Positions 1-64,000 of a stretch of 64,000 nt of DNA are shown piece by piece (position 1 is the stretch's first letter; each line of letters starts with the position of its first letter). The translations under genes were made by a program, and so were the position numbers. Source of the stretch: Aeromicrobium piscarium (GTDB taxonomy: Bacteria > Actinomycetota > Actinomycetes > Propionibacteriales > Nocardioidaceae); contig NZ_VLNT01000002.1 in assembly GCF_007421815.1 (NCBI RefSeq), positions 330,634 to 394,633 on the forward strand, in the 5' to 3' direction. The notes below the pieces were generated by a model. That model saw only the letters and a program-made list of their open reading frames with translations, searched no databases and was not told the DNA's origin.

Positions 1-401
1 ATCGGCTGCCAGCCGTCAGCCTTGTCGATGTAGACCGCCTCGCGATCATGGTAGATGGCCAGGTGGACGCTCTCGCCGTACTTGTCGGCGAGAGCGCGTA
101 CCTCGCGGCCGGCCGCCATCCGGATCTCCGAGGGAGCCAAGGTGCCGACTCCGAGCTCCCAGAGGCGGGGCGTGAGCCGATAGACCTTGTCGTCGAGGCC
201 GTCCCGTTGGATCAGACCATGTGCGAGCAGCGTCTGGACCAGTCGATAGGCCGTCGATCGGTTCAGTCCGAGCGCGTCACCGACCGCGCGAGCGCTGCGC
301 GGTCGCGCGGCGAGGAGCTCCAGCACCTCGATGCCGCGCCCCAGCGTCTGCGCGTAGGGGCCCTCGACCGTCTCTCCCGTTCCGTTCGTCTCCACCATCA
401 T
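1..401 (-). CDS. IclR-family transcriptional regulator (partial, C-terminus off the left edge)
   Basis: The visible 133 residues begin with a short lead and then a winged helix-turn-helix typical of IclR proteins: GRGIEVLELLA, LGLNRSTAYRLVQTLL and a wing region with GL followed by YRLTPRLWELG. The start of the ligand domain (GESVHLAIYHDREAVYID) is present and the rest lies outside the window. The start codon at 401 overlaps the stop of the upstream crotonase gene as ATGA, so it is translationally coupled to the transport operon. IclR proteins usually sense a small aromatic or carboxylic effector; here it probably controls the adjacent ABC importer. An alternative start lies one codon downstream at 398. 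Confidence 0.85.
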   Translation of the reverse strand, partial: MMVETNGTGETVEGPYAQTLGRGIEVLELLAARPRSARAVGDALGLNRSTAYRLVQTLLAHGLIQRDGLDDKVYRLTPRLWELGVGTLAPSEIRMAAGREVRALADKYGESVHLAIYHDREAVYIDKADGWQP

Positions 402-1150
402 CGCCGCCTTCCTGTTCGATCTCGAAATGCCGTCATCCGCTGCGCGAGTCCCGGGGTCATCGACTCCTCCAGCAACTCCAGGTCGCTCTGGGCGGGCCGG
501 TCCCGGCGGACGGCCCGGGTCAGCCCGGCGATGCCCACGACCGAGCTACCGGCGGCACCGACGACGGCCCCTGCGGTCGACTCCAGCTGGTCGGACTCGA
601 CGAGCTGAGTGAGGAGACCGACGTCGAGGGCGCGTCGCGCGGACAGCTTCGCTCCGGTCAGCGCGAGACCCTGAGCGATCGCCGGAGACGTCTCCTGGGC
701 GAGTCGGCGCGTCCCCAGCAGGAGGCCGAACTGCGGGCCCGGGAAACGGAATGTGGTACGCGGACTGCCGATCCGGTGGTCGCAGGCCAGCGCCAGATCG
801 GCCCCCGCTCCCACCGCGTCACCGTCCAGGACCGCGACCGTCACCAGGGGTGCCTGGTAGAGATCGGTGAGCAGACCCTGGATCTCACGGAACTGCCTGC
901 GCAGTGTCTCGTCATCGGCGTGGTCGATCTGCCGCAGGTCCATCCCCGCGGCGAAGGCCGGACCGGTGGAGGTCATCACCAGCGCGGCTCGCTCCTCGGC
1001 GACGGCGCTCTCCACGGCCCGACGGAGAGCTCGGACGGTCTCGGGCGAGAGCGCGTTCCTGGTCGCCGGGGAATCGAGTTCCAGATGCACCGCCGATCCC
1101 TCGCCGGTCATCCGCACCTTCACCGGTGCCGCGTCTTCGAGCGTGGTCAT
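398..1150 (-). CDS. Enoyl-CoA hydratase/isomerase (crotonase-fold) family protein
   Basis: This 250-residue protein has the crotonase fold: an oxyanion-hole strand around FAAGMDLRQI and the second conserved block AVGAGADLALACDHRIG. The two glutamates that catalyse water addition in classical enoyl-CoA hydratases are not at their usual places: the first position reads D in AGADLAL, and the second falls in PGPQFGLLLG. The protein may therefore catalyse another crotonase-family reaction, such as isomerisation or thioester hydrolysis. I chose the start at 1150, which forms ATGA with the stop of the upstream binding-protein gene; a start at 1159 is also open. The gene lies between the importer genes and the IclR gene, suggesting it processes the imported compound as a CoA ester. 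Confidence 0.8.
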   Translation of the reverse strand: MTTLEDAAPVKVRMTGEGSAVHLELDSPATRNALSPETVRALRRAVESAVAEERAALVMTSTGPAFAAGMDLRQIDHADDETLRRQFREIQGLLTDLYQAPLVTVAVLDGDAVGAGADLALACDHRIGSPRTTFRFPGPQFGLLLGTRRLAQETSPAIAQGLALTGAKLSARRALDVGLLTQLVESDQLESTAGAVVGAAGSSVVGIAGLTRAVRRDRPAQSDLELLEESMTPGLAQRMTAFRDRTGRRR

Positions 1151-2229
1151 GGCGTCCATCCCTGCGCCTGTTCGACGATCGCATCGATGTCGAGGTCCTC
1201 GGCGGCCTCCTTGGCGGCCTCCATCCCGTCGATCTGCTCGACCGGGACTGCCTGGTCGATGAGCCCGTGCTCGACGAAGAAGGCGATCGAGTCCTCCAAG
1301 GCCTGCTCGTCCAGGTAGCCCACGAGGTCGTCGGACCCCGGTGCGGCGTCGGCGGCCCAGCGGGTCTCGACGATCGGCAGGGTGTCCTGGACCGCCTGTT
1401 CCTCATCTCCCTTCGGCGCCTGCGACGGGTAGGCCTTCCAGTGCATGCGGATGGCCGCCTCGGGGTTGGCATCGGCGAAGACCTTGCCCTCGTTGAAGGC
1501 ACGGAGGAAGGCGGCGACCTCCTCAGGATGCTCCTCGAGGAACTCCGTCGTCGTGGCGATGCCGAGCGTGCCGCTCAGATCGTCCAACGGTGAGGCCAGG
1601 GAACGGAGCGGCTCACCGTAGAGCTGCTCGACGACTCCCAAGGGGCCGTCGTAGGTGGCGTAGGCGTCGATCTGCCCCGCCTGGAGCGCTTGCGCCGCCT
1701 GCGCGCCGATACCGACCTCGAGCCACTTGACCTCGTTCTCGGGGTCGATACCCGAGGAGGACAAAGCGGCCCGGCCGAACAGATAGGAGGCCGAGGACTT
1801 GCTCTGGCTGCCCACGGTCTTGCCCACGAGATCGTCGACGGTCTGGATATCGGAGTCCTCCGGCACCACGGTGCGCCAGACATTGTCGGCGCCGAGGCTG
1901 ATGACCTTGATCCGGTCGTCGGAGGCCGCGGCCTGGTAGAAGGCCGTCGATCCGCCGTTGACGATGTCGAAATTGCCCGTCAACAGTCCTTGAACGCTGG
2001 CGACCGCCCCTTCGGTCCCCTGGATCTTGACGTCGATCCCGTGGTCCTCGAAGTAGCCCATCTCCTGAGGCACCGACGTATAAGGCGCTGTGCCCACCTG
2101 CAGTTGCGGGTCACCGACGCCGAAGCGGACCGATCCGCTCTCGGTGCCCGACCCTCCCCCGCAGGCGGCGAGCGCGATAGCGCTGGCGGCGACCGCAGCA
2201 GCGGCGAGAATCTTGGTTCGTTCAGACAT
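1147..2229 (-). CDS. ABC transporter substrate-binding lipoprotein (NMT1/SsuA-like)
   Basis: The 360-residue protein starts with a lipoprotein signal peptide whose lipobox is LAACG, so it is probably tethered to the outer face of the membrane. The body resembles the periplasmic binding proteins of the nitrate/sulfonate/taurine and NMT1/THI5 family, with the stretch DSDIQTVDDLVGKTVG and a following GS-rich ligand loop. I start it at 2229 because a strong AGGAGG lies about six bases upstream; a longer frame continues to 2298 but lacks a signal peptide. It lies 65 bases downstream of its permease gene and overlaps the next gene by ATGA. The substrate cannot be told from sequence. Confidence 0.88.
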   Translation of the reverse strand: MSERTKILAAAAVAASAIALAACGGGSGTESGSVRFGVGDPQLQVGTAPYTSVPQEMGYFEDHGIDVKIQGTEGAVASVQGLLTGNFDIVNGGSTAFYQAAASDDRIKVISLGADNVWRTVVPEDSDIQTVDDLVGKTVGSQSKSSASYLFGRAALSSSGIDPENEVKWLEVGIGAQAAQALQAGQIDAYATYDGPLGVVEQLYGEPLRSLASPLDDLSGTLGIATTTEFLEEHPEEVAAFLRAFNEGKVFADANPEAAIRMHWKAYPSQAPKGDEEQAVQDTLPIVETRWAADAAPGSDDLVGYLDEQALEDSIAFFVEHGLIDQAVPVEQIDGMEAAKEAAEDLDIDAIVEQAQGWTP

Positions 2230-2294
2230 CTCCGGTCCTCCTAGGGACGTCCTGGCAGCACCTGCGCAGGGATGGGGTCGAGGGTCGTGACAGG

Positions 2295-3134
2295 TCATTC
2301 ACGGAACAGCACCGCCTTCTTCACACCGACCATCAACAGATGCAGGGTGGTGCCGAGGACGCCGAGGATCAGCAGCACGGCGTAGACACTCGCGGTGTCA
2401 CCGAAGGCGGTCCGGTCCTGGATCCGGAAGCCGAGGCCCGCGTCGGCGCCGACGAACTCGCCGACGATCACGCCGAGCAGCGACATCACGAGCGCGACGT
2501 CCATGGCGGCAAAGATGTAGGGCATCGTGTTGGGCAGGCGGAGCAATCGCATCTCCTGCATGCGGCTCGCGCCCAGCGACCGCATCAGGCGCAGCTCGTC
2601 CTTGTCGATCTCGGACATGCCGGCCAGCGTGTTGGTGAACATCGGGAAGAAGGCCAGCAGGGCACCGATGACCGCCTTCGGCGTCAGGCCGTAGCCGAGC
2701 CAGGAGACCAGGAGCGGTGCGATGGCGACTTTGGGGAAGGTCTGGAAGAAGATCACATACGGGTAGATCGCCATGCGCAGCACTTCCACATAGGCGAGCA
2801 GGGTGCCCAGCACGAAGGCGACGGCGATGCCGATGAAGAAGCCGATGGTGGTGGTCTGCAGGGTGACGCCGATATCGCCCCACCAGGAGCCTGCTCCGGG
2901 CGTGAGCCCGGCGCGCAGGCTGTCGGCCACGTCGAGTGGGGCGGGGAGGATGAGACTCGAGGTGACCTCGAGGGTGACGGCCAGCTGCCAGGCGGCCACG
3001 GCGGCGATCAGGAAGACTGCGGCCAGGACGGCGGCCTGGATGCGCGTCGAGACCTGCCATCCCCGGCGCCGCGGGGCGGTGCCGGTCCGCGGGGCGGGCG
3101 GAGCGCTGCGGGGGGTCGCGGTGGAGGTGCTCAT
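2295..3134 (-). CDS. ABC transporter permease (SsuC/TauC-like)
   Basis: This 279-residue membrane protein has about six hydrophobic segments and a binding-protein-dependent transport (EAA) loop around ASRMQEMRLLRLPNTMPYIF, which docks on the ATPase. It matches the permease class that works with NMT1/SsuA binding proteins and SsuB-type ATPases. The start at 3134 makes ATGA with the stop of the ATPase gene, which fixes it against the much longer open frame upstream. The N-terminal 30 residues are rich in Ser, Thr, Pro and Arg and are presumably cytoplasmic. Confidence 0.88.
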   Translation of the reverse strand: MSTSTATPRSAPPAPRTGTAPRRRGWQVSTRIQAAVLAAVFLIAAVAAWQLAVTLEVTSSLILPAPLDVADSLRAGLTPGAGSWWGDIGVTLQTTTIGFFIGIAVAFVLGTLLAYVEVLRMAIYPYVIFFQTFPKVAIAPLLVSWLGYGLTPKAVIGALLAFFPMFTNTLAGMSEIDKDELRLMRSLGASRMQEMRLLRLPNTMPYIFAAMDVALVMSLLGVIVGEFVGADAGLGFRIQDRTAFGDTASVYAVLLILGVLGTTLHLLMVGVKKAVLFRE

Positions 3135-3973
3135 TCGGCGGCTCCGTTCACCTCGGGCTGCAGCACCGCGCGGATCCTGCCGACCAGCTCGTTGAACCGC
3201 GGCGACTGTCGCATGTCCTCGTTCCGGGGCCGGGGCAGGTCCACGTCGACCATCTCGAGCAGCCGTCCGGGACGGGCGGCCATCACGGCGACCCGATCGG
3301 CCAGGTAGACCGCCTCGGGGATGTGGTGGGTGACGAAGACGATGGTCGTGGACTTCTCCTGCCAGATGCGCAGCAGCTCGTCGTTGAGCATCTCGCGGGT
3401 GAACTCGTCGAGGGCGGCGAAGGGCTCGTCCATCAGCAGCACCGAGGGCTTCATGATGAGCGAGCGGACGATCGCGGCGCGCTGCTGCATACCGCCGGAG
3501 AGCTCGTGCGGGTAGCGGTTCTCGAACTGGCTGAGGCCGATCATCTCGAGCAGGTCGCGCGCATACTGCTTGGTCTGCGCATTGAGCGTCCCCGCGATCT
3601 GCGCCGGCAGGAGCACGTTGTCCATCACGGTGCGCCAACGCAGCAGGGTCGACTTCTGGAAGGCGATGCTCACCGCCGGGTGCGCCGCGCGAGCCGGCTC
3701 TCCGGCGACCGAGACTTCGCCCTGTGTGGCGTCCAGCAGCCCGCCGATCATCATCAGCAGGGTCGTCTTCCCGCAGCCGCTGGGGCCGACGAGGCTGACG
3801 AACTCCCCCGACGTGATCGACAGATCGACGGGCAGGAGCGCCTGCACGGAGTCCTGCTTGGGACGTTCGTAGGTCTTGGCCAGCTGGTCGATGTAGATCG
3901 AACCGTCGCTGCCGGAGGCGGGTTCTCCGACGCTGCCGAGCGTCGCACTCCCGACATCGGTGAGGTGTGTCAT
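3131..3973 (-). CDS. ABC transporter ATP-binding protein (SsuB/TauB/NrtD-like)
   Basis: The 280-residue ATPase carries a complete set of motifs: Walker A GPSGCGKTT, signature LSGGMQQRAAIVRSL, Walker B VLLMDEPFAALD and the switch histidine in FVTHHI. The overall form is that of the nitrate/sulfonate/taurine importer family. It is the first gene of a five-gene minus-strand operon (ATPase, permease, binding protein, crotonase, IclR) in which most junctions overlap by four bases. The start at 3973 follows an A/G-rich stretch (GAAGGGGC) eleven bases upstream; a start at 4063 is open but adds unrelated residues. Confidence 0.9.
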   Translation of the reverse strand: MTHLTDVGSATLGSVGEPASGSDGSIYIDQLAKTYERPKQDSVQALLPVDLSITSGEFVSLVGPSGCGKTTLLMMIGGLLDATQGEVSVAGEPARAAHPAVSIAFQKSTLLRWRTVMDNVLLPAQIAGTLNAQTKQYARDLLEMIGLSQFENRYPHELSGGMQQRAAIVRSLIMKPSVLLMDEPFAALDEFTREMLNDELLRIWQEKSTTIVFVTHHIPEAVYLADRVAVMAARPGRLLEMVDVDLPRPRNEDMRQSPRFNELVGRIRAVLQPEVNGAAE

Positions 3974-3991
3974 CCTGCTGCCCCTTCGGAT

Positions 3992-4010
3992 TGTGTTCAA
4001 TATGCAAACA
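3992..4010. promoter_or_regulatory. Imperfect palindrome in the divergent promoter region (possible IclR site)
   Basis: The sequence TGTGTTCAATATGCAAACA is an imperfect inverted repeat (twelve of nineteen positions symmetric) about 20 bases upstream of the ATPase start. It is AT-rich compared with its surroundings and could be the operator for the IclR protein encoded at the end of the same operon. A second inverted repeat, GGTCGCC...GGCGACC, lies at 4066-4090 in the same 155-base gap, nearer the divergent epimerase gene. Assignment rests on position only. Confidence 0.3.
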
Positions 4011-4128
4011 GGCTGTGCATCCTTTGACCACTTTACCGTGGCACACGTCACACGGACTGTCAACGGGTCGCCTCGTGAGACCTGGCGACCGATGGGGAGC
4101 GACCCCCGGTCCCTGAGAAGATCGCCAC

Positions 4129-5079
4129 ATGACGATGCCGAGTGACGTGCACGTGATCGTCGGAGCCGGCCCGGTGGGTGCGAGCCTGGCCGGCAGGCTG
4201 GCCCGCGACGGCCACCGTGTACGTGTCCTCACTCGTTCGGGCCATGATCTTGGCCTGCCCGGTGTGGAGTCGGTCGCCGTGGACGCCTCGGAGGAGTCGG
4301 CTCTCAGCGACTGTGCGAAGGGCGCGGCGGTGCTCTACAACTGTGCGAATCCCGGCGCCTACCCGCTCTGGGAGAAGCGGTGGCCACCGCTGGCGACGGC
4401 GATCCTGCACGCTGCCGAGCGCACCGGTGCGGTGCTGGTGACGGCGAGCAATCTCTACGGATACGGACCCCCGGACGCACCGATGGTCAGACAGACACCG
4501 CTGCGCCCGTCGGACCACAAGGGAGTGCTACGCGCGCACATGTGGACCGAAGCACTGGCCATGCACGAGGCGGGCCGCGTCCGCGCCACCGAGGCGCGGG
4601 CCTCGGACTACATCGGCCCCACATTGCCGACCGGCAATGGGCTGCTGCCGCGCTACGCTGACGCGACGCTGAGCGGGCGGACCGCTACGGTGTTCGCCGA
4701 TCCGGACCAGCCTCACTCCTGGACCGCGGTCGATGATGTCGCCGATACGCTCGCGGCCTTGGGACGGGACGAGCGCGCCTGGGGCTCGGCGTGGATCGTG
4801 CCCTCGAACCCACCCTCGACTGTGCGAGAGGTGCTGCGAAGCCTGGCCGAGCAGATCGGGGCGGATGCACCCCGTATGCGGCAGATACCTCGCTGGCTTC
4901 TTCGAGCCGGAGGTCTGGGGATCCCGATGCTGTGCGAGGTCGACGGCATCCTGTATCAGTTCGACGCGCCGTTCATCGCAGACGGATCGGAGACCGCGGA
5001 GCTGTTCGGGGTCACGCCGAGCCCGTGGGAGCCCTTGCTGGCCGAGACCGCACGCGCGTGGGCCGAGCGCGCCCGGTAG
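4129..5079 (+). CDS. NAD(P)-dependent epimerase/dehydratase-family protein
   Basis: The 316-residue protein opens with a Rossmann nucleotide-binding motif, GAGPVGASLAGRLARDG, and has the extended short-chain dehydrogenase layout, including SNLYGYG where family members carry the catalytic tyrosine region and SWTAVDDVADTLAALG near the C-terminal part. It resembles sugar-nucleotide epimerase-like proteins of actinobacteria of unknown substrate. The start at 4129 has GAGAAG eight bases upstream. It is transcribed divergently from the ABC operon and is followed, after a 72-base gap, by the GAF-ANTAR gene. Confidence 0.8.
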   Translation: MTMPSDVHVIVGAGPVGASLAGRLARDGHRVRVLTRSGHDLGLPGVESVAVDASEESALSDCAKGAAVLYNCANPGAYPLWEKRWPPLATAILHAAERTGAVLVTASNLYGYGPPDAPMVRQTPLRPSDHKGVLRAHMWTEALAMHEAGRVRATEARASDYIGPTLPTGNGLLPRYADATLSGRTATVFADPDQPHSWTAVDDVADTLAALGRDERAWGSAWIVPSNPPSTVREVLRSLAEQIGADAPRMRQIPRWLLRAGGLGIPMLCEVDGILYQFDAPFIADGSETAELFGVTPSPWEPLLAETARAWAERAR

Positions 5080-5151
5080 CCGCCCGGAGGAGATGCGGCT
5101 GCCCGCGCGATCCCGTACTCGACGTCATTCGCTGAGCCCGACCGGCAGCCG

Positions 5152-5784
5152 ATGAGCGATCTTCTCGACGCCACCGGTCTACTCGTGCCCCATCATCGCC
5201 TGATCGACCTGCACGAGGACTCGGTAAGGCCAGGGGCTGGACCGACCAAGATCGAGACCATCGCCCAGACCGACGATGTCGTCCGACGCGCCGATGAACT
5301 GCAGTACGAGCACCACGAAGGTCCCTGCCTGCAGAGCATCCACGAACAAGAGACCGTCTACTCGCCCGACCTGAGCCATGAGCAACGCTGGCCCTCATGG
5401 GCGCGGCGCGCCCGCGCCGAACTCGGCATCCGCAGTGTTCTCGGGCTCCAGCTGTTCGTCGGCCCGACGTCCCTGGGATGTCTGAATCTGTTCTCCGACA
5501 GCCCCGAGGCGTTCCAGGCCGACCAGCGCGTCTCCGCCCTCGCACTGGCGTCACACGTCGCCGTCGCGATGGCCGCGGAGCAGAACCACCAGGATCTGAA
5601 CTCCGCCCTGGTCAACCGCACCATCATCGGCCGCGCCGAAGGCATGCTCATGCAACGATTCGACATCTCCGCCGACCAGGCCTTCGCCGCGCTCGTCCGC
5701 ATCTCCCAGGACCGCAACATCAAACTGCACCTCGTCGCCGCCGACATCGCCGAGAAAGGCATCCGCCCGGATCTCTTCGACTGA
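5152..5784 (+). CDS. GAF and ANTAR domain protein (transcription antiterminator)
   Basis: This 210-residue protein has an N-terminal GAF sensor domain (roughly residues 30-140, with YEHHEGPCLQSIHEQ and the strand LGIRSVLGLQLF) followed by a C-terminal ANTAR RNA-binding domain (about 150-205, with IGRAEGMLMQRFDISADQAF). ANTAR domains bind tandem hairpins in nascent mRNA and stop premature termination. Such GAF-ANTAR proteins are common in actinobacteria, often in many copies. No partner sensor kinase is adjacent. The gene ends at a strong hairpin 8 bases downstream, and it is the last clearly chromosomal gene before the island boundary. Confidence 0.9.
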   Translation: MSDLLDATGLLVPHHRLIDLHEDSVRPGAGPTKIETIAQTDDVVRRADELQYEHHEGPCLQSIHEQETVYSPDLSHEQRWPSWARRARAELGIRSVLGLQLFVGPTSLGCLNLFSDSPEAFQADQRVSALALASHVAVAMAAEQNHQDLNSALVNRTIIGRAEGMLMQRFDISADQAFAALVRISQDRNIKLHLVAADIAEKGIRPDLFD

Positions 5785-5791
5785 TGACAAA

Positions 5792-5828
5792 GAAGCCGGG
5801 ATCCCAGTCTTACTGGAATCCCGGCTTC
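5792..5828 (+). terminator. Hairpin terminator after the GAF-ANTAR gene
   Basis: A near-perfect inverted repeat, GAAGCCGGGAT... pairing with ATCCCGGCTTC, with inner bases CCAGT and ACTGG extending the stem, starts 8 bases after the GAF-ANTAR stop codon. No long T-run follows. It also sits at the 3' side of the tRNA fragment on the other strand, so it may end transcription from both directions. Confidence 0.7.
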
Positions 5829-5831
5829 GAT

Positions 5832-5868
5832 TGGTAGCGGGGGCAGGATTTGAACCTGCGACCTCTGG
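5832..5868 (-). other. tRNA-Met 3' fragment; putative attachment site and island boundary
   Basis: Read on the minus strand, these 37 bases end in the acceptor strand CCCGCTA plus an encoded CCA, preceded by a perfect T arm GCAGG-TTCAAAT-CCTGC and the variable-loop bases AGGTC. This is the 3' part of an elongator tRNA-Met as found in mycobacteria and relatives. Beyond 5868 the anticodon arm does not continue: no paired stem or CAT anticodon can be found, so the gene is incomplete. A lone tRNA 3' end is the usual mark of integration by a tyrosine recombinase, with the restored full tRNA at the other end of the element. That end would lie to the right, outside the window. Confidence 0.75.
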
Positions 5869-6088
5869 AATCACACAGAGCGATTCCGGCTGCTACCGAA
5901 CGTTGCGGGAAACAGCCGAATCGCTTGTATTGATGCGGTGTCTGCTGTCTCGAACACCTCCGACTATACCCGATCAGTTCGTACTCAGGCTGGCTGAATC
6001 CGGAGGGTAAGAGGAGGGTGATCGATTCGTGAGCAAGGCATCGGACGATGGGACCGCCGACAGCGCAGCGGGTCGGCCCAAGTTTGGG

Positions 6089-6715
6089 TCAGGCCAATCT
6101 CACTGTGGTGAGGCAGGTGGGATCGTCTGTGCCTGTCGCGATGTCCGCTTCGCCACTCCTGCCGTCATAGGTGATCTTTATGGTGCCTTTGATGTCGCGG
6201 GGCAGCCAGAAGCCAACGAACCCATTTTCGAACGTCGTGACTGTCTTCTCTACCAGGACCTCGTCGTTGGTTTCGTCGACGATCTGCACCTCGACCTCAG
6301 TGGAGGCGAGCTCTCCCGTGCAGGTGGTCAGCGAGTGGTTGTAGCACTCGTGGGTTTGATGGACGTATGGCGCGACCGAGAGGTAGAAGGCGTCGCTTGG
6401 AGTTGCGATGGTGACCTCGTCGCCACCGGACGACAGCACCAGTTGATCAGGGCGCACAGATGCGATCAGGTCTTGTGGCCGCTCTGATCCACCAAGCCGG
6501 TCGAGGTGGTCGATGATTTCGACTACGTCATCCATCCCGCTCATTCCATGCGCGCTGAGCAATTGATCTGCGTCTGCGGCTGTTGCCCCTGTTGCGGACC
6601 CGGCCGCGCCGGTTGCGGTGGTGTCAGAGTTGTCGTCGGTAGTCGAGCAGGCGGTCAGGCCCAACGCGGCTACAAGGCCGAAGGTGCTGACGATGTTTCT
6701 GATGCTTCTTCTCAC
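6089..6715 (-). CDS. cueP: CueP-family periplasmic copper-binding lipoprotein
   Basis: The 208-residue protein has a lipoprotein signal peptide (lipobox GLTAC) and then matches the CueP family over its length: ASVRPDQLVL, FYLSVAPYVHQTHEC, SLTTCTGEL, GFVGFWLPRDIKGT and the C-terminal DPTCLTTVRL. The three conserved cysteines of CueP, which bind copper, are all present in these motifs. In Salmonella CueP stores copper in the periplasm; here it is probably membrane-anchored. The GTG start at 6715 follows AAGGA at good distance. It is the last gene of the copper operon, 27 bases after the DUF3152 gene. Confidence 0.88.
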   Translation of the reverse strand: MRRSIRNIVSTFGLVAALGLTACSTTDDNSDTTATGAAGSATGATAADADQLLSAHGMSGMDDVVEIIDHLDRLGGSERPQDLIASVRPDQLVLSSGGDEVTIATPSDAFYLSVAPYVHQTHECYNHSLTTCTGELASTEVEVQIVDETNDEVLVEKTVTTFENGFVGFWLPRDIKGTIKITYDGRSGEADIATGTDDPTCLTTVRLA

Positions 6716-6742
6716 GTACGTGTTCCTTTGATGGGGAGCTGG

Positions 6743-7591
6743 CTAGTGGGGCGGGCCATCTGCGGGCCAGGGGTTCGGGGAGCAACCCTCCATCCTGAGG
6801 GTCTGCTGCAGCATGACGGGGGCGGGCGTCCCGGGTTGCGGGCAGGACTGGTGGGGGTATCCGAGCGCGTGTCCTGTCTCATGGTTGATGACGTACTGGC
6901 GATATTCACGAAGGGGCCGCTGGAACGGCTCTGCGCCGAAGAACCACCGCTTGGCGTTGATCACGACCCGGTCCTCGTTTCGGCACGAGACTTCTCCCTT
7001 TGTGTCGAGGGGCGCGCACAGTTGATCGACGGTGTCAGGTGTGGCGAGCAGTATGCGTATCTCTTCGCCGCTGGCAACGCGTTCGAACTCGTGGTCGCCG
7101 ACGCTTCGCCATCCCCTGTCGTCCGCAAGCGTCTGGTCGACGACTTTGGCGAACTCGGCCGGGTCAACGTCGAGCCCTTCTTCCACGGCTACGGAGTAAC
7201 GCAATGGTGCAGGTCCAGTGCTGGCCCCTGCGCTTGGGGCGAGCATGAACTCTCCTGTCCCTGCTTGCGGCACTTGAGGTGTCAGCGTGACCGGTGGCGC
7301 AATGGGCGAGAGCCGCGAAGGCGACGTCGCCGGCGATGGCGGCGTGTCGGCCAATGACGATTTCGTCGTGTTGGCGGGTGCTGGTTGCGACGAGTTCCAG
7401 AACGTGAGCACGCCGGTGAGCGCGATGACGCCAGTTGCAACTGCGAGGCCGAGCAGGATTCGGGTCGTTCGGTGGTGTGGCCGCGCACTGTCTGCTCGAC
7501 GCCTGCCAACAGCGCGTGGCCTGTTCGCTCGGCGCCGGCCGAGATCGGCTCGCGCGCCGCGTGCGCGGCGTGCTCCTGGCTGTCGGTTCAC
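6743..7591 (-). CDS. DUF3152 family membrane-anchored putative metalloprotease
   Basis: The 282-residue protein starts with an Arg-rich cytoplasmic stretch, then one membrane helix (RILLGLAVATGVIALTGVL) and an exported domain. Near the end it has HETGHALGYPHQSC, a zincin-type HExxHxxGxxH motif, so it is likely a zinc metallopeptidase of the DUF3152 family known from actinobacteria. I chose GTG at 7591, which forms GTGA with the stop of the preceding gene; a longer open frame reaches upstream through that gene and is not credible. Its place between copper genes suggests a role in cell-envelope handling of copper, but the substrate is unknown. Confidence 0.78.
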   Translation of the reverse strand: MNRQPGARRARGARADLGRRRANRPRAVGRRRADSARPHHRTTRILLGLAVATGVIALTGVLTFWNSSQPAPANTTKSSLADTPPSPATSPSRLSPIAPPVTLTPQVPQAGTGEFMLAPSAGASTGPAPLRYSVAVEEGLDVDPAEFAKVVDQTLADDRGWRSVGDHEFERVASGEEIRILLATPDTVDQLCAPLDTKGEVSCRNEDRVVINAKRWFFGAEPFQRPLREYRQYVINHETGHALGYPHQSCPQPGTPAPVMLQQTLRMEGCSPNPWPADGPPH

Positions 7592-8439
7592 GAGATGACC
7601 TGGATCAAGGGCACCCAGGTGCGTCCGACGTCCTCGGATCGGTAGATCCCCTGATCCGTGGCGGCGTGCCACTGCTGCCCCGTTACGTCGAATGCCTCCG
7701 GATCCCCCGGAACTCGGCCAACACGATCCCAGGTCTCCCCTTGGTCGGTGCTGGAGTAGACCGATCCGTCTGCGGCGAGTCCGGCAAGCTGATCGGACGT
7801 GGGCCATCCCAGGAAGACCAGCGGAGGTGCAGAGTCGAGAGTGATCGAGGTCGAGTCGACTCCACGCAGTTGCAGTTTCCCTTCAGGCGATGAAGTGAGG
7901 ACCTCTTGTGTGTTTGAGGGGTTGATGACGAGATCAATGACCGGTTCCTCGGCCACGACCGACCAGTTCCTGCGATCTGTCGCAGTCAGCAGCCTGCCAG
8001 TCACCGAGTCGAAGGCATAGATACGGTCTCCCACCACGTCGAGGGCGTGGAAGTCAGCCTCGCCCTTCAACGAAACGCTCGACCACGTGCTGGCTGCGTC
8101 AGTCGATTCGATCATTCCGAGATGAGGTGGAAGGTCTTCCCTCATGTCGGGGTGGCCGCTCCCCAGGAAGTGGTCGGGTCCGATGATGGTGAACGCCATG
8201 GTGTCCTGCCATCGATCGGCGATCCTGGCCAGGGAACCGTCATCACCAATGCGGATGACTCCGAAGTGGGTCGCGGCATAGAGCATCTGGTCACCTGGGT
8301 TGACTCCGAGGCCGTGGACGTGACCCAGCGACTGGACCTCCGATGTGGCGGGCGCGGCGGGTTCCTCCTCAGCGGCGCAACCGGTGGTCAGGATGAGCGC
8401 GCCGATCGCGAAACTGGCGAGCAGATTGCGGGCAAGCAT
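7588..8439 (-). CDS. Lipoprotein with sortilin/BNR-like repeats (F510_1955-type)
   Basis: This 283-residue lipoprotein (lipobox ILTTGC) contains Asp-box-like repeats, such as SSTDQGETWDRVG and YRSEDVGRTWVP, that build a beta-propeller. The beginning of the mature part, LGHVHGLGVNPGDQMLYAATHFG, is typical of proteins annotated as F510_1955-family glycosylhydrolases. These are often found beside DUF305 genes in copper clusters, as here. A glycosidase activity is not established. The start has GACAGGAAC upstream. It is coupled to the downstream DUF3152 gene by GTGA. Confidence 0.75.
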   Translation of the reverse strand: MLARNLLASFAIGALILTTGCAAEEEPAAPATSEVQSLGHVHGLGVNPGDQMLYAATHFGVIRIGDDGSLARIADRWQDTMAFTIIGPDHFLGSGHPDMREDLPPHLGMIESTDAASTWSSVSLKGEADFHALDVVGDRIYAFDSVTGRLLTATDRRNWSVVAEEPVIDLVINPSNTQEVLTSSPEGKLQLRGVDSTSITLDSAPPLVFLGWPTSDQLAGLAADGSVYSSTDQGETWDRVGRVPGDPEAFDVTGQQWHAATDQGIYRSEDVGRTWVPLIQVIS

Positions 8440-8507
8440 GATTGTTCCTGTCGATCAAGGCATGAAGGGTTGGGCCGACCACATAGGTGGTCGACCCCAA
8501 GGGGCGA

Positions 8508-9104
8508 TCAGGACCCGAGCAGGTCCTTCATGGTCGTGATCTCGGTGTCTTGCGATGTCGCGATCGACTCTGCGAGTTCGACCGCGGGCCCAAAGACGCC
8601 TTGTTCTTGTTCTGTTTTGGCCATCTCGATGGCACCTTCGTGGTGTTCGATCATCATTTCCAGCCACATCCGCTGGAAGTCAGCGCCGCTGGCAGCCTCG
8701 AGCTTGGCCATGTCGTCGGCCGACATCATTCCGGGCATGTCAGCGTCCATTTCCATGTCGCCGTGCGCGTTCGCGTGGTCGCGCGAAGTCTCGGGAATGG
8801 GCTTGTCCCACTGGGTAAGCCAGTCGACCATCTGCTCAATCTCGGGGGCCTGTGCCGCACGGATGCCCTCGACGAGCTCGGCGACCTCAGGATCCAGCTC
8901 GCGGCCCTGAGTCATGTCAACCATCGACAGTGCCTGGGCGTGGTGCTGCATCATGTCGGTGGCGAACGTGACGTCAGCGTCGTTGAACTTGCTTCCGTCA
9001 GAAGCAGTGCGAGTCTCGGGTGTGGGTTCGTCGTCACTGCCACATGCGGTGAGCAGAGCCAGGGCGAATACGACTGTAAATAATGCTGCAAGCTTCTTGA
9101 TCAT
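8508..9104 (-). CDS. DUF305 lipoprotein (copper-associated, His/Met-rich)
   Basis: The 198-residue lipoprotein (lipobox LLTACG) carries two DUF305 signature blocks: DVTFATDMMQHHAQALSMVDM near the N-terminus and WLEMMIEHHEGAIEMAKTE near the C-terminus. Between them is a Met/His/Asp stretch (HANAHGDMEMDADMPGMM) that looks suited to metal binding. DUF305 proteins are ferritin-like four-helix bundles commonly linked to copper resistance. The start at 9104 is supported by AAGGAG seven bases upstream. It is a member of the minus-strand copper operon. Confidence 0.87.
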   Translation of the reverse strand: MIKKLAALFTVVFALALLTACGSDDEPTPETRTASDGSKFNDADVTFATDMMQHHAQALSMVDMTQGRELDPEVAELVEGIRAAQAPEIEQMVDWLTQWDKPIPETSRDHANAHGDMEMDADMPGMMSADDMAKLEAASGADFQRMWLEMMIEHHEGAIEMAKTEQEQGVFGPAVELAESIATSQDTEITTMKDLLGS

Positions 9105-9190
9105 TGATGCTCCTTGTTGGTCTGTTGCGAAACGTGATGGGCATGCCAAGGACTCGACCGCACCTGGGGCACAGTCGAGTCGGGCGCCCA

Positions 9191-9637
9191 TCAGTTCCGT
9201 AGGACCGACAGTTTGTAGATGCAAGGAGGATCTGGATCGCGCGCGGCGGATTGCGGGATCGGGGCCGACCTTGGAGCACGTCCTCGAAGGAAGACCAATC
9301 CGCGGGGTGGCCCGCGCAGGAGCCGCAGCAGCAAGAGCCCCACGAGCAGGACAGCCAGGCACAGGCCCACCATCGTCATGGCCCCGTCGCCGTCGTCATC
9401 CGGCTGGGCGGCACTACTCAGCGTGGCCTGCTCTGGAGCGGTCTCGCTCGCGTGGCTCACGTCTCCTGCGTGAGCCATGAGCGTCATCTGCGTTGCGCCT
9501 GCGTCACTCACCGCGTGTCCCGCGGTGCCGTGGCCGCCGAGGCCATGCATGGCGAACAGTCCCAAGAACACGCCCACAAGGACCAGCAGGCGTGCTGCAG
9601 GTCGGTGCGGGGCGCTCCAGCGAGCGTTTCGGGTCAT
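9191..9637 (-). CDS. DUF6153-like small membrane protein
   Basis: This 148-residue protein has an N-terminal hydrophobic segment (LLVLVGVFLGLFAMHGLGG), an external His/Ala/Thr-rich linker, and a second membrane helix (MVGLCLAVLLVGLLLLRLL) followed by a basic tail. The layout fits the DUF6153 family of actinobacteria, which lies near copper genes. Histidines and methionines in the linker could contact copper on its way out. I chose 9637 because the hydrophobic segment follows at the usual distance. It lies between copB and the DUF305 gene, 80 bases downstream of copB if the whole block is one operon. Confidence 0.6.
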   Translation of the reverse strand: MTRNARWSAPHRPAARLLVLVGVFLGLFAMHGLGGHGTAGHAVSDAGATQMTLMAHAGDVSHASETAPEQATLSSAAQPDDDGDGAMTMVGLCLAVLLVGLLLLRLLRGPPRGLVFLRGRAPRSAPIPQSAARDPDPPCIYKLSVLRN

Positions 9638-9717
9638 CGCCAGCAGTCTAGTTGGCCTGCCTTTGGGGACAGTAGGTGACTTCACTGGATGTGGGTCAGA
9701 TGGACGGGGGTGGGCGT

Positions 9718-11883
9718 TCAGTTGGACGCCGTGCGGTTCAGTGTCCTCGCCGCGCTCTGTTCAGGCGTCAGGTCCAATCTGCGTAGGAGTTGCGCGTTCA
9801 GGGCCACGACGACGGTGGAGGCGGACATCAAGATCGCTCCGACGCTCATCGGCAACACGAACCCGACCGGTGCCAGGACACCTGCGGCGAGGGGGACGCT
9901 GATGAGGTTGTATCCAGCTGCCCACCAGAGGTTCTGTTTCATTTTGCGGTATGCCGCATTCGACAGTTCGAAGATCGACAGCACCGATCGCGGATCCGAA
10001 CTGGCCAGGATCACCCCGGCCGAGCCGATCGCCACATCTGTGCCTGCGCCGATAGCGATACCAACATCGGCCTGCGCCAGAGCTGGAGCGTCGTTGACGC
10101 CGTCGCCGACCATGGCCACCTTCCGGCCTTCACGCTGGAGTTCGGCAACCTTGGCTGCCTTGTCTTCGGGCCGCACACCGGCGAACACCCGGTCGATGCC
10201 GAGTTCAGCAGCGACTGTTTCAGCGACCGCCTGGGCATCACCGGTGATCATCACGACCTGAGCGCCCACTGCATGGAGCGCGTCCACTGCGTCGTGTGAC
10301 TCGGGGCGGATTTCATCGGCCAGGCGCAGGGCGCCGATCACCTCACCGTCGGCGACGACGTGCAAGATGATGGCGCCCTCAGTGCGCCACTTGTCGGCGA
10401 TCGGCAACTCCGACAGGCCGTGGTGCTCCAGCAGATACGGTCCTCCGACCTCAATCACGGAGCCATCGACCCTCGCGCGGACGCCAACTGCCGGTGAGGA
10501 CGAGAATTCCGCGTACGCCGGAACGTCGAGGCTCCGGTGCTTCGCAGCGCCGGTCACCGCTCTTGCGAGCGGGTGCTCGCTGTCGCTCTCGGCTGCGGCA
10601 GCAAGTGACAGGACCGCGTCTTCGGAGTACCCATCGATTGGCTCGATGCCGGTGACGGTCGGCTCGCCCTTGGTCAATGTTCCGGTCTTGTCGAAGAGCA
10701 CGGCGTCCACCGTGCGCATGGATTCCAACGCCAGGCGATCCTTGATCAGCACGCCACCGCGAGCCGCGCGTTCGGTCGCGATCGACACCACGAGTGGGAT
10801 CGCCAGGCCCAGTGCATGCGGGCACGCGATCACCAGCACGGTGATCGTGCGTACGACGCCGTCATCGGGCAGCCCGACGAGTGCCCACACGATGGCGGTG
10901 ATGACCGCGGAGCCCAGCGCGAACCAGAACAGCCAGCCGGCTGCGGTGTCGGCGATCCGTTGCGCACGCGAGGAGGAAGCCTGCGCATCCGCGACAAGCT
11001 TCTGGATGCCAGCCAACGCGGTGTCATCGCCGATGGCGGTGACTTCCACCCGCAAGCCGGAGTCGGTGGCGACCGTTCCAGCGACCACCGACTCTCCCAC
11101 CTCTCGGCGTACGGTCTTGGACTCGCCGGTGACCATGGACTCGTCCATGCTCGCGCTGCCGTCCACGATTTTGCCGTCGGCAGGGACCGCTGCCCCGGGG
11201 CGAACGATGACCACGTCGCCCACTGCCAGGTCCGAGGGAGCAACCTTCACGACGGCGTCGCCGTCGACCTTCTCGGCCTCATCGGGCAACAGCGCGGCCA
11301 GGGAGTCCAACGCGGAGGTGGTCTGGGCCAGTGAGCGCATCTCGATCCAGTGCCCAAGGAGCATGATCACGACCAGCAGGGCCAGCTCCCACCAGAAGTC
11401 CAGTTGGTCGTCCAACACATCCAGCGTGGAGCCCCATGAGGACACGAACGCGACTGTGATTGCCAACCCGATGAGCAACATCATTCCGGGCTTGCGCGAC
11501 CTAATCTCCGAGACCGCGCCCGTCAGGAACGGCCAGCCGCCCCAGACGTAGAGCAATGTGCCCAGGATCGGCGAGACCCACTGGACCCATTCACCATCTG
11601 GTAGGTGATAACCGACCAGATGGGCGAACATCGCGTTGAATGCCACCACGGGGACCGCTAGGACCAGCATGATCCAGAACAGTCGTCGGAACTGGCCCAC
11701 GTGGTCGCCGTGCCCGGAGTGGCCGCCGTGTTCGTGGTGCTCACCGTGGCCCTCGTGCGCAGAGGAGCCATGCTCGTGATCCCCAGGGGCGTCCCGAAGG
11801 TCTGCGCTGGCTCCCTGGTGGCCAGCATGATGGCCCGCCTCATCCCTACGGTGTTCGTGCTGATGGTCGCGATGCATACTCAT
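9718..11883 (-). CDS. copB: Copper-translocating P-type ATPase (CopB type, CPH motif)
   Basis: The 721-residue ATPase begins with a His-rich tail of about 60 residues (HRDHQHEHRR and several HGEHHEH-like runs) instead of a CxxC metal domain. It carries TGES in the actuator domain, CPHALGLAIP in the transport helix, the phosphorylation site DKTGTLT and the hinge GDGVNDAP. A CPH motif with a His-rich N-terminus marks the P1B-3 (CopB) group, which exports copper or silver. It leads a six-gene minus-strand copper operon. A perfect CsoR-like palindrome covers its promoter 7-32 bases upstream of the start at 11883. Another ATG six bases downstream is possible. Confidence 0.92.
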   Translation of the reverse strand: MSMHRDHQHEHRRDEAGHHAGHQGASADLRDAPGDHEHGSSAHEGHGEHHEHGGHSGHGDHVGQFRRLFWIMLVLAVPVVAFNAMFAHLVGYHLPDGEWVQWVSPILGTLLYVWGGWPFLTGAVSEIRSRKPGMMLLIGLAITVAFVSSWGSTLDVLDDQLDFWWELALLVVIMLLGHWIEMRSLAQTTSALDSLAALLPDEAEKVDGDAVVKVAPSDLAVGDVVIVRPGAAVPADGKIVDGSASMDESMVTGESKTVRREVGESVVAGTVATDSGLRVEVTAIGDDTALAGIQKLVADAQASSSRAQRIADTAAGWLFWFALGSAVITAIVWALVGLPDDGVVRTITVLVIACPHALGLAIPLVVSIATERAARGGVLIKDRLALESMRTVDAVLFDKTGTLTKGEPTVTGIEPIDGYSEDAVLSLAAAAESDSEHPLARAVTGAAKHRSLDVPAYAEFSSSPAVGVRARVDGSVIEVGGPYLLEHHGLSELPIADKWRTEGAIILHVVADGEVIGALRLADEIRPESHDAVDALHAVGAQVVMITGDAQAVAETVAAELGIDRVFAGVRPEDKAAKVAELQREGRKVAMVGDGVNDAPALAQADVGIAIGAGTDVAIGSAGVILASSDPRSVLSIFELSNAAYRKMKQNLWWAAGYNLISVPLAAGVLAPVGFVLPMSVGAILMSASTVVVALNAQLLRRLDLTPEQSAARTLNRTASN

Positions 11884-11890
11884 ACCATGA

Positions 11891-11915
11891 AGATATACCC
11901 CCCATGGGTATATCT
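11891..11915. promoter_or_regulatory. CsoR-type operator upstream of copB
   Basis: The sequence AGATATACCC-CCCAT-GGGTATATCT has perfect ten-base arms. CsoR copper-sensing repressors of actinobacteria bind sites with the core ATACCC...GGGTAT, which this contains. It lies just upstream of the copB start codon, so a bound repressor would block transcription of the whole copper operon. No csoR gene is found in the window; the IS remnant starting about 90 bases upstream may have replaced it, or the host supplies the regulator. Confidence 0.72.
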
Positions 11916-12004
11916 TCCACCAAGCGCCACTGCGAACGGGATCACCGAAAAGATCCAGACGGCGACAGAAAGGGGCTCTTCACAGATGAGGGTGTGGTCG
12001 TGCG

Positions 12005-12550
12005 GTCGAGGACTCCGAGATCGCCAAGACGATGCTCGAGGAAGCGATGGGCGTGCACGGCATCCCAGAGGCGGTCCACGCCGACCGGGGCACCTCGATG
12101 ACATCGAAGCCCGTGGCGCAACTGCTCCTCGATCTCGGCGTCGACAGATCCCACTCCCGGCCACGGGTCAGCAACGACAACCCGTTCAGCGAAGCAGCAT
12201 TCAAGACCCTGAAGTACGCGCCGGCGTCCCCCGAGAGCTTCGGGTCCCTGGCAGATGCCAGGGCGTTCTGCGAGGCGTTCTTCAACTACTACCACCACGA
12301 GCACCGCCACTCCGGGATCGGGCTACACACCCCAGCATCGGTCCACCACGGCACCGCGACCGAGATCCGCACCCAACGCCAGGCAACGCTCGACGCCGCG
12401 CACACCACTCACCCCGAACGGTTCGGCAACCGCCGCCCCCTCGCGCCCAAGCTGCCCGAGGCGGCCTGGATCAACCAGCCATCACTGGAGGCCCTCATAC
12501 AGACGCGTAACGAGACGTGTCTCAGACTGCTTGACATCTTCCGACAGCCC
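12005..12550 (+). pseudogene. IS3-family transposase (OrfB) remnant, 5'-truncated
   Basis: The frame from 12005 encodes the C-terminal half of an IS3-family integrase: EDSEIAKTMLEEAMGVHG, the second catalytic Asp in VHADRGTSM, the catalytic Glu in NDNPFSEAAFKTLKY, and FNYYHHEHRHSGIGLHTPASV. The first catalytic Asp, the N-terminus and OrfA are missing, and the frame runs on past the expected end near 12510 into unrelated sequence up to 12703. Bases 12514-12550 (TGTCTCAGACTGCTTGACA...) may be the right end of the element. The remnant separates the copper operon from the next block. Confidence 0.8.
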
Positions 12551-12751
12551 GGTGGCGCTCAAGGTAGGTACCTGACATGCTTGAGGGGGCTCGGCCTGCT
12601 CTTCGAGGTCGACGTCGCCGAACTCGGCTACGGCATCGACTACTGGCCTGCCGGCGAGATCGGGCTCTACGCGCTCGACGGGCACACCTTCGTCCGGCTC
12701 TGACCGAAACCGCTTGGGCTGCTGTCGGCGCCACGTGTGAACATCGAGGGC

Positions 12752-13567
12752 ATGACCGAGACACCCGAGACACCCGAGCTTGACAAGCCCGAGCAGGTGG
12801 CCTTCGACGTCGTCGCGCGCCTGCTCGGTGGCGGGGTGACCGCCGAGCCCAACGACCACAGCGGACGGCAGGGAGCCGTCGACTTCCTCCTGCACTACCC
12901 GGACGGGGGTGACGCCGCGATGGAGGTCACGTCCGCAGCGGCCGAGGGCATGCGTCAGCTCTATTCGTTGCTCGACGCCACCCAAACGCTCCCCAACCCC
13001 GGCGAGTGGACCTGGAGCGCGACGATCGACCACCCACGCGACCTGCCGGACCTCATCGAGCGGTGTGGCCGGATCATCGAGTACTGCGAGGCCAACGGAA
13101 TCGAGTGGCCAAGCTACGCCTACGACCACCGCTTCATGAACCCCGACGTCGCCTGGCTGATCGGCTCGACCGCCGCCATGCACGGGTCGCCCGACCTGCC
13201 CAAGTGGGACGCCGAGAAGAACCGTGAGCGCCCGCTGTTCCTGACACCCGGCGGTCGCGGCGGTGGGGTCAACGAGTCACTGAGCAAGTTCGCGGGGGCG
13301 ATCGACGACGTGGTCGCCCAGGGCCACGTGCAGAAGCGGGTCAAGAAGCTCGGGCGGTCAGGCCTCGATGAGCAGCACTTGTTCATCCTTGCCGACGACA
13401 CCGCGCTGCCCTTCGACGTGATCTACGGACTGATGCGCGGCACGGTGACGCCGCCGACCGCGCCGACACTGCCCGGCACCGTGACGCACCTGTGGGTGCT
13501 CGTCACCATGACCCCCAGGGTCTTCCTCGTAACGGCTGACGGGCTGAGGGCGTTCGACCGCAACTGA
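12752..13567 (+). CDS. Hypothetical protein, possible nuclease-like fold
   Basis: I do not recognise this 271-residue protein. It is soluble, acidic at the N-terminus (MTETPETPELDKPEQ) and has no signal peptide or membrane helix. Near residue 45 the stretch AVDFLLHYPDGGDAAMEVT holds an Asp followed after about a dozen residues by ExT, reminiscent of the core of PD-(D/E)XK nucleases, though the usual lysine is absent. The C-terminal part has GRGGGVNESLSKF and a strand-rich end. A GTG at 12737 would add five residues. It starts 50 bases after the read-through end of the IS remnant. It lies at the left edge of a block with restriction-modification genes. Confidence 0.55.
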   Translation: MTETPETPELDKPEQVAFDVVARLLGGGVTAEPNDHSGRQGAVDFLLHYPDGGDAAMEVTSAAAEGMRQLYSLLDATQTLPNPGEWTWSATIDHPRDLPDLIERCGRIIEYCEANGIEWPSYAYDHRFMNPDVAWLIGSTAAMHGSPDLPKWDAEKNRERPLFLTPGGRGGGVNESLSKFAGAIDDVVAQGHVQKRVKKLGRSGLDEQHLFILADDTALPFDVIYGLMRGTVTPPTAPTLPGTVTHLWVLVTMTPRVFLVTADGLRAFDRN

Positions 13568-13640
13568 CCGTCGGCAGGCCGGGTGTCACCCCAACCCGTG
13601 ATCTTTAAGGTCACCGACATGCTCGGCCCGGGTTACACCA

Positions 13641-13836
13641 CTATGCGCCTGCGGTGGACATGCTCTTCGCGTCTTCCAGGATCATGTCTGCGGCGATCCA
13701 TGCCGCAGCCTGTGTCGGGGCACTGTTGTTGCCGGAGGGTTGTGCAGGAAAAACCGAGGCGTCTACGACCCGGAGGCCCGGGTTGCGCCTCCCGACGTCG
13801 ACTAAGCAAGTGGCAATCGGGTCGCATACGGAGCCG
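13641..13836 (-). pseudogene. GMC oxidoreductase C-terminal fragment
   Basis: On the minus strand this stretch encodes a typical C-terminus of glucose-methanol-choline oxidoreductases: DPIATCLVDVGRRNPGLRVVD, then ASVFPAQPSGNNSAPTQAAA and WIAADMI, ending in a TAG stop. The usual catalytic histidine region before it is lost: the same frame hits a stop just upstream, and matching residues appear in another frame, showing decay. No start or FAD-binding part is present. It is the only recognisable content of the gap between 13568 and 14013, apart from the inverted repeat at 13931-13967. Confidence 0.65.
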
Positions 13837-13930
13837 CGTCAAACCACCCAGGTTGCCGCAGGCACTCGACAAATCTCGATTGCCCGGCACCGAGATCAGG
13901 ACGCCAGTCGGCGTCGTAGTCTCGCTAGAT

Positions 13931-13967
13931 CACATAGGAACAGGTTGCTGGCGACACGCCCTATGTG
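13931..13967. promoter_or_regulatory. Inverted repeat and leaderless-type promoter region before the TcmP gene
   Basis: CACATAGG at 13931-13938 pairs with CCTATGTG at 13960-13967, perfect eight-base arms around a 21-base spacer. Downstream, TAGGCT at 14002-14007 could be a -10 box exactly six bases before the ATG at 14014, which would give a leaderless mRNA. The repeat would lie around the -35 region and may be an operator. Confidence 0.4.
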
Positions 13968-14013
13968 TGCCGGTTATGCCGTGGACGAGGCACGAGATCG
14001 CTAGGCTGCGGCG

Positions 14014-15126
14014 ATGGGCTCGAAGAAGACCGACAGCATGGATACCATCTGGCCCATCTCGCCGCACACCGCGGCGAAGCACGACCTGCTTCGTAACTAC
14101 TTGGGCGCGTGGTTCGCGATCTTTGGTCAGTCATCGAACCACGACAAGGTGAACTTTGTTGACGGGTTTGCTGGCCCTGGGGTCTATGCGGCCGGCGAGG
14201 AGGGTTCGCCCATCGTCGCGCTGAGGGCGCTCCTTGAGCACAGCGCTGTCGACAAGTTCGCTGGCACCCAGTTCAACTTCCTTTTCAACGAGCACGACCC
14301 TCAGCGGCTCGACGCACTGAAAGCCATGGTCGAACGGCTTCGCTACGAGCTCGGAGAGTTCCCACCCAACGTCAACCTCCGCTTCGAGAATCGAAACTTT
14401 CACGACCTCGGCCAAGACATCCTCGGCTCGATGAAAGAAACCGAAGTGCTCGCGCCGACGTTCTTTTTCGTCGACCCGTTCGGCTACAAGGACGTGCCGC
14501 TCGAATTGATGCAGAAACTGCTCGCTTACAGAGCGTGCGAGATGCTGATCTACTTTGACTTCAACAGTGTGAACCGATTCGCCACGGCCGGTAACGTAGA
14601 CGAGCATTTCGAGGCTCTATTCGGGACCCACGCATTCACCGAGGCGCCGGCGTCGGGCCCGGCCCGCCACGAGTACTTGCGCGACTTGTACGAGCAGCAG
14701 CTCCGCGACGTTGGTCGGTTCACCTACGTACGGAGCTTCGCGATGGTCCGCGGCACCGGCCACGTTGGCTACTACCTCTTCTTCTGTACTCGCGACCTCC
14801 AGGCGTTCGACAAGATGAAGGCGCAGATGTGGAAGCTCGACCCATCAGGGTCGTACCGCTTCGAGGACCGGCTCGCCGACGTGCTCGTCCTCTTCGAGGC
14901 CGGCGGCTCGACCGAACCGCTGAAGGAGTGGCTCCTCGAGCGCTTCGCGGGCCAGACTGTTCCGATCCAAGTCGTGATCGACACCGTCATCGCTGAAACC
15001 CCGTACTACAGCGGCCAAGTGAAGACGAAGACCCTCGCGCCGATGAACCGCGCTGGAGTCATCGGCGGTGCTAACCAGAAGACTGTCGGCCAGTTTCCGG
15101 CCGGCACGTCGGTCGTGTTTCCCTAG
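14014..15126 (+). CDS. tcmP: Three-Cys-motif partner protein TcmP
   Basis: The 370-residue protein matches the TcmP family: KHDLLRNYLGAWFAIF near the N-terminus, then VNFVDGFAGPGVYAAGEEGSP, a methyltransferase-like glycine-rich strand, and later APTFFFVDPFGYKDVPLELM, with a DPF triad resembling a catalytic loop. The family name comes from its constant association with a gene for a protein with a three-cysteine motif, found here as the convergent neighbour. Their stop codons share the four bases CTAG at 15123-15126. There is no Shine-Dalgarno; a -10-like TAGGCT six bases upstream suggests a leaderless transcript. Biochemical role is unknown; the Rossmann-like features suggest nucleotide or SAM binding. 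Confidence 0.85.
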   Translation: MGSKKTDSMDTIWPISPHTAAKHDLLRNYLGAWFAIFGQSSNHDKVNFVDGFAGPGVYAAGEEGSPIVALRALLEHSAVDKFAGTQFNFLFNEHDPQRLDALKAMVERLRYELGEFPPNVNLRFENRNFHDLGQDILGSMKETEVLAPTFFFVDPFGYKDVPLELMQKLLAYRACEMLIYFDFNSVNRFATAGNVDEHFEALFGTHAFTEAPASGPARHEYLRDLYEQQLRDVGRFTYVRSFAMVRGTGHVGYYLFFCTRDLQAFDKMKAQMWKLDPSGSYRFEDRLADVLVLFEAGGSTEPLKEWLLERFAGQTVPIQVVIDTVIAETPYYSGQVKTKTLAPMNRAGVIGGANQKTVGQFPAGTSVVFP

Positions 15127-15875
15127 CCGACTGCGGCTAGGCGAGTCGGATACTGATCCCAGGTGCGGCCGTCGAGCTCACGACCATTGCTCTTCGGACG
15201 GATCCCACCCCATTGCTTGAAGAAAAACGCGATCTCTGCGTCGAGGCACTGGTCGCGGATCTCGCGGGCCCACTCGGCTTCCATCGGTCGAGCGTTCTTG
15301 CCCGACTCGCCGCCGACAATAACCCAATCGATGTCGTCGAGCGCGAGCTGAGGCAGTGGGGAGAGCAGCGGCTCGCAAGAGAGAAAGCGGGTCGCAGCCG
15401 GCGTCTCGCGAAGGTGGCCGATGCGGTCGACGACGTCCTCCGACTCGACAGAGACACCCATCCAGAGGTTGTCGGGCCAGCGCAGCTTGTCGGCGATTCG
15501 GTTCATCCGGTGTGCACGCTTAGTGAGGGCCTGATAGGTATGTTGCGGTGTCTGCTCCATGACGTCGAAGACGTCCTGGATAAACGAGACTGGGACCTTC
15601 GCGTGAAAGAGGTCTGACATCGAGTTTACGAATACGGTCTTCGGCGCGCGCCACTTCAGCGGCTGCGTGAGCGCGCGCGGGTGGATCGTCACCCCGAAAC
15701 CCGGACCGGACGTGCGCGGATCGCCGTCGTTCTGATATTTTTCCGACCCCATCGCCTGGAGGCGCTTCGCTAGTGCGAGGGCGTAGCAGTTGTCGCAGCC
15801 GGCCGCGATGCGGTCGCAGCCGGTGACCGGGTTCCAGGTGACCTCGGTCCATTCGATCGTGGAGTTGGTGGACAT
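15123..15875 (-). CDS. DUF5131 (phage Gp37/Gp68) three-Cys-motif protein
   Basis: This 250-residue protein has the family opening IEWTEVTWNPVTGC and three clustered cysteines, C20, C27 and C30 (C-x6-C-x2-C), which in this group are thought to hold a radical-SAM-like iron-sulfur cluster. Other family blocks are VFVNSMSDLFHAKVP, WMGVSVES, RFLSCEPLLSPLP and WVIVGGESG. The start at 15875 has GGTGAGGG upstream; the longer open frame is not supported. A perfect mycobacterial-type SOS box lies 22 bases upstream, so the gene is probably induced by DNA damage. It converges on tcmP with overlapping stops. Confidence 0.85.
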   Translation of the reverse strand: MSTNSTIEWTEVTWNPVTGCDRIAAGCDNCYALALAKRLQAMGSEKYQNDGDPRTSGPGFGVTIHPRALTQPLKWRAPKTVFVNSMSDLFHAKVPVSFIQDVFDVMEQTPQHTYQALTKRAHRMNRIADKLRWPDNLWMGVSVESEDVVDRIGHLRETPAATRFLSCEPLLSPLPQLALDDIDWVIVGGESGKNARPMEAEWAREIRDQCLDAEIAFFFKQWGGIRPKSNGRELDGRTWDQYPTRLAAVG

Positions 15876-15896
15876 ATCAGCCCTCACCTCAATTAT

Positions 15897-15912
15897 TCGA
15901 ACATGTGTTCGA
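15897..15912. promoter_or_regulatory. SOS (LexA) box upstream of the DUF5131 gene
   Basis: TCGAAC-ATGT-GTTCGA matches exactly the actinobacterial LexA consensus TCGAAC(N4)GTTCGA. It ends 22 bases before the DUF5131 start codon, where a bound LexA would block transcription. The rest of the gap up to 16110 shows nothing else I can assign; a short plus-strand stretch near 16020 has coding-like composition but no start and no recognisable family. Confidence 0.85.
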
Positions 15913-16110
15913 GTTGCCAGCTTACCCTGCCCTAGGGTATCGGAGTCAACAGGTCGCCTGGCCCTCGCGAGCGCTTCGCTAGTTTCGCGAGGCGCACGAC
16001 ACCTTCCGAGTCTGGGCATCACGACAACGGGGACGACCTGCTCGCCATCCTCAAGCAGTCGCTCGGCAAACCGCAGCCGAGCTCATCACGGCACGTTTCC
16101 CACGACAGAT

Positions 16111-17094
16111 TTAAGCGTTCCGGAGGAAACGAGCCCGCTCATGCATCGTCACCGGTGTTGAGTCGATCACCTGGTTGACCAGTCTGGTAAAGAAGCGCGC
16201 AGGGCCGAGTTCGTCCGGAACAAGATCCTGGCGCAGTGCGACTATCGGCAGCGTCCCGATGATCGCATCGATATCATCGACCGGAGGTTCGGCCTCAGTG
16301 TCGTCTACCTCGACCGCGTCCGATTCGATCGGAGCTGGCGGCTCCACGTCACCGCCGCCGTCGGCAGGTCCGGCACCGTCCCATTCGGGCACCACAAGAC
16401 AGCAGGCGTCGTAGGCATCCTCTTCCCGTCCGAGCTTCGCCAAGAGATCCACGATCCAGTCGAACTGCCGACGTTCCTCCGTGTAGGCGGTCGAACGCAT
16501 GGAGTAAAGAAAACCCATGGCAGCCATCGGATGGCGAAGCGCAAGATTCTTCGCGTCGCCGTACGACTCCTCCACACGGTTGGCGGCGTTCTTCCCAAAC
16601 GAGGAGTCCATCCGCTTGGTCGAGATCAGCAGTTCGGGGCCTGTTTGCCATCCGGAGAGGATGACATCAACCTGCTTCAGATAGTTCTTCCCCAGAATGT
16701 TCGCTGATGCTCCCGCCACTCTCCCGGGTCCACTTCCCTTCTGAAGGCGCGCCAGAAGATCGGCACGTGCAGCAGCCGGAGTGACGCCACGAATGAATTC
16801 GAGCACGTCTCGCGCCACAACGCGGGGAGGCTCGGCGCGCGGCCAGACAGCATCGGGGTCGAAGCCCGCACGTCGCAGTTCGTATGCCACCCATACGTCG
16901 AGGGCAAGCGCCGGAACCCCCGACCTGGTGGGCGCACCAAGGTGAAGGGGAACGCCGAGCAGGGCACGAAGAGTGTCGAGATCAGGGATGAACCGTCCAC
17001 CCTCCCACGGGTTGAGCTCGCGAAATGGCGCCGTCGCGACGACCGCGTCGAACAGCGGCCACGCCTCAGCTTTGGCCGTCGGCTTCTCGGCCAC
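16111..17094 (-). CDS. Type II restriction endonuclease (PD-(D/E)XK-like)
   Basis: The 327-residue protein contains KGSGPGRVAGASANILGKNY followed by KQVDVILSGWQTGPELLISTKRM. This is an Asp in VDVIL and then E-x-x-x-x-x-K in ELLISTK, consistent with a PD-(D/E)XK nuclease centre; next come SSFGKNAANRVEESYGDAKNL. The GTG start at 17094 comes two bases after the stop of the adjoining adenine methyltransferase gene, so the two form one operon and presumably one restriction-modification system. Family could be close to XamI-type enzymes, but the recognition sequence cannot be read from the protein. The C-terminal third is acidic. Confidence 0.72.
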   Translation of the reverse strand: MAEKPTAKAEAWPLFDAVVATAPFRELNPWEGGRFIPDLDTLRALLGVPLHLGAPTRSGVPALALDVWVAYELRRAGFDPDAVWPRAEPPRVVARDVLEFIRGVTPAAARADLLARLQKGSGPGRVAGASANILGKNYLKQVDVILSGWQTGPELLISTKRMDSSFGKNAANRVEESYGDAKNLALRHPMAAMGFLYSMRSTAYTEERRQFDWIVDLLAKLGREEDAYDACCLVVPEWDGAGPADGGGDVEPPAPIESDAVEVDDTEAEPPVDDIDAIIGTLPIVALRQDLVPDELGPARFFTRLVNQVIDSTPVTMHERARFLRNA

Positions 17095-17095
17095 T

Positions 17096-18730
17096 TCAGT
17101 TGCCCTTTCCGCGTGCCACTCGACGGGCCATGAGGCCAGCGTGCTCAGTCCGTACAGCCGCCAGATCCTTCTTCGACAGCCGTAATCCTTTGACCAGGAG
17201 AACGTCGTCGACGGCAGCCACCGCGTCAAGCAGGCGCCCCGCACGTAGTAGGCCAGAGACTGATGCCCGCAGTGCCGTCAATGGCTCTCGGTGGCGATTC
17301 ACGAGCGATGGCGACGGCATCGGCAGGGCATCGGCCTCGCGTGGCTCGACCTTCAACATCCCGCCACCGTATGCCCGACCGACTGTCTCAGCTCCCAGCA
17401 AAGTAACGGAGTTCAGGGAGGCGATTGGCAGAAGGTTGACTCCGTTCTCGCGGTGCTCCGCGTGCAGGTAGACGCCATGCACGGAGTTCAGGTGGTGACC
17501 CCGAACACGGTTCGTGGACAGGCGCGGAGTGTCAGCATTCATGTAGGTCAAGAACAGGTCAGCCGGGCGAAGGTACGGCACTCTCCACCACGGCGAGCGC
17601 ACGCGGCACTTGTAGGCCGTATGGACGTCAAGATCCTCTCCACTGGCGATATACGACCACGCTGCAGGAGAGGGGTCATCCGCAGGACGGAACAAGTACG
17701 TGGCTTGCCCCGCCTCGCCCAGCTGACGCAGCGCATCGTGGGTCAGTGAGAGTCCTCGTAGGTGCCGCGATCCGGGTGGGGATAACCGGATCACGTCGGT
17801 ATCCGCGAGGCCGAGTCCAGCGACTTTCCCTGGGCTCAAGGCGAAGAACCGGTTGTTACCGGTCACCATGCCGAGTGTTGTGTCGCCCCATGTACTCAAT
17901 GTCGTGAACTTAGGGCTGTCGAGGGCCTTGATGTACGCCGTAAGGCCATCGGTCGACATCAGTCCCGCCGACCAGCGACCACCTAGTGCTGGGGGTGTCC
18001 AGCGCCGCGCTTCAGCCAAGTCGGTGAGTCCGGCGGCATCACGAACCTGGTGCAAATTCATGTGACCGGTTCGCGCTTGACCTTGGGGGTCGTAGCCGTC
18101 GGCGAGGAGCAGTATGGCCTCGACTTCGACGCCTGGAAACACGCGCTCCTCGAAAAGGATCAGCGTGATGTCAGAGAAGTGCTCCAGCAGGAACCGGCGT
18201 ACCGGCGCCGCGTAGTTCACGGTCAAGAGTTCTGCAGGGAGCACGAGCCCGAGGCGCCCCCCGTCGCGCAAGTGGAGGGCAGAATGGACGGTGAACGCGG
18301 CCCAGGAAGACGCAAGGCTCGTGAGGTTGACGCCGGCTCGAAGCGCAGCCTCGCGCGACTTTGCCCTAGCCTCGCCCGTCCAGCCCTGATACCGGACGTA
18401 CGGCGGATTACCGACGACCGCGTCGTACGATCCGAACTCCTCGTGGAAGAAGAAGTCGCCAGCGTGAATCGATGCGTTGATCCCTTCGAGGTGCAACAAC
18501 CGTTCAGCCTCGACTGCTGAGGGTCCGTGTAGTTCGACCCCTACGAGCGGTCCAGCGTGGTTGCCGTCTCGGCCAGCCTCGTGCAGAAAGACCGCCTCAC
18601 CGCAGGACGGTTCGAGAATCGCATCGGACGCATCGCGGATCGCCCATGAATTAATGAAGCGGGCGACGGCTGGGGGTGTGAAGAACGCTCCTCTAGCTTT
18701 GCGCAGATCAGAAGAGTCGCCGGGAAGCAT
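17096..18730 (-). CDS. N6-adenine DNA methyltransferase (type II R-M system)
   Basis: The 544-residue enzyme has the order of a gamma-class (TaqI/Eco57I-like) amino-methyltransferase: FFTPPAVARFI, the SAM-binding motif ILEPSCGEAVFL at about residues 40-52, then the catalytic motif VVGNPPYVRYQ near residue 107. The large C-terminal part (GMVTGNNRFFAL onward) is the target recognition region. It should methylate adenine in the site cut by the neighbouring nuclease. The ATG at 18730 follows a small possible gene ending 15 bases upstream. Length fits a type II enzyme without fused nuclease. Confidence 0.88.
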   Translation of the reverse strand: MLPGDSSDLRKARGAFFTPPAVARFINSWAIRDASDAILEPSCGEAVFLHEAGRDGNHAGPLVGVELHGPSAVEAERLLHLEGINASIHAGDFFFHEEFGSYDAVVGNPPYVRYQGWTGEARAKSREAALRAGVNLTSLASSWAAFTVHSALHLRDGGRLGLVLPAELLTVNYAAPVRRFLLEHFSDITLILFEERVFPGVEVEAILLLADGYDPQGQARTGHMNLHQVRDAAGLTDLAEARRWTPPALGGRWSAGLMSTDGLTAYIKALDSPKFTTLSTWGDTTLGMVTGNNRFFALSPGKVAGLGLADTDVIRLSPPGSRHLRGLSLTHDALRQLGEAGQATYLFRPADDPSPAAWSYIASGEDLDVHTAYKCRVRSPWWRVPYLRPADLFLTYMNADTPRLSTNRVRGHHLNSVHGVYLHAEHRENGVNLLPIASLNSVTLLGAETVGRAYGGGMLKVEPREADALPMPSPSLVNRHREPLTALRASVSGLLRAGRLLDAVAAVDDVLLVKGLRLSKKDLAAVRTEHAGLMARRVARGKGN

Positions 18731-18745
18731 GGCAGCAATCCTGCC

Positions 18746-18892
18746 TTATGCGGGTCGCCGTACGACGCGGGACTCGCGAACTGGTTCGACGAGTCGCTCC
18801 ACCAAGGTTGGCTGCGCCATTGCCCACCGCGTCTCGCGGATGGGTATGCCATCGTCTGGCACGGGTGTGGCATCGGGACCAGTGCTGTACAC
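18746..18892 (-). CDS. Small open frame preceding the R-M operon (48 aa)
   Basis: A GTG at 18892 with a clear AGGAGG seven bases upstream opens a 48-codon frame that ends 15 bases before the methyltransferase start. The product is hydrophilic and shows no helix-turn-helix, so it is not a recognisable controller protein. About 70 percent of its third codon positions are G or C, lower than neighbouring genes but not random. It may be a leader peptide for the R-M operon or a remnant. The remaining gap up to 19163 shows nothing further. Confidence 0.4.
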   Translation of the reverse strand: MYSTGPDATPVPDDGIPIRETRWAMAQPTLVERLVEPVRESRVVRRPA

Positions 18893-19163
18893 GAGGAGGC
18901 CCTCCTATCTCATGCGGAGGCCTGCATCTGTCGCCACATCGGCGCGGCGAATTCGAACCCGAGCTGTGGGGCTCAGAGACATGAGGACGGCCATGGCGCC
19001 CTGGGACAGACAGGGTCTCTCTGTAATGGACCACAGTTGGCCCGTGGCCGGCTGAGAGGCTGTTCCTCGTCCCACCGTGTGATGCCGGGTATCTCCGACC
19101 TGCGTGTGGGGTGGTCGCCGTCGGGGCAGCACACGCGCGTACGTGGCACCACACCTGAGGGAT

Positions 19164-20171
19164 ATGAGTCTCTCCATTCATTCCCCCGACGAGCTGATCG
19201 CAGCTCTCCCTCACCTGCTCGGCTTCAAGCCCGAGGAGTCTCTGATCTTCGTTCCAATGCGCCCGGACCTGCCCCTTGTACGAGTCGACCTTCCGACCAC
19301 CGCGCGGGCACGTGAAGGGGTGTGGGGTGCAGTTTGCGATGCCTTCCGACGTCATGCCCAGCCTGGCGCAGGTACGGCCATCGTCTGCGTCACTCACGAC
19401 CGCCACTACTCCAAGCAACTCAGTCAGGAGTTCACCGCCCGGCTCAGCAACATCGGTATCGACGCGCCCCTGCGACTGTGGGCCGACGACAGCCACTGGT
19501 GCGACTTAGTCACCGGGCAGTCCGGCCTCCAGAGCGACGACACTCGCAACCGGATCGCGGCGGCCACCGTGCTGAACGGACAGCCACGACCAGCAACCAG
19601 CCGCTCGTCACTTGCCGCATCCCTGGTCGGCGACCGCGAACCGATCACAAGACTCCTTGCCCACGCGCGAGCAGCCATCAAGACGAGCACACCCCGCGCG
19701 GAGACCGCGTGGGCGCAAGCCAGGGCCCAGTTATTCCACCGCAACGGAGTCCGGCTCAACGACAACGACGCAGCGAGATTGTTGGTCGGGATCGAGTCCA
19801 TTGCCGCCCGCGATTGCCTATGGGAAGGCATCACCCGCAGCACCGCCCCTTCACATGTCGCCCTGTGGCGCGACATGACGCGAAGAGCCCCGGACGAGGT
19901 CCGGACCGCACCCGCCGCGTTGCTGGGTTTCGCCAGCTGGCTCGACGGGGACGGAGCGATGGCGTGGTGTGCACTTGACCAAATTCCGGGAGGCAAGCCA
20001 TACGCCCTTGCTGACCTAGTTGAAGCCGCCGTGCAGGGAGGCGTGCACCCGCGTGAGTGGGAAGAAGCCACCAGGAGAGCCGCGGTATTCGGCACGGATC
20101 GTTCGTCCGACTTCACCAATCGACGAACTGTCGCAGGGCACGATTCGATCTCACCAACACACGGAATCTGA
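19164..20171 (+). CDS. DUF4192 family protein
   Basis: The 335-residue protein matches DUF4192, a family confined to actinobacteria: SPDELIAALPHLLGFKPEESLIFVPM at the N-terminus, GTAIVCVTHDRHY, and a C-terminal ASWLDGDGAMAWCALDQIPG. It is cytoplasmic with no membrane segment. Function is unknown. The start at 19164 is supported by GAGGG four to eight bases upstream. Chromosomal copies are widespread, and here the gene lies in the accessory block between restriction-modification and arsenic genes. A 53-codon frame follows ten bases downstream. Confidence 0.85.
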   Translation: MSLSIHSPDELIAALPHLLGFKPEESLIFVPMRPDLPLVRVDLPTTARAREGVWGAVCDAFRRHAQPGAGTAIVCVTHDRHYSKQLSQEFTARLSNIGIDAPLRLWADDSHWCDLVTGQSGLQSDDTRNRIAAATVLNGQPRPATSRSSLAASLVGDREPITRLLAHARAAIKTSTPRAETAWAQARAQLFHRNGVRLNDNDAARLLVGIESIAARDCLWEGITRSTAPSHVALWRDMTRRAPDEVRTAPAALLGFASWLDGDGAMAWCALDQIPGGKPYALADLVEAAVQGGVHPREWEEATRRAAVFGTDRSSDFTNRRTVAGHDSISPTHGI

Positions 20172-20181
20172 GGACGTCGCG

Positions 20182-20343
20182 ATGGAAACCAACTACCGAC
20201 GCCAACAAGGCGCCCGTATGGAGTCCCTGATGATGCGAGTCGTGCAGGCATACGTGCATCGTCACTCGCAGCGATCCCCGGTCGATTTCGTCCATCCACC
20301 GACCTTGGACCTGAGTCCTTGGCAGAGTTCACGGCACCGTTAG
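20182..20343 (+). CDS. Small hypothetical protein downstream of DUF4192 gene (53 aa)
   Basis: A 53-codon frame starts at 20182, ten bases after the DUF4192 stop, with GAGGAC about ten bases upstream. The product is basic and soluble, opening with METNYRRQQGARMESL, and has no recognised domain. It overlaps the end of the convergent MFS gene by 15 bases. Position and ribosome site favour a real gene, but it could be chance. Confidence 0.4.
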   Translation: METNYRRQQGARMESLMMRVVQAYVHRHSQRSPVDFVHPPTLDLSPWQSSRHR

Positions 20344-21612
20344 CCGGCCCTGCTGTCTTGGCGTCGCCCCGAACATCAGTACCGCCGCTACCCCGGCCAA
20401 GCCAGCGAGCACAAGAAACGCGTTGGTGTAGGAGCCCAGGAGTTGCGCCAGTGAGGCGCCCGCGAACGGCGCAACAGCAGACGCAGCTAACGCGGGCGCG
20501 GTGAGGATACCGTTGAGTCTGCCGTAGCCAGCAGGGCCCCATCGGTCGGTGACGGCGGTGGCCTGCACGAGGGTATAGATGCCCCGCGCCAAACCGAGCA
20601 GCATGCCGAGCGTGATGAGCAACCCGACGGAGTAGGGCACCAACGCGAGTGCGCCCGTGGCGAGGGCGACGGCGGCAAGCACGATGACTCCGCGCGAGGT
20701 CACCGACGTGGCTGCAGCGAACCTGGCGTATCCGAGGCGTCCAATCACCTGTCCCACTCCGCCCAAGCCCAGCGTGACGGCGGCGAGGTTGCGGCTCATG
20801 CCCTGCTCGACCAGCATCGGGATCATGTTGATGACCACGGCAAAGACTGTCAGAGCGGTCAGGGCGTTGGCGATCGTAAGCAGAAGGAAGGGCGCGCTTC
20901 GCGGCACAGCTCCAACCTGTGTATTGCCGGCCGCTGGTTCTTCCATGGCGCCCGCCGGTCTATCGATGGTGGTTCGCCATGGGCGGTTCAGACCCCACCA
21001 GTGCAGCGGGACGGTGATGGCGACCAGGCCGGCCAGCAGGATCAGATAGGCCTGGCGCCACCCCAGCCAGTCCTCCAAGCCCGAGGCGAGCGGCGCGAAC
21101 ACCGTGCTGGCTAATCCGGCGACCAGCGTCAGGGTCGTCAGCGCGCGGACTCGGTTTGCGCCACCCCAGTGAGTCAGGGCAGCGAATGCCGGTGGATACA
21201 GGGTGCCTGCCATGGCGACCCCGGTCAGCACCCAACCGAGGTAGAACAGCAGCAGGTTGGGTGCGAGTGCGACCATCGCAACGCCAGGGATCGCCACCAG
21301 TGAAGCGCCCGTCATGATCCTGCGGGGTCCGAAGGCGTCGAGGTGTCGACCGACCCAGATCCCTACGCCACCGGCGACAAACTGTGACAGTGAGAAGGCG
21401 CCGGTTACCGCGACGCTGGACCATCCGGTGTCAGCGGTGATCGCCCCCTGGAGTGCCGCGAACGCGTAGTACAGCACGCCCCAGGAGACGATCTGAACGG
21501 TGCTGAGCACCGCGACCACGCGCCGCAGCCCGGCGTCGTCGAGGACGCCGGGCTGCCGGTCGACCGGCTGAGCGTCAGTCCTAGTTTTAGTCACCCCACG
21601 GTGCTCTCGCAC
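20329..21612 (-). CDS. MFS transporter of the arsenic cluster
   Basis: The 427-residue protein has about twelve hydrophobic segments and the MFS signature loop GIWVGRHLDAFGPRRIM between the second and third helices. Its partner upstream is an FAD-dependent oxidoreductase gene, 20 bases away on the same strand, and both lie next to arsenic regulators. MFS exporters in such clusters are thought to remove organic arsenicals or arsenic conjugates, but the substrate here is not shown by the sequence. The GTG at 21612 lacks a good ribosome site; a second GTG at 21594 is possible. Confidence 0.8.
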   Translation of the reverse strand: MREHRGVTKTRTDAQPVDRQPGVLDDAGLRRVVAVLSTVQIVSWGVLYYAFAALQGAITADTGWSSVAVTGAFSLSQFVAGGVGIWVGRHLDAFGPRRIMTGASLVAIPGVAMVALAPNLLLFYLGWVLTGVAMAGTLYPPAFAALTHWGGANRVRALTTLTLVAGLASTVFAPLASGLEDWLGWRQAYLILLAGLVAITVPLHWWGLNRPWRTTIDRPAGAMEEPAAGNTQVGAVPRSAPFLLLTIANALTALTVFAVVINMIPMLVEQGMSRNLAAVTLGLGGVGQVIGRLGYARFAAATSVTSRGVIVLAAVALATGALALVPYSVGLLITLGMLLGLARGIYTLVQATAVTDRWGPAGYGRLNGILTAPALAASAVAPFAGASLAQLLGSYTNAFLVLAGLAGVAAVLMFGATPRQQGRLTVP

Positions 21613-21631
21613 AGGGCGACTTCTGTAAGTC

Positions 21632-22984
21632 TCACTGACCAGGGCGGCCCAGGCTGATCAACTCTGGTTCTGCGGCGACCGGCGCTCCGCAGCAACCGCC
21701 GCCGGTGGCTACGGCATCAGGAGAATCGAACGCGCCGGCGCCGTTGCAGACGCCGGTATCCGGGAGCACTAGGTCGACGCGCCCTGCTGCCTCGAGGTCG
21801 CCAGCAAGTGCGGCGATGACGGAGCGAACTTGCTCGAACCCGGTCATGGCCAGGAATGAGGGGGCGCGACCGTAGGACTTCATGCCGACCACGTAGAAGC
21901 CCTGTTCCGGCTGGGCGAGCTCTTGGTATCCGTGCCCCGGCACATCGCCGCAACTGTGGTGGTCAGGGTGAACCAGTTCAGCCAGGAACCGTGCCGACCC
22001 GAGGGCGGGGTCGAGATCGAGGCGTACCTCGGACAGGAAACTGAAGTCGGGACGGAAGCCCGTGACGACGATGACTTCATCGACGTCTGTCACCTGTCGA
22101 CCGTCTATGGAACGGAGCGTAAGCCGCCCATCGGGCTGGATGCTGACCGCTTCGGTGCGGAACTGGGTCACGTTGGTGACCAACCCGCTGGTGGCGGCCG
22201 CCTTCGCGTCCTGCCCGAGTTTCCCACGCTGTTCAAGCTGGTCGTTATCGCCTCCACCGAAGGCATCTCCGACGCTGGGGCGTCGCAACAGCCAGGAGAC
22301 GCGAGTGGCGGGGTCCCGTTGGGCGAGCTGGGCCAGCCCAATCAAGACGCCTTGAGCCGATGCACCTTTGCCTGCGACCGCGACGTGTTTGCCGGCGTAC
22401 CGCGCAGCGACCGTAGTGTCAGTGAAGTCAGGAATCCCGTAGGCGATGTGGTCCGCATGCTCGCGCTCCCCTAGGGCGGGATAGCCGTCGGCACCCAACG
22501 GGTTGGGGCTGGCCCAGGTCCCAGAAGCATCCACGACCGCACTGCCCAACAGACACTCCTCGCCGGCTGGCCCGTGCACGTGCACTGCGAAGGGGTCGTT
22601 CTCCCGTCCGGAGTCGACCAGCAGGTCACGACCGGCGCGGCTCACACCAGTGACCCGTGCGTCGTAGCGCACAGTTCCGCTCGCGGAAGACTCCAGAAGG
22701 TTGGCCAGCGGCTGCAGATAGGCCTCTCGCCACTCTGCACCTGTGGGGTAGGCGCCGTCCTCTGGGGCAGTCCAGTCACCGCTGGCTTCGAGGAGCCGCC
22801 GGGCGGCGGGGTCGATGAGCTCGAGCCAGGATGAGAACAGTCGAACGTGGCTCCACTCCCCTACGGTCGCTCCGGCATCAGCACCGGCTTCCACGACGAC
22901 GAAGTCCATTTCGCGCTCGGCAGCGTTCGCTGCTGCAGCCAGCCCGATGGGTCCGGCGCCGATGATGATCACGGGTAGTTCCAT
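21632..22984 (-). CDS. FAD/NAD(P)-dependent flavoprotein of the arsenic cluster
   Basis: The 450-residue flavoprotein starts with the FAD-binding motif IIGAGPIGLAAAANA and has a second nucleotide motif AVAGKGASAQGVLIGLA near the middle, plus the ATG-like block VVVTGFRPDFSF. It resembles flavin-containing monooxygenases and pyridine nucleotide-disulfide-type oxidoreductases found in actinobacterial ars operons. The C-terminus carries GGGCCGAP, a vicinal cysteine pair that could bind trivalent arsenic. It is divergent from the ArsR-acetyltransferase gene and should share its operator region. Confidence 0.78.
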   Translation of the reverse strand: MELPVIIIGAGPIGLAAAANAAEREMDFVVVEAGADAGATVGEWSHVRLFSSWLELIDPAARRLLEASGDWTAPEDGAYPTGAEWREAYLQPLANLLESSASGTVRYDARVTGVSRAGRDLLVDSGRENDPFAVHVHGPAGEECLLGSAVVDASGTWASPNPLGADGYPALGEREHADHIAYGIPDFTDTTVAARYAGKHVAVAGKGASAQGVLIGLAQLAQRDPATRVSWLLRRPSVGDAFGGGDNDQLEQRGKLGQDAKAAATSGLVTNVTQFRTEAVSIQPDGRLTLRSIDGRQVTDVDEVIVVTGFRPDFSFLSEVRLDLDPALGSARFLAELVHPDHHSCGDVPGHGYQELAQPEQGFYVVGMKSYGRAPSFLAMTGFEQVRSVIAALAGDLEAAGRVDLVLPDTGVCNGAGAFDSPDAVATGGGCCGAPVAAEPELISLGRPGQ

Positions 22985-23008
22985 CTGATGACTCCTCAGT
23001 CGTCTTGC

Positions 23009-23024
23009 ATCGACGGATGTCGAT
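23009..23024. promoter_or_regulatory. ArsR-type operator, site 1 (ATCGAC...GTCGAT)
   Basis: ATCGAC-GGAT-GTCGAT is a perfect inverted repeat in the gap between the divergent flavoprotein and ArsR-acetyltransferase genes. It lies closer to the flavoprotein start. It shares the ATCGA half-site with the second palindrome 27 bases away centre to centre, as expected for a pair of sites for one dimeric repressor. Confidence 0.55.
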
Positions 23025-23035
23025 AGAGAGACAGT

Positions 23036-23051
23036 ATCGATCTAGATCGAT
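23036..23051. promoter_or_regulatory. ArsR-type operator, site 2 (perfect 16-base palindrome)
   Basis: ATCGATCTAGATCGAT is a perfect palindrome upstream of the ArsR-acetyltransferase gene. A -10-like TATTCT at 23062-23067 lies six bases before the ATG at 23074, so the site would cover the -35/spacer region of a leaderless promoter. Repression by the gene's own ArsR domain is the natural reading. Confidence 0.6.
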
Positions 23052-23073
23052 GGACGCAAGCTATTCTTCTGTC

Positions 23074-23916
23074 ATGACCACATCGGGCCCCGCAGCGCTC
23101 AGTCTCGACCGCACGAGCGCGGAACACTTCGCTGAATGGTTCGCACTGCTTGCCGACCCCACGCGGGTACAACTGCTCCACACCCTGTCGACCTCCCCGT
23201 CAGGCGCCATGCGGATCGGCGACCTATCCGAAGCACTTGGGATCAGCCAGTCGACCTGTTCCCACCACTGCCAGGTGCTGAAGAAAGTCGGCTTCGTGGT
23301 GGTCGACAAGGTTGGCACCTCCAGCATGGTCTCGGTCAACCCGGCTTGTTGCACAGGATTGCCTCACGCTGCCGACGTCGTCATGGGCACACTGGCCGCC
23401 CCACCGTGTTGTCCATCAGATCTACCTGCCGATGTGTCCACACGGCCGCTGGTCGACAAGGACATGGTCGCCGTGCTCGCCATTTACGAGGAAGGTCTCG
23501 CTACTCGCAATGCGACCTTCGAGACCCAGGTGCCGACCGCCGCGCAGTTGCGCGCCAAGTGGCTCCCAGCGATGGCCTGGGTCGCCGTACTCGACGGACG
23601 GGTCGTGGGTTGGACGGCAATCCAGGCCACCTCGGAACGTGCCTGTTATGCCGGCGTGGGCGAGTCCTCGGTCTACGTGACCGAGACCGCTCGTGGTCGC
23701 GGTGTCGGGAAGGCGTTGTTGTTCACTCAGGTCACGGAAGCCGACCGAACTGGCCTATGGACGCTGCAGACCTCGATCTTTCCAGAGAACAGAGCCAGTC
23801 TCGCGCTGCACCGCTCCGCTGGGTATCGCACCCTGGCGGTTCGGCCTCGCCTCGCTCAACTGGACGGCGTCTGGCGCGACACCGTCATGCTGGAACGTCG
23901 CAGCGAGATCAACTGA
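23074..23916 (+). CDS. ArsR-family repressor fused to GNAT acetyltransferase (ArsR-ArsN type)
   Basis: The 280-residue protein has an N-terminal ArsR winged helix (about residues 15-95, with LLADPTRVQLLHTL and LGISQSTCSHHCQVLKK) joined to a GNAT domain (about 115-275, acetyl-CoA loop RGRGVGKALLF). Cysteines C62, C66, C92 and C93 could form an As(III) site. GNAT proteins of this subgroup (ArsN1) acetylate arsinothricin or similar amino acid arsenicals. The fusion would couple sensing and detoxification in one chain. I start it at 23074, preceded by a -10-like box and no Shine-Dalgarno (leaderless); starts at 23050 and 23005 are open but would overlap the operators. Confidence 0.85.
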   Translation: MTTSGPAALSLDRTSAEHFAEWFALLADPTRVQLLHTLSTSPSGAMRIGDLSEALGISQSTCSHHCQVLKKVGFVVVDKVGTSSMVSVNPACCTGLPHAADVVMGTLAAPPCCPSDLPADVSTRPLVDKDMVAVLAIYEEGLATRNATFETQVPTAAQLRAKWLPAMAWVAVLDGRVVGWTAIQATSERACYAGVGESSVYVTETARGRGVGKALLFTQVTEADRTGLWTLQTSIFPENRASLALHRSAGYRTLAVRPRLAQLDGVWRDTVMLERRSEIN

Positions 23917-23924
23917 CCCGCCAC

Positions 23925-25037
23925 ATGACGACAACCTCTCTCCCCGGCGATGTGGCTGTTGCCGTCATTGGCGGCGGACAAGCAGGCCTGGCCACCGGCT
24001 ACTACCTGCAACGGGCAGGCCTGGTGTCTGGCGAGGACTTCGTCATCCTTGACGCAGCCGAACAACCCGGCGGCGCGTGGCCACGCATGTGGGACGGCCT
24101 ACGGCTCTTCTCCCCCGCGACGCATTCCTCGCTTCCGGGGTGGATGATGCCGCCATGGGACGACGCCACCCGGGGCTTTCCACCCCGCGACCACGTCGTC
24201 AATTATCTGAAGCGCTACGAAGAACGCTACGACCTCCGAGTGCGACGCCCCTACCAAGTCACGTCGGTCGATCGGGCAGCCAACGACGACCCGACGGGTC
24301 CACTCGTCGTGCGCACAAAGCAGAACAATGTCGCGGCCCGCGTGGTCGTCTCAGCCACCGGCACGTGGACACGTCCCTTCTGGCCGCACTACGCGGGCGC
24401 GGACACGTTCACCGGACAGCAACTGCACACCGTGCAATACCGCCGCCCCGAGGATTTCACCGGACGACGGGTGGCTGTTGTCGGCGGGGGTAACTCCGGA
24501 GCACAGGTGCTGGCCGAAGTCTCAGCGGTCACCGACACCGTATGGCTGACCAACCGAACACCACGCTTCCTTCTCGACGATGTTGACGGACGCGCTTTGT
24601 TTGCTGCGGCAACCCAGCGCGTCCAGGCATTGCGCGACGGAACTGATCACCCTGGCGTCGGGGGCCTGGGCGACATCGTCATGATTCCCAGTGTCCGTGC
24701 TGCTCGGGAGCGCGGCGACCTCCATGCGCGCCCGATGTTCAGTCGGCTGACACCGACCGGTGTGGCATGGGCAGACGGCACGCACCTCGACGTCGACGCC
24801 ATCATCTGGTGCACCGGCTTCCGGCCCGCCCTCGGCCACCTCAGGTCCCTACGTCTCGGAACCACGGACGGACACTATCGACTCGGCGGACCAGCGGACA
24901 CCCAGGCTCTGGATGAACCGCGACTGCACCTGATCGGGTACGGCGACTGGGCCGGCCCAGCATCAGCAACCCTCATCGGAGCCGGGCGGACAGCACGCGA
25001 GGTGACCCGCGTCGTGCTGGACCAGCTGCGCGAGTAA
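23925..25037 (+). CDS. arsO: ArsO-like flavin-containing monooxygenase
   Basis: The 370-residue protein has two Rossmann motifs, VIGGGQAGLATGYYLQ for FAD at the N-terminus and VVGGGNSGAQVLAEVS for NADPH in the middle, with the family stretch ATGTWTRPFWP and WCTGFRPAL near the end. It matches flavin-containing monooxygenases called ArsO in arsenic operons. The start at 23925 comes eight bases after the stop of the ArsR-acetyltransferase gene, so both are cotranscribed. The reaction of ArsO proteins is not settled; oxidation of an organic or thiolated arsenical is inferred from context. Confidence 0.82.
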   Translation: MTTTSLPGDVAVAVIGGGQAGLATGYYLQRAGLVSGEDFVILDAAEQPGGAWPRMWDGLRLFSPATHSSLPGWMMPPWDDATRGFPPRDHVVNYLKRYEERYDLRVRRPYQVTSVDRAANDDPTGPLVVRTKQNNVAARVVVSATGTWTRPFWPHYAGADTFTGQQLHTVQYRRPEDFTGRRVAVVGGGNSGAQVLAEVSAVTDTVWLTNRTPRFLLDDVDGRALFAAATQRVQALRDGTDHPGVGGLGDIVMIPSVRAARERGDLHARPMFSRLTPTGVAWADGTHLDVDAIIWCTGFRPALGHLRSLRLGTTDGHYRLGGPADTQALDEPRLHLIGYGDWAGPASATLIGAGRTAREVTRVVLDQLRE

Positions 25038-25070
25038 GGCCTGCGCCGATCTCGGTTGCCGCCGAATCCT

Positions 25071-25421
25071 TCAAACAGTCACGGGCGTTTGGAGCACATC
25101 CGCGAGATGGTCGAGTGCACCGGGCACCAGCGCATAGAACGACCAGGTGCCCCGCTTGCTTCGCGTGAGCAGTCCCGCATCGACGAGGATCTTGAGGTGA
25201 TGCGACACAGTCGGCTGCGACAAGGCCACTGGCTCGGTCAGATCGCAGACGCAAGCCTCACGGTCCTCCTGCGCGGCAACCAGTGACAGCAACCGCAACC
25301 GGGTCGGGTCGCCGAGGGCCTTGAACTTCGCAGCCAGAGTCACCGCGACCTCCACGCCCATTGCCTCACCGACGATCGGCACGCAGCACGGGTCAAGAGT
25401 CTCGATCATTTCAGTGGCCAT
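25071..25421 (-). CDS. arsR: ArsR-family arsenite-responsive repressor
   Basis: The 116-residue repressor has the ArsR winged helix: ALGDPTRLRLLSLV and VALSQPTVSHHLKILVDAGLL. Cysteines lie at C12, C13, C57 and C59 (DPCC near the N-terminus and ACVCDL). This resembles the arsenite site of Corynebacterium glutamicum ArsR1, made of an N-terminal CC pair and a cysteine in the CVCDL region. The ATG at 25421 is preceded by CATACT and six bases, suggesting a leaderless transcript. It is divergent from acr3, and the gap between holds the promoter and inverted repeat listed separately. Confidence 0.9.
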   Translation of the reverse strand: MATEMIETLDPCCVPIVGEAMGVEVAVTLAAKFKALGDPTRLRLLSLVAAQEDREACVCDLTEPVALSQPTVSHHLKILVDAGLLTRSKRGTWSFYALVPGALDHLADVLQTPVTV

Positions 25422-25442
25422 GACCCCAGTATGACCCACGCA

Positions 25443-25504
25443 TTGACAAACGTCGATGGACCGCTACTGTTTATCTTAATAGACGTTCATCGATGGATAT
25501 GAAC
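25443..25504 (+). promoter_or_regulatory. acr3 promoter and candidate ArsR operator
   Basis: TTGACA at 25443 and TACTGT at 25465, 16 bases apart, form a good sigma-70-type promoter reading toward acr3. Downstream, GTTCAT at 25485-25490 pairs with ATGAAC at 25499-25504 around an eight-base spacer that contains part of ATCGAT, also seen in the operators at 23.0 kb. A repressor there would block the first transcribed bases. Confidence 0.5.
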
Positions 25505-25549
25505 GCGAGGTGAACAACCCCGCGAACGCCCAGCCGCCAAAGGAACACA

Positions 25550-26635
25550 GTGACTCAACAGACGCAGACGCCAAGCAACGACGCCGACGTCATCGCCAAG
25601 CTCTCGACGCTCGACAGGTTCTTGGCCGTGTGGATCGCCGTCGCGATGGCAGCCGGCCTCCTCCTCGGCCGCACGTGGCAGGGCCTGGTGGATGCACTCG
25701 AGTCGTTCACCGTCGGGTCGATCTCGGTGCCTATCGCCATCGGCCTGCTCGTGATGATGTACCCCGTTCTAGCCAAGGTCCGCTACGACGAGACCCGCCG
25801 CGTCACCAGTGACCGCCGACTGCTCGCAGCGTCGCTCGCTTTGAACTGGTTGATCGGCCCTGCCCTGATGTTCGCCCTCGCGTGGTTGTTACTGCCCGAC
25901 CTGCCGGAGTACCGCACCGGCCTGATCATCGTCGGGCTCGCGCGCTGCATTGCGATGGTGATGATCTGGAACGACCTCGCGTGCGGCGACCGTGAGGCTG
26001 CCGCCGTGTTGGTGGCGATCAACTCCGTCTTCCAGGTCTTCGCGTTCGCAGCCCTCGGCTGGTTCTACCTCCAGACGCTGCCCGGCTGGCTGGGTCTCTC
26101 CACGACGAGCGCCGAGTTCTCGATCGGTGCCATCACCGCGAGTGTGCTCGTGTTTCTGGGGATCCCTCTCGTAGCGGGCTTCCTTACCCGCGTGATCGGC
26201 GAACGGACCAAGGGACGTGACTGGTACGAGGAGACGTTCATTCCCCGGATCAGCCCGTGGGCGCTCTACGGCCTGTTGTTCACGATCGTGCTGCTGTTTG
26301 CGCTGCAGGGGGATGCGATCACGAGCAACCCGCTCGATGTCGTGCGCATCGCACTGCCGCTCCTGCTGTACTTCTCCATCACCTTCGTCGTCGGCATGTT
26401 CGTCGGCCACGCTTTGCGCCTTGGCTACGCCAAGACCGCCACTCTCGCTTTCACCGCAGCAGGCAACAACTTCGAGCTCGCCATCGCCGTGGCCATCGGC
26501 ACCTTCGGCGCCACCTCGGGCCAAGCGCTCGCCGGTGTCGTCGGCCCCCTCATCGAGGTGCCCGTCCTCGTCGGCCTCATCTACGTGGCCCTCTGGTCAC
26601 GTCGCTTCTTCACACCCGCAGGAGACCGCACATGA
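25550..26635 (+). CDS. acr3: Acr3-family arsenite efflux permease
   Basis: The 361-residue protein has about ten membrane segments and the Acr3 signature AMVMIWNDLACGDRE, holding the cysteine required for arsenite transport, plus TLAFTAAGNNFELAIAVAIG in the C-terminal half. It exports As(III) using the membrane potential. The GTG at 25550 follows AAAGGAAC at good distance. Its stop overlaps the ATG of the next gene as ATGA, so acr3 and the arsenate reductases are translationally coupled. Confidence 0.93.
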   Translation: MTQQTQTPSNDADVIAKLSTLDRFLAVWIAVAMAAGLLLGRTWQGLVDALESFTVGSISVPIAIGLLVMMYPVLAKVRYDETRRVTSDRRLLAASLALNWLIGPALMFALAWLLLPDLPEYRTGLIIVGLARCIAMVMIWNDLACGDREAAAVLVAINSVFQVFAFAALGWFYLQTLPGWLGLSTTSAEFSIGAITASVLVFLGIPLVAGFLTRVIGERTKGRDWYEETFIPRISPWALYGLLFTIVLLFALQGDAITSNPLDVVRIALPLLLYFSITFVVGMFVGHALRLGYAKTATLAFTAAGNNFELAIAVAIGTFGATSGQALAGVVGPLIEVPVLVGLIYVALWSRRFFTPAGDRT

Positions 26636-27249
26636 GCATCCCCGCCTCCACCGCACACGAGGCCACCGTCGATGACCTGGCGTATGCCTTCGATGATGTC
26701 TTTGACCGGGCGCACATCGAACGAGCGGTGGCGACCGCGCGCGCCTCGCTCGAGCCGAACGCATCCATCCGTACCTTCCTGCCGATCCTGGTGCGCCGCT
26801 ATGCCACAGAGCTCTTGACCGCCGAAGCACAGGCCGCCGGAATCAGGCTCAAATCTGTTCCGGAAATCCTGTTCGTGTGCGTGCACAATGCTGGCCGCTC
26901 GCAGATGGCCGCGGCGATAGCCGAGCATCTCGCACCTGGACGCGTCCATGTCCGCTCGGCTGGATCTACTCCGACAGGCGAGATCAACCCCCAAGCCATC
27001 ACGGTTCTCGCCGAGCGCGGAATCGACCTGACCACCGCTTACCCGAAGCCGCTGACAGACACGGTCCTGCATGCGGCCGACATCATCGTGACGATGGGCT
27101 GCGGCGACACCTGTCCGATCTTCGCAGGCAAGCAGTACCTCGACTGGGACGTCGCTGATCCCGACGGCGCCAGCCTCGACCAGGTCCGCGACATTCGCGA
27201 CGACCTCCAGGGTCGAATCACCAGCCTCCTGCGCGACCTCAACCTCTGA
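26632..27249 (+). CDS. arsC: Arsenate reductase with N-terminal helical extension
   Basis: The 205-residue protein carries an N-terminal helical domain of about 75 residues (DDLAYAFDDVFDRAHIERAV through RRYATELLTAEAQ) followed by a low-molecular-weight phosphatase-type ArsC. The catalytic loop is [15 protein letters not shown] (C-x5-R), and the reducing cysteines appear in MGCGDTCP. The helical extension is common in actinobacterial ArsC proteins. It reduces arsenate to arsenite for export by Acr3. It overlaps acr3 by ATGA. Confidence 0.9.
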   Translation: MSIPASTAHEATVDDLAYAFDDVFDRAHIERAVATARASLEPNASIRTFLPILVRRYATELLTAEAQAAGIRLKSVPEILFVCVHNAGRSQMAAAIAEHLAPGRVHVRSAGSTPTGEINPQAITVLAERGIDLTTAYPKPLTDTVLHAADIIVTMGCGDTCPIFAGKQYLDWDVADPDGASLDQVRDIRDDLQGRITSLLRDLNL

Positions 27250-27266
27250 CTACGAAGGAAAAGCAC

Positions 27267-27683
27267 ATGCCCAACACCAGTCGGCCCAGCGTCCTGTTCG
27301 TCTGCGTACACAACGCAGGCCGCTCGCAGATGGCAGCTGGGTTCCTGACCCATCTCGCCGGAGACAAAATTGACGTCCGTTCCGCAGGCTCGATGCCCGG
27401 CAACCAGATCAACCCCGTGGCTGTTCAGGCAATGAACGAAGTCGGCATTGACATTGCGGGCGAGCAGCCTAAGAAGCTGACCGATGACGCCGTCGCCGCC
27501 TCCGACGTCGTGATCACCATGGGCTGCGGCGACGAATGCCCCTACTTCCCTGGCAAGCGATACGAGGACTGGGTCCTCACGGACCCCGCCGGACAGGGCA
27601 TCGAAACCGTCCGCGAGGTGCGCGACGACATCCGGTCCCGCATCGAGGCCCTTATTGACTCACTCGTTCCTGCCGGCCAGTGA
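27267..27683 (+). CDS. arsC: Arsenate reductase ArsC (low-molecular-weight phosphatase type)
   Basis: The 138-residue enzyme is a compact ArsC with the catalytic loop [16 protein letters not shown] and resolving cysteines in MGCGDECP. It lacks the N-terminal extension of its upstream paralogue, 18 bases away, and ends in GTGA against the thioredoxin reductase gene. The neighbouring thioredoxin reductase suggests it is thioredoxin- or mycoredoxin-linked. Confidence 0.92.
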
Positions 27684-27694
27684 GGACACCGGCT

Positions 27695-28678
27695 ATGAGC
27701 GACGTGCGCAACCTCATCATCATCGGCTCCGGACCCGCGGGCTACACCGCAGCGATCTATGCCGCCCGAGCCAATCTGGAGCCTCTCGTCTTCGAGGGTT
27801 CAGTGGCGGCCGGCGGAGCCCTGATGAACACGACCGATGTGGAGAACTTCCCCGGATTTCCCGAAGGAATCATGGGTCCGGTCCTGATGGACAACCTCCG
27901 TGGTCAGGCTGAGCGATTCGGCGCCGAACTCATCACCGACGACGTCACCGAGGTTGATCTGACCGGCGACATCAAGAAAGTGACCCTCGGCGACGGCACC
28001 GAGCACACCGCCCGTGCGGTGATCCTGGCGATGGGTTCGGGTTATCGCAAGCTCGGTATCGACCGCGAGGACGAGTTGTCCGGACACGGCGTCAGCTGGT
28101 GTGCCACGTGTGATGGCTTCTTCTTCCGTGAGCAACACATCCTCGTGGTTGGCGGGGGTGACTCCGCACTCGAGGAGGCCACGTTCCTGACCCGTTTCGC
28201 CAGCAAGGTCACGCTCGTTCACCGCCGCGACTCGCTACGCGGCTCCAAGATCATGCAGGAGCGTGCTCTTGCCAACGACAAGATCGAGGTCGCGTGGAAC
28301 TCCGAGATCGGCGAGCTGCACGGCTCGGGCGCCCTCGAGTCCGTTACGTTGCGCGACACCGTCACCGGCCAGACGCGGGCCATCGACGTCACCGGCCTGT
28401 TCATCGCCATCGGCCACGATCCACGCTCAGAACTGCTCCGCGGCCAAGTCGACCTTGACGACGAGGGTTACGTCCTGGTGCAGCCCGGCTCCACCGCGAC
28501 CAACATCGCCGGTGTCTTCGCCGCGGGCGACCTCGTCGACCACACGTATCGACAGGCCATCACCGCGGCTGGCACCGGGTGCTCGGCCTCGCTCGACGCC
28601 GAGCGCTACCTCGCCAATCTCGACCACGCAGGGACCCCCACCAGGAATGAGGATCTGGTCGGAAGATCAACCTCATGA
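27695..28678 (+). CDS. trxB: Thioredoxin reductase of the arsenic operon
   Basis: The 327-residue flavoprotein has the TrxB plan: FAD motif [18 protein letters not shown], redox pair WCATCDG (CATC), NADPH motif [15 protein letters not shown] and the C-terminal [16 protein letters not shown]. It should keep thioredoxin reduced, which in turn recycles ArsC. I chose ATG at 27695 because the standard TrxB beginning ([13 protein letters not shown]) starts there with GAGGA eight bases upstream; a GTG at 27680 overlaps the arsC stop. The stop overlaps an ATG that opens only a 41-codon frame. Confidence 0.93.
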
Positions 28679-28730
28679 GCACCGACAAGCCCACGGAGTT
28701 ACTCGTCTGCACACAAAAGTCAGCCCGCGA

Positions 28731-28753
28731 TGGGTTCGTCCACGTCGAACCCA
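28731..28753. repeat. Perfect inverted repeat between trxB and the next arsR
   Basis: TGGGTTCG at 28731-28738 and CGAACCCA at 28746-28753 form an eight-base stem with a seven-base loop, 52 bases after trxB. There is no T-run behind it. It could weakly terminate the acr3 operon or act as operator for the downstream ArsR gene, whose -10-like box lies about 65 bases further on. Confidence 0.45.
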
Positions 28754-28830
28754 GTGATAGAACACCTGACATCGCACCAGCCACCGAGCGCTGGCCATGA
28801 AATCCATCGACTCTCGGCTATCCTTTACGG

Positions 28831-29181
28831 GTGCCTGCCGCCCCGCAACGTCATACGCCCGAGCGCGATCTTCCTCGGGCACCCGCGCATGCGCTGCGTC
28901 CAGCCTTGACCAAGGAACAGGCCGAGGATACGGCGCACCTGCTCAGCGTGGTTTCCAATCCCACCCGCTTGCAGATTCTCAGCCTGATCCACCACAGTCC
29001 CGGCGGCCAGGCCCGGGTGGTCGATCTGACCAGCGCACTGGAATTGCGGCAACCTACGGTGTCGCATCACATGAAGGTCATGCACGAGGCAGGGGTTTTG
29101 AGCCGCGATCCAGTGGGTCGCGAAGTCTGGTACTCGATTGTTCCCCAACGCCTAGCAGCGATCGGCGATCTACTGCGCTGA
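28831..29181 (+). CDS. ArsR-family transcriptional regulator
   Basis: The 116-residue protein has an Arg/Pro-rich N-terminal tail of 27 residues, then a winged helix with VVSNPTRLQILSLI and ELRQPTVSHHMKVMHEAGVL. It contains no cysteine, so it cannot use the thiol-based arsenite site of the other ArsR proteins in the cluster. It may respond to something else or act constitutively. The GTG at 28831 is preceded by TATCCT six bases upstream, again the leaderless pattern. It ends nine bases before the HTH-ArsC fusion gene. Confidence 0.85.
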   Translation: MPAAPQRHTPERDLPRAPAHALRPALTKEQAEDTAHLLSVVSNPTRLQILSLIHHSPGGQARVVDLTSALELRQPTVSHHMKVMHEAGVLSRDPVGREVWYSIVPQRLAAIGDLLR

Positions 29182-29190
29182 GGCGCCCGA

Positions 29191-30114
29191 ATGCCCAGCT
29201 ATCGTGACCGGCGGGCCGCGCAAGTAGCCGCAATGGCCGATCCGGAGCGCGTGCAACTGCTCAATCTGATCCTCACAGATCGCACGGGTGAGTTGACGGC
29301 CGAGATGATCGCGGGCGTCACACGCAGCCCAACTGATGTGCACTGGGTACGCAGCAACCTGGCAGAGCTCGCCAGTGTCGGACTGCTTGTGGTGGAAACA
29401 GCGCCCGCGGGCACCATCACATTTCGACCCTCGCACGATGCCCTCGCTCGTTTCGGCTCGCTGACGAGCTCTCCCTTCACGAGCCCGCTGCCGGCTGATG
29501 ACCATGCCAAGCCGCTTGAACGCGTGTCACGGACGCTGGTCCAGAGATTCGAGAACGTTCTGGCGCCTGAGACCGTTCGCGAGTTCGTGGTCGAGACCTA
29601 CGACCTGCTAGCAAGGCGAGCAACCGTCCGCCGATTCCTCCCACAGCTCACGGAGAGGTTCGCCGCTGAACGTTTAGAAGCACTCGCCTCGATCGAGGAC
29701 AAGGGTAGATATGTCGATGATGTCCTGTTCGTCTGTGTTCGGAATGCCGGACGATCCCAGATAGCTGCAGCCTTCATGCGAGATCGTGCGGGTGATTCCA
29801 TACGAATCCGCACCGCTGGGTCAGCTCCGGTGACGCACGTCGACCCTGTTGTACAGCAGGAACTCGTCCGTCGCGGACTCAATGTTGCCACTGAGTTTCC
29901 ACGACCGCTCACTTCGGAGGTGGTCCGAGCGTCAGGCGTTGTGGTGACGATGGGCTGTGGCGACGCCTGTCCGATCGTGCCCGGGCGGCGCTACATCGAT
30001 TGGAAGGTCGATGATCCCGTAGGAAAGAGTCATCAAGAAGTCCGCCGAATCGTGGATGACATTTCGGCGCGGGTAGATCGACTCATCGGCGAGATGGGCG
30101 TCGCTACTCCGTGA
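29191..30114 (+). CDS. Helix-turn-helix domain fused to arsenate reductase
   Basis: The 307-residue protein has three parts. An N-terminal ArsR-like winged helix (about 1-85, with MADPERVQLLNLIL) is followed by a helical segment (about 105-165) like that of the longer ArsC upstream, and then a complete ArsC domain with FVCVRNAGRSQIAAAF and MGCGDACP. It has both DNA-binding and arsenate-reducing parts, so it may regulate in response to its own substrate or simply be a translational fusion. Its 3' end overlaps the convergent regulator gene by 82 bases. Confidence 0.85.
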   Translation: MPSYRDRRAAQVAAMADPERVQLLNLILTDRTGELTAEMIAGVTRSPTDVHWVRSNLAELASVGLLVVETAPAGTITFRPSHDALARFGSLTSSPFTSPLPADDHAKPLERVSRTLVQRFENVLAPETVREFVVETYDLLARRATVRRFLPQLTERFAAERLEALASIEDKGRYVDDVLFVCVRNAGRSQIAAAFMRDRAGDSIRIRTAGSAPVTHVDPVVQQELVRRGLNVATEFPRPLTSEVVRASGVVVTMGCGDACPIVPGRRYIDWKVDDPVGKSHQEVRRIVDDISARVDRLIGEMGVATP

Positions 30115-30896
30115 GAGACCCCCATCTGAGGGGCACCTCCGAGGGCCGCGGCGCTGAGCCGATACCCCACTCCCCTGACGGTTTCGATCGCCTCACACAC
30201 GCCGCGAGCCATGAACTTGTGGCGGATGCGTTTGATAGCCGCAGCCAATAGCGCATTGGGGTCCGGAGAGGTGCCGGACCATGCGGCCGCAATCAGAGCT
30301 TCCTTGGAAGCGGCTCGGCCTGCCCGACGCACAAGCTCGGAAAGGACGTGAAACTCCAGGGGACTGAGATCGATCCCCTTCTCGTCCAGCTGGGCATCTT
30401 GCCATTCCGGCACGAGGGACAGGCGGCCGAACTCCACGCAGGCCGGTGGGGCTGGTGCGGGAAGGACCTCGCAGACGATGCGGATCATGTCCGAGGCCTC
30501 GTACGGGTGAATGATCAGGGGTCGTCCACCGGCGGCGACTGCGGGTCCGATCACGTCCGTCTCATCAGGCCGATAGGCGATCAGGACAGGAAGGCTGGTT
30601 TCTGCCCTCACGGCTTCAACGATCACCTCAAGTGGCCCCTGCCCTAGACCGGAGCTCACGACCACCACTGCTGACGACTCGCTACCGAGGTGCGCCAGAG
30701 CCCGCCAGGGACTGACGAAATTCAGGAACCGGACGCCTCTCTGGGTCAGTTCCCGTCCGATTCTATCGGCCTCGGCGATATCGGGTTCGACGAGGATCAG
30801 CACCTCGCTGGCATCCGAGCGCGCCCGCCAGGTCCGTACATCGCTGCGGACGCTGATCCGTTCCGTCGGCGACAGCTCGTGAAGCTCCCCGGACAT
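30033..30896 (-). CDS. Response-regulator-like winged-helix protein with degenerate receiver
   Basis: The 287-residue protein has an OmpR/PhoB-type winged helix in its C-terminal half (LSPLEFHVLSELVRRAGRAASKEALI, VRGVGYRLSAA). The N-terminal half has the receiver fold, with VEPD at the acidic pocket, but the phosphoacceptor strand reads VVVVSSGLG with serine where Asp should be. Also, the usual lysine is replaced in IHPYEA. It therefore probably cannot be phosphorylated. It is the last gene of the pst-phoU operon, starting at the phoU stop (TGATG), and may tune phosphate or arsenic genes. No sensor kinase is adjacent. Confidence 0.8.
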   Translation of the reverse strand: MSGELHELSPTERISVRSDVRTWRARSDASEVLILVEPDIAEADRIGRELTQRGVRFLNFVSPWRALAHLGSESSAVVVVSSGLGQGPLEVIVEAVRAETSLPVLIAYRPDETDVIGPAVAAGGRPLIIHPYEASDMIRIVCEVLPAPAPPACVEFGRLSLVPEWQDAQLDEKGIDLSPLEFHVLSELVRRAGRAASKEALIAAAWSGTSPDPNALLAAAIKRIRHKFMARGVCEAIETVRGVGYRLSAAALGGAPQMGVSHGVATPISPMSRSTRAEMSSTIRRTS

Positions 30897-31540
30897 CAGG
30901 CAAGCTCACCGGTGGACCGGTAAATGACCTGCCGTGCGATCGCCACTGCGTGATCGGCGAAGCGTTCGTAATAACGACCGCACAGTGTGAGGTCGACGGT
31001 GGTCGCGACCGGGTCGGTCCCTGTTCCGGCGATCACCTGTTGAAGCAGCGCACGGTGCAAGGTGTCCATGTGATCGTCGTCCGCCTCGAGTTCGCGAGCG
31101 AGCGCCGCGTCCTGCTCGGCGAAAACCAGCCCTGCCTTGTTGAGCAGGGACACTGCGGTATCGCCCATCTCAGCGACCGTTTCGCGCATCCGCTCGGGGA
31201 CCACGTGATCGGGATAGCGGCGCCGTACCTGCTTGGCGACATTCTTAGCCAGAGCACCAGAGCGTTCAAGGTCGCCGAGGATACGCTGCGTGGCGAGTAG
31301 TAGCCTCAAGTCCGAGGCAACCGGTTGCTGTCGCATCTGGAGTTCGATCAGCACCCCTTCGATCTCACGGCAACGCCCATCGATCGCGGCATCGGTGTCG
31401 ATCGCCTTCTCAGCGAGCGCCTGGTCTGCGTCGAGGAGCGCCCGGGTGGCCAGACTCATGGAGTTTTCAACGAGTTTGATGGTCTCAATCACCTGCGCGA
31501 CGAGGTTGTCCAGATCTTGCTGGAAGTGGACGCGTGCCAT
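30896..31540 (-). CDS. phoU: Phosphate transport regulator PhoU
   Basis: The 214-residue all-helical protein has the two PhoU repeats: the first with LDNLVAQVIETIKLVENSM and DLRLLLATQRILGDLERSGALA, the second with AEQDAALARELEADDDHMD and CGRYYERFADHAVAIARQVIY. The acidic clusters that bind metal in PhoU are present. PhoU links the Pst transporter to the phosphate sensor and limits uptake. It starts at 31540, overlapping the pstB stop by one base (TGATG), with its ribosome site GGAAGG inside pstB. Confidence 0.92.
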   Translation of the reverse strand: MARVHFQQDLDNLVAQVIETIKLVENSMSLATRALLDADQALAEKAIDTDAAIDGRCREIEGVLIELQMRQQPVASDLRLLLATQRILGDLERSGALAKNVAKQVRRRYPDHVVPERMRETVAEMGDTAVSLLNKAGLVFAEQDAALARELEADDDHMDTLHRALLQQVIAGTGTDPVATTVDLTLCGRYYERFADHAVAIARQVIYRSTGELA

Positions 31541-32424
31541 CAACCGAACCTTCCTGTGATGTAGTCATTCGTGCGGGGGTCAGTTGGGTTCTCGAAGATC
31601 ACCGTGGTGCGATCAAACTCCACCAGGAGGCCTGTCCTGTTGCCTGTTGTCTCATCCGGTCGAGCCGTGAAGAAGGCGGTGCGATCAGAAACACGCGCGG
31701 CTTGCTGCATGTTGTGAGTGACGATGATGATCGTGTAGTCGCTGCGCAACTGCTGCATCAGGTCCTCGATTTTCGAGGTCGCGATCGGGTCGAGCGATGA
31801 GCACGGCTCATCCATCAAGATCACGTCAGGCTTGGTGGCAATCGTTCGGGCGATGCACAAACGCTGCTGCTGGCCGCCGGACAGACCGAAGGCTGACTGC
31901 TTGAGCTTGTCTTTGACCTCATCCCACAGTGCCGCGCTCCGCAGCGACTCTTCGACGAGGTCATCCATGCTCTCGACCTTCATCCCGGTCACCCGCGGCC
32001 CGTAGGCGATGTTGTCGTAGATCGACTTGGGGAACGGATTCGGCTTCTGGAAGACCATGCCAATGTGCTGCCGTACGGCAATTGGGTCGACTTTGGCGGC
32101 GTAGATGTCCTGGTCATGGTAGGTGACCTCACCTTCGACCCGTGCACCAGGCACCAAGTCGTTCATCCGATTGAGGCACCGCAATACGGTCGACTTTCCG
32201 CAGCCAGATGGTCCGATCATCGCGGTGATCTCGTGTCGACCAAAGGCCAGATTGACGTCATACACCGCATGGAAGTCGTTGTAGTAGACGTTGAGGTTAT
32301 CGACTCGCATCACCGGCAGAGGCGGGACTTCGGGCAGTTCAGATCCGTTGCCAGCATGAAAACGGTGAGCGGAATCCGCCGGTGCGCCCACCGGAAAGTG
32401 GGACGAAGCGCGCAAGTTGGTCAT
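31540..32424 (-). CDS. pstB: Phosphate ABC transporter ATP-binding protein PstB
   Basis: The 294-residue ATPase has a 40-residue N-terminal extension, then the PstB block [16 protein letters not shown], Walker [13 protein letters not shown], signature [16 protein letters not shown] and Walker [14 protein letters not shown]. The C-terminal [16 protein letters not shown] and ITGRFG are diagnostic of PstB. The ATG at 32424 follows AGGAG. It energises phosphate uptake with the PstC and PstA permeases encoded just upstream. Confidence 0.94.
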
Positions 32425-32431
32425 GGGTCTC

Positions 32432-33340
32432 CTACCAGGATCTCTGGAACTTGTTACGAATGAAGATGGCCACCGCATTCATGCCGATGATCAACGCAAG
32501 CAGCAGGATGATGGCGGCCGACGCAGCTTCTTGGAGGGCTTCCTGCGGTGCTGAGGCAAGGGAATAGATCTGAAGGGGCAGAGCAGTGACCTTGTCCAGC
32601 ACTGAGGTGGGATCAAACCGGACCGTGGCCACGCCCAGCATCAGCAGCGGCGCTGCCTCTCCTACTGCACGCGACAGGCCGAGGATCGTTCCAGTTGCGA
32701 TACCTGGGATCGCCGACGGCAGGGTCTGGCGCCAGGTCGTCTGCCAGGTGGTGGCACCCAGTGCCAAGGAACCTTGTCTAATGTCTTGGGGAACCGCTCG
32801 AAGAGCCTCACGGGTAGCGATGATGATCACCGGCAAGATCAGCAGTCCCAATGCGATCGCACCACCCAAGACAATGCCCTTGTAAGTGAAACCGAGCAGG
32901 CCCATGATCGCCGCAGCCAACATGCCGTAGATGATCGAGGGTACGGCCGCGAGGTTCTGCAGGTTGACCTCGATGACCTTGCTGTACCAAGCGGTGCGGT
33001 CAGCGAATTCCTCCAGGTGCACCGCGGTGGCGATGCCAACCGGAATCGCCAACAGCGCCGTGGCCAGCATCAACCAAATCGTGCCCAGGATTCCGGCGCG
33101 GAACCCCGTTTCCTCTTTGCGGACCGTCGATTCGTAGTCGAAGAGGAGCTGGCTGTCGAACCGGCCGGCTCCAGAGAGAGCCGTGTCAAGGATGAGCGCA
33201 GCCAGCACCGCGACCCCGAAGAACATCGAGAACCACAGGGCACCCATGAAGATCAACGAGGACGTGTTGCGGTCCTTCCTCTTGCCGGTTGCCAGGGTGC
33301 TCGCCGTGACGTTGGCGGCAGTTGTCGCAGTGATGTTCAT
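32432..33340 (-). CDS. pstA: Phosphate ABC transporter permease PstA
   Basis: The 302-residue permease has six predicted membrane helices and the family loop with [27 protein letters not shown] that contacts PstB. The stretch [12 protein letters not shown] is shared with PstC-type permeases. It overlaps the pstC stop by one base (TGATG) and lies seven bases before the pstB start. It forms the channel with PstC. Confidence 0.93.
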
Positions 33341-34281
33341 CAGTAGGCCTGCCTATAGCGCCGAACGATTGCGATGCTGATGCTGTTGATGATCAGCGTC
33401 ATGATGAAGAGCAGAAGCGCCACCGCGAACAGCATGTTGTAGCTGACCGATCCGACTGGGTTCTCACCCTGAGCTGTCTGCGCAATGAAGGCCGTCATCG
33501 TCTGATGTCCTTCGCCGACATCGAGTGAGTTGTTTTTGGCCGAGCCGCCGGCGATGGCCACGATCATGGTCTCGCCGATGGCTCGCGACATGCCGAGCAC
33601 GACGGCTCCGGCGATGCCGGACAGAGCGGCGGGGATAACAACTCTCAGTGTCGTCTGCATCCTGTTTGCTCCCAGCGCCAGCGAACCTTGCCGCAAGGCG
33701 AGTGGCACCGCTGACAGCGCATCTTCGGACATCGACGCGATTGTCGGGATGATCATGACGCCCAGGATGATGCCAGCTGCTAAGGAGTTGGTGAAGCTCA
33801 CATTGAGCCCCAGCCAGCCGTTGAGAACCACCGGGGTGATGAAGAAAACGGCAAAGAATCCGTACACGACCGAGGGAACGCCGGCGAGGAGTTCGACGGT
33901 CGGCTTGAGCCATTTGCGTGTGCGCTTGGAGGCGTACTCGGACAGGTACATCGCCGCGCCCAGCCCGATCGGTACTGCGATGACCAGCGCAATGACGGTC
34001 ACCATCAACGTACCCAGAACCAGGGGAAGCACCGCGGGTCGGATGTTCTGCTGGCCGATGTCTTGCCAGGCGAAGAACTGCCCGATCTCGACCTGACCGA
34101 AGAAGTGGGTCACCGGCTCGATGAGCGCGGCGATGATGCCGAAGGTGATCGCGATCGAGGCGACGGCCGAGCTCAGCAAGAGCGCCTTGGCCAAGGCTTC
34201 ACCGGGACGGCGCTTATGGCCGAGCTCGGGCACCTGGCCCGCCCCGGAGGGCGGACCAGGCGACTTCATGGGTGTGCTCAT
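33340..34281 (-). CDS. pstC: Phosphate ABC transporter permease PstC
   Basis: The 313-residue permease has six membrane helices preceded by a Pro/Gly-rich cytoplasmic start. Family features are ELLAGVPSVVYGFFAVFFI, the PstB-contacting loop [21 protein letters not shown] and GMSRAIGETMIVAIAGG. It begins 19 bases after pstS and overlaps pstA by one base. Length is normal for PstC. Confidence 0.93.
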   Translation of the reverse strand: MSTPMKSPGPPSGAGQVPELGHKRRPGEALAKALLLSSAVASIAITFGIIAALIEPVTHFFGQVEIGQFFAWQDIGQQNIRPAVLPLVLGTLMVTVIALVIAVPIGLGAAMYLSEYASKRTRKWLKPTVELLAGVPSVVYGFFAVFFITPVVLNGWLGLNVSFTNSLAAGIILGVMIIPTIASMSEDALSAVPLALRQGSLALGANRMQTTLRVVIPAALSGIAGAVVLGMSRAIGETMIVAIAGGSAKNNSLDVGEGHQTMTAFIAQTAQGENPVGSVSYNMLFAVALLLFIMTLIINSISIAIVRRYRQAY

Positions 34282-34300
34282 GTGCTGACGGGAGTTCTCG

Positions 34301-35239
34301 TCAGCCGAGGGCTTCGACGGCCGATTTGGTCGCGGCGTAGTCGGAGTCGTTCAGTGGGATGAACTGCGCGATCGTGGCGATCTCCGCCAGATTCTCGATG
34401 TAGAAGTCGACGTACTCTTTGACCGCTGTGTTGTCAGCGTAGGCCGCGTCGCTGACGTAGATGAACAGCGGACGGGCCAACGGTGTGTAGTCACCCGACT
34501 GGGCCGTCTCGGCCGATGGCGCGACGCATCCGGCGCCGCTGTCGATCTCCAGGGCCTTCAGGCTGTCGGCATTCTCCTCGTAGTAGGAGTAGCCGAAGAA
34601 GCCCACCGCACCTTGAGTTCCGGCCACACCCTGGACCAAGACGTTGTCGTCCTCGGACGACTCGAAGTCTTCACGTAGGATCTCCTGTTCGGATGCGACA
34701 ACATCGGCGTTCATGTAGTCGTAGGTGCCCGAGTCAGTTCCGGGGATGAAACCGGTGATCTTGACGTCCGGGAAGCTGGGATCGAGATCGCTCCAGTTGG
34801 TCGCCGAATCGTCAGGGCCGAAGATCCGCTTGAGCTGATCAACGGTGATGCACTGAACGTCGAGATCGGGATGGACCACGACGGTCAGCGCGTCAGTTGC
34901 GACGAGCAGTTCGGTGTAGTCCGTGCCGGTGTCAGCGCAGGCTGCGGCCTCTTCGTCCTTGATCGGACGTGACGCGTTCGAGATGTCGGTGCGCCCCTCT
35001 TCACAGAAGGCCTTGAAACCGCCACCAGTGCCCGAGAATCCCACCGAGACCTCGATGTTCGAGTTCTCCTCGGCCAAGAGCTCTGCGGCGGTGTTGCTCA
35101 TGGGGTAGACGGTTGATGAACCATCAACAGCGACTTCACCAGAAGTGCCGTCACCGCCGCCGCTACCGCAGGCTGCGGTCGACAGGAGGAATGAAGCGGC
35201 ACCGATGACAACGGCGGCACGCTTGCCGAATCTGCGCAT
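34301..35239 (-). CDS. pstS: Phosphate-binding lipoprotein PstS
   Basis: The 312-residue lipoprotein (lipobox STAACG) has the phosphate-binding residues of PstS in VDGSSTVYP, VGFSGTGGGFKAFCEEG and the ISNASRPI turn, plus PGTDSGTYDY. It captures phosphate outside the membrane for PstCAB. It is the first gene of the operon, and a PHO box lies about 75 bases upstream. Its place next to the arsenic genes suggests it helps select phosphate over arsenate, as high-affinity Pst systems are known to do. Confidence 0.93.
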   Translation of the reverse strand: MRRFGKRAAVVIGAASFLLSTAACGSGGGDGTSGEVAVDGSSTVYPMSNTAAELLAEENSNIEVSVGFSGTGGGFKAFCEEGRTDISNASRPIKDEEAAACADTGTDYTELLVATDALTVVVHPDLDVQCITVDQLKRIFGPDDSATNWSDLDPSFPDVKITGFIPGTDSGTYDYMNADVVASEQEILREDFESSEDDNVLVQGVAGTQGAVGFFGYSYYEENADSLKALEIDSGAGCVAPSAETAQSGDYTPLARPLFIYVSDAAYADNTAVKEYVDFYIENLAEIATIAQFIPLNDSDYAATKSAVEALG

Positions 35240-35315
35240 ATAGCAAGTCCTTCTGGGTTTCAGGCGATTTGGGAACCGCCTAGTCGGTTACATGAACTTG
35301 ATTGATCAAACTCTG

Positions 35316-35337
35316 TCTATGTAAACGATGGGTGAAC
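35316..35337 (-). promoter_or_regulatory. PHO box (PhoP site) upstream of pstS
   Basis: Read on the minus strand the sequence is two 11-base direct repeats, GTTCACCCATC and GTTTACATAGA. This is the form of actinobacterial PhoP boxes (repeats of GTTCACC spaced by 11). A further related unit, GTTCATGTAAC, lies downstream toward the gene at about 35288-35298. It indicates phosphate-starvation control by the host PhoR-PhoP system. The rest of the 240-base gap shows nothing else. Confidence 0.65.
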
Positions 35338-35482
35338 GACCGAGGACTCTGCGATGAATGATCGATAGATGTCTATGCATTGCCCGATCCGTGGAACCAC
35401 CGCGTGCCGCCCACAGCGTCTCGTTCAGGAAGGAGCGGACTGATCGAGTCCGAGGAAACAGGCAGGCTCCGCCTACCTAGAG

Positions 35483-35833
35483 TCATGGCGATACACGCAC
35501 GGCCGACCTGGTCCTGGCGAGACGTAGAAGTCGCTGCGCAGACCGAGTCATCACGCCGGCAACCGAAGCGAACGCCAACCACGCGAATCTGATTGCATTC
35601 CACGCGCACACGAGAGTGACCAGGTTCAACCAGCCCGAAGCGCCCGAGTCGACGTGAGAGGTGAGCCCAGCCGTCGCTGCGAGATACCCCGCCGCCAGAA
35701 CCGACGAGACCGAAAGCATCCATCGCCGGCCGCCTGGACTCCTCAAGTGGCGGATCCGCACATTGCTGGGCGCGTAGGTAGAGAGGACATCTTGGACTCT
35801 TGCTGCGAGGCGGATCGAGAGTGCGAGGATCAT
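35483..35833 (-). CDS. Small membrane protein next to the relaxase gene
   Basis: The 116-residue product has hydrophobic segments at about 40-60 (MLSVSSVLAAGYLAATAGL) and 65-95 (GWLNLVTLVCAWNAIRFAWLAFASVAGVM) with basic ends. I do not recognise the family. Start at 35833 is favoured because GAAGGG lies nine bases upstream; ATG at 35842 is also open. It is transcribed in the same direction as the relaxase, 130 bases downstream of it, and may belong to the conjugation module. No other gene is visible between 35240 and 35963. Confidence 0.5.
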   Translation of the reverse strand: MILALSIRLAARVQDVLSTYAPSNVRIRHLRSPGGRRWMLSVSSVLAAGYLAATAGLTSHVDSGASGWLNLVTLVCAWNAIRFAWLAFASVAGVMTRSAQRLLRLARTRSAVRVSP

Positions 35834-35963
35834 GACGGTCATCCCTTCGAGCGTTGGGCGTGGATCGTGTCGATCTATCAGATGTAACGGACTTGGGTCA
35901 GGTCACGGGTCTTCTGTCGCCGTCCTGTGGACAACTCCACGGTGGAACCAGCCTGTGCAAAAG

Positions 35964-38900
35964 TCACCGGCCGACACCCGATTCCGTGACTGCGTCTACC
36001 CGGGTCGCCTTCTGCTCAGCTGCACGAGTGATCGCGTCGACACGTCGGATCGCCGCTCGGGCTCGGACCCGGTCTTGCCGCTGAGCGTCCTTCTCCGGCG
36101 ACGGGCCCAAGGGCCGAGGTCCGCTGATTCCGTAGCGGTCACGGTACGCAGCCACGGTACGTACTTCCCTAATCCAGCGGCGGACGTCAGCTTCTGACTC
36201 CGGCCGGTCCCCAAGGCTGAGCAGCCAAGGCTCCTTGACGCTAATGGCGCGCTCGACGAGGTCGGCGGACCGGCGCTCTATTTCGGCTTGTCGCTCTTCA
36301 AGCGCTCGCCGCCTTTCGGGGTCCGCCACCTGGGCCGCTGGTGGGATGAGACCAACGATCAGATTCGGGATGACGCGTCGACTGCCGAACCGGCGTGGCT
36401 GTGCGGTGGCGTGGTGGAGTCGGCTGATCAGCACGGCCCCGATGTCGTGGGCGTCGGCGAGCCCCCGGTTCGCGACGAGTCTGGGCAGCAAACCATCGAG
36501 GTCGTAGCCGTGGGCTTCGGCGCGGCGGAACTCTGCGGTCAGCGGGGCAAAGGAGTCGGAAGCCAGGAGTCGTTCGACGTCGGCGTCGTCCAGGCCGATC
36601 TCGTGGACCAACTTCGTCCATCGATCGTGTTGGGCGTCGGCGGCGATGGTCTCGTACTCAGCGGCAAGTTGGGCGATGGAAGACCAGTGTTCGTGCTCGG
36701 CCTCGATCATCTGGTGCGCAGACAACTCGGCACCGGAGCGCTTGAGGATCCCGTACAGCACCGTCCGTGCGGAGATCTCGCCCTCCTGGGGCGGAGTGTG
36801 GGTGTCGTCGGGGTCGTCGAGCGCGACGTAGACGGTGTTCGACCGACGGCCGCGGGTCATCGAGACATACAGGTTCTCCCGATTGGTCCGACCGGATGCG
36901 ACCACGTGGGCGGTATCCACTGTCATGCCCTGGGCCCGGTGAGCTGTAGTGGCGTAGCCGAGGTCCACGCTCGCGCGGACGTATGCCGCGGGCAGCACCA
37001 CTGCACCCGCGTTCTTCTGGTCGAGGCGGGTGGCCAGGACGGACCCGTCGGGCAGGACGTCGGTGATCCGCCACCGGTCGCCGTTGCGGACCCACCCACC
37101 GCGAAGAGATCGGAGATGGCGCTGGTTGCGGCGGGTGATGATCACATCCCCGACCGACGCATGGTTCCCGTCAGCGAGCTCGACCTCACGGCTCGCTTCG
37201 GTCTCGCCGGTGAGGATGCGTTCGGCACGGGCCCGCTGGTTGAGTCGAGTGACGGTGGCGGTTGCTTCGGTGACCAGCACACTCGACAGTCCGGCCCGGT
37301 TGTCGGTGCGCCAGGCGTAGTACGCGGCGTCGGTCGTCTCTTCGGTGCTGCCACTACGGATGCGGTCGTGGTGGAGGTAGGTGCCGATCACGTCGGTGTC
37401 GCCGACCCGCAACGCAGCGGTGGCGGTGGCTTCCCAGTCGTGGTCGAAGCGAAGGATCTCCACCAACTCGGGGGTGTCGTCACGCGAGGCGGCGAGCATC
37501 GAGAACGCACCACCGGCGTCGACCGACTGCAGTTGGGCCCAGTCCCCCACCAGGAGCACCTTCGCGCCAGCGTCGGCGGCCAGATCGGTGATCCGGTCCA
37601 GCGTGTTCGTGCTGGCCAGCGTGGCTTCGTCGATGATCACCAGCTGACCGGGGGTGAACTGGGCGCGGCCGTGGTCGTGCTCGTGGAGCCACTTCGCGGT
37701 GTTGTCACACACAATGCCCAGGTCGTCGGCCAGCACCTGCGCTGCGGCGGCCGACGGCGCCAGTCCGACCACCGAGCCGGGTCCGTGGGTGGTGGTCCAG
37801 GCGGCGTGCAGGGCGCGCATCGCAGTGGTCTTCCCGGCACCGGCTGGGCCGACCAGGAGATCGACCTGCCGGCCCGAGGTGGCGATCTGGGCCAGCGCGT
37901 TCGCTTGCCCGTCAGACAGGTGATGCCCGCACACGTCACGGCTGGTGGCGTCTTCGACCGTGGACAGGGAAGCCGCCGGTGCGGTCTTCGTGTTGGCGCG
38001 GACCAGGAGGCGATCCTCGGCGGCGAGGAGGTCAGCGGAGCTGAAGACCGCGGACTGGCGGGGTCGGAAGCGACTCGAGCCGTCCGACCATCGGAACGCT
38101 TCCGGACTCACCGCGAGTTCGGGCGGGGTGAGACGGATGGATGCCCCGGTGGCGGCGTCGACGATCATCGCGACGACGGCTTCCCGGTCTCGCGGGGTGG
38201 TGAAGCGCCACTCCATCGTCTGCCGCGATGCCTCGGCCCACAGGTTCCAGTGCCGCCAGGTCGATCGCCTCTCCCCCACCACCGCCACCACCTGACGTCC
38301 AACCTCAGTGACCATGTCGAACTGCACGTTCTCGGCACACAGTGTTGTCTTGGCCTCATGGCCGACCACCGAACGGGACCAGCCCGTGGGGTTCGAGCCC
38401 AGCAGGCCCTCGGCGCGGTCGTGCCAACCAGCGGTTAGCTCGGCCAGGGAGTGCAGTTCCTTCTCGGGGCGGGTGGCAATCGTCGCCCTCGCCCGGAGTT
38501 CGATGATCGTCTTCGTCGACGGCCGCCGGCCATGCTTTGCGGCGAACTCCACGATCAGCCGATCGGCCTCGACATCGACGTCGCGGGAACGGTTCGAGAA
38601 CTCCGCGATCAGGCCTTCGTTGACGCCGGTGATCTCCAAGGCTTCGTTGCGGTCGGCGCCGCGGCCGCGGCGGTCCCAGGCGACTCCGAGCCGCCGGGTT
38701 AGCAGGTCGGCGAGCACTGCGTTGTAATGCTCGGAGATCGCGACGATGCTGCGGTGGATCGCGACGCTGTCCAGACTGCGCCACTTCTGGTCGTACACGG
38801 TGCGGACCTTGTTGGAAACCACCACGTGGGTGTGCAGTTGCGGATCACCGCAACGCGAATCCCAGTGGTCGTACGCCGTCGCCGCCACCCCGGCCACCTC

Positions 38901-39506
38901 GTGCTGCGCGACCGCACCGTTCCGGGCGTTCGCCCCTGCCCGGGTGACCGCCACTTCGCGCTCGAAGAACTCCAGCACCTCAGCGACCGCGTCGTGGTGC
39001 GCCTGCACCAGCTGCACCTGCAGGTCGGCGTCCGCAAGCCCCCACAGCACGGAGACCGACTTCGGCACACTGAACGTCAGATCGAACCCCGACACCGCAG
39101 TTTTCGGACCACGCACTTCCTCCTCGCGGGTGATCCGAGCGACCGCGTCCGCGCGTGCCTCTGTCGTCAGAGTAGCGTTGAGCCCGGCGATGCGGTTGTC
39201 GATCCGCTCCTGGATAGACGGATACGTCGGATAGCCCCGCCCCAGTCGTTCGCCGGTGATCGGGTCGCGGCCGTGCACCAGGAGCAGTTCGAGCTGCGAC
39301 GGCATCACCTCTGCACCAGCTGTGAGTTGGCCACTGCCGAACTCGCGGACGCCAGAGCCCAACCAGACGCCGGGTGGAGTGCCGGCCTCGGTGTAGTAGC
39401 GCGTCATCGGGGTGCGCAGCGTCCGGTTACCGTCGCCCACGACGACGCTCTTGAGCAAATAGTCGCACCCGTGTCCGGGACTCATCTTCCGCAGCGAAAC
39501 CGTCAC
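35964..39506 (-). CDS. MobF-family conjugative relaxase-helicase (TrwC/TraI-like)
   Basis: The 1180-residue protein has an N-terminal TrwC relaxase domain (about 1-300). It starts MTVSLRKMSPGHGCDYL, has tyrosines in MTRYYTEAG for nicking, and the metal-binding histidines in DPQLHTHVVVSN. A C-terminal superfamily 1 helicase follows, with Walker A GPAGAGKTTAM near 520, Walker B VIIDEATLAS, GDWAQLQSVDAGG and TAHRAQGMTVDTAHV. It nicks DNA at oriT and unwinds the transferred strand. The GTG at 39506 is chosen because GGAGG lies six bases upstream; the open frame upstream shows no domain. It points to a conjugative rather than merely mobile island. Confidence 0.93.
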   Translation of the reverse strand: MTVSLRKMSPGHGCDYLLKSVVVGDGNRTLRTPMTRYYTEAGTPPGVWLGSGVREFGSGQLTAGAEVMPSQLELLLVHGRDPITGERLGRGYPTYPSIQERIDNRIAGLNATLTTEARADAVARITREEEVRGPKTAVSGFDLTFSVPKSVSVLWGLADADLQVQLVQAHHDAVAEVLEFFEREVAVTRAGANARNGAVAQHEVAGVAATAYDHWDSRCGDPQLHTHVVVSNKVRTVYDQKWRSLDSVAIHRSIVAISEHYNAVLADLLTRRLGVAWDRRGRGADRNEALEITGVNEGLIAEFSNRSRDVDVEADRLIVEFAAKHGRRPSTKTIIELRARATIATRPEKELHSLAELTAGWHDRAEGLLGSNPTGWSRSVVGHEAKTTLCAENVQFDMVTEVGRQVVAVVGERRSTWRHWNLWAEASRQTMEWRFTTPRDREAVVAMIVDAATGASIRLTPPELAVSPEAFRWSDGSSRFRPRQSAVFSSADLLAAEDRLLVRANTKTAPAASLSTVEDATSRDVCGHHLSDGQANALAQIATSGRQVDLLVGPAGAGKTTAMRALHAAWTTTHGPGSVVGLAPSAAAAQVLADDLGIVCDNTAKWLHEHDHGRAQFTPGQLVIIDEATLASTNTLDRITDLAADAGAKVLLVGDWAQLQSVDAGGAFSMLAASRDDTPELVEILRFDHDWEATATAALRVGDTDVIGTYLHHDRIRSGSTEETTDAAYYAWRTDNRAGLSSVLVTEATATVTRLNQRARAERILTGETEASREVELADGNHASVGDVIITRRNQRHLRSLRGGWVRNGDRWRITDVLPDGSVLATRLDQKNAGAVVLPAAYVRASVDLGYATTAHRAQGMTVDTAHVVASGRTNRENLYVSMTRGRRSNTVYVALDDPDDTHTPPQEGEISARTVLYGILKRSGAELSAHQMIEAEHEHWSSIAQLAAEYETIAADAQHDRWTKLVHEIGLDDADVERLLASDSFAPLTAEFRRAEAHGYDLDGLLPRLVANRGLADAHDIGAVLISRLHHATAQPRRFGSRRVIPNLIVGLIPPAAQVADPERRRALEERQAEIERRSADLVERAISVKEPWLLSLGDRPESEADVRRWIREVRTVAAYRDRYGISGPRPLGPSPEKDAQRQDRVRARAAIRRVDAITRAAEQKATRVDAVTESGVGR

Positions 39507-39631
39507 CACCCACCTCCTCGAACACAAGGTGTGCCGGGTGTTCCACCTCGCTGTGCCAGAGGTGTGACCGGATTGAGCGGTGGGGCTGCGGAGCAGTCGA
39601 TTTCGAGCGAGCGCGGGCGGTGGGCGGTGGC

Positions 39632-39691
39632 TGTGCACCTGGTCGATGAGGTGCACACAGGAGGAAACAAATGTTGCGCAAATCACATTTG
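39632..39691. other. Candidate oriT: two stacked inverted repeats upstream of the relaxase
   Basis: TGTGCACCT (39632-39640) and AGGTGCACA (39649-39657) form perfect nine-base arms around eight bases. Eleven bases later CAAATGT (39668-39674) and ACATTTG (39685-39691) form seven-base arms around ten bases. Inverted repeats of this size next to the relaxase gene are typical of MobF origins of transfer. The region 39660-39691 is AT-rich for this genome. I cannot locate the nick site. Confidence 0.45.
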
Positions 39692-39780
39692 ACTGGCTCA
39701 ATGGGGGGAGGCGGTGAGCTCGGTGCGACCGCTATCGGGGTGCCGTCGGCTGCTCTCTCGGGAACTTCCCGCGGGGGCGG

Positions 39781-40413
39781 ATGGACTCGGCCATGACGAA
39801 ACTCTCCGGAACGTTCTCGGTCGCGACGGCAGTATTTCTGCTCGCCGCAATGGCCGCCTGCGGCTCGGACTCCGACGCCGAACCAGCTCCGAAACCGTCC
39901 ACCAGCGCGTCCTCCTCTCCGGCCAGCCCCACTCCCTCGACGGCGGGTTCCCCAGAGGACTCCGCAGCCACCGCGGCCGAAGGTGCCGTCGCTGACTACT
40001 ACGCGCTCACCGATCTCTTGCTCCAGGACGACACTGTCTCGCTCGACCGTCTGGAGGAGGTCGCGATCAGCACCCAGCTCTCGGCGCAGAAGAACTTCCT
40101 GACGACCGAGCGTGCTGCTGGAACCCAGCAGCGCGGTGACACGAAGATCGCCGAGACCACGGTGCAGTCGGTCAGCTTGGACAACTCGGACCCGAAGGTC
40201 GGCCGCGTCCCGTCGGTGACGATCGACGTCTGTTGGGACGTCAGTGCCGTCGACGTCGTGGATGCCTCCGGCAAATCGATGGTTCCCGCTGACCGGCCTG
40301 ACCGCGGATGGACTCGACTGACCGTCGCGAACTACACCTGGGACACCGATCCCGACACGGGCTGGCGCGTTGCTGGCGGCGAAGACCTGGAGAAGACCCC
40401 GTGCGCCGGGTGA
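39781..40413 (+). CDS. Hypothetical lipoprotein of the conjugation module
   Basis: The 210-residue protein has a lipoprotein signal (lipobox AAMAAC), then a Ser/Thr/Pro/Ala-rich linker of about 45 residues and a globular domain of about 130 residues with the block DYYALTDLLLQDDTVSLDRLEEVA and a C-terminal WDTDPDTGWRVAGGEDL. It resembles lipoproteins encoded in actinobacterial conjugative elements but I know no function. ATG at 39781 follows GGGGGCGG; ATG at 39793 is possible. It opens a long plus-strand operon that continues into the Tad locus. Confidence 0.7.
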   Translation: MDSAMTKLSGTFSVATAVFLLAAMAACGSDSDAEPAPKPSTSASSSPASPTPSTAGSPEDSAATAAEGAVADYYALTDLLLQDDTVSLDRLEEVAISTQLSAQKNFLTTERAAGTQQRGDTKIAETTVQSVSLDNSDPKVGRVPSVTIDVCWDVSAVDVVDASGKSMVPADRPDRGWTRLTVANYTWDTDPDTGWRVAGGEDLEKTPCAG

Positions 40414-41360
40414 GTACGCGGCTCGTCGCGCTACTGCCCCTCCTCGTCGGGTGCCTGATCGGCATCGCTGCTTCCCCGGCTGCCGCAGATTCCAAGACCG
40501 TCTGCCAGCAGACACACCCGACCACCGGCAAGTGCCTGGTGTGGGTGGTCGTCGAGGTGCCAGGCAACGAGAACGTCGACGACGGCCCAAAAGACACCGG
40601 CTCCGGCCAGAGCTGCTACTGGGACGGCACGAAGCAGGGCATCAGCAAGCCACCACCAGGACCGGTCCCCTGCACTTCGGAGTACGGCTACTGGTCGAAC
40701 ACCTATCGCTGCTACATCCGCCTCCTCGACCCTCAACCGCCAGCCGGCGACCCGGCTTGGGAGGGGCATGAGCCTGGCGATGGGGCGGTGTATGACTGCT
40801 ACCAGCCGCAGGTCCATCTGCTCATCCACATCTGGGCTGATAGCCCTCCGGAGAACTCGGGCACAGGGCCGAGCCCGCGCGACGTCGCGCAGTTGGCCAT
40901 CGACGATATGGCACTACGCGCGATCGACGTCGGGATCACGCCAGAGCCAGGAGCGAATCGGGTCGGGTTGGTCGGGATGCCGGTGTGGATGTGGGCGGCC
41001 AACCCTGACGACCACACCTACGGACCGATCACCGCCACCGCCAGCGCAGGTGGGATCACGATCACCGCGACGGCGAACGTGCAGAAGGTGACGTGGCAGA
41101 TGGGCGACGGCACCACCATCGAGTGCCGAACGGCAGGGACGCCGTACACGGCCGCCTACGGAAAGAAGTCGTCACCGGACTGCGGTCACGTCTACACGAA
41201 GTCGAGCGCCGGAGAGCCCGGTGGCACCTACACGGTGACGGCAACGTCGTCGTGGGTGATCACGTGGGAGGGCGCCGGTCAGACCGGAACCATCCGTCTC
41301 GACGGCCTGCAGAGGTCGGTCGAGATCACCGTCGGAGAGGCACAGGTGCTCGTGGAGTAG
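40401..41360 (+). CDS. Secreted Cys-rich hypothetical protein
   Basis: The 319-residue protein has an N-terminal signal peptide (LVALLPLLVGCLIGIAAS ending at PAAA) and eight or more cysteines in its mature part, such as KTVCQQTHPTTGKC and QSCYWDG. Later comes VQKVTWQMGDGTTIECRT with the look of a PKD-like beta-sandwich. It is presumably exported with disulfides. The GTG at 40401 has GGAG eight bases upstream; a GTG at 40410 would give a GTGA overlap with the preceding gene. Proteins of this type recur in actinobacterial conjugative elements beside SAF-domain and TadZ-like genes. Function unknown. Confidence 0.7.
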   Translation: MRRVSTRLVALLPLLVGCLIGIAASPAAADSKTVCQQTHPTTGKCLVWVVVEVPGNENVDDGPKDTGSGQSCYWDGTKQGISKPPPGPVPCTSEYGYWSNTYRCYIRLLDPQPPAGDPAWEGHEPGDGAVYDCYQPQVHLLIHIWADSPPENSGTGPSPRDVAQLAIDDMALRAIDVGITPEPGANRVGLVGMPVWMWAANPDDHTYGPITATASAGGITITATANVQKVTWQMGDGTTIECRTAGTPYTAAYGKKSSPDCGHVYTKSSAGEPGGTYTVTATSSWVITWEGAGQTGTIRLDGLQRSVEITVGEAQVLVE

Positions 41361-41387
41361 CGGGCAGCGGCGAGAGGGCAGACGAAG

Positions 41388-42062
41388 ATGAGCAGCACCG
41401 CGACACGGTATGAGCGATCGCAGGTTCCCCCTCCGGTCTCTGCCGAGCCACCGTTGCCTCCACCTCCGAAGCTGCGACGACGTCCAGCCCTCATCGCTGC
41501 TGCGGTGGTGTCGATCTGCCTGGGTGCGATCCTCGGCGGTTGGGCATGGACTGCCACGACCAACACCCAAGAAGTCCTCGCCGCACGTGCCGACATCGAG
41601 CGCGGGGCGATCATCGAGGCCGACGACCTGGTCCGGGTCCGGGTCAACAGCGACCCCGCCTTAAAACCGGTCGGTGCGAGTTCTTTGGACTCGGTCGTCG
41701 GGCAGCGCGCCGCCGTCGACATCGCGGCCGGTTCGCTGCTGACGCCCTCGTCGTACGCCGACTCGGTAGTGCCGGCCGAGGAGATGTCGGTCGTCGGCGT
41801 CGCGCTCACGTCGTCGCAGGCACCCGGGATGAATCTGCAGACGGGTGATCGGGTGCGGGTAGTCGCAACACCTGCTGAGGGCAGTGAGGCTCCGACTGGT
41901 GTTCCCTCGTTCAGCGAGGCCGAGGTGGTCGGCGTTCGAGTCTCTGATGACACCGGTCAGCTCGTCGTGGATCTCTTGGTCCCCCGCGCCGAGGCGGCCG
42001 CTCTGGCCGCCCAGATCGCGACCGGGAACGTCGCGATCGTGCTGGACTCCAGGGCGCGGTGA
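41388..42062 (+). CDS. SAF-domain membrane protein (CpaB/RcpC-like)
   Basis: The 224-residue protein has a Pro-rich cytoplasmic start, one membrane helix (ALIAAAVVSICLGAILGGWAW) and an external SAF domain with ARADIERGAIIEADDLVRVRV and VGQRAAVDIAAGSLLTPSSY. It matches the CpaB/RcpC group of Tad pilus assembly proteins, here in the small form usual for actinobacteria. It starts 28 bases after the upstream gene with GAGAGGG before it, and heads the Tad block. Confidence 0.82.
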   Translation: MSSTATRYERSQVPPPVSAEPPLPPPPKLRRRPALIAAAVVSICLGAILGGWAWTATTNTQEVLAARADIERGAIIEADDLVRVRVNSDPALKPVGASSLDSVVGQRAAVDIAAGSLLTPSSYADSVVPAEEMSVVGVALTSSQAPGMNLQTGDRVRVVATPAEGSEAPTGVPSFSEAEVVGVRVSDDTGQLVVDLLVPRAEAAALAAQIATGNVAIVLDSRAR

Positions 42063-42066
42063 CGTC

Positions 42067-42843
42067 ATGGCTGTCATTGCGCTCTGCTCTGCGTCCGGCT
42101 CCCCGGGAGTCACGACGACCGCACTCGGGATAGCGTTGCTGTGGCCACGACCGGTGCTGCTGGTCGAAGCGGACGCCACCGGAGGGTCCGGCATCTTGGC
42201 GGGCTACTTCCGCGGCATCAAGTCCTACGACCGGGGCCTGGTCGAACTGGCCCTCTCGGCTGACGACGTGGCCGACCTGCTGCCCCGCATCGCACAACCG
42301 ATCGGGTCCTCGACCGCTGCGTTCATCCCCGGCCCACGGGCCCACACCCAGGCACCGGCACTCACCGGACTCTGGGGCCCGCTGATGACGGCGCTGCAGG
42401 ATCTCGAAGCGACTGGCCAGGACGTCATCGTCGATTGTGGTCGCCTCGGTCTGGTCGGGTGGCCAGAGCCCGTGCTCGCCGAGTCAGATCTCTCCTTGAT
42501 CCTGTGTCGAACGCACCTGCCTGCCATCGCGGCCACCCGGTCATGGGCCGAAGCCGTCCAGCGTGGTCATCCGGCGTGGGCGAACCCTGGCGTGATGCTC
42601 GTGGGCGAGGGGCAGCCGTATTCGGCCAGGGAGGTCAGCAACGTTCTCGGGCTGCCGGTCCATGCAGTGGTCACCGACGATCCGGAGTCCGCAGCGGTCT
42701 TGCACCGCGGCGTGAGGATCCCTGACCGGTTCGATCGCAGGCCGTTGGTTCGCAGCCTTCAGGCCGCGATCTCCGCGATCCACGCCGCTGTGAACGCGCG
42801 GCGCAATGGCCTCGGCGCGGAGGTGCTCTCCGATGTCCAGTGA
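42067..42843 (+). CDS. TadZ/CpaE-like ATPase (ParA/MinD fold)
   Basis: The 258-residue protein has a deviant Walker A region, SASGSPGVTTTALGIALLW, typical of TadZ-like relatives of ParA in which the usual lysines are changed, then LLVEADATGGSG and VDCGRLG (Walker B). TadZ proteins place the pilus machine at the cell pole. It starts five bases after the SAF gene and overlaps tadA by 11 bases, which supports cotranslation. Confidence 0.8.
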   Translation: MAVIALCSASGSPGVTTTALGIALLWPRPVLLVEADATGGSGILAGYFRGIKSYDRGLVELALSADDVADLLPRIAQPIGSSTAAFIPGPRAHTQAPALTGLWGPLMTALQDLEATGQDVIVDCGRLGLVGWPEPVLAESDLSLILCRTHLPAIAATRSWAEAVQRGHPAWANPGVMLVGEGQPYSAREVSNVLGLPVHAVVTDDPESAAVLHRGVRIPDRFDRRPLVRSLQAAISAIHAAVNARRNGLGAEVLSDVQ

Positions 42844-44308
42844 CCACCTCGTCCGTCCCACCAACGCCGATCCGCGGCTGATCGACCTGCCGCTGTTCGG
42901 CCAACCGCTGCCCAGTACCTCCGCTACGACTCCCCCGCAGCCGCCAGATCCGCCAGTTGCTTCGTCATACGACGCCGCAGACATCGACTGGGGCGTCGTC
43001 GCCTCGCTGCGCACCCTCGCCTCGAAGCAGTTGAGTCAGGCGGTGAGCGCCGAGTCGTCCCGCCTGGACAAGACAGCGCAGACAGAGTTGGGTCGCGCCA
43101 TCGTGCTGGATCTGATCGAGTCGACGATGGCCGACCGGGTCAACGACGGGCGCGGCGCTTGGAGCTCAACAGCCCAGGCGGCTCTGGCCCAGGCTGTGTT
43201 CGACTCCCTGTTCCGGCTTGGCCGGCTGCAGCCTCTGGTCGACGACGACCGGGTCGAGAACATCATCATCGCCGGGCACGACAACGTCATGCTCGAACTC
43301 ATCGACGGATCTCTCATCGAGGGACCACCCGTCGCCGACTCCGATGCCGAACTGATCGACTTCCTGGTCTTCCTCGCTTCGCGCAGCGAGGTCAACGCTC
43401 GCGGGTTCTCCAAAGCACAACCTCGCCTGCACCTGCGGCTCGACGGTGGCTCGCGACTCGCGGCAGCAGCGTGGGTGACACCTCGGCCATCAGTGGTTAT
43501 CCGACGGCACCGACTGATGCAGGTCACCCTCGACGACCTTGTCGAGCGCGGGATGCTCTCCCCGCTGCTTGCCTCGTTCCTGCGTGCCGCCGTCCGTGCC
43601 CGCAAGTCCATCGTGGTGTCGGGCTGCCAAGGTGCCGGGAAGACGACTCTCGTGCGTGCTCTGTGCAGCGAAATCGATGAGCATGAGGCGATCGGCACGT
43701 TCGAGACCGAGTACGAACTCCACCTCAACGAACTGGGCCGTCACAAGATCGTGCACGCCTGGGAAGCACGCCCCGGCTCCGGCGAGCGTGGCGCTGACGG
43801 TCGCCTGGCCGGCGAGTTCAACCTCGACGAGGCGCTGATCGACTCGTTCCGGTTCAACCTGTCGCGCCAGATCGTCGGCGAGGTCCGCGGCCGGGAGATC
43901 TGGGCGATGATCAAGGCGATGGAGTCCGGCACCGGTTCCATCTCAACCACCCACGCCTCTGATGCCGTTGCGGCGATTCGCAAGCTCGTCACGTGCGCGA
44001 TGGAGGCGGGACCGCACGTCACCCACGAACTGGCGACGAGCAAGCTCGCATCGACCATCGACCTGATCGTTCAGCTGGATCTCACCACCGAGCGTGCAGC
44101 GGACGGCTTCCAGCGGCGCCGCTGCGTGCGTGAGGTGATCGCGGTCGCTCCGGGCGAACGCGAGACCGGCTACGCCACGACACACCTGTTCTCCCCCGAT
44201 GCCTCCGGAACCGCGCGGCCCGCGATCCTTCCCGAGGAGTACCGAGCGCTGGCGTCCTGCGGATTCGACCTCGGCAGCTTCCTCAGCGAGCAGCAGGTGC
44301 TGTCGTGA
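42833..44308 (+). CDS. tadA: TadA/CpaF-family secretion ATPase
   Basis: The 491-residue ATPase belongs to the type II/IV secretion ATPase family: LGRLQPLVDDDRVENIIIAGHD in the N-terminal domain, Walker A SGCQGAGKTTLVRAL near residue 270, Asp box GTFETEYELHL, Walker B IVGEVRGREIWAMIKAM and the His box STTHASDAV. It powers Flp pilus assembly together with TadB and TadC. ATG at 42833 has GAGGTG eight bases upstream. It overlaps tadB as GTGA. In this context a VirB11-like role in conjugation is also conceivable, but the neighbours fit Tad. Confidence 0.9.
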   Translation: MSSDHLVRPTNADPRLIDLPLFGQPLPSTSATTPPQPPDPPVASSYDAADIDWGVVASLRTLASKQLSQAVSAESSRLDKTAQTELGRAIVLDLIESTMADRVNDGRGAWSSTAQAALAQAVFDSLFRLGRLQPLVDDDRVENIIIAGHDNVMLELIDGSLIEGPPVADSDAELIDFLVFLASRSEVNARGFSKAQPRLHLRLDGGSRLAAAAWVTPRPSVVIRRHRLMQVTLDDLVERGMLSPLLASFLRAAVRARKSIVVSGCQGAGKTTLVRALCSEIDEHEAIGTFETEYELHLNELGRHKIVHAWEARPGSGERGADGRLAGEFNLDEALIDSFRFNLSRQIVGEVRGREIWAMIKAMESGTGSISTTHASDAVAAIRKLVTCAMEAGPHVTHELATSKLASTIDLIVQLDLTTERAADGFQRRRCVREVIAVAPGERETGYATTHLFSPDASGTARPAILPEEYRALASCGFDLGSFLSEQQVLS

Positions 44309-45162
44309 TCGCCCTGGTGCCGGCCGTCGCGGGAGCGCTGATCGTCGCCGGAATCATCGGGTTGGTCGTCGGCCTGAAACCGGCGCCGGTGCGGCCGCCG
44401 CGGTCTCGTCCGGTTCGGCGCAAGCCGATGAGCGGTGCCACGAAGCGCCTGCTGCTGGTGGGCGTGGTCGGCGGGTGCCTGGCGTGGCTGGTGACGGGGT
44501 GGGCGCTCGCGCTGGTCGCCGTGCCGATGGCTTGCGTGGGTGTGCCGATGCTGCTGTCCACCTCCGGAGCGGCGGCTCGCATCGACCGTCTGGAGGCGAT
44601 GGAGGAATGGACGCGGTCGCTGTCTGGGGTTCTCACGGTGGGCATCGGGTTGGAGCAGGCGTTGGTGACCACTGAACGATCGACCCCGAGTGCGATCCGG
44701 CCGGAGGTGCAGCGCCTGGTCGCGCGTTTGCGTTCGCGGTGGAACACCGAGGAAACGATCCGGGCGTTCGCTGACGAGCTCGATGACGCGACCGGTGATC
44801 TGGTGGCTGCGAACCTGATCCTCGCGGCGAGACGTCGGGGCGCTGGGCTGGCGCAGGTTCTGGAAAGTCTGGCCGAGTCGGTCTCTGCCGACGTGCGTGC
44901 TCGACGTCAGATCGAGGCCGATCGGACCAAGCCTCGCGCCACTGCCCGGTGGGTGACGATCATCAGCGTCGGAGTCCTGGTGATCCTTGCGATCTCCGGG
45001 ACGTACGTCGAGCCGTACCGCAGCCCGCTGGGGCAGGTCATCCTGGTGACGTTGCTGGCCGCGTACGTCGCGACGTTGGTGTGGATGAAGCGAATGGCGA
45101 TCGGGAAACCGTTGGCACGCTTCCTTGTCGGCACGACGGGACCTCTGGGGCGGGCATCGTGA
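44305..45162 (+). CDS. tadB: TadB-like inner membrane platform protein
   Basis: The 285-residue protein has membrane segments at both ends (VPAVAGALIVAGIIGLVVGL; LLLVGVVGGCLAWLVTGWAL; VTIISVGVLVILAISGTYV; LGQVILVTLLAAYVATLVW) and the T2SF-type cytoplasmic domain with GIGLEQALVTTERSTPSAI and ARRRGAGLAQVLESLAESVSADVRARRQIEA. The latter is the GspF/TadB signature. It overlaps tadA and tadC by GTGA at each side. Confidence 0.87.
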   Translation: MIALVPAVAGALIVAGIIGLVVGLKPAPVRPPRSRPVRRKPMSGATKRLLLVGVVGGCLAWLVTGWALALVAVPMACVGVPMLLSTSGAAARIDRLEAMEEWTRSLSGVLTVGIGLEQALVTTERSTPSAIRPEVQRLVARLRSRWNTEETIRAFADELDDATGDLVAANLILAARRRGAGLAQVLESLAESVSADVRARRQIEADRTKPRATARWVTIISVGVLVILAISGTYVEPYRSPLGQVILVTLLAAYVATLVWMKRMAIGKPLARFLVGTTGPLGRAS

Positions 45163-46061
45163 TCGCGGGCCTGCCCTTGGCAATGGCGGCCGGGGCGCTG
45201 CTGATGCTCGGCGGCGTGCTGCTGGTCGCGCGGTTGCTACCGGTTCAGGTGGATCTCGCCGAGGCTCTCGGGCGGCTCACACCGTCCCGGCACGCCGATC
45301 TGGCTGCCACCACCGAGTCAACCTCGGGCAAGGAACGCCTCGGCGTGTGGGCGATCCGGGTGCTTCCTCCCGGGATGTGGGTGCGCACGCCGACTCGGGA
45401 ACTGGCGCTGCTGCGGATCCCCCTGGCCAAGTTCTACGGCGACAAGCTCACGTTCGCCGCCCTCGGGCTGGTGGCACCGCCCCTGCTCGGCGCCTTCTTC
45501 GAGGTCTTGGGCATCGGGCTGCCATTGATGGTGCCGGCGTTCGCCTCGGTCGCGCTGTCGGCGGTGTGCTTCTTCATCCCGAACTACAACGCCATCGACG
45601 ACGCGAAGCGAGCGCGGGTGGAGTTCGCGCGGGCGCTTGGCGCCTACATCGACCTGGTGGCCCTGGAGCGCCACAACGGCTCCGGCGTCCGTCAAGCGAT
45701 GGAGTCCGCTGCTGAAGTGGCGGACTCGTGGGTGTTCCGGCGGCTCAGTGAGGAGCTCGGTCGGTCCCGCTGGTCGGGGCTTCCACCGTGGGATGCGCTG
45801 CATGCGTTGGCTGAGGAGCTTGGGCTGCCCGAGTTGGAGGACTTCGCCGACATCATGCGGCTCTCCGGCGAGGAGGGTGCCGCGGTCTACGGCAACCTGC
45901 GTGCCCGGTCCGCCGCGATGCGCACGGCGATGCTCAACGCCGAAGTCGCCCAGGCCAACGCGGTCGGCGAACGGATGACGATCCCCGGCTCTCTACTCGG
46001 AGTCATCTTCATGGCGCTGCTCGTGGCGCCGTCCCTGCTGCGCATGTTCAGCGGCACCTGA
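45159..46061 (+). CDS. tadC: TadC-like inner membrane platform protein
   Basis: The 300-residue protein has four hydrophobic segments, with GLPLAMAAGALLMLGGVLLV at the N-terminus and MTIPGSLLGVIFMALLVAPSLL at the end. The cytoplasmic T2SF domain contains DLVALERHNGSGVRQAMESA and the LRARSAAMRTAMLNAEVAQA stretch. It pairs with TadB to form the pilus platform. The GTG at 45159 overlaps the tadB stop. Confidence 0.87.
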   Translation: MIAGLPLAMAAGALLMLGGVLLVARLLPVQVDLAEALGRLTPSRHADLAATTESTSGKERLGVWAIRVLPPGMWVRTPTRELALLRIPLAKFYGDKLTFAALGLVAPPLLGAFFEVLGIGLPLMVPAFASVALSAVCFFIPNYNAIDDAKRARVEFARALGAYIDLVALERHNGSGVRQAMESAAEVADSWVFRRLSEELGRSRWSGLPPWDALHALAEELGLPELEDFADIMRLSGEEGAAVYGNLRARSAAMRTAMLNAEVAQANAVGERMTIPGSLLGVIFMALLVAPSLLRMFSGT

Positions 46062-46084
46062 TTGTGAGAAGGAAGGAAGAAACC

Positions 46085-46270
46085 ATGAAGCGACTGATGA
46101 CGGCGGTCACGACGCTGATGCTCGTCTGGGAAGACCGACTGAAACGTGACGAGCGCGGCTCGGTCACCACTGAGCACGTCTTGTGGGCGGTGGCGGTGAT
46201 CGCCATCGTCGGGATCGTGGTCGCGGCGGTGAAGACCTTTGTCGAGATCCAGGCCGGCAAGATCAACTGA
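46085..46270 (+). CDS. flp: Flp-type pilin
   Basis: The 61-residue protein has a 28-residue basic leader ending in DERG, then SVTTEHVLWAVAVIAIVGIVVAA, a prepilin signal with Glu at position five of the mature part and a hydrophobic helix. The size and form are those of class 4b Flp pilins. It should be cut by a prepilin peptidase after the glycine. No such peptidase gene is in the locus, so the host must supply it. The ribosome site AGGAAG lies eight bases upstream. Confidence 0.82.
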   Translation: MKRLMTAVTTLMLVWEDRLKRDERGSVTTEHVLWAVAVIAIVGIVVAAVKTFVEIQAGKIN

Positions 46271-46646
46271 GCGACGACGGGATCAGCGTGGTTCGGTCTC
46301 GATCGAACTCGTGATTCTGCTGCCGGCGCTGTTCGCGGTCCTCTTCCTGGGGATGCAGGCCGCGCTCTACTACCACGCCCGAACGGTCGCGATTGCCGCC
46401 GCGCAGGAGGGTGCGCGAGCAGCCGGGGCGGAGACCGGAAGCGAATCTCGCGGTGTCGACGCTGCCAACGCGTTCATCGATGACATCGGCAACGACGTCC
46501 TCCAACACGCCGTCGCCCAAGCAGAACGTACGGCGACCACGGCCACCGTGGTTGTCGAGGCGCGCAGCCTCAGCGTGATCCCCGGCTGGAACCCTGTGAT
46601 CCGACAGAGCGCCACCGTCCCCGTCGAACGGGTGACCGCCCCATGA
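46239..46646 (+). CDS. TadE-like pseudopilin
   Basis: The 135-residue protein has the TadE hallmark RGSVSIELVILLPALFAVLFLGMQAALYYH, a signal with Glu five residues into the mature helix. The remaining 90 residues are a polar domain. The only start codon in frame is TTG at 46239, since a stop lies directly upstream; it would overlap flp by 32 bases, unusual for this locus where junctions are ATGA or GTGA. The stop overlaps the next gene as ATGA. Confidence 0.78.
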   Translation: MSRSRPARSTERRRDQRGSVSIELVILLPALFAVLFLGMQAALYYHARTVAIAAAQEGARAAGAETGSESRGVDAANAFIDDIGNDVLQHAVAQAERTATTATVVVEARSLSVIPGWNPVIRQSATVPVERVTAP

Positions 46647-47071
46647 AGCGCCGAGATGACCGCGGATCCGCTTCAGTCGAGGCCGCCATCGCCGTTCCGG
46701 CCTTCGCCCTGTTCGTGGGCCTCATCATCTTCGGCGGCCGCACCGCTGTCGTCCGTCACTCCGTGGAGTCGGCCGCCGCTGATGCCGCGCGTTCGGCCTC
46801 CATCCTGCGCGTCGAGGCCGATGCCAAGAAGGCAGCGAAGGACGCGGCCGTCACCAACCTCGCGAACCAGGGCATCAACTGCCTGCGCGTTGACGTCGAC
46901 ATCGACACTCAGCAGTTCTCCCGCGATGTCGGCACGCCAGCACAGGTCGACGTGACCGTGTCGTGCCTTCTCGACCTCTCAGATCTGTCCGTGCCCGGAG
47001 TGCCTGGCACCCGGACCATTTCGGCCACGATGACCAGCCCGATCGACACGTGGCGGGAGCGGTCACCATGA
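46643..47071 (+). CDS. TadE/TadF-like pseudopilin
   Basis: The 142-residue protein repeats the plan of its neighbour: a short basic leader, DRGSASVEAAIAVPAFALFVGLIIFGGR, and a polar domain with two cysteines (NCLRVDVD and VSCLLDL). It is likely a minor pilin of the Tad system. It is coupled to both neighbours by ATGA. Confidence 0.78.
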   Translation: MKRRDDRGSASVEAAIAVPAFALFVGLIIFGGRTAVVRHSVESAAADAARSASILRVEADAKKAAKDAAVTNLANQGINCLRVDVDIDTQQFSRDVGTPAQVDVTVSCLLDLSDLSVPGVPGTRTISATMTSPIDTWRERSP

Positions 47072-47490
47072 CTCGACGCCACAATGAACGCGGCTCGATC
47101 AGCATCTGGGTCGTCACCGCGACCATCGTGATGATGACGCTGGTCGGCCTGGCCGTCGACCTCGGCGGTCAGGTCCACGCGCAGCAGCGCGCTCACGACG
47201 TCGCTGCCCAAGCAGCCCGCGCCGGTGGACAGCAGGTGGAGGCAGCCCCGGCGGTGGAAGGCCGGTACGTCGCTCTCGACACCGCTGCTGCCCGACGCGC
47301 CGCCGAGCAGTACCTGGCCGCAGCCGGGGTCGAGGGAACCGTCATGATCACCGGCGGCACCACCCTGGTCGTCCACGTCACCGACATCTACGAAGCGACT
47401 TTCCTCTCTATGGTCGGCATCGGGGATCTCACGGTGACCGGTGACGCGTCAGCACGCCTGATCAGAACTACTGGAGGAGTCGAGCGATGA
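47068..47490 (+). CDS. TadG-like / Rv3654c-like pilus-associated protein
   Basis: The 140-residue protein opens with a RGSISIWVVTATIVMMTLVGLAVDLGGQV helix, in which Trp replaces the usual Glu, followed by HAQQRAHDVAAQAARAGGQ. This matches the TadG-type helix and the Rv3654c-like proteins at the end of actinobacterial Tad loci. The missing glutamate suggests it is not processed as a true pilin. It is coupled by ATGA to both neighbours. Confidence 0.75.
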   Translation: MTRRHNERGSISIWVVTATIVMMTLVGLAVDLGGQVHAQQRAHDVAAQAARAGGQQVEAAPAVEGRYVALDTAAARRAAEQYLAAAGVEGTVMITGGTTLVVHVTDIYEATFLSMVGIGDLTVTGDASARLIRTTGGVER

Positions 47491-50400
47491 ATCGCACCCA
47501 TTCCCGTGCCCGAGGGCTTGTTGCCGCCCTCCTGATCGTGGCCGCGCTCGCCGGCGTGCCGGTGCTGCTCGTCGCGCTCGGTGCAAAGCCGTGGACTATC
47601 GACCTGGCCGATCTGCGGCTCAGGCTGCTGAGCCCGGATGACGGCAGCGTCGCGCTCATCATCATCGGCGCCACCGCATGGATCGCGTGGGCTGTGATGG
47701 CCTTCTGCCTGCTCACCGAGATCGTCGCTGCCGTTCGTGGTGTGCGCGCACCACGGCTGCGAGGTCTCGGAGCCGGGCAGCATTTGGCGTCCCAATTGGT
47801 TGCTTCGGCCGCCGTCCTGTTCGCCGTCGCACAACCGCTCAGCCTCACCCTCGCCGCAGCGCCAGCTCATGCCGACAACATCACCGAAGTCCAGACCACC
47901 CCTCCTGCTGCATCACTTGCAGAACCAATCGCTGAGGCCACCCCGCCTCCAGCCCTACCTGCGAAGTCCGCTCCTGCGACGGACTCGTACACCACCCGCG
48001 CACATGACAGCCTGTGGAAGATCGCCGAAGCCCACCTCGGCGACGGCACTCGATTCACCGAGATCGTCGACCTCAACCCCGACCTGTTCCCCGACGGACC
48101 GGGATTCCTCACCGCAGGAACGGTGCTGCAACTCCCCGCGAGCGAAGCCACCACGGCGGTCGATCCCGAGGACAGCCCCTACGTGGTCGAGCCCGGCGAC
48201 ACGTTGTGGGACATCGCCGACGAGAAACTCGGCGACCCGACCCGCTACGACGAGATCTTCGAAGCCTCCGACGACATCATCCAACCCGATGGCCACACAT
48301 TGACCGATCCCGACCTGATCTACCCGGGCTGGGAACTCGAGATCCCCGACGACGCGCCACGCGTCGACGAGACGCCGCAGGAGACCACCCCCAGGGACTC
48401 GACCCCGAACCCACCTCCGCAGACTGCCCCGACTGTTCCTCCGGAATCCACACCGGCTCCCCCACCCCCCGACGTCGAATCACCGGCAAACACGGCTGTC
48501 GAGGAACAATCCAGCGACCTCGACGAGAACTCCGCTACACCCACCTGGTTGCTTCCCGGACTCACCGGTGCCGGCACCGTCCTCGCAGGATCCCTCTTCC
48601 TCGTCCTGCGTGCCCACCGCCGTACCCAACTGCGCTACCGGAGCCCCGGCGAAGTGATCGAGCCGCCTCCCCAGGAACTGGTTGCCGTCGAAAAGACCGC
48701 ACGCCTCAGCGCCGGCACGGTACTCCGACTCCAGGACCTCGACCGCCTGCTACGGCACCTCGCCGACGGACTGGAGTTGACTCGGCAGCCGCAACCTCAT
48801 CTCCAGCACATCGAGCTCGCCGACCGGTGCGTGACTCTCCACCTCGCCGGACCGGCCGCGCCACCGCCCGGATGGGGTGGCACGGACGATGCGTGGACCT
48901 TCGAGCTCGACCAACCGCTCCCCGACCCCGAAAGTCCGGCGCCCTGGCCGCTGCTGTGCACCATCGGCGCCACTGACGACGGGTACCCGGTGCTGGCCAA
49001 CCTGGAAGAACTCGGCACCATCACGCTCACCGGTGACCAGGAAGCAGCAACTGCGCTCGCGCGATCCATGACGGCCGAACTCACGCTCAGCCCGTGGGGC
49101 ATTCTCACCGACATCGACACGGTCGGCGTCGCCACCGAACTCGCCGACCTCGATCCGGTGCGACTCCACCACCACGAGCCGGACGACGTCGGCTTCCTCG
49201 ACCGCCTCTCGGCTGAGCTTGCGACCCGAGGTGACAACGAGCCTGAGATGTTCCATGCCGTCATCGCGAGCGACGTCGATGCGGCCGAGCCGCTGATCCG
49301 CGTCATCGCCGACAGCACCGGCCGGCTCGGCGCCACTGTGGTGACCTCAAGCAACTCCCCTGTCACCGATTCTGTCTCGTTCCATTTGACCGGGGACAGC
49401 CGCCTGCACATCCAAGATCTCGGACTCCACCTCACCAGCGCTGGACTCACGGCCGACGAGGCTGCCGCGACCGCAGCCATCGTCGCCGTCACCCGCGACG
49501 CTGCACCCGTACCCACGCCTGTCCATGACGCCCAAGAACCAGCATGGCGTGCGGCGACGGACCGCTCGGGGAATCTCGTGACGGCATACGCCGACGCCCC
49601 GCCCTCCGTGCAGGAAGTCGTGCACACAGCTGACGACATCGCCGATACTGCACCTGAACCCGAGACCGTGGATGAGACCTCCGGCCCCTCGCATCAGAAA
49701 TCATCTGTGGCGCTCGACCCCACGCTCGACCATGACGTCGCCGCCTGGTTCGACGCCGACAGCCGGGTCCCGAAGCTGCACCTACTGGGACCGGTGCGCG
49801 CCACGGCACACGGCAACCCAGCCGCAGTCGCGCGGCGCAAGCCGCACTACGTCGAACTTCTCACCTACCTGGCACTCCACCCTGAAGGGGTCTCATCCCA
49901 GCAGGTCGCTGAGGCGTTCTCGATGAGCAAGGATCGTGTCCGCATCGACATCGGCGTGGTCCGCAAGTGGCTAGGCGAGAACCCTCGCACCAGCCGCCCC
50001 TACCTGCCGCCCGCAGCACAATCTCGCGCCGCCGGCGAGGCGGGAGTCTGGACCTACCAAGTCGACGACGTACTCGTCGACGCGGACCTGTTCCGACGCC
50101 TCCGAGCCCGCGGCCAATCCAGAGGCGACGACGGCCAACAGGACTTCGACACCGCCCTCCGTCTCGTCCAGGGTCCGCCGTTCGCCGACCTCCGCGAAAC
50201 CGGTTGGAGCTGGCTACTCGATGCCGATTCTCGCGACGACGAGATCCTGGCTTGCTCGATCGTCGACGTCGCACACGACGTCGTCACCGCTGCGCTGCGC
50301 AGAGAGGACGTCGATCGAGCTGCCCAGGCGGTCGAGACTGCGACAGTGGCCTCGCCCTATGACGAGATCGCGCGCGTCGATCGTGCAGCGGTGCTGGTAG

Positions 50401-50540
50401 CGCAGGGGCACGAGGACGCAGCCCGAGAGTTCCTCGCAGCCGCAGTCCACAACCGGAGCGATGACTCCCTTGGGCCATTAGAAGTCTCCATACGGACCTC
50501 CGTTGAGTTGAGCCAGGGCACGAAAAGACCGAAGGATTGA
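47487..50540 (+). CDS. Large membrane protein with two LysM repeats and C-terminal BTAD-type DNA-binding region
   Basis: The 1017-residue protein has N-terminal membrane helices (about 10-35, 50-75, 100-125), then two LysM repeats: SYTTRAHDSLWKIAEAHLGD near 165 and YVVEPGDTLWDIADEKLGD near 230. A Pro-rich stretch follows, then another membrane helix (about 355-375, LLPGLTGAGTVLAGSLFLVL). The C-terminal part has an OmpR-like winged helix near 790-850 (LTYLALHPEGVSSQQVAEAFSM, IDIGVVRKWLGE) followed by a BTAD-like helical region ending near 1010. The plan suggests a link between cell-wall state and transcription or assembly. It is coupled to the Tad operon by ATGA and is its last gene. Confidence 0.82.
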   Translation: MNRTHSRARGLVAALLIVAALAGVPVLLVALGAKPWTIDLADLRLRLLSPDDGSVALIIIGATAWIAWAVMAFCLLTEIVAAVRGVRAPRLRGLGAGQHLASQLVASAAVLFAVAQPLSLTLAAAPAHADNITEVQTTPPAASLAEPIAEATPPPALPAKSAPATDSYTTRAHDSLWKIAEAHLGDGTRFTEIVDLNPDLFPDGPGFLTAGTVLQLPASEATTAVDPEDSPYVVEPGDTLWDIADEKLGDPTRYDEIFEASDDIIQPDGHTLTDPDLIYPGWELEIPDDAPRVDETPQETTPRDSTPNPPPQTAPTVPPESTPAPPPPDVESPANTAVEEQSSDLDENSATPTWLLPGLTGAGTVLAGSLFLVLRAHRRTQLRYRSPGEVIEPPPQELVAVEKTARLSAGTVLRLQDLDRLLRHLADGLELTRQPQPHLQHIELADRCVTLHLAGPAAPPPGWGGTDDAWTFELDQPLPDPESPAPWPLLCTIGATDDGYPVLANLEELGTITLTGDQEAATALARSMTAELTLSPWGILTDIDTVGVATELADLDPVRLHHHEPDDVGFLDRLSAELATRGDNEPEMFHAVIASDVDAAEPLIRVIADSTGRLGATVVTSSNSPVTDSVSFHLTGDSRLHIQDLGLHLTSAGLTADEAAATAAIVAVTRDAAPVPTPVHDAQEPAWRAATDRSGNLVTAYADAPPSVQEVVHTADDIADTAPEPETVDETSGPSHQKSSVALDPTLDHDVAAWFDADSRVPKLHLLGPVRATAHGNPAAVARRKPHYVELLTYLALHPEGVSSQQVAEAFSMSKDRVRIDIGVVRKWLGENPRTSRPYLPPAAQSRAAGEAGVWTYQVDDVLVDADLFRRLRARGQSRGDDGQQDFDTALRLVQGPPFADLRETGWSWLLDADSRDDEILACSIVDVAHDVVTAALRREDVDRAAQAVETATVASPYDEIARVDRAAVLVAQGHEDAAREFLAAAVHNRSDDSLGPLEVSIRTSVELSQGTKRPKD

Positions 50541-50708
50541 AGCCCTTGACACCTCCACGAGGCGTTAGGTGAACCAGCTGCTCGCCTTCAACCGAGGAGA
50601 GGTATGGAAGACTGACCCACTTCTGCGGGACACCTTGGCGAGACGGGCCCTGACCGGCCGGTCGTCAAAATTGCCCCTTGGCGAGTTGCTCGCCTCGCTG
50701 AGTTCCGA

Positions 50709-52184
50709 CTAGCGGCGCCAATTGCGAGGGACGTCCTTCTCAGGCATGCGGTTCGGACGCTGCAGCGTCCCCTCGGCGGCGGATGCGAACCAATCGAACC
50801 AACGTTGGAGGAAGTCGTCGCAATCGCCAGCGTCGATGCGTGTCATTCCCCAGGCGATCTGACGCGTGCCCATCACGGATCCGAGAGCGTGGTGCAAGGC
50901 GTTCTCGCCCAGGTCGTTCATCGCGAAGGGTTCCTGATCGCGGAAGCCAGTGCGGTTCATCATTGGTATGTCCATGAAGGCCGTTTCGAACCACGCGTAC
51001 TCGCCCTCGACGAAAGCATCAGCGAAGTAGAGCGAGTGGCTACGCCCAATCCACTGTTGGTCGCCTTCGGTCCGCTTCGGCGTGAGCAGGCTCAGTGTTG
51101 ACGTCGCCACGATGTCGAAGGAGATCTCAGGTCTGAACGGAGTCTGAAACGCTGGGTAGGAGAGACCGAGCATTGCATCGTTCAGTTCGATCGACCAGTG
51201 CTTGTCATGCCGAACGACCACCGTCGCAGCACTCAGGTACTCGTTGACGATCTCGTGGAACTGGTCGCTGATCCGCCACCACGATGCCGTCGCTGCGGCG
51301 AACAGGTCTTGACGGCGTTCAAACTCGGTCTGCTCCCGGGCGGTCTCCGCGTCAGCCGCCGCTCGACGCTGGACCACCGCATGGTTGGCTGACGCGAGAC
51401 GCGACCACCGAGAGTCGGCAGCGCGCTCCTGCGCCTTTCTCAATCGTGCCAGTAGGTTCGCAGCGGTGGGTCGCGCCTCGGGGGCCTTGAACATGCATTC
51501 CTGAACCAACGCGGCGAGCGCCGGGCCGACGGTCATAGAGGGAGAATCCGAGTGCAGATGCGCCTCGCGGAGGTCCTCCCACGTCATCCCATCGAAGGGA
51601 AGGTGTTGCTCAAACAACTCGAACGCCAGCACGCCGAAGGCGTAGACGTCGGTAGCTGGCGTCGCGTGCTTGGCCAGCCATTGTTCCGGTGCGGCGTACG
51701 GGCCAGACATGAAGTGCTTTCGCGTCTCTCCGGACTCAGTTGCTGCGTCGGCGTATCGAGAGATCCCGAAGTCGGCGAGGCACCAAGCCCCGTTCAGACG
51801 CAGTACGTTCTCGGGCTTGATGTCCCGGTGAACAACCACGCCGTCCAGGTCTGTCAGTGCGATTGCGACATCGATCAGAACGGCAAGCGCGTCCGCTTGT
51901 GAGAGCGGCCCGGCCTGATCGATGTGATCGCGCAGGGATGTCTCGGCCAGGGGCATGACGAGGACGTACTCGTCTCCGACTTCGCCGGAGTCGACGACCG
52001 GAACGACGTTGCGCACGCCGTCGAGTTCGGCCAGCAACATCTCTCGTGATGCACCCGGCTGCTTCTTAACGAACTTCGCTGCGTGCACCACGCCGCCTCC
52101 GTCGGTTGCCTCCACGACGCGAGCGAACCCGCCTCCGCCGATCTGAGTGCCGAAGATCCACGGCTGGTTCAACTCATCTCCCAC
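50709..52184 (-). CDS. Serine/threonine protein kinase
   Basis: The 491-residue protein has a full kinase domain: glycine-rich loop GGGGFARV, lysine in AAKFVKK, catalytic loop VVHRDIKPENVLRL, DFGISR and SGPYAAPEQ in the activation segment. The C-terminal 220 residues (from about 275) have a short helical linker (AQERAADSRW to AAADAETAREQ) and a globular region of unknown family. There is no membrane helix, unlike PknB-type receptors. GTG at 52184 is preceded by TAGACT eight bases upstream, consistent with leaderless start; no Shine-Dalgarno. It runs against the Tad operon and may regulate transfer. Confidence 0.85.
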   Translation of the reverse strand: MGDELNQPWIFGTQIGGGGFARVVEATDGGGVVHAAKFVKKQPGASREMLLAELDGVRNVVPVVDSGEVGDEYVLVMPLAETSLRDHIDQAGPLSQADALAVLIDVAIALTDLDGVVVHRDIKPENVLRLNGAWCLADFGISRYADAATESGETRKHFMSGPYAAPEQWLAKHATPATDVYAFGVLAFELFEQHLPFDGMTWEDLREAHLHSDSPSMTVGPALAALVQECMFKAPEARPTAANLLARLRKAQERAADSRWSRLASANHAVVQRRAAADAETAREQTEFERRQDLFAAATASWWRISDQFHEIVNEYLSAATVVVRHDKHWSIELNDAMLGLSYPAFQTPFRPEISFDIVATSTLSLLTPKRTEGDQQWIGRSHSLYFADAFVEGEYAWFETAFMDIPMMNRTGFRDQEPFAMNDLGENALHHALGSVMGTRQIAWGMTRIDAGDCDDFLQRWFDWFASAAEGTLQRPNRMPEKDVPRNWRR

Positions 52185-52461
52185 GGGGAACCAGTCTAGG
52201 TCTTGCGTCCGACACGTTGAGGTGGTTCGGGCCAGTTCGACCCTGGTACTTCGCGTGGGTGGAGAAGGTCGGACCAGAGCGGGAGATCCTTCTTCACTCC
52301 TCAGCGACGGATGAAGCCACCGGATTGGTAGGTCTTGACCGTGACGCAAGTTGTCAAGATTTGCTGGCATCTGCTCGACACGTCGAAGCGCCACCGCGAA
52401 CAATTTTGGCCATCGGCCGTTCATTTGGGGGTACGCCGCCTGACCTGCGCAAACGCGTAGA

Positions 52462-52503
52462 GGTACGGGTGTACCCCCACGCCTACCGGCCGGTAAGGGG
52501 TAC
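52462..52503. promoter_or_regulatory. Cluster of nested palindromes upstream of the primase-polymerase gene
   Basis: GGTAC-GGGT-GTACC (52462-52475) is followed by GTACCCC (52471-52477) pairing with GGGGTAC (52497-52503), with TACCGGCCGGTA, a perfect 12-base palindrome, inside at 52484-52495. A further GGGGTAC lies near 52428-52434. The cluster lies 36 bases before the primase-polymerase start. It could be an origin of replication, an operator, or both. The rest of the gap from 52185 shows nothing else. Confidence 0.5.
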
Positions 52504-52538
52504 GAAGTCGGATACGGGTTCTGAGGATCGTCGAGCCT

Positions 52539-53465
52539 ATGACCGACTCGACACTCCACGCCACCAGCTCACCACGTTGGTCACCAGCGCTGGTGGCTGA
52601 ATTGGAGCAGTCTGCGACACCCGCGGACGCTGCGGCGGTGCTCGCGTCTGCGGGCGTGCCGGTGTTCCCGTGCGTTCCTCTGCAGAAGAATCCGCTCACC
52701 GAGCACGGGTTCCACGACGCCTCGACCGATATCTCCGTCGTGACCGAATGGTGGCGTCGGTGGCCCGACGCGAACGTGGCCATGCCGACCGGCTTCGCCT
52801 CTGGCGTCGACGTTGTGGACATCGACGTGCATGTCTCCGGCAGCGGCTTCGATGCTCTGCAGCCGGCTCGATCGGCTGGTCTCCTGGGAACACCTGCGTG
52901 GGTGGTCTCGACCCCCTCGGGTGGGATGCACGCGTACTTCCTCCGGACGGGTTCGGTCGAGCAGCGGTCGTGGCAGGCCCCCGGGCGACACGTCGACTTC
53001 CGAGGCGACGGCGGATACGTGGTGCTACCGCCGTCTGCCGTCGTCCAGTCCGATGGCGAGGCGCGCCCGTACCGGGTCGTCAAGGTCGCCGGTCGTCAAC
53101 CCGACGCTGTCGACGCGAACGCACTTCGTCGATTCTTGGAGCCGCCTCGCCCGAGCCGTCCCCCAGTTGACCTGCCGAACCTCGGAGCGCGGCCGGACCG
53201 GCTTGCTTCCTGGGTCGCCACCCGCGGTGAGGGCGAAAGGAACCGCGGGCTCTTCTGGGCGTCGTGCCGCGTGGCCGAGTCGGGCGAACGGTTCGACGTC
53301 GCCGCCACTGTGCTGGGTGAGGCTGCCCAGTCGGCTGGTCTGACCGAGCGCGAGGCGATGACCACGATCCGTTCGGCTTACCGAATCGCGAACCGTCTGG
53401 GACCTCCGTCTGTGGCGGGTGAGGGCCTGGGCCCTTCTCGAACGGCTGGGGGGGTGCGCCTTTGA
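52539..53465 (+). CDS. Bifunctional DNA primase/polymerase (Prim-Pol, AEP family)
   Basis: The 308-residue protein contains the archaeo-eukaryotic primase motifs: acidic pair in GVDVVDIDVH, STPSGGMHAYF and VDFRGDGGYVVLPPS. The C-terminal part (ERNRGLFWASCRVAESGERF, TERAEAMTTIRSA-like end) resembles the small helical domain that follows Prim-Pol in plasmid and ICE replication proteins. It should make primers or extend DNA for the element. No helicase domain is fused. The palindrome cluster upstream may be its origin. Confidence 0.85.
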   Translation: MTDSTLHATSSPRWSPALVAELEQSATPADAAAVLASAGVPVFPCVPLQKNPLTEHGFHDASTDISVVTEWWRRWPDANVAMPTGFASGVDVVDIDVHVSGSGFDALQPARSAGLLGTPAWVVSTPSGGMHAYFLRTGSVEQRSWQAPGRHVDFRGDGGYVVLPPSAVVQSDGEARPYRVVKVAGRQPDAVDANALRRFLEPPRPSRPPVDLPNLGARPDRLASWVATRGEGERNRGLFWASCRVAESGERFDVAATVLGEAAQSAGLTEREAMTTIRSAYRIANRLGPPSVAGEGLGPSRTAGGVRL

Positions 53466-53515
53466 CGCTCACCCCCGACCTTGCCGACCCACCCAGACTT
53501 CACGAGGAACCTTCT

Positions 53516-53872
53516 ATGAACGGACCTGACCCCTACGACCGTCGACTCGACCGACTTGCCGATGAAGCCGGGCCTCGCCCCGAGGCCACTCAAGCGGCTG
53601 ATCCTCCCGCGTTGGCAGTCCGGCGCGATCCCTCCCAACAGCCGGTCATGCCCAGCCAGCAGGGCGCCCAAGGCATCGCCTGGGTGCGCCCGACCGAACT
53701 CGCCATGCGTGTCGGATCGCCCGTTGTCGGTCGTGGCATCGACCTGCAAACAGCTCTGGCTACTCGGGCTCGGCGTGCCCCGTCCTTCATCGCCAAGGCG
53801 GGGCACCGCACGACCAGGTCGGCTATCGCCCGAGCGGCGACAACCACTGCGCACGAAGGAGTGGAGTTGTGA
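53516..53872 (+). CDS. Small conserved-type hypothetical protein of the element
   Basis: The 118-residue protein is hydrophilic and rich in Ala, Arg and Pro, with GPDPYDRRLDRLADEAG at the start and ARRAPSFIAKAGHRTTRSAIARAA toward the end. I know no function. ATG at 53516 is chosen because GAGGAAC lies six bases upstream; a TTG at 53462 would overlap the primase gene. The stop overlaps the next gene's GTG as GTGA. Confidence 0.6.
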   Translation: MNGPDPYDRRLDRLADEAGPRPEATQAADPPALAVRRDPSQQPVMPSQQGAQGIAWVRPTELAMRVGSPVVGRGIDLQTALATRARRAPSFIAKAGHRTTRSAIARAATTTAHEGVEL

Positions 53873-54714
53873 AGACGCCATCGTTCACTACCGCGCAGGG
53901 CTTGCGTCTCCTGCTCGTGCGGCTGCACTACTCGCCCACCGGAACCTGGCAGCAAGATCCGGACGCGGACGAACTGATCCAGTTCGCGACTAAGAAGTAC
54001 GCCGCGCTGGCACGCAAGTACGACTTGGCTGCCGAGGATGCTGCCTATGCCGCGTTCGAAGCGATGCGGACCCGCGCGGTCCGGACCGCTATCGACCCGT
54101 GGGCGGTGGTCACCCGGGCCGTCCAAGTCACCTTGATCTACGAGGCCCGCGCCCAAGGACTGCTGTGCTCGAACCACCAGGCACGCCGTCCCGAGGTTGC
54201 AGCTCACCACGACGCGGAACGATTCTGTGAACGCGAGAACGACCTGACCGACTATCACCCGGCGTTCCACGTCACCGACCAGCTCGATGACGAGTACGAC
54301 GACCACGCAGGTGAGGAACCAGACGCGGACCAGCCGACTAACGCGTGGGTTGCAGCCGAGCACGCCGCGTCGATCATGGTCGACAACGGATGGCCGCAAC
54401 CAACGGCCACGGGGTGCGTCGAGTACGTGTGCAGCCAGTTGATCCGCTCGGGCAATCGCGCCACGGCGTACGCCCGCCTGACGCGTGATCACCACGCCGA
54501 GGCGTTGCTCGACCTGTCGCACGATCACTGGATCGCTGTCTTGCAGGCGCTCCTGGGCAACCAGCTCCCCACGCATGAACGCGCTCGCGAGGGCCGCGGA
54601 CTCCTGCAACTGCTTGCGCTCGGCTACCTGCCGGGCGAACTCAGTGGCGTGCCGTGTTTCGCCGATGTGTTCGAGGCGACCGCCCCCAGTCATGAGGGGG
54701 TCTCCCATGTCTGA
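53869..54714 (+). CDS. Hypothetical protein with sigma-factor-like N-terminal region
   Basis: The 281-residue protein has a helical N-terminal part, DADELIQFATKKYAALARKYDL and AYAAFEAMRTRAVRTAIDPWAVVTRAVQVTLIYEARAQGLL, whose spacing recalls sigma-70 region 2. The C-terminal half (ATGCVEYVCSQLIRSG onward) could be a second helical domain with the form of region 4, but no clear helix-turn-helix is visible. It is coupled by GTGA to the upstream gene and overlaps the ParB-like gene by eight bases. Function is unknown; a transcription role is only a guess. Confidence 0.6.
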   Translation: MKTPSFTTAQGLRLLLVRLHYSPTGTWQQDPDADELIQFATKKYAALARKYDLAAEDAAYAAFEAMRTRAVRTAIDPWAVVTRAVQVTLIYEARAQGLLCSNHQARRPEVAAHHDAERFCERENDLTDYHPAFHVTDQLDDEYDDHAGEEPDADQPTNAWVAAEHAASIMVDNGWPQPTATGCVEYVCSQLIRSGNRATAYARLTRDHHAEALLDLSHDHWIAVLQALLGNQLPTHERAREGRGLLQLLALGYLPGELSGVPCFADVFEATAPSHEGVSHV

Positions 54715-55711
54715 TGCGCACGGGCACATCGAGTTGGAGCGTCGTGTGGACTCCATCAAGGTCGGGGTGCGGCATCGCTCCGATGCCGAGCGGGACCTGG
54801 CGCCCCTCATGCGGTCGATCGAACGTCTCGGGCTGTTGCAGCCGGTCACCATCACTCCCGACGGCGTACTGGTGTGCGGGCATCGTCGGCTGGTGGCCGT
54901 GAAGCAGCTGGGCTGGCCCACGCTGCGGGTCTGGGTCCGAACAGGGGTCTCAGACCACCTGACCCAGCTTCTGGCCGAGCAGGACGAGAACACGATGCAC
55001 CGGCCGCTCTCCCCGCTGGATGCTGCAGCGCTGTATCGGGAACTGAAGACGCTCCTGGCCGAGGACGCCGCCCGCCGGCAGCGGGCCACCCGGTTTGGCG
55101 CCGACGACGGTGAAGAAGGCGACGGTGGTGCCGATTCGGCACCACCGCACACCGAACCGGGAAAGTCGCGCAACCAAGCGGCCCAGATGGTGACGAACTC
55201 CGCGTCGCACACGCGGCTGGAACAGATCTGCAAGATGGAGAGCATCGCCGCCGACGAGTCGACGCCCAGCAGCGTGCGCAAGGTCGCGGAAGAAGAACTC
55301 GAGCGGATCCGTGAAGGCGGGGCAGTCGACCCCAGCTATCAGCGGGTCCGAGCCGCCGTCGCCGCAGCCGAACAGGCGCCCAACGACGAGGATGAGGCGG
55401 AGGACCTTGAGGAACTGGCCGCTCGGGCGTTGGCCCATGCCAAAGCAGATCGAGCACGGCGCATCCGGGAGAACCGGCTCAAGCGTGAAGCTGCTGCCGA
55501 GGCCGCCCGCCGTTCGGTGCACTCCTTCACGCTGATGTGGGACGACCTGGCCGGATGGGTCAACCGGTACGACCCGGTCAAGGTCGGTCGTGAACTGACC
55601 GACGACCAGTGGGACTCCTTCCAGAAGACCCTCGCCGAGTCGGTGGCCTTCGCCGACGCCGCGCGCGAGGCACGCGAGAACCAGCCGAGCGATGCGCTCG
55701 TGGACGCGTGA
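54707..55711 (+). CDS. ParB/Srx-like nuclease-domain protein
   Basis: The 334-residue protein has an N-terminal ParB domain: VGVRHRSDAERDLAPLMRSIERLGLLQPVTI, then VLVCGHRRLVAVKQLGW, which contains the CGHRR box of the family's catalytic/CTP-binding site. A helical region follows (QDENTMHRPLSPLDAAALYREL), then an acidic linker and a long charged helix (AEEAARAL-like) to the C-terminus. It probably helps maintenance or transfer of the element; no ParA partner is adjacent. Start 54707 has GAGGGGG upstream. Confidence 0.85.
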   Translation: MSDAHGHIELERRVDSIKVGVRHRSDAERDLAPLMRSIERLGLLQPVTITPDGVLVCGHRRLVAVKQLGWPTLRVWVRTGVSDHLTQLLAEQDENTMHRPLSPLDAAALYRELKTLLAEDAARRQRATRFGADDGEEGDGGADSAPPHTEPGKSRNQAAQMVTNSASHTRLEQICKMESIAADESTPSSVRKVAEEELERIREGGAVDPSYQRVRAAVAAAEQAPNDEDEAEDLEELAARALAHAKADRARRIRENRLKREAAAEAARRSVHSFTLMWDDLAGWVNRYDPVKVGRELTDDQWDSFQKTLAESVAFADAAREARENQPSDALVDA

Positions 55712-55725
55712 GGAGGAACCTGATC

Positions 55726-56412
55726 ATGCTCCGCTCCCCCAGCTACGATCCCGACCTTCGTCGGCGTCGTCTCATCGTCCTGGCGATCGTTACGGCCCTG
55801 CTACTCATCTCTACGCTCGCTTACGCGCTGCTGAGCCGCGACGAGCCGCACAGCGTTCCGCCCAGTACTCCCCCGGTCACGACCGTGCCTGAGGTGGACG
55901 CGGTTCCGTCCGGCATGCCGGACGACGGCACCCTGCCGGAGTTGCCGCCCGTCACAGATCCGGAGGATTTCGCCGAGCTGGTGGCTCACGCGATCTTCGA
56001 TTGGGATACCTCGTCGTTGGCTCCGCGGGCGGGGTACCTGCAGCGCATCGCCACCGTGGCCGATCCGACTGGCGAGTCGTCGCCTGGGCTGATCAGTGAC
56101 GTCGACGCATACCTGCCACCGGAGAAGATCTGGGTTGATCTGCGCGAGTACGAGACGCGCCAGTGGATCGAGGTCGAGACCGTCGAGGTCCCCGCAGAGT
56201 GGGACACGGCTCTGGACCAGGCCGGCAGTGCCCTTGCGCCCGGGACGACCGCCTACACGATCACCGGAGTGCGGCACCGCGACGGCGTGTGGGACGGCGA
56301 ACCGGTCGCCAGCCAGCACGACGTCGCCTTCACCGTCTTCATGACCTGCGCGCCGACGTACGAACAGTGCCGTCTGTTGCGGCTCTCCCTGCTCGACGAA
56401 CCGCTGGAGTAG
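55726..56412 (+). CDS. Membrane-anchored hypothetical protein of the conjugation module
   Basis: The 228-residue protein has a short basic cytoplasmic end, one membrane helix (LIVLAIVTALLLISTLAYALL), a Pro-rich linker and an external domain of about 150 residues (DFAELVAHAIFDWDTSSLAPRAGYLQRIA). The plan is like VirB8/TrbF-type conjugation proteins, but no sequence motif proves it. ATG at 55726 has AGGAGG nine bases upstream; a GTG at 55708 overlaps the ParB-like stop. Confidence 0.65.
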   Translation: MLRSPSYDPDLRRRRLIVLAIVTALLLISTLAYALLSRDEPHSVPPSTPPVTTVPEVDAVPSGMPDDGTLPELPPVTDPEDFAELVAHAIFDWDTSSLAPRAGYLQRIATVADPTGESSPGLISDVDAYLPPEKIWVDLREYETRQWIEVETVEVPAEWDTALDQAGSALAPGTTAYTITGVRHRDGVWDGEPVASQHDVAFTVFMTCAPTYEQCRLLRLSLLDEPLE

Positions 56413-56424
56413 GCGAGGTGCCCC

Positions 56425-57516
56425 ATGCAGAAGGCCCTCATCGGCGGACTTGTCGCGCTCATGCTCGGGCCTGCGACGGTCCTGCTGTCACTCACCGCCA
56501 TCCTCAACCCGGCAGCCGAGGCATCCTGCCTGCCGTTGACCTCGATCAACTTCTTCGGTAACAACGACAACCCGACACCAGTGCCGGTCGGTGAGTCGTC
56601 GCGGGTGGTGTTCCCCCTGCCGGCTGGAACCTGGGTCAAGACCAGCAACTACGGGATGCGTCTCCATCCGATCACCGGCATCTACAAACTGCACTCCGGT
56701 GTTGACTTCGCTGCCCCATCCGGAACGCCGATCTTCGCTGCAGCCGACGGCCGGGTCGCATCCGCCGGCCCATCGGCGGGTAACGGGAACCTGATCCTGA
56801 TCGAGCACACCGTCGCCGGGCAGCCTGTGGCCACTGGGTACGCGCACATGACCGAGGCCAGCATCATGGTTCGAGCCGGCGATCGCGTGACCGCGGGCCA
56901 ACAGATTGCCTCCGTCGGATCAACCGGATACGCCACCGGGCCGCACCTGCACTTCGAACTGCGCCCCGGCGGCGCGAACGCCGCCACCGCAGACCCCGTG
57001 CCCTGGCTCAACGCGCAAGGAGCCGTCGACCTCGCCACCGGCACGCCGAGCGCCACCGGCGACTGCGGCCCCGACGGCGACCCGACGACGTACAACGGAG
57101 ACAACCCCACCGGGATGGTCGACGACCCGACCACCACCGGCAACATCACACAGCGGACCGCGCACATCCTGGCGCAAGTCCGCCAGCAGTTCCCCACCAC
57201 TGCCTGGTCGTGCTTCTCCCCTCGCCCCGGCCAACACTCCGAGCACTCCCTGGGCCGCGCCTGCGACGGCACCTTCGGCAACTCCATCGGCGTCGCCGCA
57301 CAAGGACCGGCCCTCGACCTTGGCTGGAAAGTCACCAACTGGATGAAGGCCAACGCCGAAACGCTCGGCGTCCAATACCTCATCTGGCAGGGCAAGATCT
57401 GGTCGGTCGCCCGATCAGCCGAAGGGTGGCGGCCCTACGACGGGGGTGGCATGCACGACCCCGCCAGCATCACCGGCGGCCACTACGACCACCTCCACTT
57501 CACGGCCAAGCCCTAA
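56425..57516 (+). CDS. M23 peptidase (cell-wall hydrolase of the conjugation module)
   Basis: The 363-residue secreted protein has a signal-type helix at the N-terminus, then a LytM/M23 endopeptidase domain with zinc-binding HSGVDF (H-x3-D) and HLHFEL, flanked by NYGMRLHPITG. The C-terminal 120 residues (TTAWSCFSPRPGQHSEHSLGRACD and GGHYDHLHF) look like a second zinc hydrolase-type domain related to D-Ala-D-Ala carboxypeptidase-like proteins. Such enzymes open the cell wall for the transfer machine in Gram-positive conjugation. It lies 12 bases after the upstream gene. Confidence 0.88.
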   Translation: MQKALIGGLVALMLGPATVLLSLTAILNPAAEASCLPLTSINFFGNNDNPTPVPVGESSRVVFPLPAGTWVKTSNYGMRLHPITGIYKLHSGVDFAAPSGTPIFAAADGRVASAGPSAGNGNLILIEHTVAGQPVATGYAHMTEASIMVRAGDRVTAGQQIASVGSTGYATGPHLHFELRPGGANAATADPVPWLNAQGAVDLATGTPSATGDCGPDGDPTTYNGDNPTGMVDDPTTTGNITQRTAHILAQVRQQFPTTAWSCFSPRPGQHSEHSLGRACDGTFGNSIGVAAQGPALDLGWKVTNWMKANAETLGVQYLIWQGKIWSVARSAEGWRPYDGGGMHDPASITGGHYDHLHFTAKP

Positions 57517-57575
57517 CACACTGCAGATAATGGGGCATCCACTCGTATCGTCGCAGGATGGAGCGCCGGGTTATG

Positions 57576-58220
57576 TCAGACGAGCGCGATCCAGTAGTCC
57601 CAGAAGCGGTGGGCGATCAGTGCGAGGACGGCCAAGTACCAGACGGTGAGCATGGCTGCGCGGTACTCGGTGAGCAGTCCGACCAAGCTTCTGGAGCCGC
57701 TGATCCCCGAGCTGCGGAGGCGTTGGAGCATGTAGACAGTCGTGTGCAGGAAGATCGGGATCGTCACTGCCCAAACGACCATGCAGTACGGGCAGAGGGC
57801 ACCGATGACGTACAGGCTCTGGTAGATCAGCCAGTGCACGAACAGCACCGCGAAGGTCGCGCCGGCTTGGAGGCTGAGCCAGAACCACTGCCGGAACTCT
57901 GCGCCAGCGAGCAGGACGGCGCCAACCATCGCAATGGCGGTGAAACCCGCAACCCCGATGATCGGGTTGGGGATGCCGAACGCCTCGGCCTGCTGGGTCT
58001 CCATGACCGATCCACAGGAGAGGATGGGGTTGATCGAGCAGGTAGGGATGTAGTCGGGGTTCCCGATGAGGGCGATCTTCTCGACCAGCAGGACAACTGC
58101 GGCTGCCAGGCCGAGGAGCCCGCCGACGAGAAGCAGTACCCCAAATCCACGCCCCGGTCCCGGTCTTGGCGGGCCATTGCCGACGAGACGACCTTCGGAC
58201 GTCTCAGTCAAGGGTTGCAT
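57576..58220 (-). CDS. Vitamin K epoxide reductase (VKOR) family protein
   Basis: The 214-residue membrane protein has about five helices, a periplasmic loop with CSINPILSCGSV and the redox CXXC in GALCPYCMVVWA. It should reoxidise a DsbA-type thiol oxidase using quinone, making disulfides outside the membrane. Its gene overlaps the adjacent DsbA-like gene by 17 bases, which supports joint function. Start at 58220 gives the usual short N-terminus; an upstream start at 58244 is open. Confidence 0.88.
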   Translation of the reverse strand: MQPLTETSEGRLVGNGPPRPGPGRGFGVLLLVGGLLGLAAAVVLLVEKIALIGNPDYIPTCSINPILSCGSVMETQQAEAFGIPNPIIGVAGFTAIAMVGAVLLAGAEFRQWFWLSLQAGATFAVLFVHWLIYQSLYVIGALCPYCMVVWAVTIPIFLHTTVYMLQRLRSSGISGSRSLVGLLTEYRAAMLTVWYLAVLALIAHRFWDYWIALV

Positions 58221-58851
58221 CGAATACGTCCTCCAGATCGGCAAAGCTGGTGAGTTCGAGGAGTTGGCCGTTGAGAAAGAACGTCGGCGTCCCTTGCACT
58301 CCGAGGACCTGCCCGTCTTGCTGGCTCTGCTCGATGCGCGCGAGGGTGGCGGGATCGCGGTAGGCGGCTTCGAAGCGGTCCATGTTCAGTCCGAGGTCTT
58401 CGGCGTAACCGAAGAAAGTTTCCTCCTGCGAGGTCTCCTGGTGTCCCCATTGCTCGGCGGTCTCGAAGAGTCGCTGGTACATGGCCTCGAACTCGCCCTG
58501 CTCGGCGGCGGCCTCGGCCACCAGGGCCGCAGCCACCGAGTTGGTGTGGAGCGGCATGTGCCGCACCACGAACGTGACCCGATCCCCATAGCGGTCCCGC
58601 AGATCCTCAATCAACGGATACACCGCGAGGCATCCCTCGCATTCGAAGTCAAGAAACTCCACAAACACCGCCTCTGTGCCTGAGGTGAGGCGTGGACTGT
58701 CGTCGCGGACCAGCAACTCCGAGGTCTGGTCGGCGTTGCCAGTCGTGGGCTCGGTGTCCGGGTCACCGTCGTTGGTGGCAACCAGCGCGATCACCAGCGT
58801 TACGGCGGCAGCAACGATTATCGCCAAGGACAGTTTCAGGCTCTTGCTCAC
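58204..58851 (-). CDS. DsbA-like membrane-anchored thioredoxin
   Basis: The 215-residue protein has one N-terminal membrane helix (LKLSLAIIVAAAVTLVIALV), a short acidic linker and a thioredoxin-fold domain with the active site FECEGCLAVYP (CxxC) and the cis-proline loop VQGTPTFFLNG. The DSBA helical insertion is present around EMAYQRLFETAEQW. It would oxidise cysteines in exported proteins, with the VKOR protein as its oxidant. Possible clients are the Cys-rich proteins of this element. Confidence 0.87.
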   Translation of the reverse strand: MSKSLKLSLAIIVAAAVTLVIALVATNDGDPDTEPTTGNADQTSELLVRDDSPRLTSGTEAVFVEFLDFECEGCLAVYPLIEDLRDRYGDRVTFVVRHMPLHTNSVAAALVAEAAAEQGEFEAMYQRLFETAEQWGHQETSQEETFFGYAEDLGLNMDRFEAAYRDPATLARIEQSQQDGQVLGVQGTPTFFLNGQLLELTSFADLEDVFDATLD

Positions 58852-58886
58852 AGGCTCGCGCTTTCGGGGCCGGTGTTCAACGTCGA

Positions 58887-60836
58887 TCAGACAGAGGCTG
58901 GGACGCGGTGCGCGGCGCTGGCGGTCAGCACCGGCGTACTTCGTCGGGATCGAGCAGCACGCAGGCCGTTGCCAATCACCACGACCTCGGCGACCTCATG
59001 AACCAGCACGACTGCGGCCAGCCCGAGAACGCCGGTGAGCGCGAGTGGCAGCAGCACAATGATGATCGCCAGCGACAGCACGATGTTCTGGTTGATGATC
59101 GCTCGGCCACGACGCGCGTGCTGCAGTGCCTCCGGGATCAGGCTCAGGTTGTGACCGGTGAACGCGACGTCGGCGGACTCGATTGCCGCATCCGAGCCGG
59201 TCGCACCCATCGCGATGCCCACCGTAGCGCCGGCCAGCGCTGGGGCGTCGTTGATGCCATCGCCGATCATCGCAGTCGGCCGGGCATTGGCGAGACCCTT
59301 CACGATGCGTGCCTTGTCCTCTGGTCGGAGCTCGGCGTGCACATCATCGATGCCGGCGATCTTGGCCAGGGCCTTCGCGGTGCGTGCATTGTCACCGGTA
59401 AGCATGCTGACCTCGACGCCCTGACGACGCAGGGTATCGACGACCGCGGAGACCTCAGGCCGTAGCTCGTCACGGACACCGATCGCACCAGCGAGCGTGC
59501 CGTTGATGGTGACCAGCACGCAAGTCTGCCCCTCAGCCTCCAGACTTTCGAGCCTTGCCCTGAGCGGTCCGGGATCGATCCAACGAGGGCTGCCAACCGT
59601 CACCTGGTCGCCATCCACGACGCCGGAGATCCCATGCCCCGCCTGCTCCGACACGTCTTCCGCCGTCGGGACTGCATCCGCGGCAGCCACAATGGCAGCT
59701 GCCAGCGGGTGCGTGCTGTGCTGTTCCACTGCAGCCGCGTACCGCAACACGATGTCCTCTTGCGTGCTGTCAACGGGGATCACCGCGGTCACGCTCGGCT
59801 GGTTCCGGGTCAAGGTCCCCGTCTTGTCCACTGCAAGATGTCGAATCTCGCCGAGGCGCTCGAACGCCGCGCCACTCTTGATGATCACGCCGAACTTGCT
59901 CGCCGCGCCAATCGCCGAGACCACGGTGACCGGCACTGCTATCGCCAACGCACACGGGGAAGCTGCGACCAGCACCACCAACGCACGCGTGATCCACAGC
60001 TCGGGGTCACCCAAGAGGGATCCGATCGCGCCTACAAGCACAGCGAGGATCATGACGCCAGGCACCAGCGGCCGCGCAATCCGATCCGCGATGCGTGCCC
60101 GGGCACCCTTCTCCGCCTGGGCCTGCTCGACGAGCTCGACCAGAATCGTCAGTGAGTTGTCCGTTCCGGCGCTGGTTGCCTCGACCTCCAGCAGACCGGC
60201 GGTGTTGATCGAACCTGCCGAAACCCCATCACCCGCATCGACCTCGACTGGGATCGACTCGCCGGTGATCGCCGAGGTGTCCAGGCTCGACCGACCCGAC
60301 CGGACGATCCCATCAGTCGCGACCCGTTCTCCGGGCCTGACCACCATCACGTCGCCTACAGCCAACTCGCTCGCCGACACCTCCACCCGGTCACCCCCGC
60401 GGATGATGGTCGCGGTCTCAGGCACGAGCTTCAGCAGGGCCCGCAGACCACCACGTGCCCGGTCCATCGCCTTGTCCTCGAGTGCCTCCGCGATCGAGTA
60501 GAGAAACGCCAGGGCAGCAGCCTCCTCGACGTAACCGAGGATGACCGCGCCGACCGCGCTGATTGTCATCAGCAGACCGATTCCGAGTTTCCGCTTGCGG
60601 AACAGGTTGCGGATTGCGCCGGGCACGAACGTGTACGCCCCGAGCAACAGCCCGACCCAGAACGCTATCGACGCCACGGTTCCTTGCGATGACCATTCCA
60701 GGGTCAGGCCCAGTGCGAAGGCAACGCCGGAAAAGATTGGCAGCAGCAGGTCCGCATCACACCACCACGGCCGCGTCGATTCGGCTTTCTCGCCAGTGGG
60801 GACAGGCGGTTCGTCACATCCACACGCCGAGCTCAC
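58887..60836 (-). CDS. Heavy-metal P-type ATPase (CmtA/CtpG-like, cadmium or lead)
   Basis: The 649-residue ATPase has TGES, the phosphorylation site DKTGTLT, hinge GDGINDAP and the transport motif SPCALAI, with serine where Cd/Zn/Pb pumps of the CPC class have cysteine. Near the end is HEVAEVVVIGNG. The N-terminus is short with CGC and no full CxxC domain. It is coupled by GTGA to a CmtR regulator gene, and in Mycobacterium tuberculosis CmtR controls the ATPase CmtA (CtpG), so cadmium or lead is the likely substrate. Start GTG 60836. Confidence 0.85.
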   Translation of the reverse strand: MSSACGCDEPPVPTGEKAESTRPWWCDADLLLPIFSGVAFALGLTLEWSSQGTVASIAFWVGLLLGAYTFVPGAIRNLFRKRKLGIGLLMTISAVGAVILGYVEEAAALAFLYSIAEALEDKAMDRARGGLRALLKLVPETATIIRGGDRVEVSASELAVGDVMVVRPGERVATDGIVRSGRSSLDTSAITGESIPVEVDAGDGVSAGSINTAGLLEVEATSAGTDNSLTILVELVEQAQAEKGARARIADRIARPLVPGVMILAVLVGAIGSLLGDPELWITRALVVLVAASPCALAIAVPVTVVSAIGAASKFGVIIKSGAAFERLGEIRHLAVDKTGTLTRNQPSVTAVIPVDSTQEDIVLRYAAAVEQHSTHPLAAAIVAAADAVPTAEDVSEQAGHGISGVVDGDQVTVGSPRWIDPGPLRARLESLEAEGQTCVLVTINGTLAGAIGVRDELRPEVSAVVDTLRRQGVEVSMLTGDNARTAKALAKIAGIDDVHAELRPEDKARIVKGLANARPTAMIGDGINDAPALAGATVGIAMGATGSDAAIESADVAFTGHNLSLIPEALQHARRGRAIINQNIVLSLAIIIVLLPLALTGVLGLAAVVLVHEVAEVVVIGNGLRAARSRRSTPVLTASAAHRVPASV

Positions 60837-61204
60837 GATGCATCCTCCGAAGTTCCGCCTGTCTCGCAGCATCCAGGCAGCGTGCAGGCCGGATCGATAC
60901 AGGGCACGTCCTCATCCACCGCCAACGTCACATCCACCACCGCCACCAAGGCGCGAGTCAGGTGCGGGTCCGCGATCTCGTAGCGGGTCTGGCGGCCTTC
61001 GACCTCGGTACGCACGATTCCACAGCCACGAAGGCAGGCCAAGTGGTTGGAAACGTTCGTCCGGGTCAGGTCCAGGTCACGCGCGAGTTGCGCAGGATGA
61101 CCGGGCCCCTGCAGCAACGACAGAAGGATCCGCGACCTCGTCGGGTCGGCCATCGCCCGCCCTAGCCGGTTCATTGCATCCAGTCGAGAAGCTATAGTCA
61201 TCAT
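60833..61204 (-). CDS. cmtR: CmtR-type cadmium/lead-sensing repressor
   Basis: The 123-residue ArsR-family repressor has cysteines at C57, C61 and C102 when started at 61204, exactly the three ligands of mycobacterial CmtR; C57 and C61 lie in the recognition helix HLACLRGC. A Cys-rich tail (CTLPGCCETGG) follows. Metal binding releases it from DNA. A perfect operator overlaps its own start codon. TATAGT ends six bases before the ATG, so the transcript is probably leaderless. A start one codon downstream is possible. Confidence 0.93.
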   Translation of the reverse strand: MMTIASRLDAMNRLGRAMADPTRSRILLSLLQGPGHPAQLARDLDLTRTNVSNHLACLRGCGIVRTEVEGRQTRYEIADPHLTRALVAVVDVTLAVDEDVPCIDPACTLPGCCETGGTSEDAS

Positions 61205-61216
61205 ACGATGACTATA
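61193..61216. promoter_or_regulatory. CmtR operator overlapping promoter and start codon
   Basis: TATAGTCATC (61193-61202) and GATGACTATA (61207-61216) are perfect ten-base arms around four bases. The minus-strand -10 box TATAGT and the first codons of cmtR lie within the site. A bound repressor would cover the transcription start and block both cmtR and the ATPase gene. Confidence 0.8.
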
Positions 61217-61321
61217 CAGCGGTTGGTGACCAGTCATGGGTTCGATTCGGTCGCAGCCACCCCGTCCCACCTGCGTGCCTGATAGATCCCACCTCTAGCA
61301 CCCCCTCGAACGGACGACGCA

Positions 61322-61963
61322 ATGAACACTGCCGCTATCGCGCTCGCGCTCTACTTGGCGTACCTCGCGATCGCCTTCGGACTGCGAACATGGCTGCTCT
61401 ATCGACGGACCGGCACCACCGGCTTTCACGGCCTGACCGGACCTTTGGGATCACCGGGCTGGTGGGGCGGCGTTGGGTTCATCGCTGCACTATTGACGGG
61501 GTTGGCTGCCCCCATCCTGCAACTGATCGGTCTCATCGACCCTGTCACGGTGTTGGACACCACTGCCGGCTACCTAATCGGGCTGGCTCTTACGTTGACA
61601 GGCACGGTGTTCACACTGGCCGCGCAACAGGCTATGGGCCAGCACTGGCGCGTCGGTGTGAGGAAAGACGAGAGAACCGAGCTCGTGCGGACCGGAGTCT
61701 TCGCTGTCGTCCGCAACCCCTTCTTCAGCGGCCTGCTGATCACGGCCACTGGGCTTGCGCTCCTGACCCCGAACTTGATCGCACTTGTCGCCCTCACTGC
61801 GCTGGTTACGGCAATCGAACTCCAAGTCCGAGCCGTCGAAGAGCCCTACCTGCACTCCACCCACACCGCCGACTACGACGATTACGCCGCGCGGGTCGGG
61901 CGCTTCGCCCCTCGTATCGGCAAGCTCCGGCCGATCGCACCAACCGCGAAACGCGCCGGCTAA
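61322..61963 (+). CDS. ICMT-like methyltransferase family membrane protein
   Basis: The 213-residue membrane protein has about five helices and the isoprenylcysteine-carboxyl-methyltransferase-type C-terminal block: QHWRVGVRKDERTELVRTGVFAVVRNPFFSG and VRAVEEPYL. Bacterial relatives methylate lipids or unknown substrates and often lie in heavy-metal cassettes. It is divergent from cmtR and may be controlled by the same operator about 106 bases upstream. Start at 61322 is only loosely supported. The substrate is unknown. Confidence 0.75.
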   Translation: MNTAAIALALYLAYLAIAFGLRTWLLYRRTGTTGFHGLTGPLGSPGWWGGVGFIAALLTGLAAPILQLIGLIDPVTVLDTTAGYLIGLALTLTGTVFTLAAQQAMGQHWRVGVRKDERTELVRTGVFAVVRNPFFSGLLITATGLALLTPNLIALVALTALVTAIELQVRAVEEPYLHSTHTADYDDYAARVGRFAPRIGKLRPIAPTAKRAG

Positions 61964-62095
61964 GCAGGACAATAGGCACGGAAGTTCCGGCCCTCTGAAG
62001 TATGAAATTCCGGCGATTCAAACAATCAGTCGTCCCGATTCCCGCCACGCAAGCCACTGTGACTCTTGCGGGCACGGTCACCGCACCTAGTGGAC

Positions 62096-62386
62096 ATGAC
62101 AACGAGCAATCTGGTCCAGCGGGCCGCTGGCCCTGACTTCGGGGCAGTCGGCGGGTCCGGCAATCTGCGCCAAATCATCGGAGCACTGCTGACCTATGGG
62201 CTGATGTTCGCCTGCCTGATGCTCATCATCTCCGCTGCAGCGTGGGCGATCTCATCATCCAACGGCAGTTGGCAGTCGGCCGCGAAGGCGAAGGCTGGCG
62301 TGTTCGTCGCGCTCGGCGGCGCGGCACTGACGGGCGGGGCGCTTGCGTGGGCGAACTGGTTGCTCGACGTCGGCGCCGCTCTCTGA
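62096..62386 (+). CDS. Two-helix membrane protein of the conjugation machine (DUF6112-like)
   Basis: The 96-residue protein begins with a polar stretch holding PDFGAVGGSGNLRQIIGALLTYGLM and has two membrane helices, the second in GVFVALGGAALTGGALAWANWLL. This size and plan recall VirB2-like pilins or small pore subunits of actinobacterial conjugative elements. It has a paralogue 59 bases downstream. No good Shine-Dalgarno is visible. Confidence 0.75.
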   Translation: MTTSNLVQRAAGPDFGAVGGSGNLRQIIGALLTYGLMFACLMLIISAAAWAISSSNGSWQSAAKAKAGVFVALGGAALTGGALAWANWLLDVGAAL

Positions 62387-62445
62387 CCGCGTCCGCTGAC
62401 GTACCTGTCGGACAGACCGTCCTGTGACCCTTGCTAGGAGGAATC

Positions 62446-62763
62446 ATGCTTCAACTCGACCTGCTACCCACGATCGTGCAGCTTCTGCCGATGGACATCA
62501 CCATCGATCCGAACTCCAACGGGCTGCCCGGGATCGGGCAGCTCCGCAAGATCGTCGGCGCGTCCATGACGGTCGGTCTGATCTTGGCCGTCTTGGCGCT
62601 GATCATTTCGGCCGTGGTGTGGGCGATGGGCGCGAACGCGTCTAACCCACACCTGGCTGGGCGCGGGAAGTTCGGGGTCGTGATCGCGCTTGGCGCCGCG
62701 ATTGTCACCGGCGCCTCGGTCGCGTTGGTCAACTTCTTCTGGAACGTCGGCCAAGCGGTCTGA
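62446..62763 (+). CDS. Two-helix membrane protein, paralogue of the preceding gene
   Basis: The 105-residue protein shares layout with its neighbour: a polar lead containing PNSNGLPGIGQLRKIVGASMTVGLI, then two helices, with GVVIALGAAIVTGASVALVNFFWN corresponding to the second. AGGAGG lies five bases upstream. A pair of such small membrane proteins directly before the TrbL-like gene fits the order of pilin or pore and channel genes in Gram-positive type IV secretion. Confidence 0.78.
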   Translation: MLQLDLLPTIVQLLPMDITIDPNSNGLPGIGQLRKIVGASMTVGLILAVLALIISAVVWAMGANASNPHLAGRGKFGVVIALGAAIVTGASVALVNFFWNVGQAV

Positions 62764-62793
62764 GTCGAACGCGAATCGAGAAGGAGCAGAGCG

Positions 62794-64000
62794 ATGGTCG
62801 ACGTATGCGACGTCCCCGTGGTCTCCACCGTGTGCGACAAGGCCGGCGACGCTGCCGCCAGCTTGGTCACCGCTCCCTTCGATTGGCTCGCCGAGGGCAT
62901 GGGCAACGCCGCGGAGTGGATGTTCAAGTCCGTGTGGAACGTCTTCGACTCCACCACCTCGGTCGACATCACCAGCGACGAATACATGAAGGTCTACAAC
63001 ATCCTGTTCGGCGTCGCGGTCTTCGTGATGCTCGGCTTCTTCCTCCTCCAGGTCATCGGCGGCATGGTCCGACGAGAACCCGCAGCCCTGACCCGCGCAC
63101 TCACCGGCCTGGCCAAATCGATCCTCGGGTCCTTCGTCGCGATCACCCTGCTCGCCCTCGCCCTGGAGATCACCGACCAGCTCACCATCGGGATCGTCAA
63201 CGCGGCCGGCACCAACATGAACGAGATGGGCGACCGCGTTGCCCTGCTCGCGGTCGGGATCGGCGGACTCAGCCTCAAAGCCCCCGGCGCAGCCGCGATC
63301 CTGACGATCTTCCTCGCCGGACTCTCCATCGGTGCCGCGGTCATCGTGTGGATCAGCCTGCTGGTCCGCAAGGCCCTGCTGCTGGTCGCGATCGTGTTCG
63401 CGCCCGTGGCCCTGGCCGGTGCCTCGTGGGATCAGACCCGGGGCTGGATCGGCAAGTGGGCCACGTTCGTGATCGCGCTGATCTTGTCCAAACTCGTGCT
63501 CGTGGTGATTTTCCTGCTCGCCACCGCCCAAGTTTCCGCGCCGATCGACGCCGACCTGCAGTCGGTCAGCGAACCGATCGCCGGCGTCGTGCTGATGCTG
63601 ATGGCCGGGTTCGCGCCGTACATGACCTACAAGGCGATCAGCTTCATGGGCTTCGACATGTACCACGCCATGTCGGCCGAACAAGAGACCAAGTCGTCGA
63701 TGAACCGGCCCCTTCCGATCCGAACCGGCGCAGGCTCGAATGGCATGGTCCCGAAGATCCTCGGCGGCGACGGCGGAGGATCCGGTAGCGCAGGGCGGGG
63801 CGCCGCACCTGCTGCCGCCCCCAACGGAGGCGCCGCAATCAGCGGCGCCGGCGGCGCTTCGTCGGGCGGGGCCGCGGCAGGCGGAGTCATGGCCGCCGGT
63901 GCCGTGGCAGCCAAGAAGGCCGCGACGGCCGGTCCGAAGATGGGCAACTACGTGGCCGCGCAGTCCTCGGGCCAAGCCGAGCAAGCAAGTGCACCCGCCG
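62794..64000 (+). CDS. TrbL/VirB6-like conjugal transfer membrane protein (partial, runs off right edge)
   Basis: About 402 residues are visible. After an N-terminal soluble stretch (DVCDVPVVSTVCDKAGDAA) come several membrane helices (NILFGVAVFVMLGFFLLQVIGG; ILGSFVAITLLALALEI; ILTIFLAGLSIGAAVIVWISLLV; ALLLVAIVFAPVALAG; KLVLVVIFLLATAQV) with FAPYMTYKAISFMGF. This is the VirB6/TrbL pattern of type IV secretion channel proteins. The last 80 residues are rich in Gly, Ala and Ser. AAGGAG lies upstream of the ATG. Confidence 0.87.
   Translation, partial: MVDVCDVPVVSTVCDKAGDAAASLVTAPFDWLAEGMGNAAEWMFKSVWNVFDSTTSVDITSDEYMKVYNILFGVAVFVMLGFFLLQVIGGMVRREPAALTRALTGLAKSILGSFVAITLLALALEITDQLTIGIVNAAGTNMNEMGDRVALLAVGIGGLSLKAPGAAAILTIFLAGLSIGAAVIVWISLLVRKALLLVAIVFAPVALAGASWDQTRGWIGKWATFVIALILSKLVLVVIFLLATAQVSAPIDADLQSVSEPIAGVVLMLMAGFAPYMTYKAISFMGFDMYHAMSAEQETKSSMNRPLPIRTGAGSNGMVPKILGGDGGGSGSAGRGAAPAAAPNGGAAISGAGGASSGGAAAGGVMAAGAVAAKKAATAGPKMGNYVAAQSSGQAEQASAPA

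What the first reader, a model, noticed from the sequence alone, without database searches (positions are those of the whole stretch)
14014..15912. SOS-box-controlled three-Cys protein convergent with TcmP, sharing stop-codon bases
A DUF5131 three-Cys protein with a perfect TCGAAC(N4)GTTCGA box 22 bases upstream faces a TcmP gene, and the two stops overlap in CTAG. The families are known to travel together, but their function is not established. Control by LexA suggests a DNA-damage-linked role, possibly phage defence or DNA or RNA modification. The tcmP gene seems to have its own leaderless promoter with an eight-base inverted repeat.
Basis: partly seen in the sequence, partly recalled or inferred. 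Interest (0 to 1): 0.75.

Follow-up and report, generated by a model that had tools for sequence, protein, structure and literature searches.

The report
DNA-damage-controlled mobile enzyme pair
This is a mobile pair of genes for two enzyme-like proteins, already listed as a possible anti-phage system, whose conserved radical-SAM-like gene appears in some actinobacteria to have been placed under the cell's DNA-damage switch; what the pair does is not yet known.

Summary
A DUF5131 gene (15123-15875, minus) has a perfect LexA/SOS box 21 nt before its ATG and faces tcmP (14014-15126, plus); their stops share CTAG. LexA control is well supported: the genome's recA, lexA and imuA' carry such boxes, and in 131 non-redundant DUF5131 loci a box with at most 1 mismatch lies within 120 nt upstream in 12 of 62 loci with convergent TcmP (own locus included), 0 of 40 without TcmP and 0 of 1663 control ORF starts. 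In a second sample it recurs in 5 of 14 unseen convergent loci. It is not universal: most loci lack it, and some carry other operators. The pair itself is not new (PADLOC PDC-M30/PDC-M41). DUF5131 is related to a radical-SAM family but with Cys spacing CX6CX2C. TcmP looks methyltransferase-like on weak evidence. DUF5131 is conserved (median 70% identity) while its TcmP partners are divergent (21%). The 19 of 394 genomes with TcmP all have DUF5131. Best reading: a mobile defence candidate whose conserved effector is repressed, here by LexA, with an exchangeable partner. Function is inferred; no structure could be computed.

The parts
15123..15875 (-). DUF5131 (Gp37/Gp68) radical-SAM-like protein, 250 aa, CX6CX2C (C20, C27, C30)
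   Evidence: PF07505 2e-103; PADLOC PDC-M30B/M41B; three Cys in 48 of 48 aligned rows
14014..15126 (+). tcmP, 370 aa, methyltransferase-like with C-terminal winged-helix-like segment
   Evidence: TIGR04474 6.9e-51; PDC-M30A 1.9e-53; GMT-wHTH 23.5 bits, below the 27-bit cut-off
15123..15126 (.). CTAG shared by the two stop codons
   Evidence: 4-nt overlap in 26 of 71 convergent loci, own locus included
15897..15912 (.). LexA/SOS box TCGAACATGTGTTCGA, 12 of 12 fixed positions
   Evidence: recurrence
15919..15924 (-). possible -10 hexamer TAAGCT just upstream of the box (possible -35 TTGACT at 15944-15949, spacing 19); an alternative -35/-10 pair (CTGGCA, 17 nt, AATAAT) straddles the box
   Evidence: sequence; alternative from the consensus scan; untested
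15881..15890 (-). GAGGTGAGGG, ribosome-binding-like stretch before the DUF5131 ATG
   Evidence: sequence
14002..14007 (+). TAGGCT, possible -10 hexamer of a leaderless tcmP transcript
   Evidence: sequence; untested
13931..13967 (+). 8-nt perfect inverted repeat (arms 13931-13938, 13960-13967) upstream of tcmP
   Evidence: no test of significance or conservation made
16111..18730 (-). neighbouring type II-like modification gene (17096-18730, M.Eco57I-type) and a 377-aa ORF (16111-17244) with a weak REase_II match (E=0.018); context, not part of the pair

Best explanation
A mobile two-protein system, most likely anti-phage, of the kind PADLOC lists as PDC-M30/PDC-M41. DUF5131 is a conserved radical-SAM-like effector kept off by a repressor: LexA here and in a recurrent subset of actinobacteria, apparently other HTH regulators in some other loci. 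TcmP is an exchangeable, methyltransferase-like partner, probably made without LexA control, that gives specificity or licence. DNA damage (phage attack, prophage induction, restriction cuts) would release LexA, produce DUF5131, and with TcmP chemically alter a nucleic acid and stop the invader. Shown: anatomy, recurrence of the box, layout, partner divergence, occurrence of TcmP only in genomes with DUF5131 (19 of 19). Inferred: enzymatic activities, substrate, defence outcome, and that TcmP is constitutive.
For: LexA: own genome has lexA and recA, each with a 1-mismatch box upstream, and perfect boxes before imuA' (11 nt) and a DUF222-HNH gene (12 nt). Box with at most 1 mismatch within 120 nt of the DUF5131 start: 12 of 62 convergent loci, own locus included (11 of 61 without it); 0 of 21 tandem-downstream; 0 of 8 other paired; 0 of 40 without TcmP; shuffle mean 0.035 for the convergent set; 0 of 1663 control ORFs (mechanical ORFs, many not genes); 0 of 82 tcmP upstream regions. 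Second sample: 5 of 14 unseen convergent loci, 0 of 6 without TcmP. Box state needs 10 changes on a 91-row tree, at least 3 forced by starred branches. Alternative operators: TTACG-type 6 of 91, GTGATAAATT-type 6 of 91, CGCACATATGTGCG 3 of 91; controls 0 of 1614 each; small HTH genes next to DUF5131 in 7 loci (6 divergent, 1 not) and 3 loci. DUF5131 median identity 70.3% against TcmP 21.1% over 85 non-redundant pairs. The 19 TcmP genomes are all among the 30 DUF5131 genomes of 394. Radical-SAM kinship: hhalign E=1.2e-29. Defence context: restriction or modification genes near the pair in several loci; pair in lysogeny cassettes of four Gordonia phages.
Against: No activity, substrate or phage protection is shown by anything here. 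50 of 62 convergent loci lack a box with at most 1 mismatch. The link of box to convergent layout is not absolute: at 113-116 nt two tandem-downstream loci (L134, L071) have one, and L091, with no TcmP found on a contig that ends just after DUF5131, has one at 145 nt. Four Gordonia phage loci lack it, and no LexA-type pattern tested was found in four alphaproteobacterial and two Pseudomonas plasmid loci. SOS control also fits repair. TcmP lacks the DPPY motif of adenine-N6 methyltransferases. The Cys spacing is not the canonical CX3CX2C. Low TcmP identity may partly reflect fast evolution and alignment limits. Box statistics are not corrected for relatedness. The TTACG, GTGATAAATT and CGCACATATGTGCG patterns were chosen after looking at the sequences.
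Confidence: 0.48

Rival explanations
1. DNA (or RNA) repair: DUF5131 is a radical-SAM lesion-reversal enzyme, loosely like spore photoproduct lyase, induced with the other SOS genes; TcmP assists or recognises lesions.
For: SOS box shared with recA, lexA, imuA'; radical-SAM kinship; a LexA-bound, mitomycin-induced radical-SAM gene is tabulated for Streptomyces venezuelae (PMC9380542, passage), though its family was not checked.
Against: Patchy and mobile (30 of 394 genomes of the class; 1 of 37 of the genus sample, the own genome), DUF5131 also on phages and plasmids; partner very divergent; box absent in most loci. Profile link to the SPL-like pair B protein is weak (14.7% probability).
Confidence: 0.2
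2. Addiction or toxin-antitoxin-like module: TcmP is harmful and DUF5131 undoes or prevents its modification.
For: TcmP was not found in a genome without DUF5131 (0 of 19), while DUF5131 occurs without a TIGR04474 match in 11 of 30 genomes; tail-to-tail layout allows antisense coupling.
Against: An antidote that is off until DNA damage while the toxin promoter lacks a LexA site would poison growing cells; tandem layouts are also common (25 downstream and 7 upstream of 151 loci). One genome (G145) has an extra TcmP copy 3.3 Mb from the nearest DUF5131 match on that contig.
Confidence: 0.15
3. Self-modification or anti-restriction: the pair modifies the mobile element's own nucleic acid so that host restriction does not cut it.
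For: DUF5131 occurs on phages and plasmids; depositors call the TcmP of two of the four phages read a methyltransferase; damage-linked expression would suit element induction.
Against: In the four Gordonia phages TcmP is directly beside the immunity repressor gene on the same strand, in what looks like the lysogeny cassette; in the window the pair sits on a bacterial contig beside a modification gene.
Confidence: 0.12

Closest known systems
PADLOC candidates PDC-M30 and PDC-M41
   Same: Both window proteins hit the A and B models (M30A 1.9e-53, M41A 6.3e-8, M30B 1.3e-109, M41B 8.9e-113); one paper predicted PDC-M30 in 32 of 100 P. aeruginosa strains, 68.8% of them phage-resistant by its measure (PMC10855318, passages)
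   Different: No LexA control is mentioned in the passages seen; the two P. aeruginosa plasmid pairs read here are tandem behind an integrase gene, not convergent
Radical SAM mobile pair protein A (TIGR04471)
   Same: Homologous over most of the length (hhalign E 1.2e-29, 183 columns); 48 of 48 DUF5131 rows match TIGR04471 at E up to 0.5, best 4.1e-31
   Different: Below the equivalog cut-off (72 of 355 bits); Cys spacing CX6CX2C instead of CX3CX2C; partner is TcmP, not pair B
RlmJ, 23S rRNA m6A2030 methyltransferase
   Same: E. coli RlmJ is a weak, below-cut-off match to the TcmP model (E=0.0012, 18.8 of 53 bits); collinear motifs DGFAGPG/DTHAGAG, EGSP/PGSP, NEHDP/TELHP, DPFG/DPPY (last one shifted by a column)
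   Different: No PF04378 match for TcmP; DPPY replaced by D-[PSGT]-[FCWY]-[GR]; hhalign only 14.3% over 24 columns; in the profile search of solved structures isocitrate dehydrogenase (E 0.0019) ranks above RlmJ (E 0.45)
LexA-controlled genes of actinobacteria (S. venezuelae radical-SAM gene vnz_31145, PMC9380542 passage; recA and imuA' here)
   Same: Operator of the same type near the start codon
   Different: Not paired with TcmP as far as the passage shows; vnz_31145's family was not checked

Membership tests
TcmP (TIGR04474) | score above the curated cut-off | tested here: met
   173.7 bits, cut-off 53
DUF5131 (PF07505) | score above the gathering cut-off, full length | tested here: met
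   345.6 bits, cut-off 28.9, profile 1-243 of 243
PADLOC PDC-M30 / PDC-M41 | both components adjacent | tested here: met
   genes overlap by 4 nt. PADLOC's own synteny rule was not run
PADLOC PDC-M30 / PDC-M41 | protects against phage | not testable with these tools
   candidate only; no experiment found
Radical SAM superfamily | homology to a family curated as radical SAM | tested here: met
   unrelated control 0.5%
Radical SAM superfamily | canonical CX3CX2C cluster motif (recalled) | tested here: not met
   CX6CX2C in 48 of 48
Radical SAM superfamily | [4Fe-4S] cluster and SAM cleavage | not testable with these tools
   -
TIGR04471 rSAM_mob_pairA | score above the equivalog cut-off | tested here: not met
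   72 of 355 bits
RlmJ (PF04378) | family match and DPPY motif | tested here: not met
   PF04378 not among the families listed for 46 TcmP rows at E up to 0.5; motif D-[PSGT]-[FCWY]-[GR]
Class I SAM methyltransferase | fold | tested here: inconclusive
   only weak sequence evidence; structure jobs failed
LexA regulon | operator near the start, LexA and RecA present | tested here: met
LexA regulon | conserved operator in homologues | tested here: met
   recurrent in a subset; absent in most loci
LexA regulon | induction by DNA damage | not testable with these tools
   -

The most novel reading that the evidence does not exclude
A two-part defence system with a fixed radical-SAM effector and a swappable methyltransferase-like partner, in which evolution has repeatedly wired the effector to whatever damage or repressor signal is at hand (LexA several times, dedicated HTH repressors elsewhere), so that nucleic-acid modification by radical chemistry becomes a damage-triggered antiviral weapon of bacteria and prophages.
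Probability: 0.2. Interest if true: 0.85.

Novelty: new variant of a known kind. Interest (0 to 1): 0.58.

Why it matters
The two families occur on phages, plasmids and islands, yet their function is open; NCBI and PADLOC only name them. The recurrent LexA box tells which gene of the pair is switched, when it should be switched on, and in which organisms, so the first experiment (induce, then challenge) becomes obvious. The contrast between a conserved DUF5131 and divergent TcmP partners, and the absence of TcmP from genomes without DUF5131 (0 of 19), separates a probable effector from a probable specificity part. I saw no statement of LexA control of this pair in the results, with one open case: PMC5057432 (passages) reports Rv2734 and Rv2735c, with recA and recX, as one cluster responding to mitomycin C and lists putative SOS-box genes in an additional file that I did not see; the cited SOS-box paper of 2002 is not held. 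Most subscription papers are not in that library.

Tried and rejected
Considered and set aside: chance origin of the box; the shared stop codon as a special mechanism (a 4-nt overlap is the commonest spacing among convergent loci, 26 of 71); LexA control of tcmP (0 of 82 upstream regions with at most 1 mismatch; tcmP starts were chosen by rule and some are off by tens of bases); a PafBC-type TTGTC[AG]GTG pattern (recalled) upstream of DUF5131 (no match among the 91 paired non-redundant loci; a looser pattern matched 19 loci and was not tested against controls); alpha- and gamma-proteobacterial LexA patterns (recalled) in six plasmid loci (none); recA/recX beside the pair in the loci held at that point (no tblastn match); GC deviation of the region (61-67% in 1-kb steps from 5 to 25 kb, no clear island edge); an empty site in the genus (the flanking DUF4192 gene has no close, positionally useful counterpart in the 15 relatives searched, so not settled).

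Mycobacterium tuberculosis lead: Rv2734 and Rv2735c form a cluster of differentially expressed genes with recX and recA under mitomycin C (PMC5057432, passages; direction not stated in the passage); [quoted passage not shown] BCG_2748c carries a three-Cys-motif partner domain (PMC7387457, passage). That BCG_2748c is Rv2735c and that Rv2734 is a DUF5131 protein is my recollection, not tested. Passages of PMC9846648, PMC5393005 and PMC10609372 gave no function; PMC8151990 holds neither name.

Structure and fold comparison led nowhere because the predictor was unavailable; profile searches of solved structures gave nothing usable for DUF5131 and, for TcmP, short weak hits, isocitrate dehydrogenase ahead of RlmJ.
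Full report
1. The observation. The sequence shows DUF5131 at 15123-15875 on the minus strand and tcmP at 14014-15126 on the plus strand, with both stops inside CTAG at 15123-15126. A perfect TCGAAC-N4-GTTCGA box lies at 15897-15912, 21 nt before the DUF5131 ATG. A longer ORF from a GTG at 16022 exists; I take the ATG because similarity to homologues begins there, which is an inference. Families: PF07505 2e-103, TIGR04474 6.9e-51.

2. Is the box a LexA box in this organism? The genome (G000, unnamed, 3.76 Mb) has one lexA-type and one recA match. The pattern occurs 31 times with up to 1 mismatch, against 8 for the same pattern read backwards; 9 of the 31 are perfect, the window's own among them. 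lexA and recA each have a 1-mismatch box upstream. A perfect box lies 11 nt before an ORF identified as imuA' (NF058630, 2.5e-40) and another 12 nt before a DUF222-HNH gene. For the other perfect sites I did not establish a controlled gene.

3. Is the box conserved? I gathered 151 loci: 80 from named genomes (the best 80 of 260 relatives found, so biased to close relatives), 34 from viral contigs and 37 from genome searches (L001 is the window's own locus). A TcmP was found by an iterated profile in 104 of 151: 71 convergent, 25 tandem downstream, 7 tandem upstream, 1 divergent, 47 without. After dropping loci with short upstream sequence or fragmentary DUF5131 (143 left) and loci identical in their last 80 nt, 131 remained. 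Boxes within 120 nt of the start, at 0 / up to 1 / up to 2 mismatches: convergent 8/12/17 of 62; tandem downstream 0/0/2 of 21; other paired 0/0/0 of 8; no TcmP 0/0/0 of 40. Shuffle means for the convergent set were 0, 0.035 and 0.35. Control ORFs of at least 150 aa in the same loci (mechanical, many not genes): 0/0/22 of 1663. Upstream of tcmP: 0/0/1 of 82. The window's own locus is one of the 62; without it 7 of 61 are perfect and 11 of 61 have at most 1 mismatch. With a wider window the split is less clean: at 150 nt, 15 of 91 paired loci have at most 1 mismatch against 0 of 1614 controls, two of them tandem (L071, L134); at 250 nt one locus without a detected TcmP (L091, contig ends just after the gene, upstream identical to L034) also has one.

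4. Second sample. With the same criteria fixed beforehand I searched 293 genomes of the family of the Nocardioides locus L023; 25 had DUF5131. The family was chosen because box-bearing loci were known in it, so the rate there is not a rate for actinobacteria; the loci counted were unseen in the first set (one, L223, appears by its upstream site to be the plasmid locus L174 read, without a box). Of 30 loci, 7 had been seen before and 3 were fragments and were left out (one fragment, L247, has a perfect box). Among the 20 left, 5 of 14 convergent loci have a box with at most 1 mismatch (4 perfect), 14-25 nt before the start; 0 of 6 loci without TcmP do. On a 91-row DUF5131 tree (quick method, 42 of 88 inner branches weak) the box needs 10 changes; strongly supported branches force at least 3. 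It is clustered little more than shuffled labels (51 of 500 shuffles as low). So the wiring to LexA has probably come and gone several times.

5. Where the box is missing. Four Gordonia phages with integrase and immunity-repressor genes (Bosnia, Easley, Fairfaxidum, BaxterFox; four genera) carry the pair; TcmP, confirmed by profile in all four, lies directly beside the immunity repressor gene on the same strand; none has the box. Of four actinobacterial plasmid loci, one has a perfect box (L183), one a 2-mismatch palindrome (L182), two none. Four alphaproteobacterial and two Pseudomonas plasmid loci show no LexA pattern that I tested. Other operators recur: TTACG-type in 6 of 91, GTGATAAATT-type in 6 of 91 and CGCACATATGTGCG in 3 of 91 paired loci, each 0 of 1614 in controls; GTGAC repeats in 5 of 91 against 6 of 1614. 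These patterns were chosen after looking at the sequences. A small gene family whose L037 member is MarR-like (23.6 bits, below the 27-bit cut-off) lies next to DUF5131 in 7 loci (6 divergent), the 6 loci with TTACG repeats among them; a Cro/C1-type HTH family (L066 member, above cut-off) lies divergent in 3 of the 6 loci with the GTGATAAATT pattern. 57 of 91 paired loci carry none of these patterns. That these HTH proteins bind these patterns is inference.

6. The proteins. DUF5131: hhalign against radical SAM mobile pair protein A gives E=1.2e-29 and 99.8% over 183 columns, with its CX3CX2C aligned to the DUF5131 CX6CX2C; an unrelated E. coli protein gives 0.5%, the pair B protein 14.7%. All 48 aligned DUF5131 proteins match TIGR04471 at E up to 0.5 and keep the three Cys. 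TcmP: no solved relative by single-sequence search; by profile, isocitrate dehydrogenase over about 55 residues (E 0.0019) and then, lower, RlmJ (E 0.45). E. coli RlmJ matches the TcmP model at E=0.0012, below cut-off, with collinear motifs but without DPPY in TcmP (D-[PSGT]-[FCWY]-[GR] in 46 rows); pairwise hhalign with RlmJ is weak (14.3%, 24 columns), though above two unrelated or other E. coli proteins (0.4% and 0.2%). 27 of 46 TcmP rows match GMT-wHTH at E up to 0.5; the window protein is below the cut-off.

7. Conserved and divergent halves. Over 85 non-redundant pairs, DUF5131 has median pairwise identity 70.3% (5-95%: 60.5-80.6) and TcmP 21.1% (16.4-45.9); even for pairs with DUF5131 80-90% identical, median TcmP identity is 21.4%. 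The loci were found by DUF5131 similarity, which favours its conservation, and TcmP values come from one alignment of very divergent proteins. In 394 genomes of the class, DUF5131 occurs in 30 and TcmP in 19, the 19 all among the 30 (hypergeometric P=5e-25, uncorrected for relatedness). In 18 of the 19 a DUF5131 model match lies within 410 nt of a TcmP model match (in G145 a below-cut-off piece), in one 2.9 kb away; two genomes hold an additional TcmP match, one 3.3 Mb from DUF5131 on its contig and one, below cut-off, on a contig without it.

8. Context. In the window the DUF5131 gene lies downstream, on the same strand, of a type II-like modification gene and an ORF with a weak REase match. 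Elsewhere the pair adjoins EcoRI-type methylase plus DUF262/GmrSD-HNH genes (families checked for L018 only), a McrC-family gene with an AAA ATPase, or a restriction endonuclease; integrase-like genes cluster in 13 of 91 paired loci (identified by eye, not by a family search). The same convergent layout with a 4-nt overlap is annotated on Agrobacterium and Rhizobium plasmids.

9. Reading. The regulated gene is DUF5131, and in part of the loci it carries a recognisable repressor-type operator; TcmP shows no LexA site. TcmP was found only in genomes with DUF5131, not the reverse. The DUF5131 sequence is constant and the partner changes. That pattern fits a constant, costly effector with an exchangeable specificity or licensing part, i.e. 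a defence system, better than a housekeeping repair gene or an addiction module; this last step is inference. LexA control here I hold at about 0.9; the defence reading as a whole at about 0.48.

10. Known or new. The pair is known to curators (NCBIfam names, PADLOC PDC-M30/M41). Full-text search for DUF5131, PF07505, TIGR04474, Gp37Gp68 returned one paper, of which I saw only the search listing; 'three-Cys-motif' returned three papers, of which I saw single passages. None of these addresses LexA control or function of the pair in what I saw. The nearest to a precedent is the mitomycin-responsive Rv2734/Rv2735c cluster (PMC5057432, passages), whose identity with this pair I did not test. I therefore rate it a new variant of a known kind.

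Noticed in passing
L172 (Gordonia phage BaxterFox) 6001-6762: The deposited record annotates small genes on the opposite strand where the DUF5131 reading frame matches; the DUF5131 gene itself is not annotated.
   Followed up: no
L169-L172: TcmP sits next to the immunity repressor gene in phages of four genera, DUF5131 facing it, beside a metallo-protease or peptidase gene and near an integrase.
   Followed up: partly
L035, L037, L039, L048, L054, L055, L064; L066, L068, L133: Two families of small HTH-type genes next to DUF5131, all but L039 with their own repeated motif in the DUF5131 upstream region.
   Followed up: partly
viral loci, e.g. L102-L121: Longer, more divergent DUF5131 proteins of viral contigs, mostly 260-460 aa, occur without a detected TcmP; the window DUF5131 protein matches PHROG 2045, function unknown.
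   Followed up: no
window 16111-18730: Type II-like modification gene and a possible restriction gene on the DUF5131 strand.
   Followed up: no
G145:C1 6889947-6893037: DUF5131 is followed by TcmP matches in separated pieces, one with an in-frame TGA; the same contig has a further TcmP match 3.3 Mb away. Described only.
   Followed up: no
window 12032-12703: IS3-type integrase-core fragment left of the pair.
   Followed up: no
G000 C23, locus L159 266-1489: DUF222-HNH endonuclease gene with a perfect SOS box 12 nt upstream.
   Followed up: no
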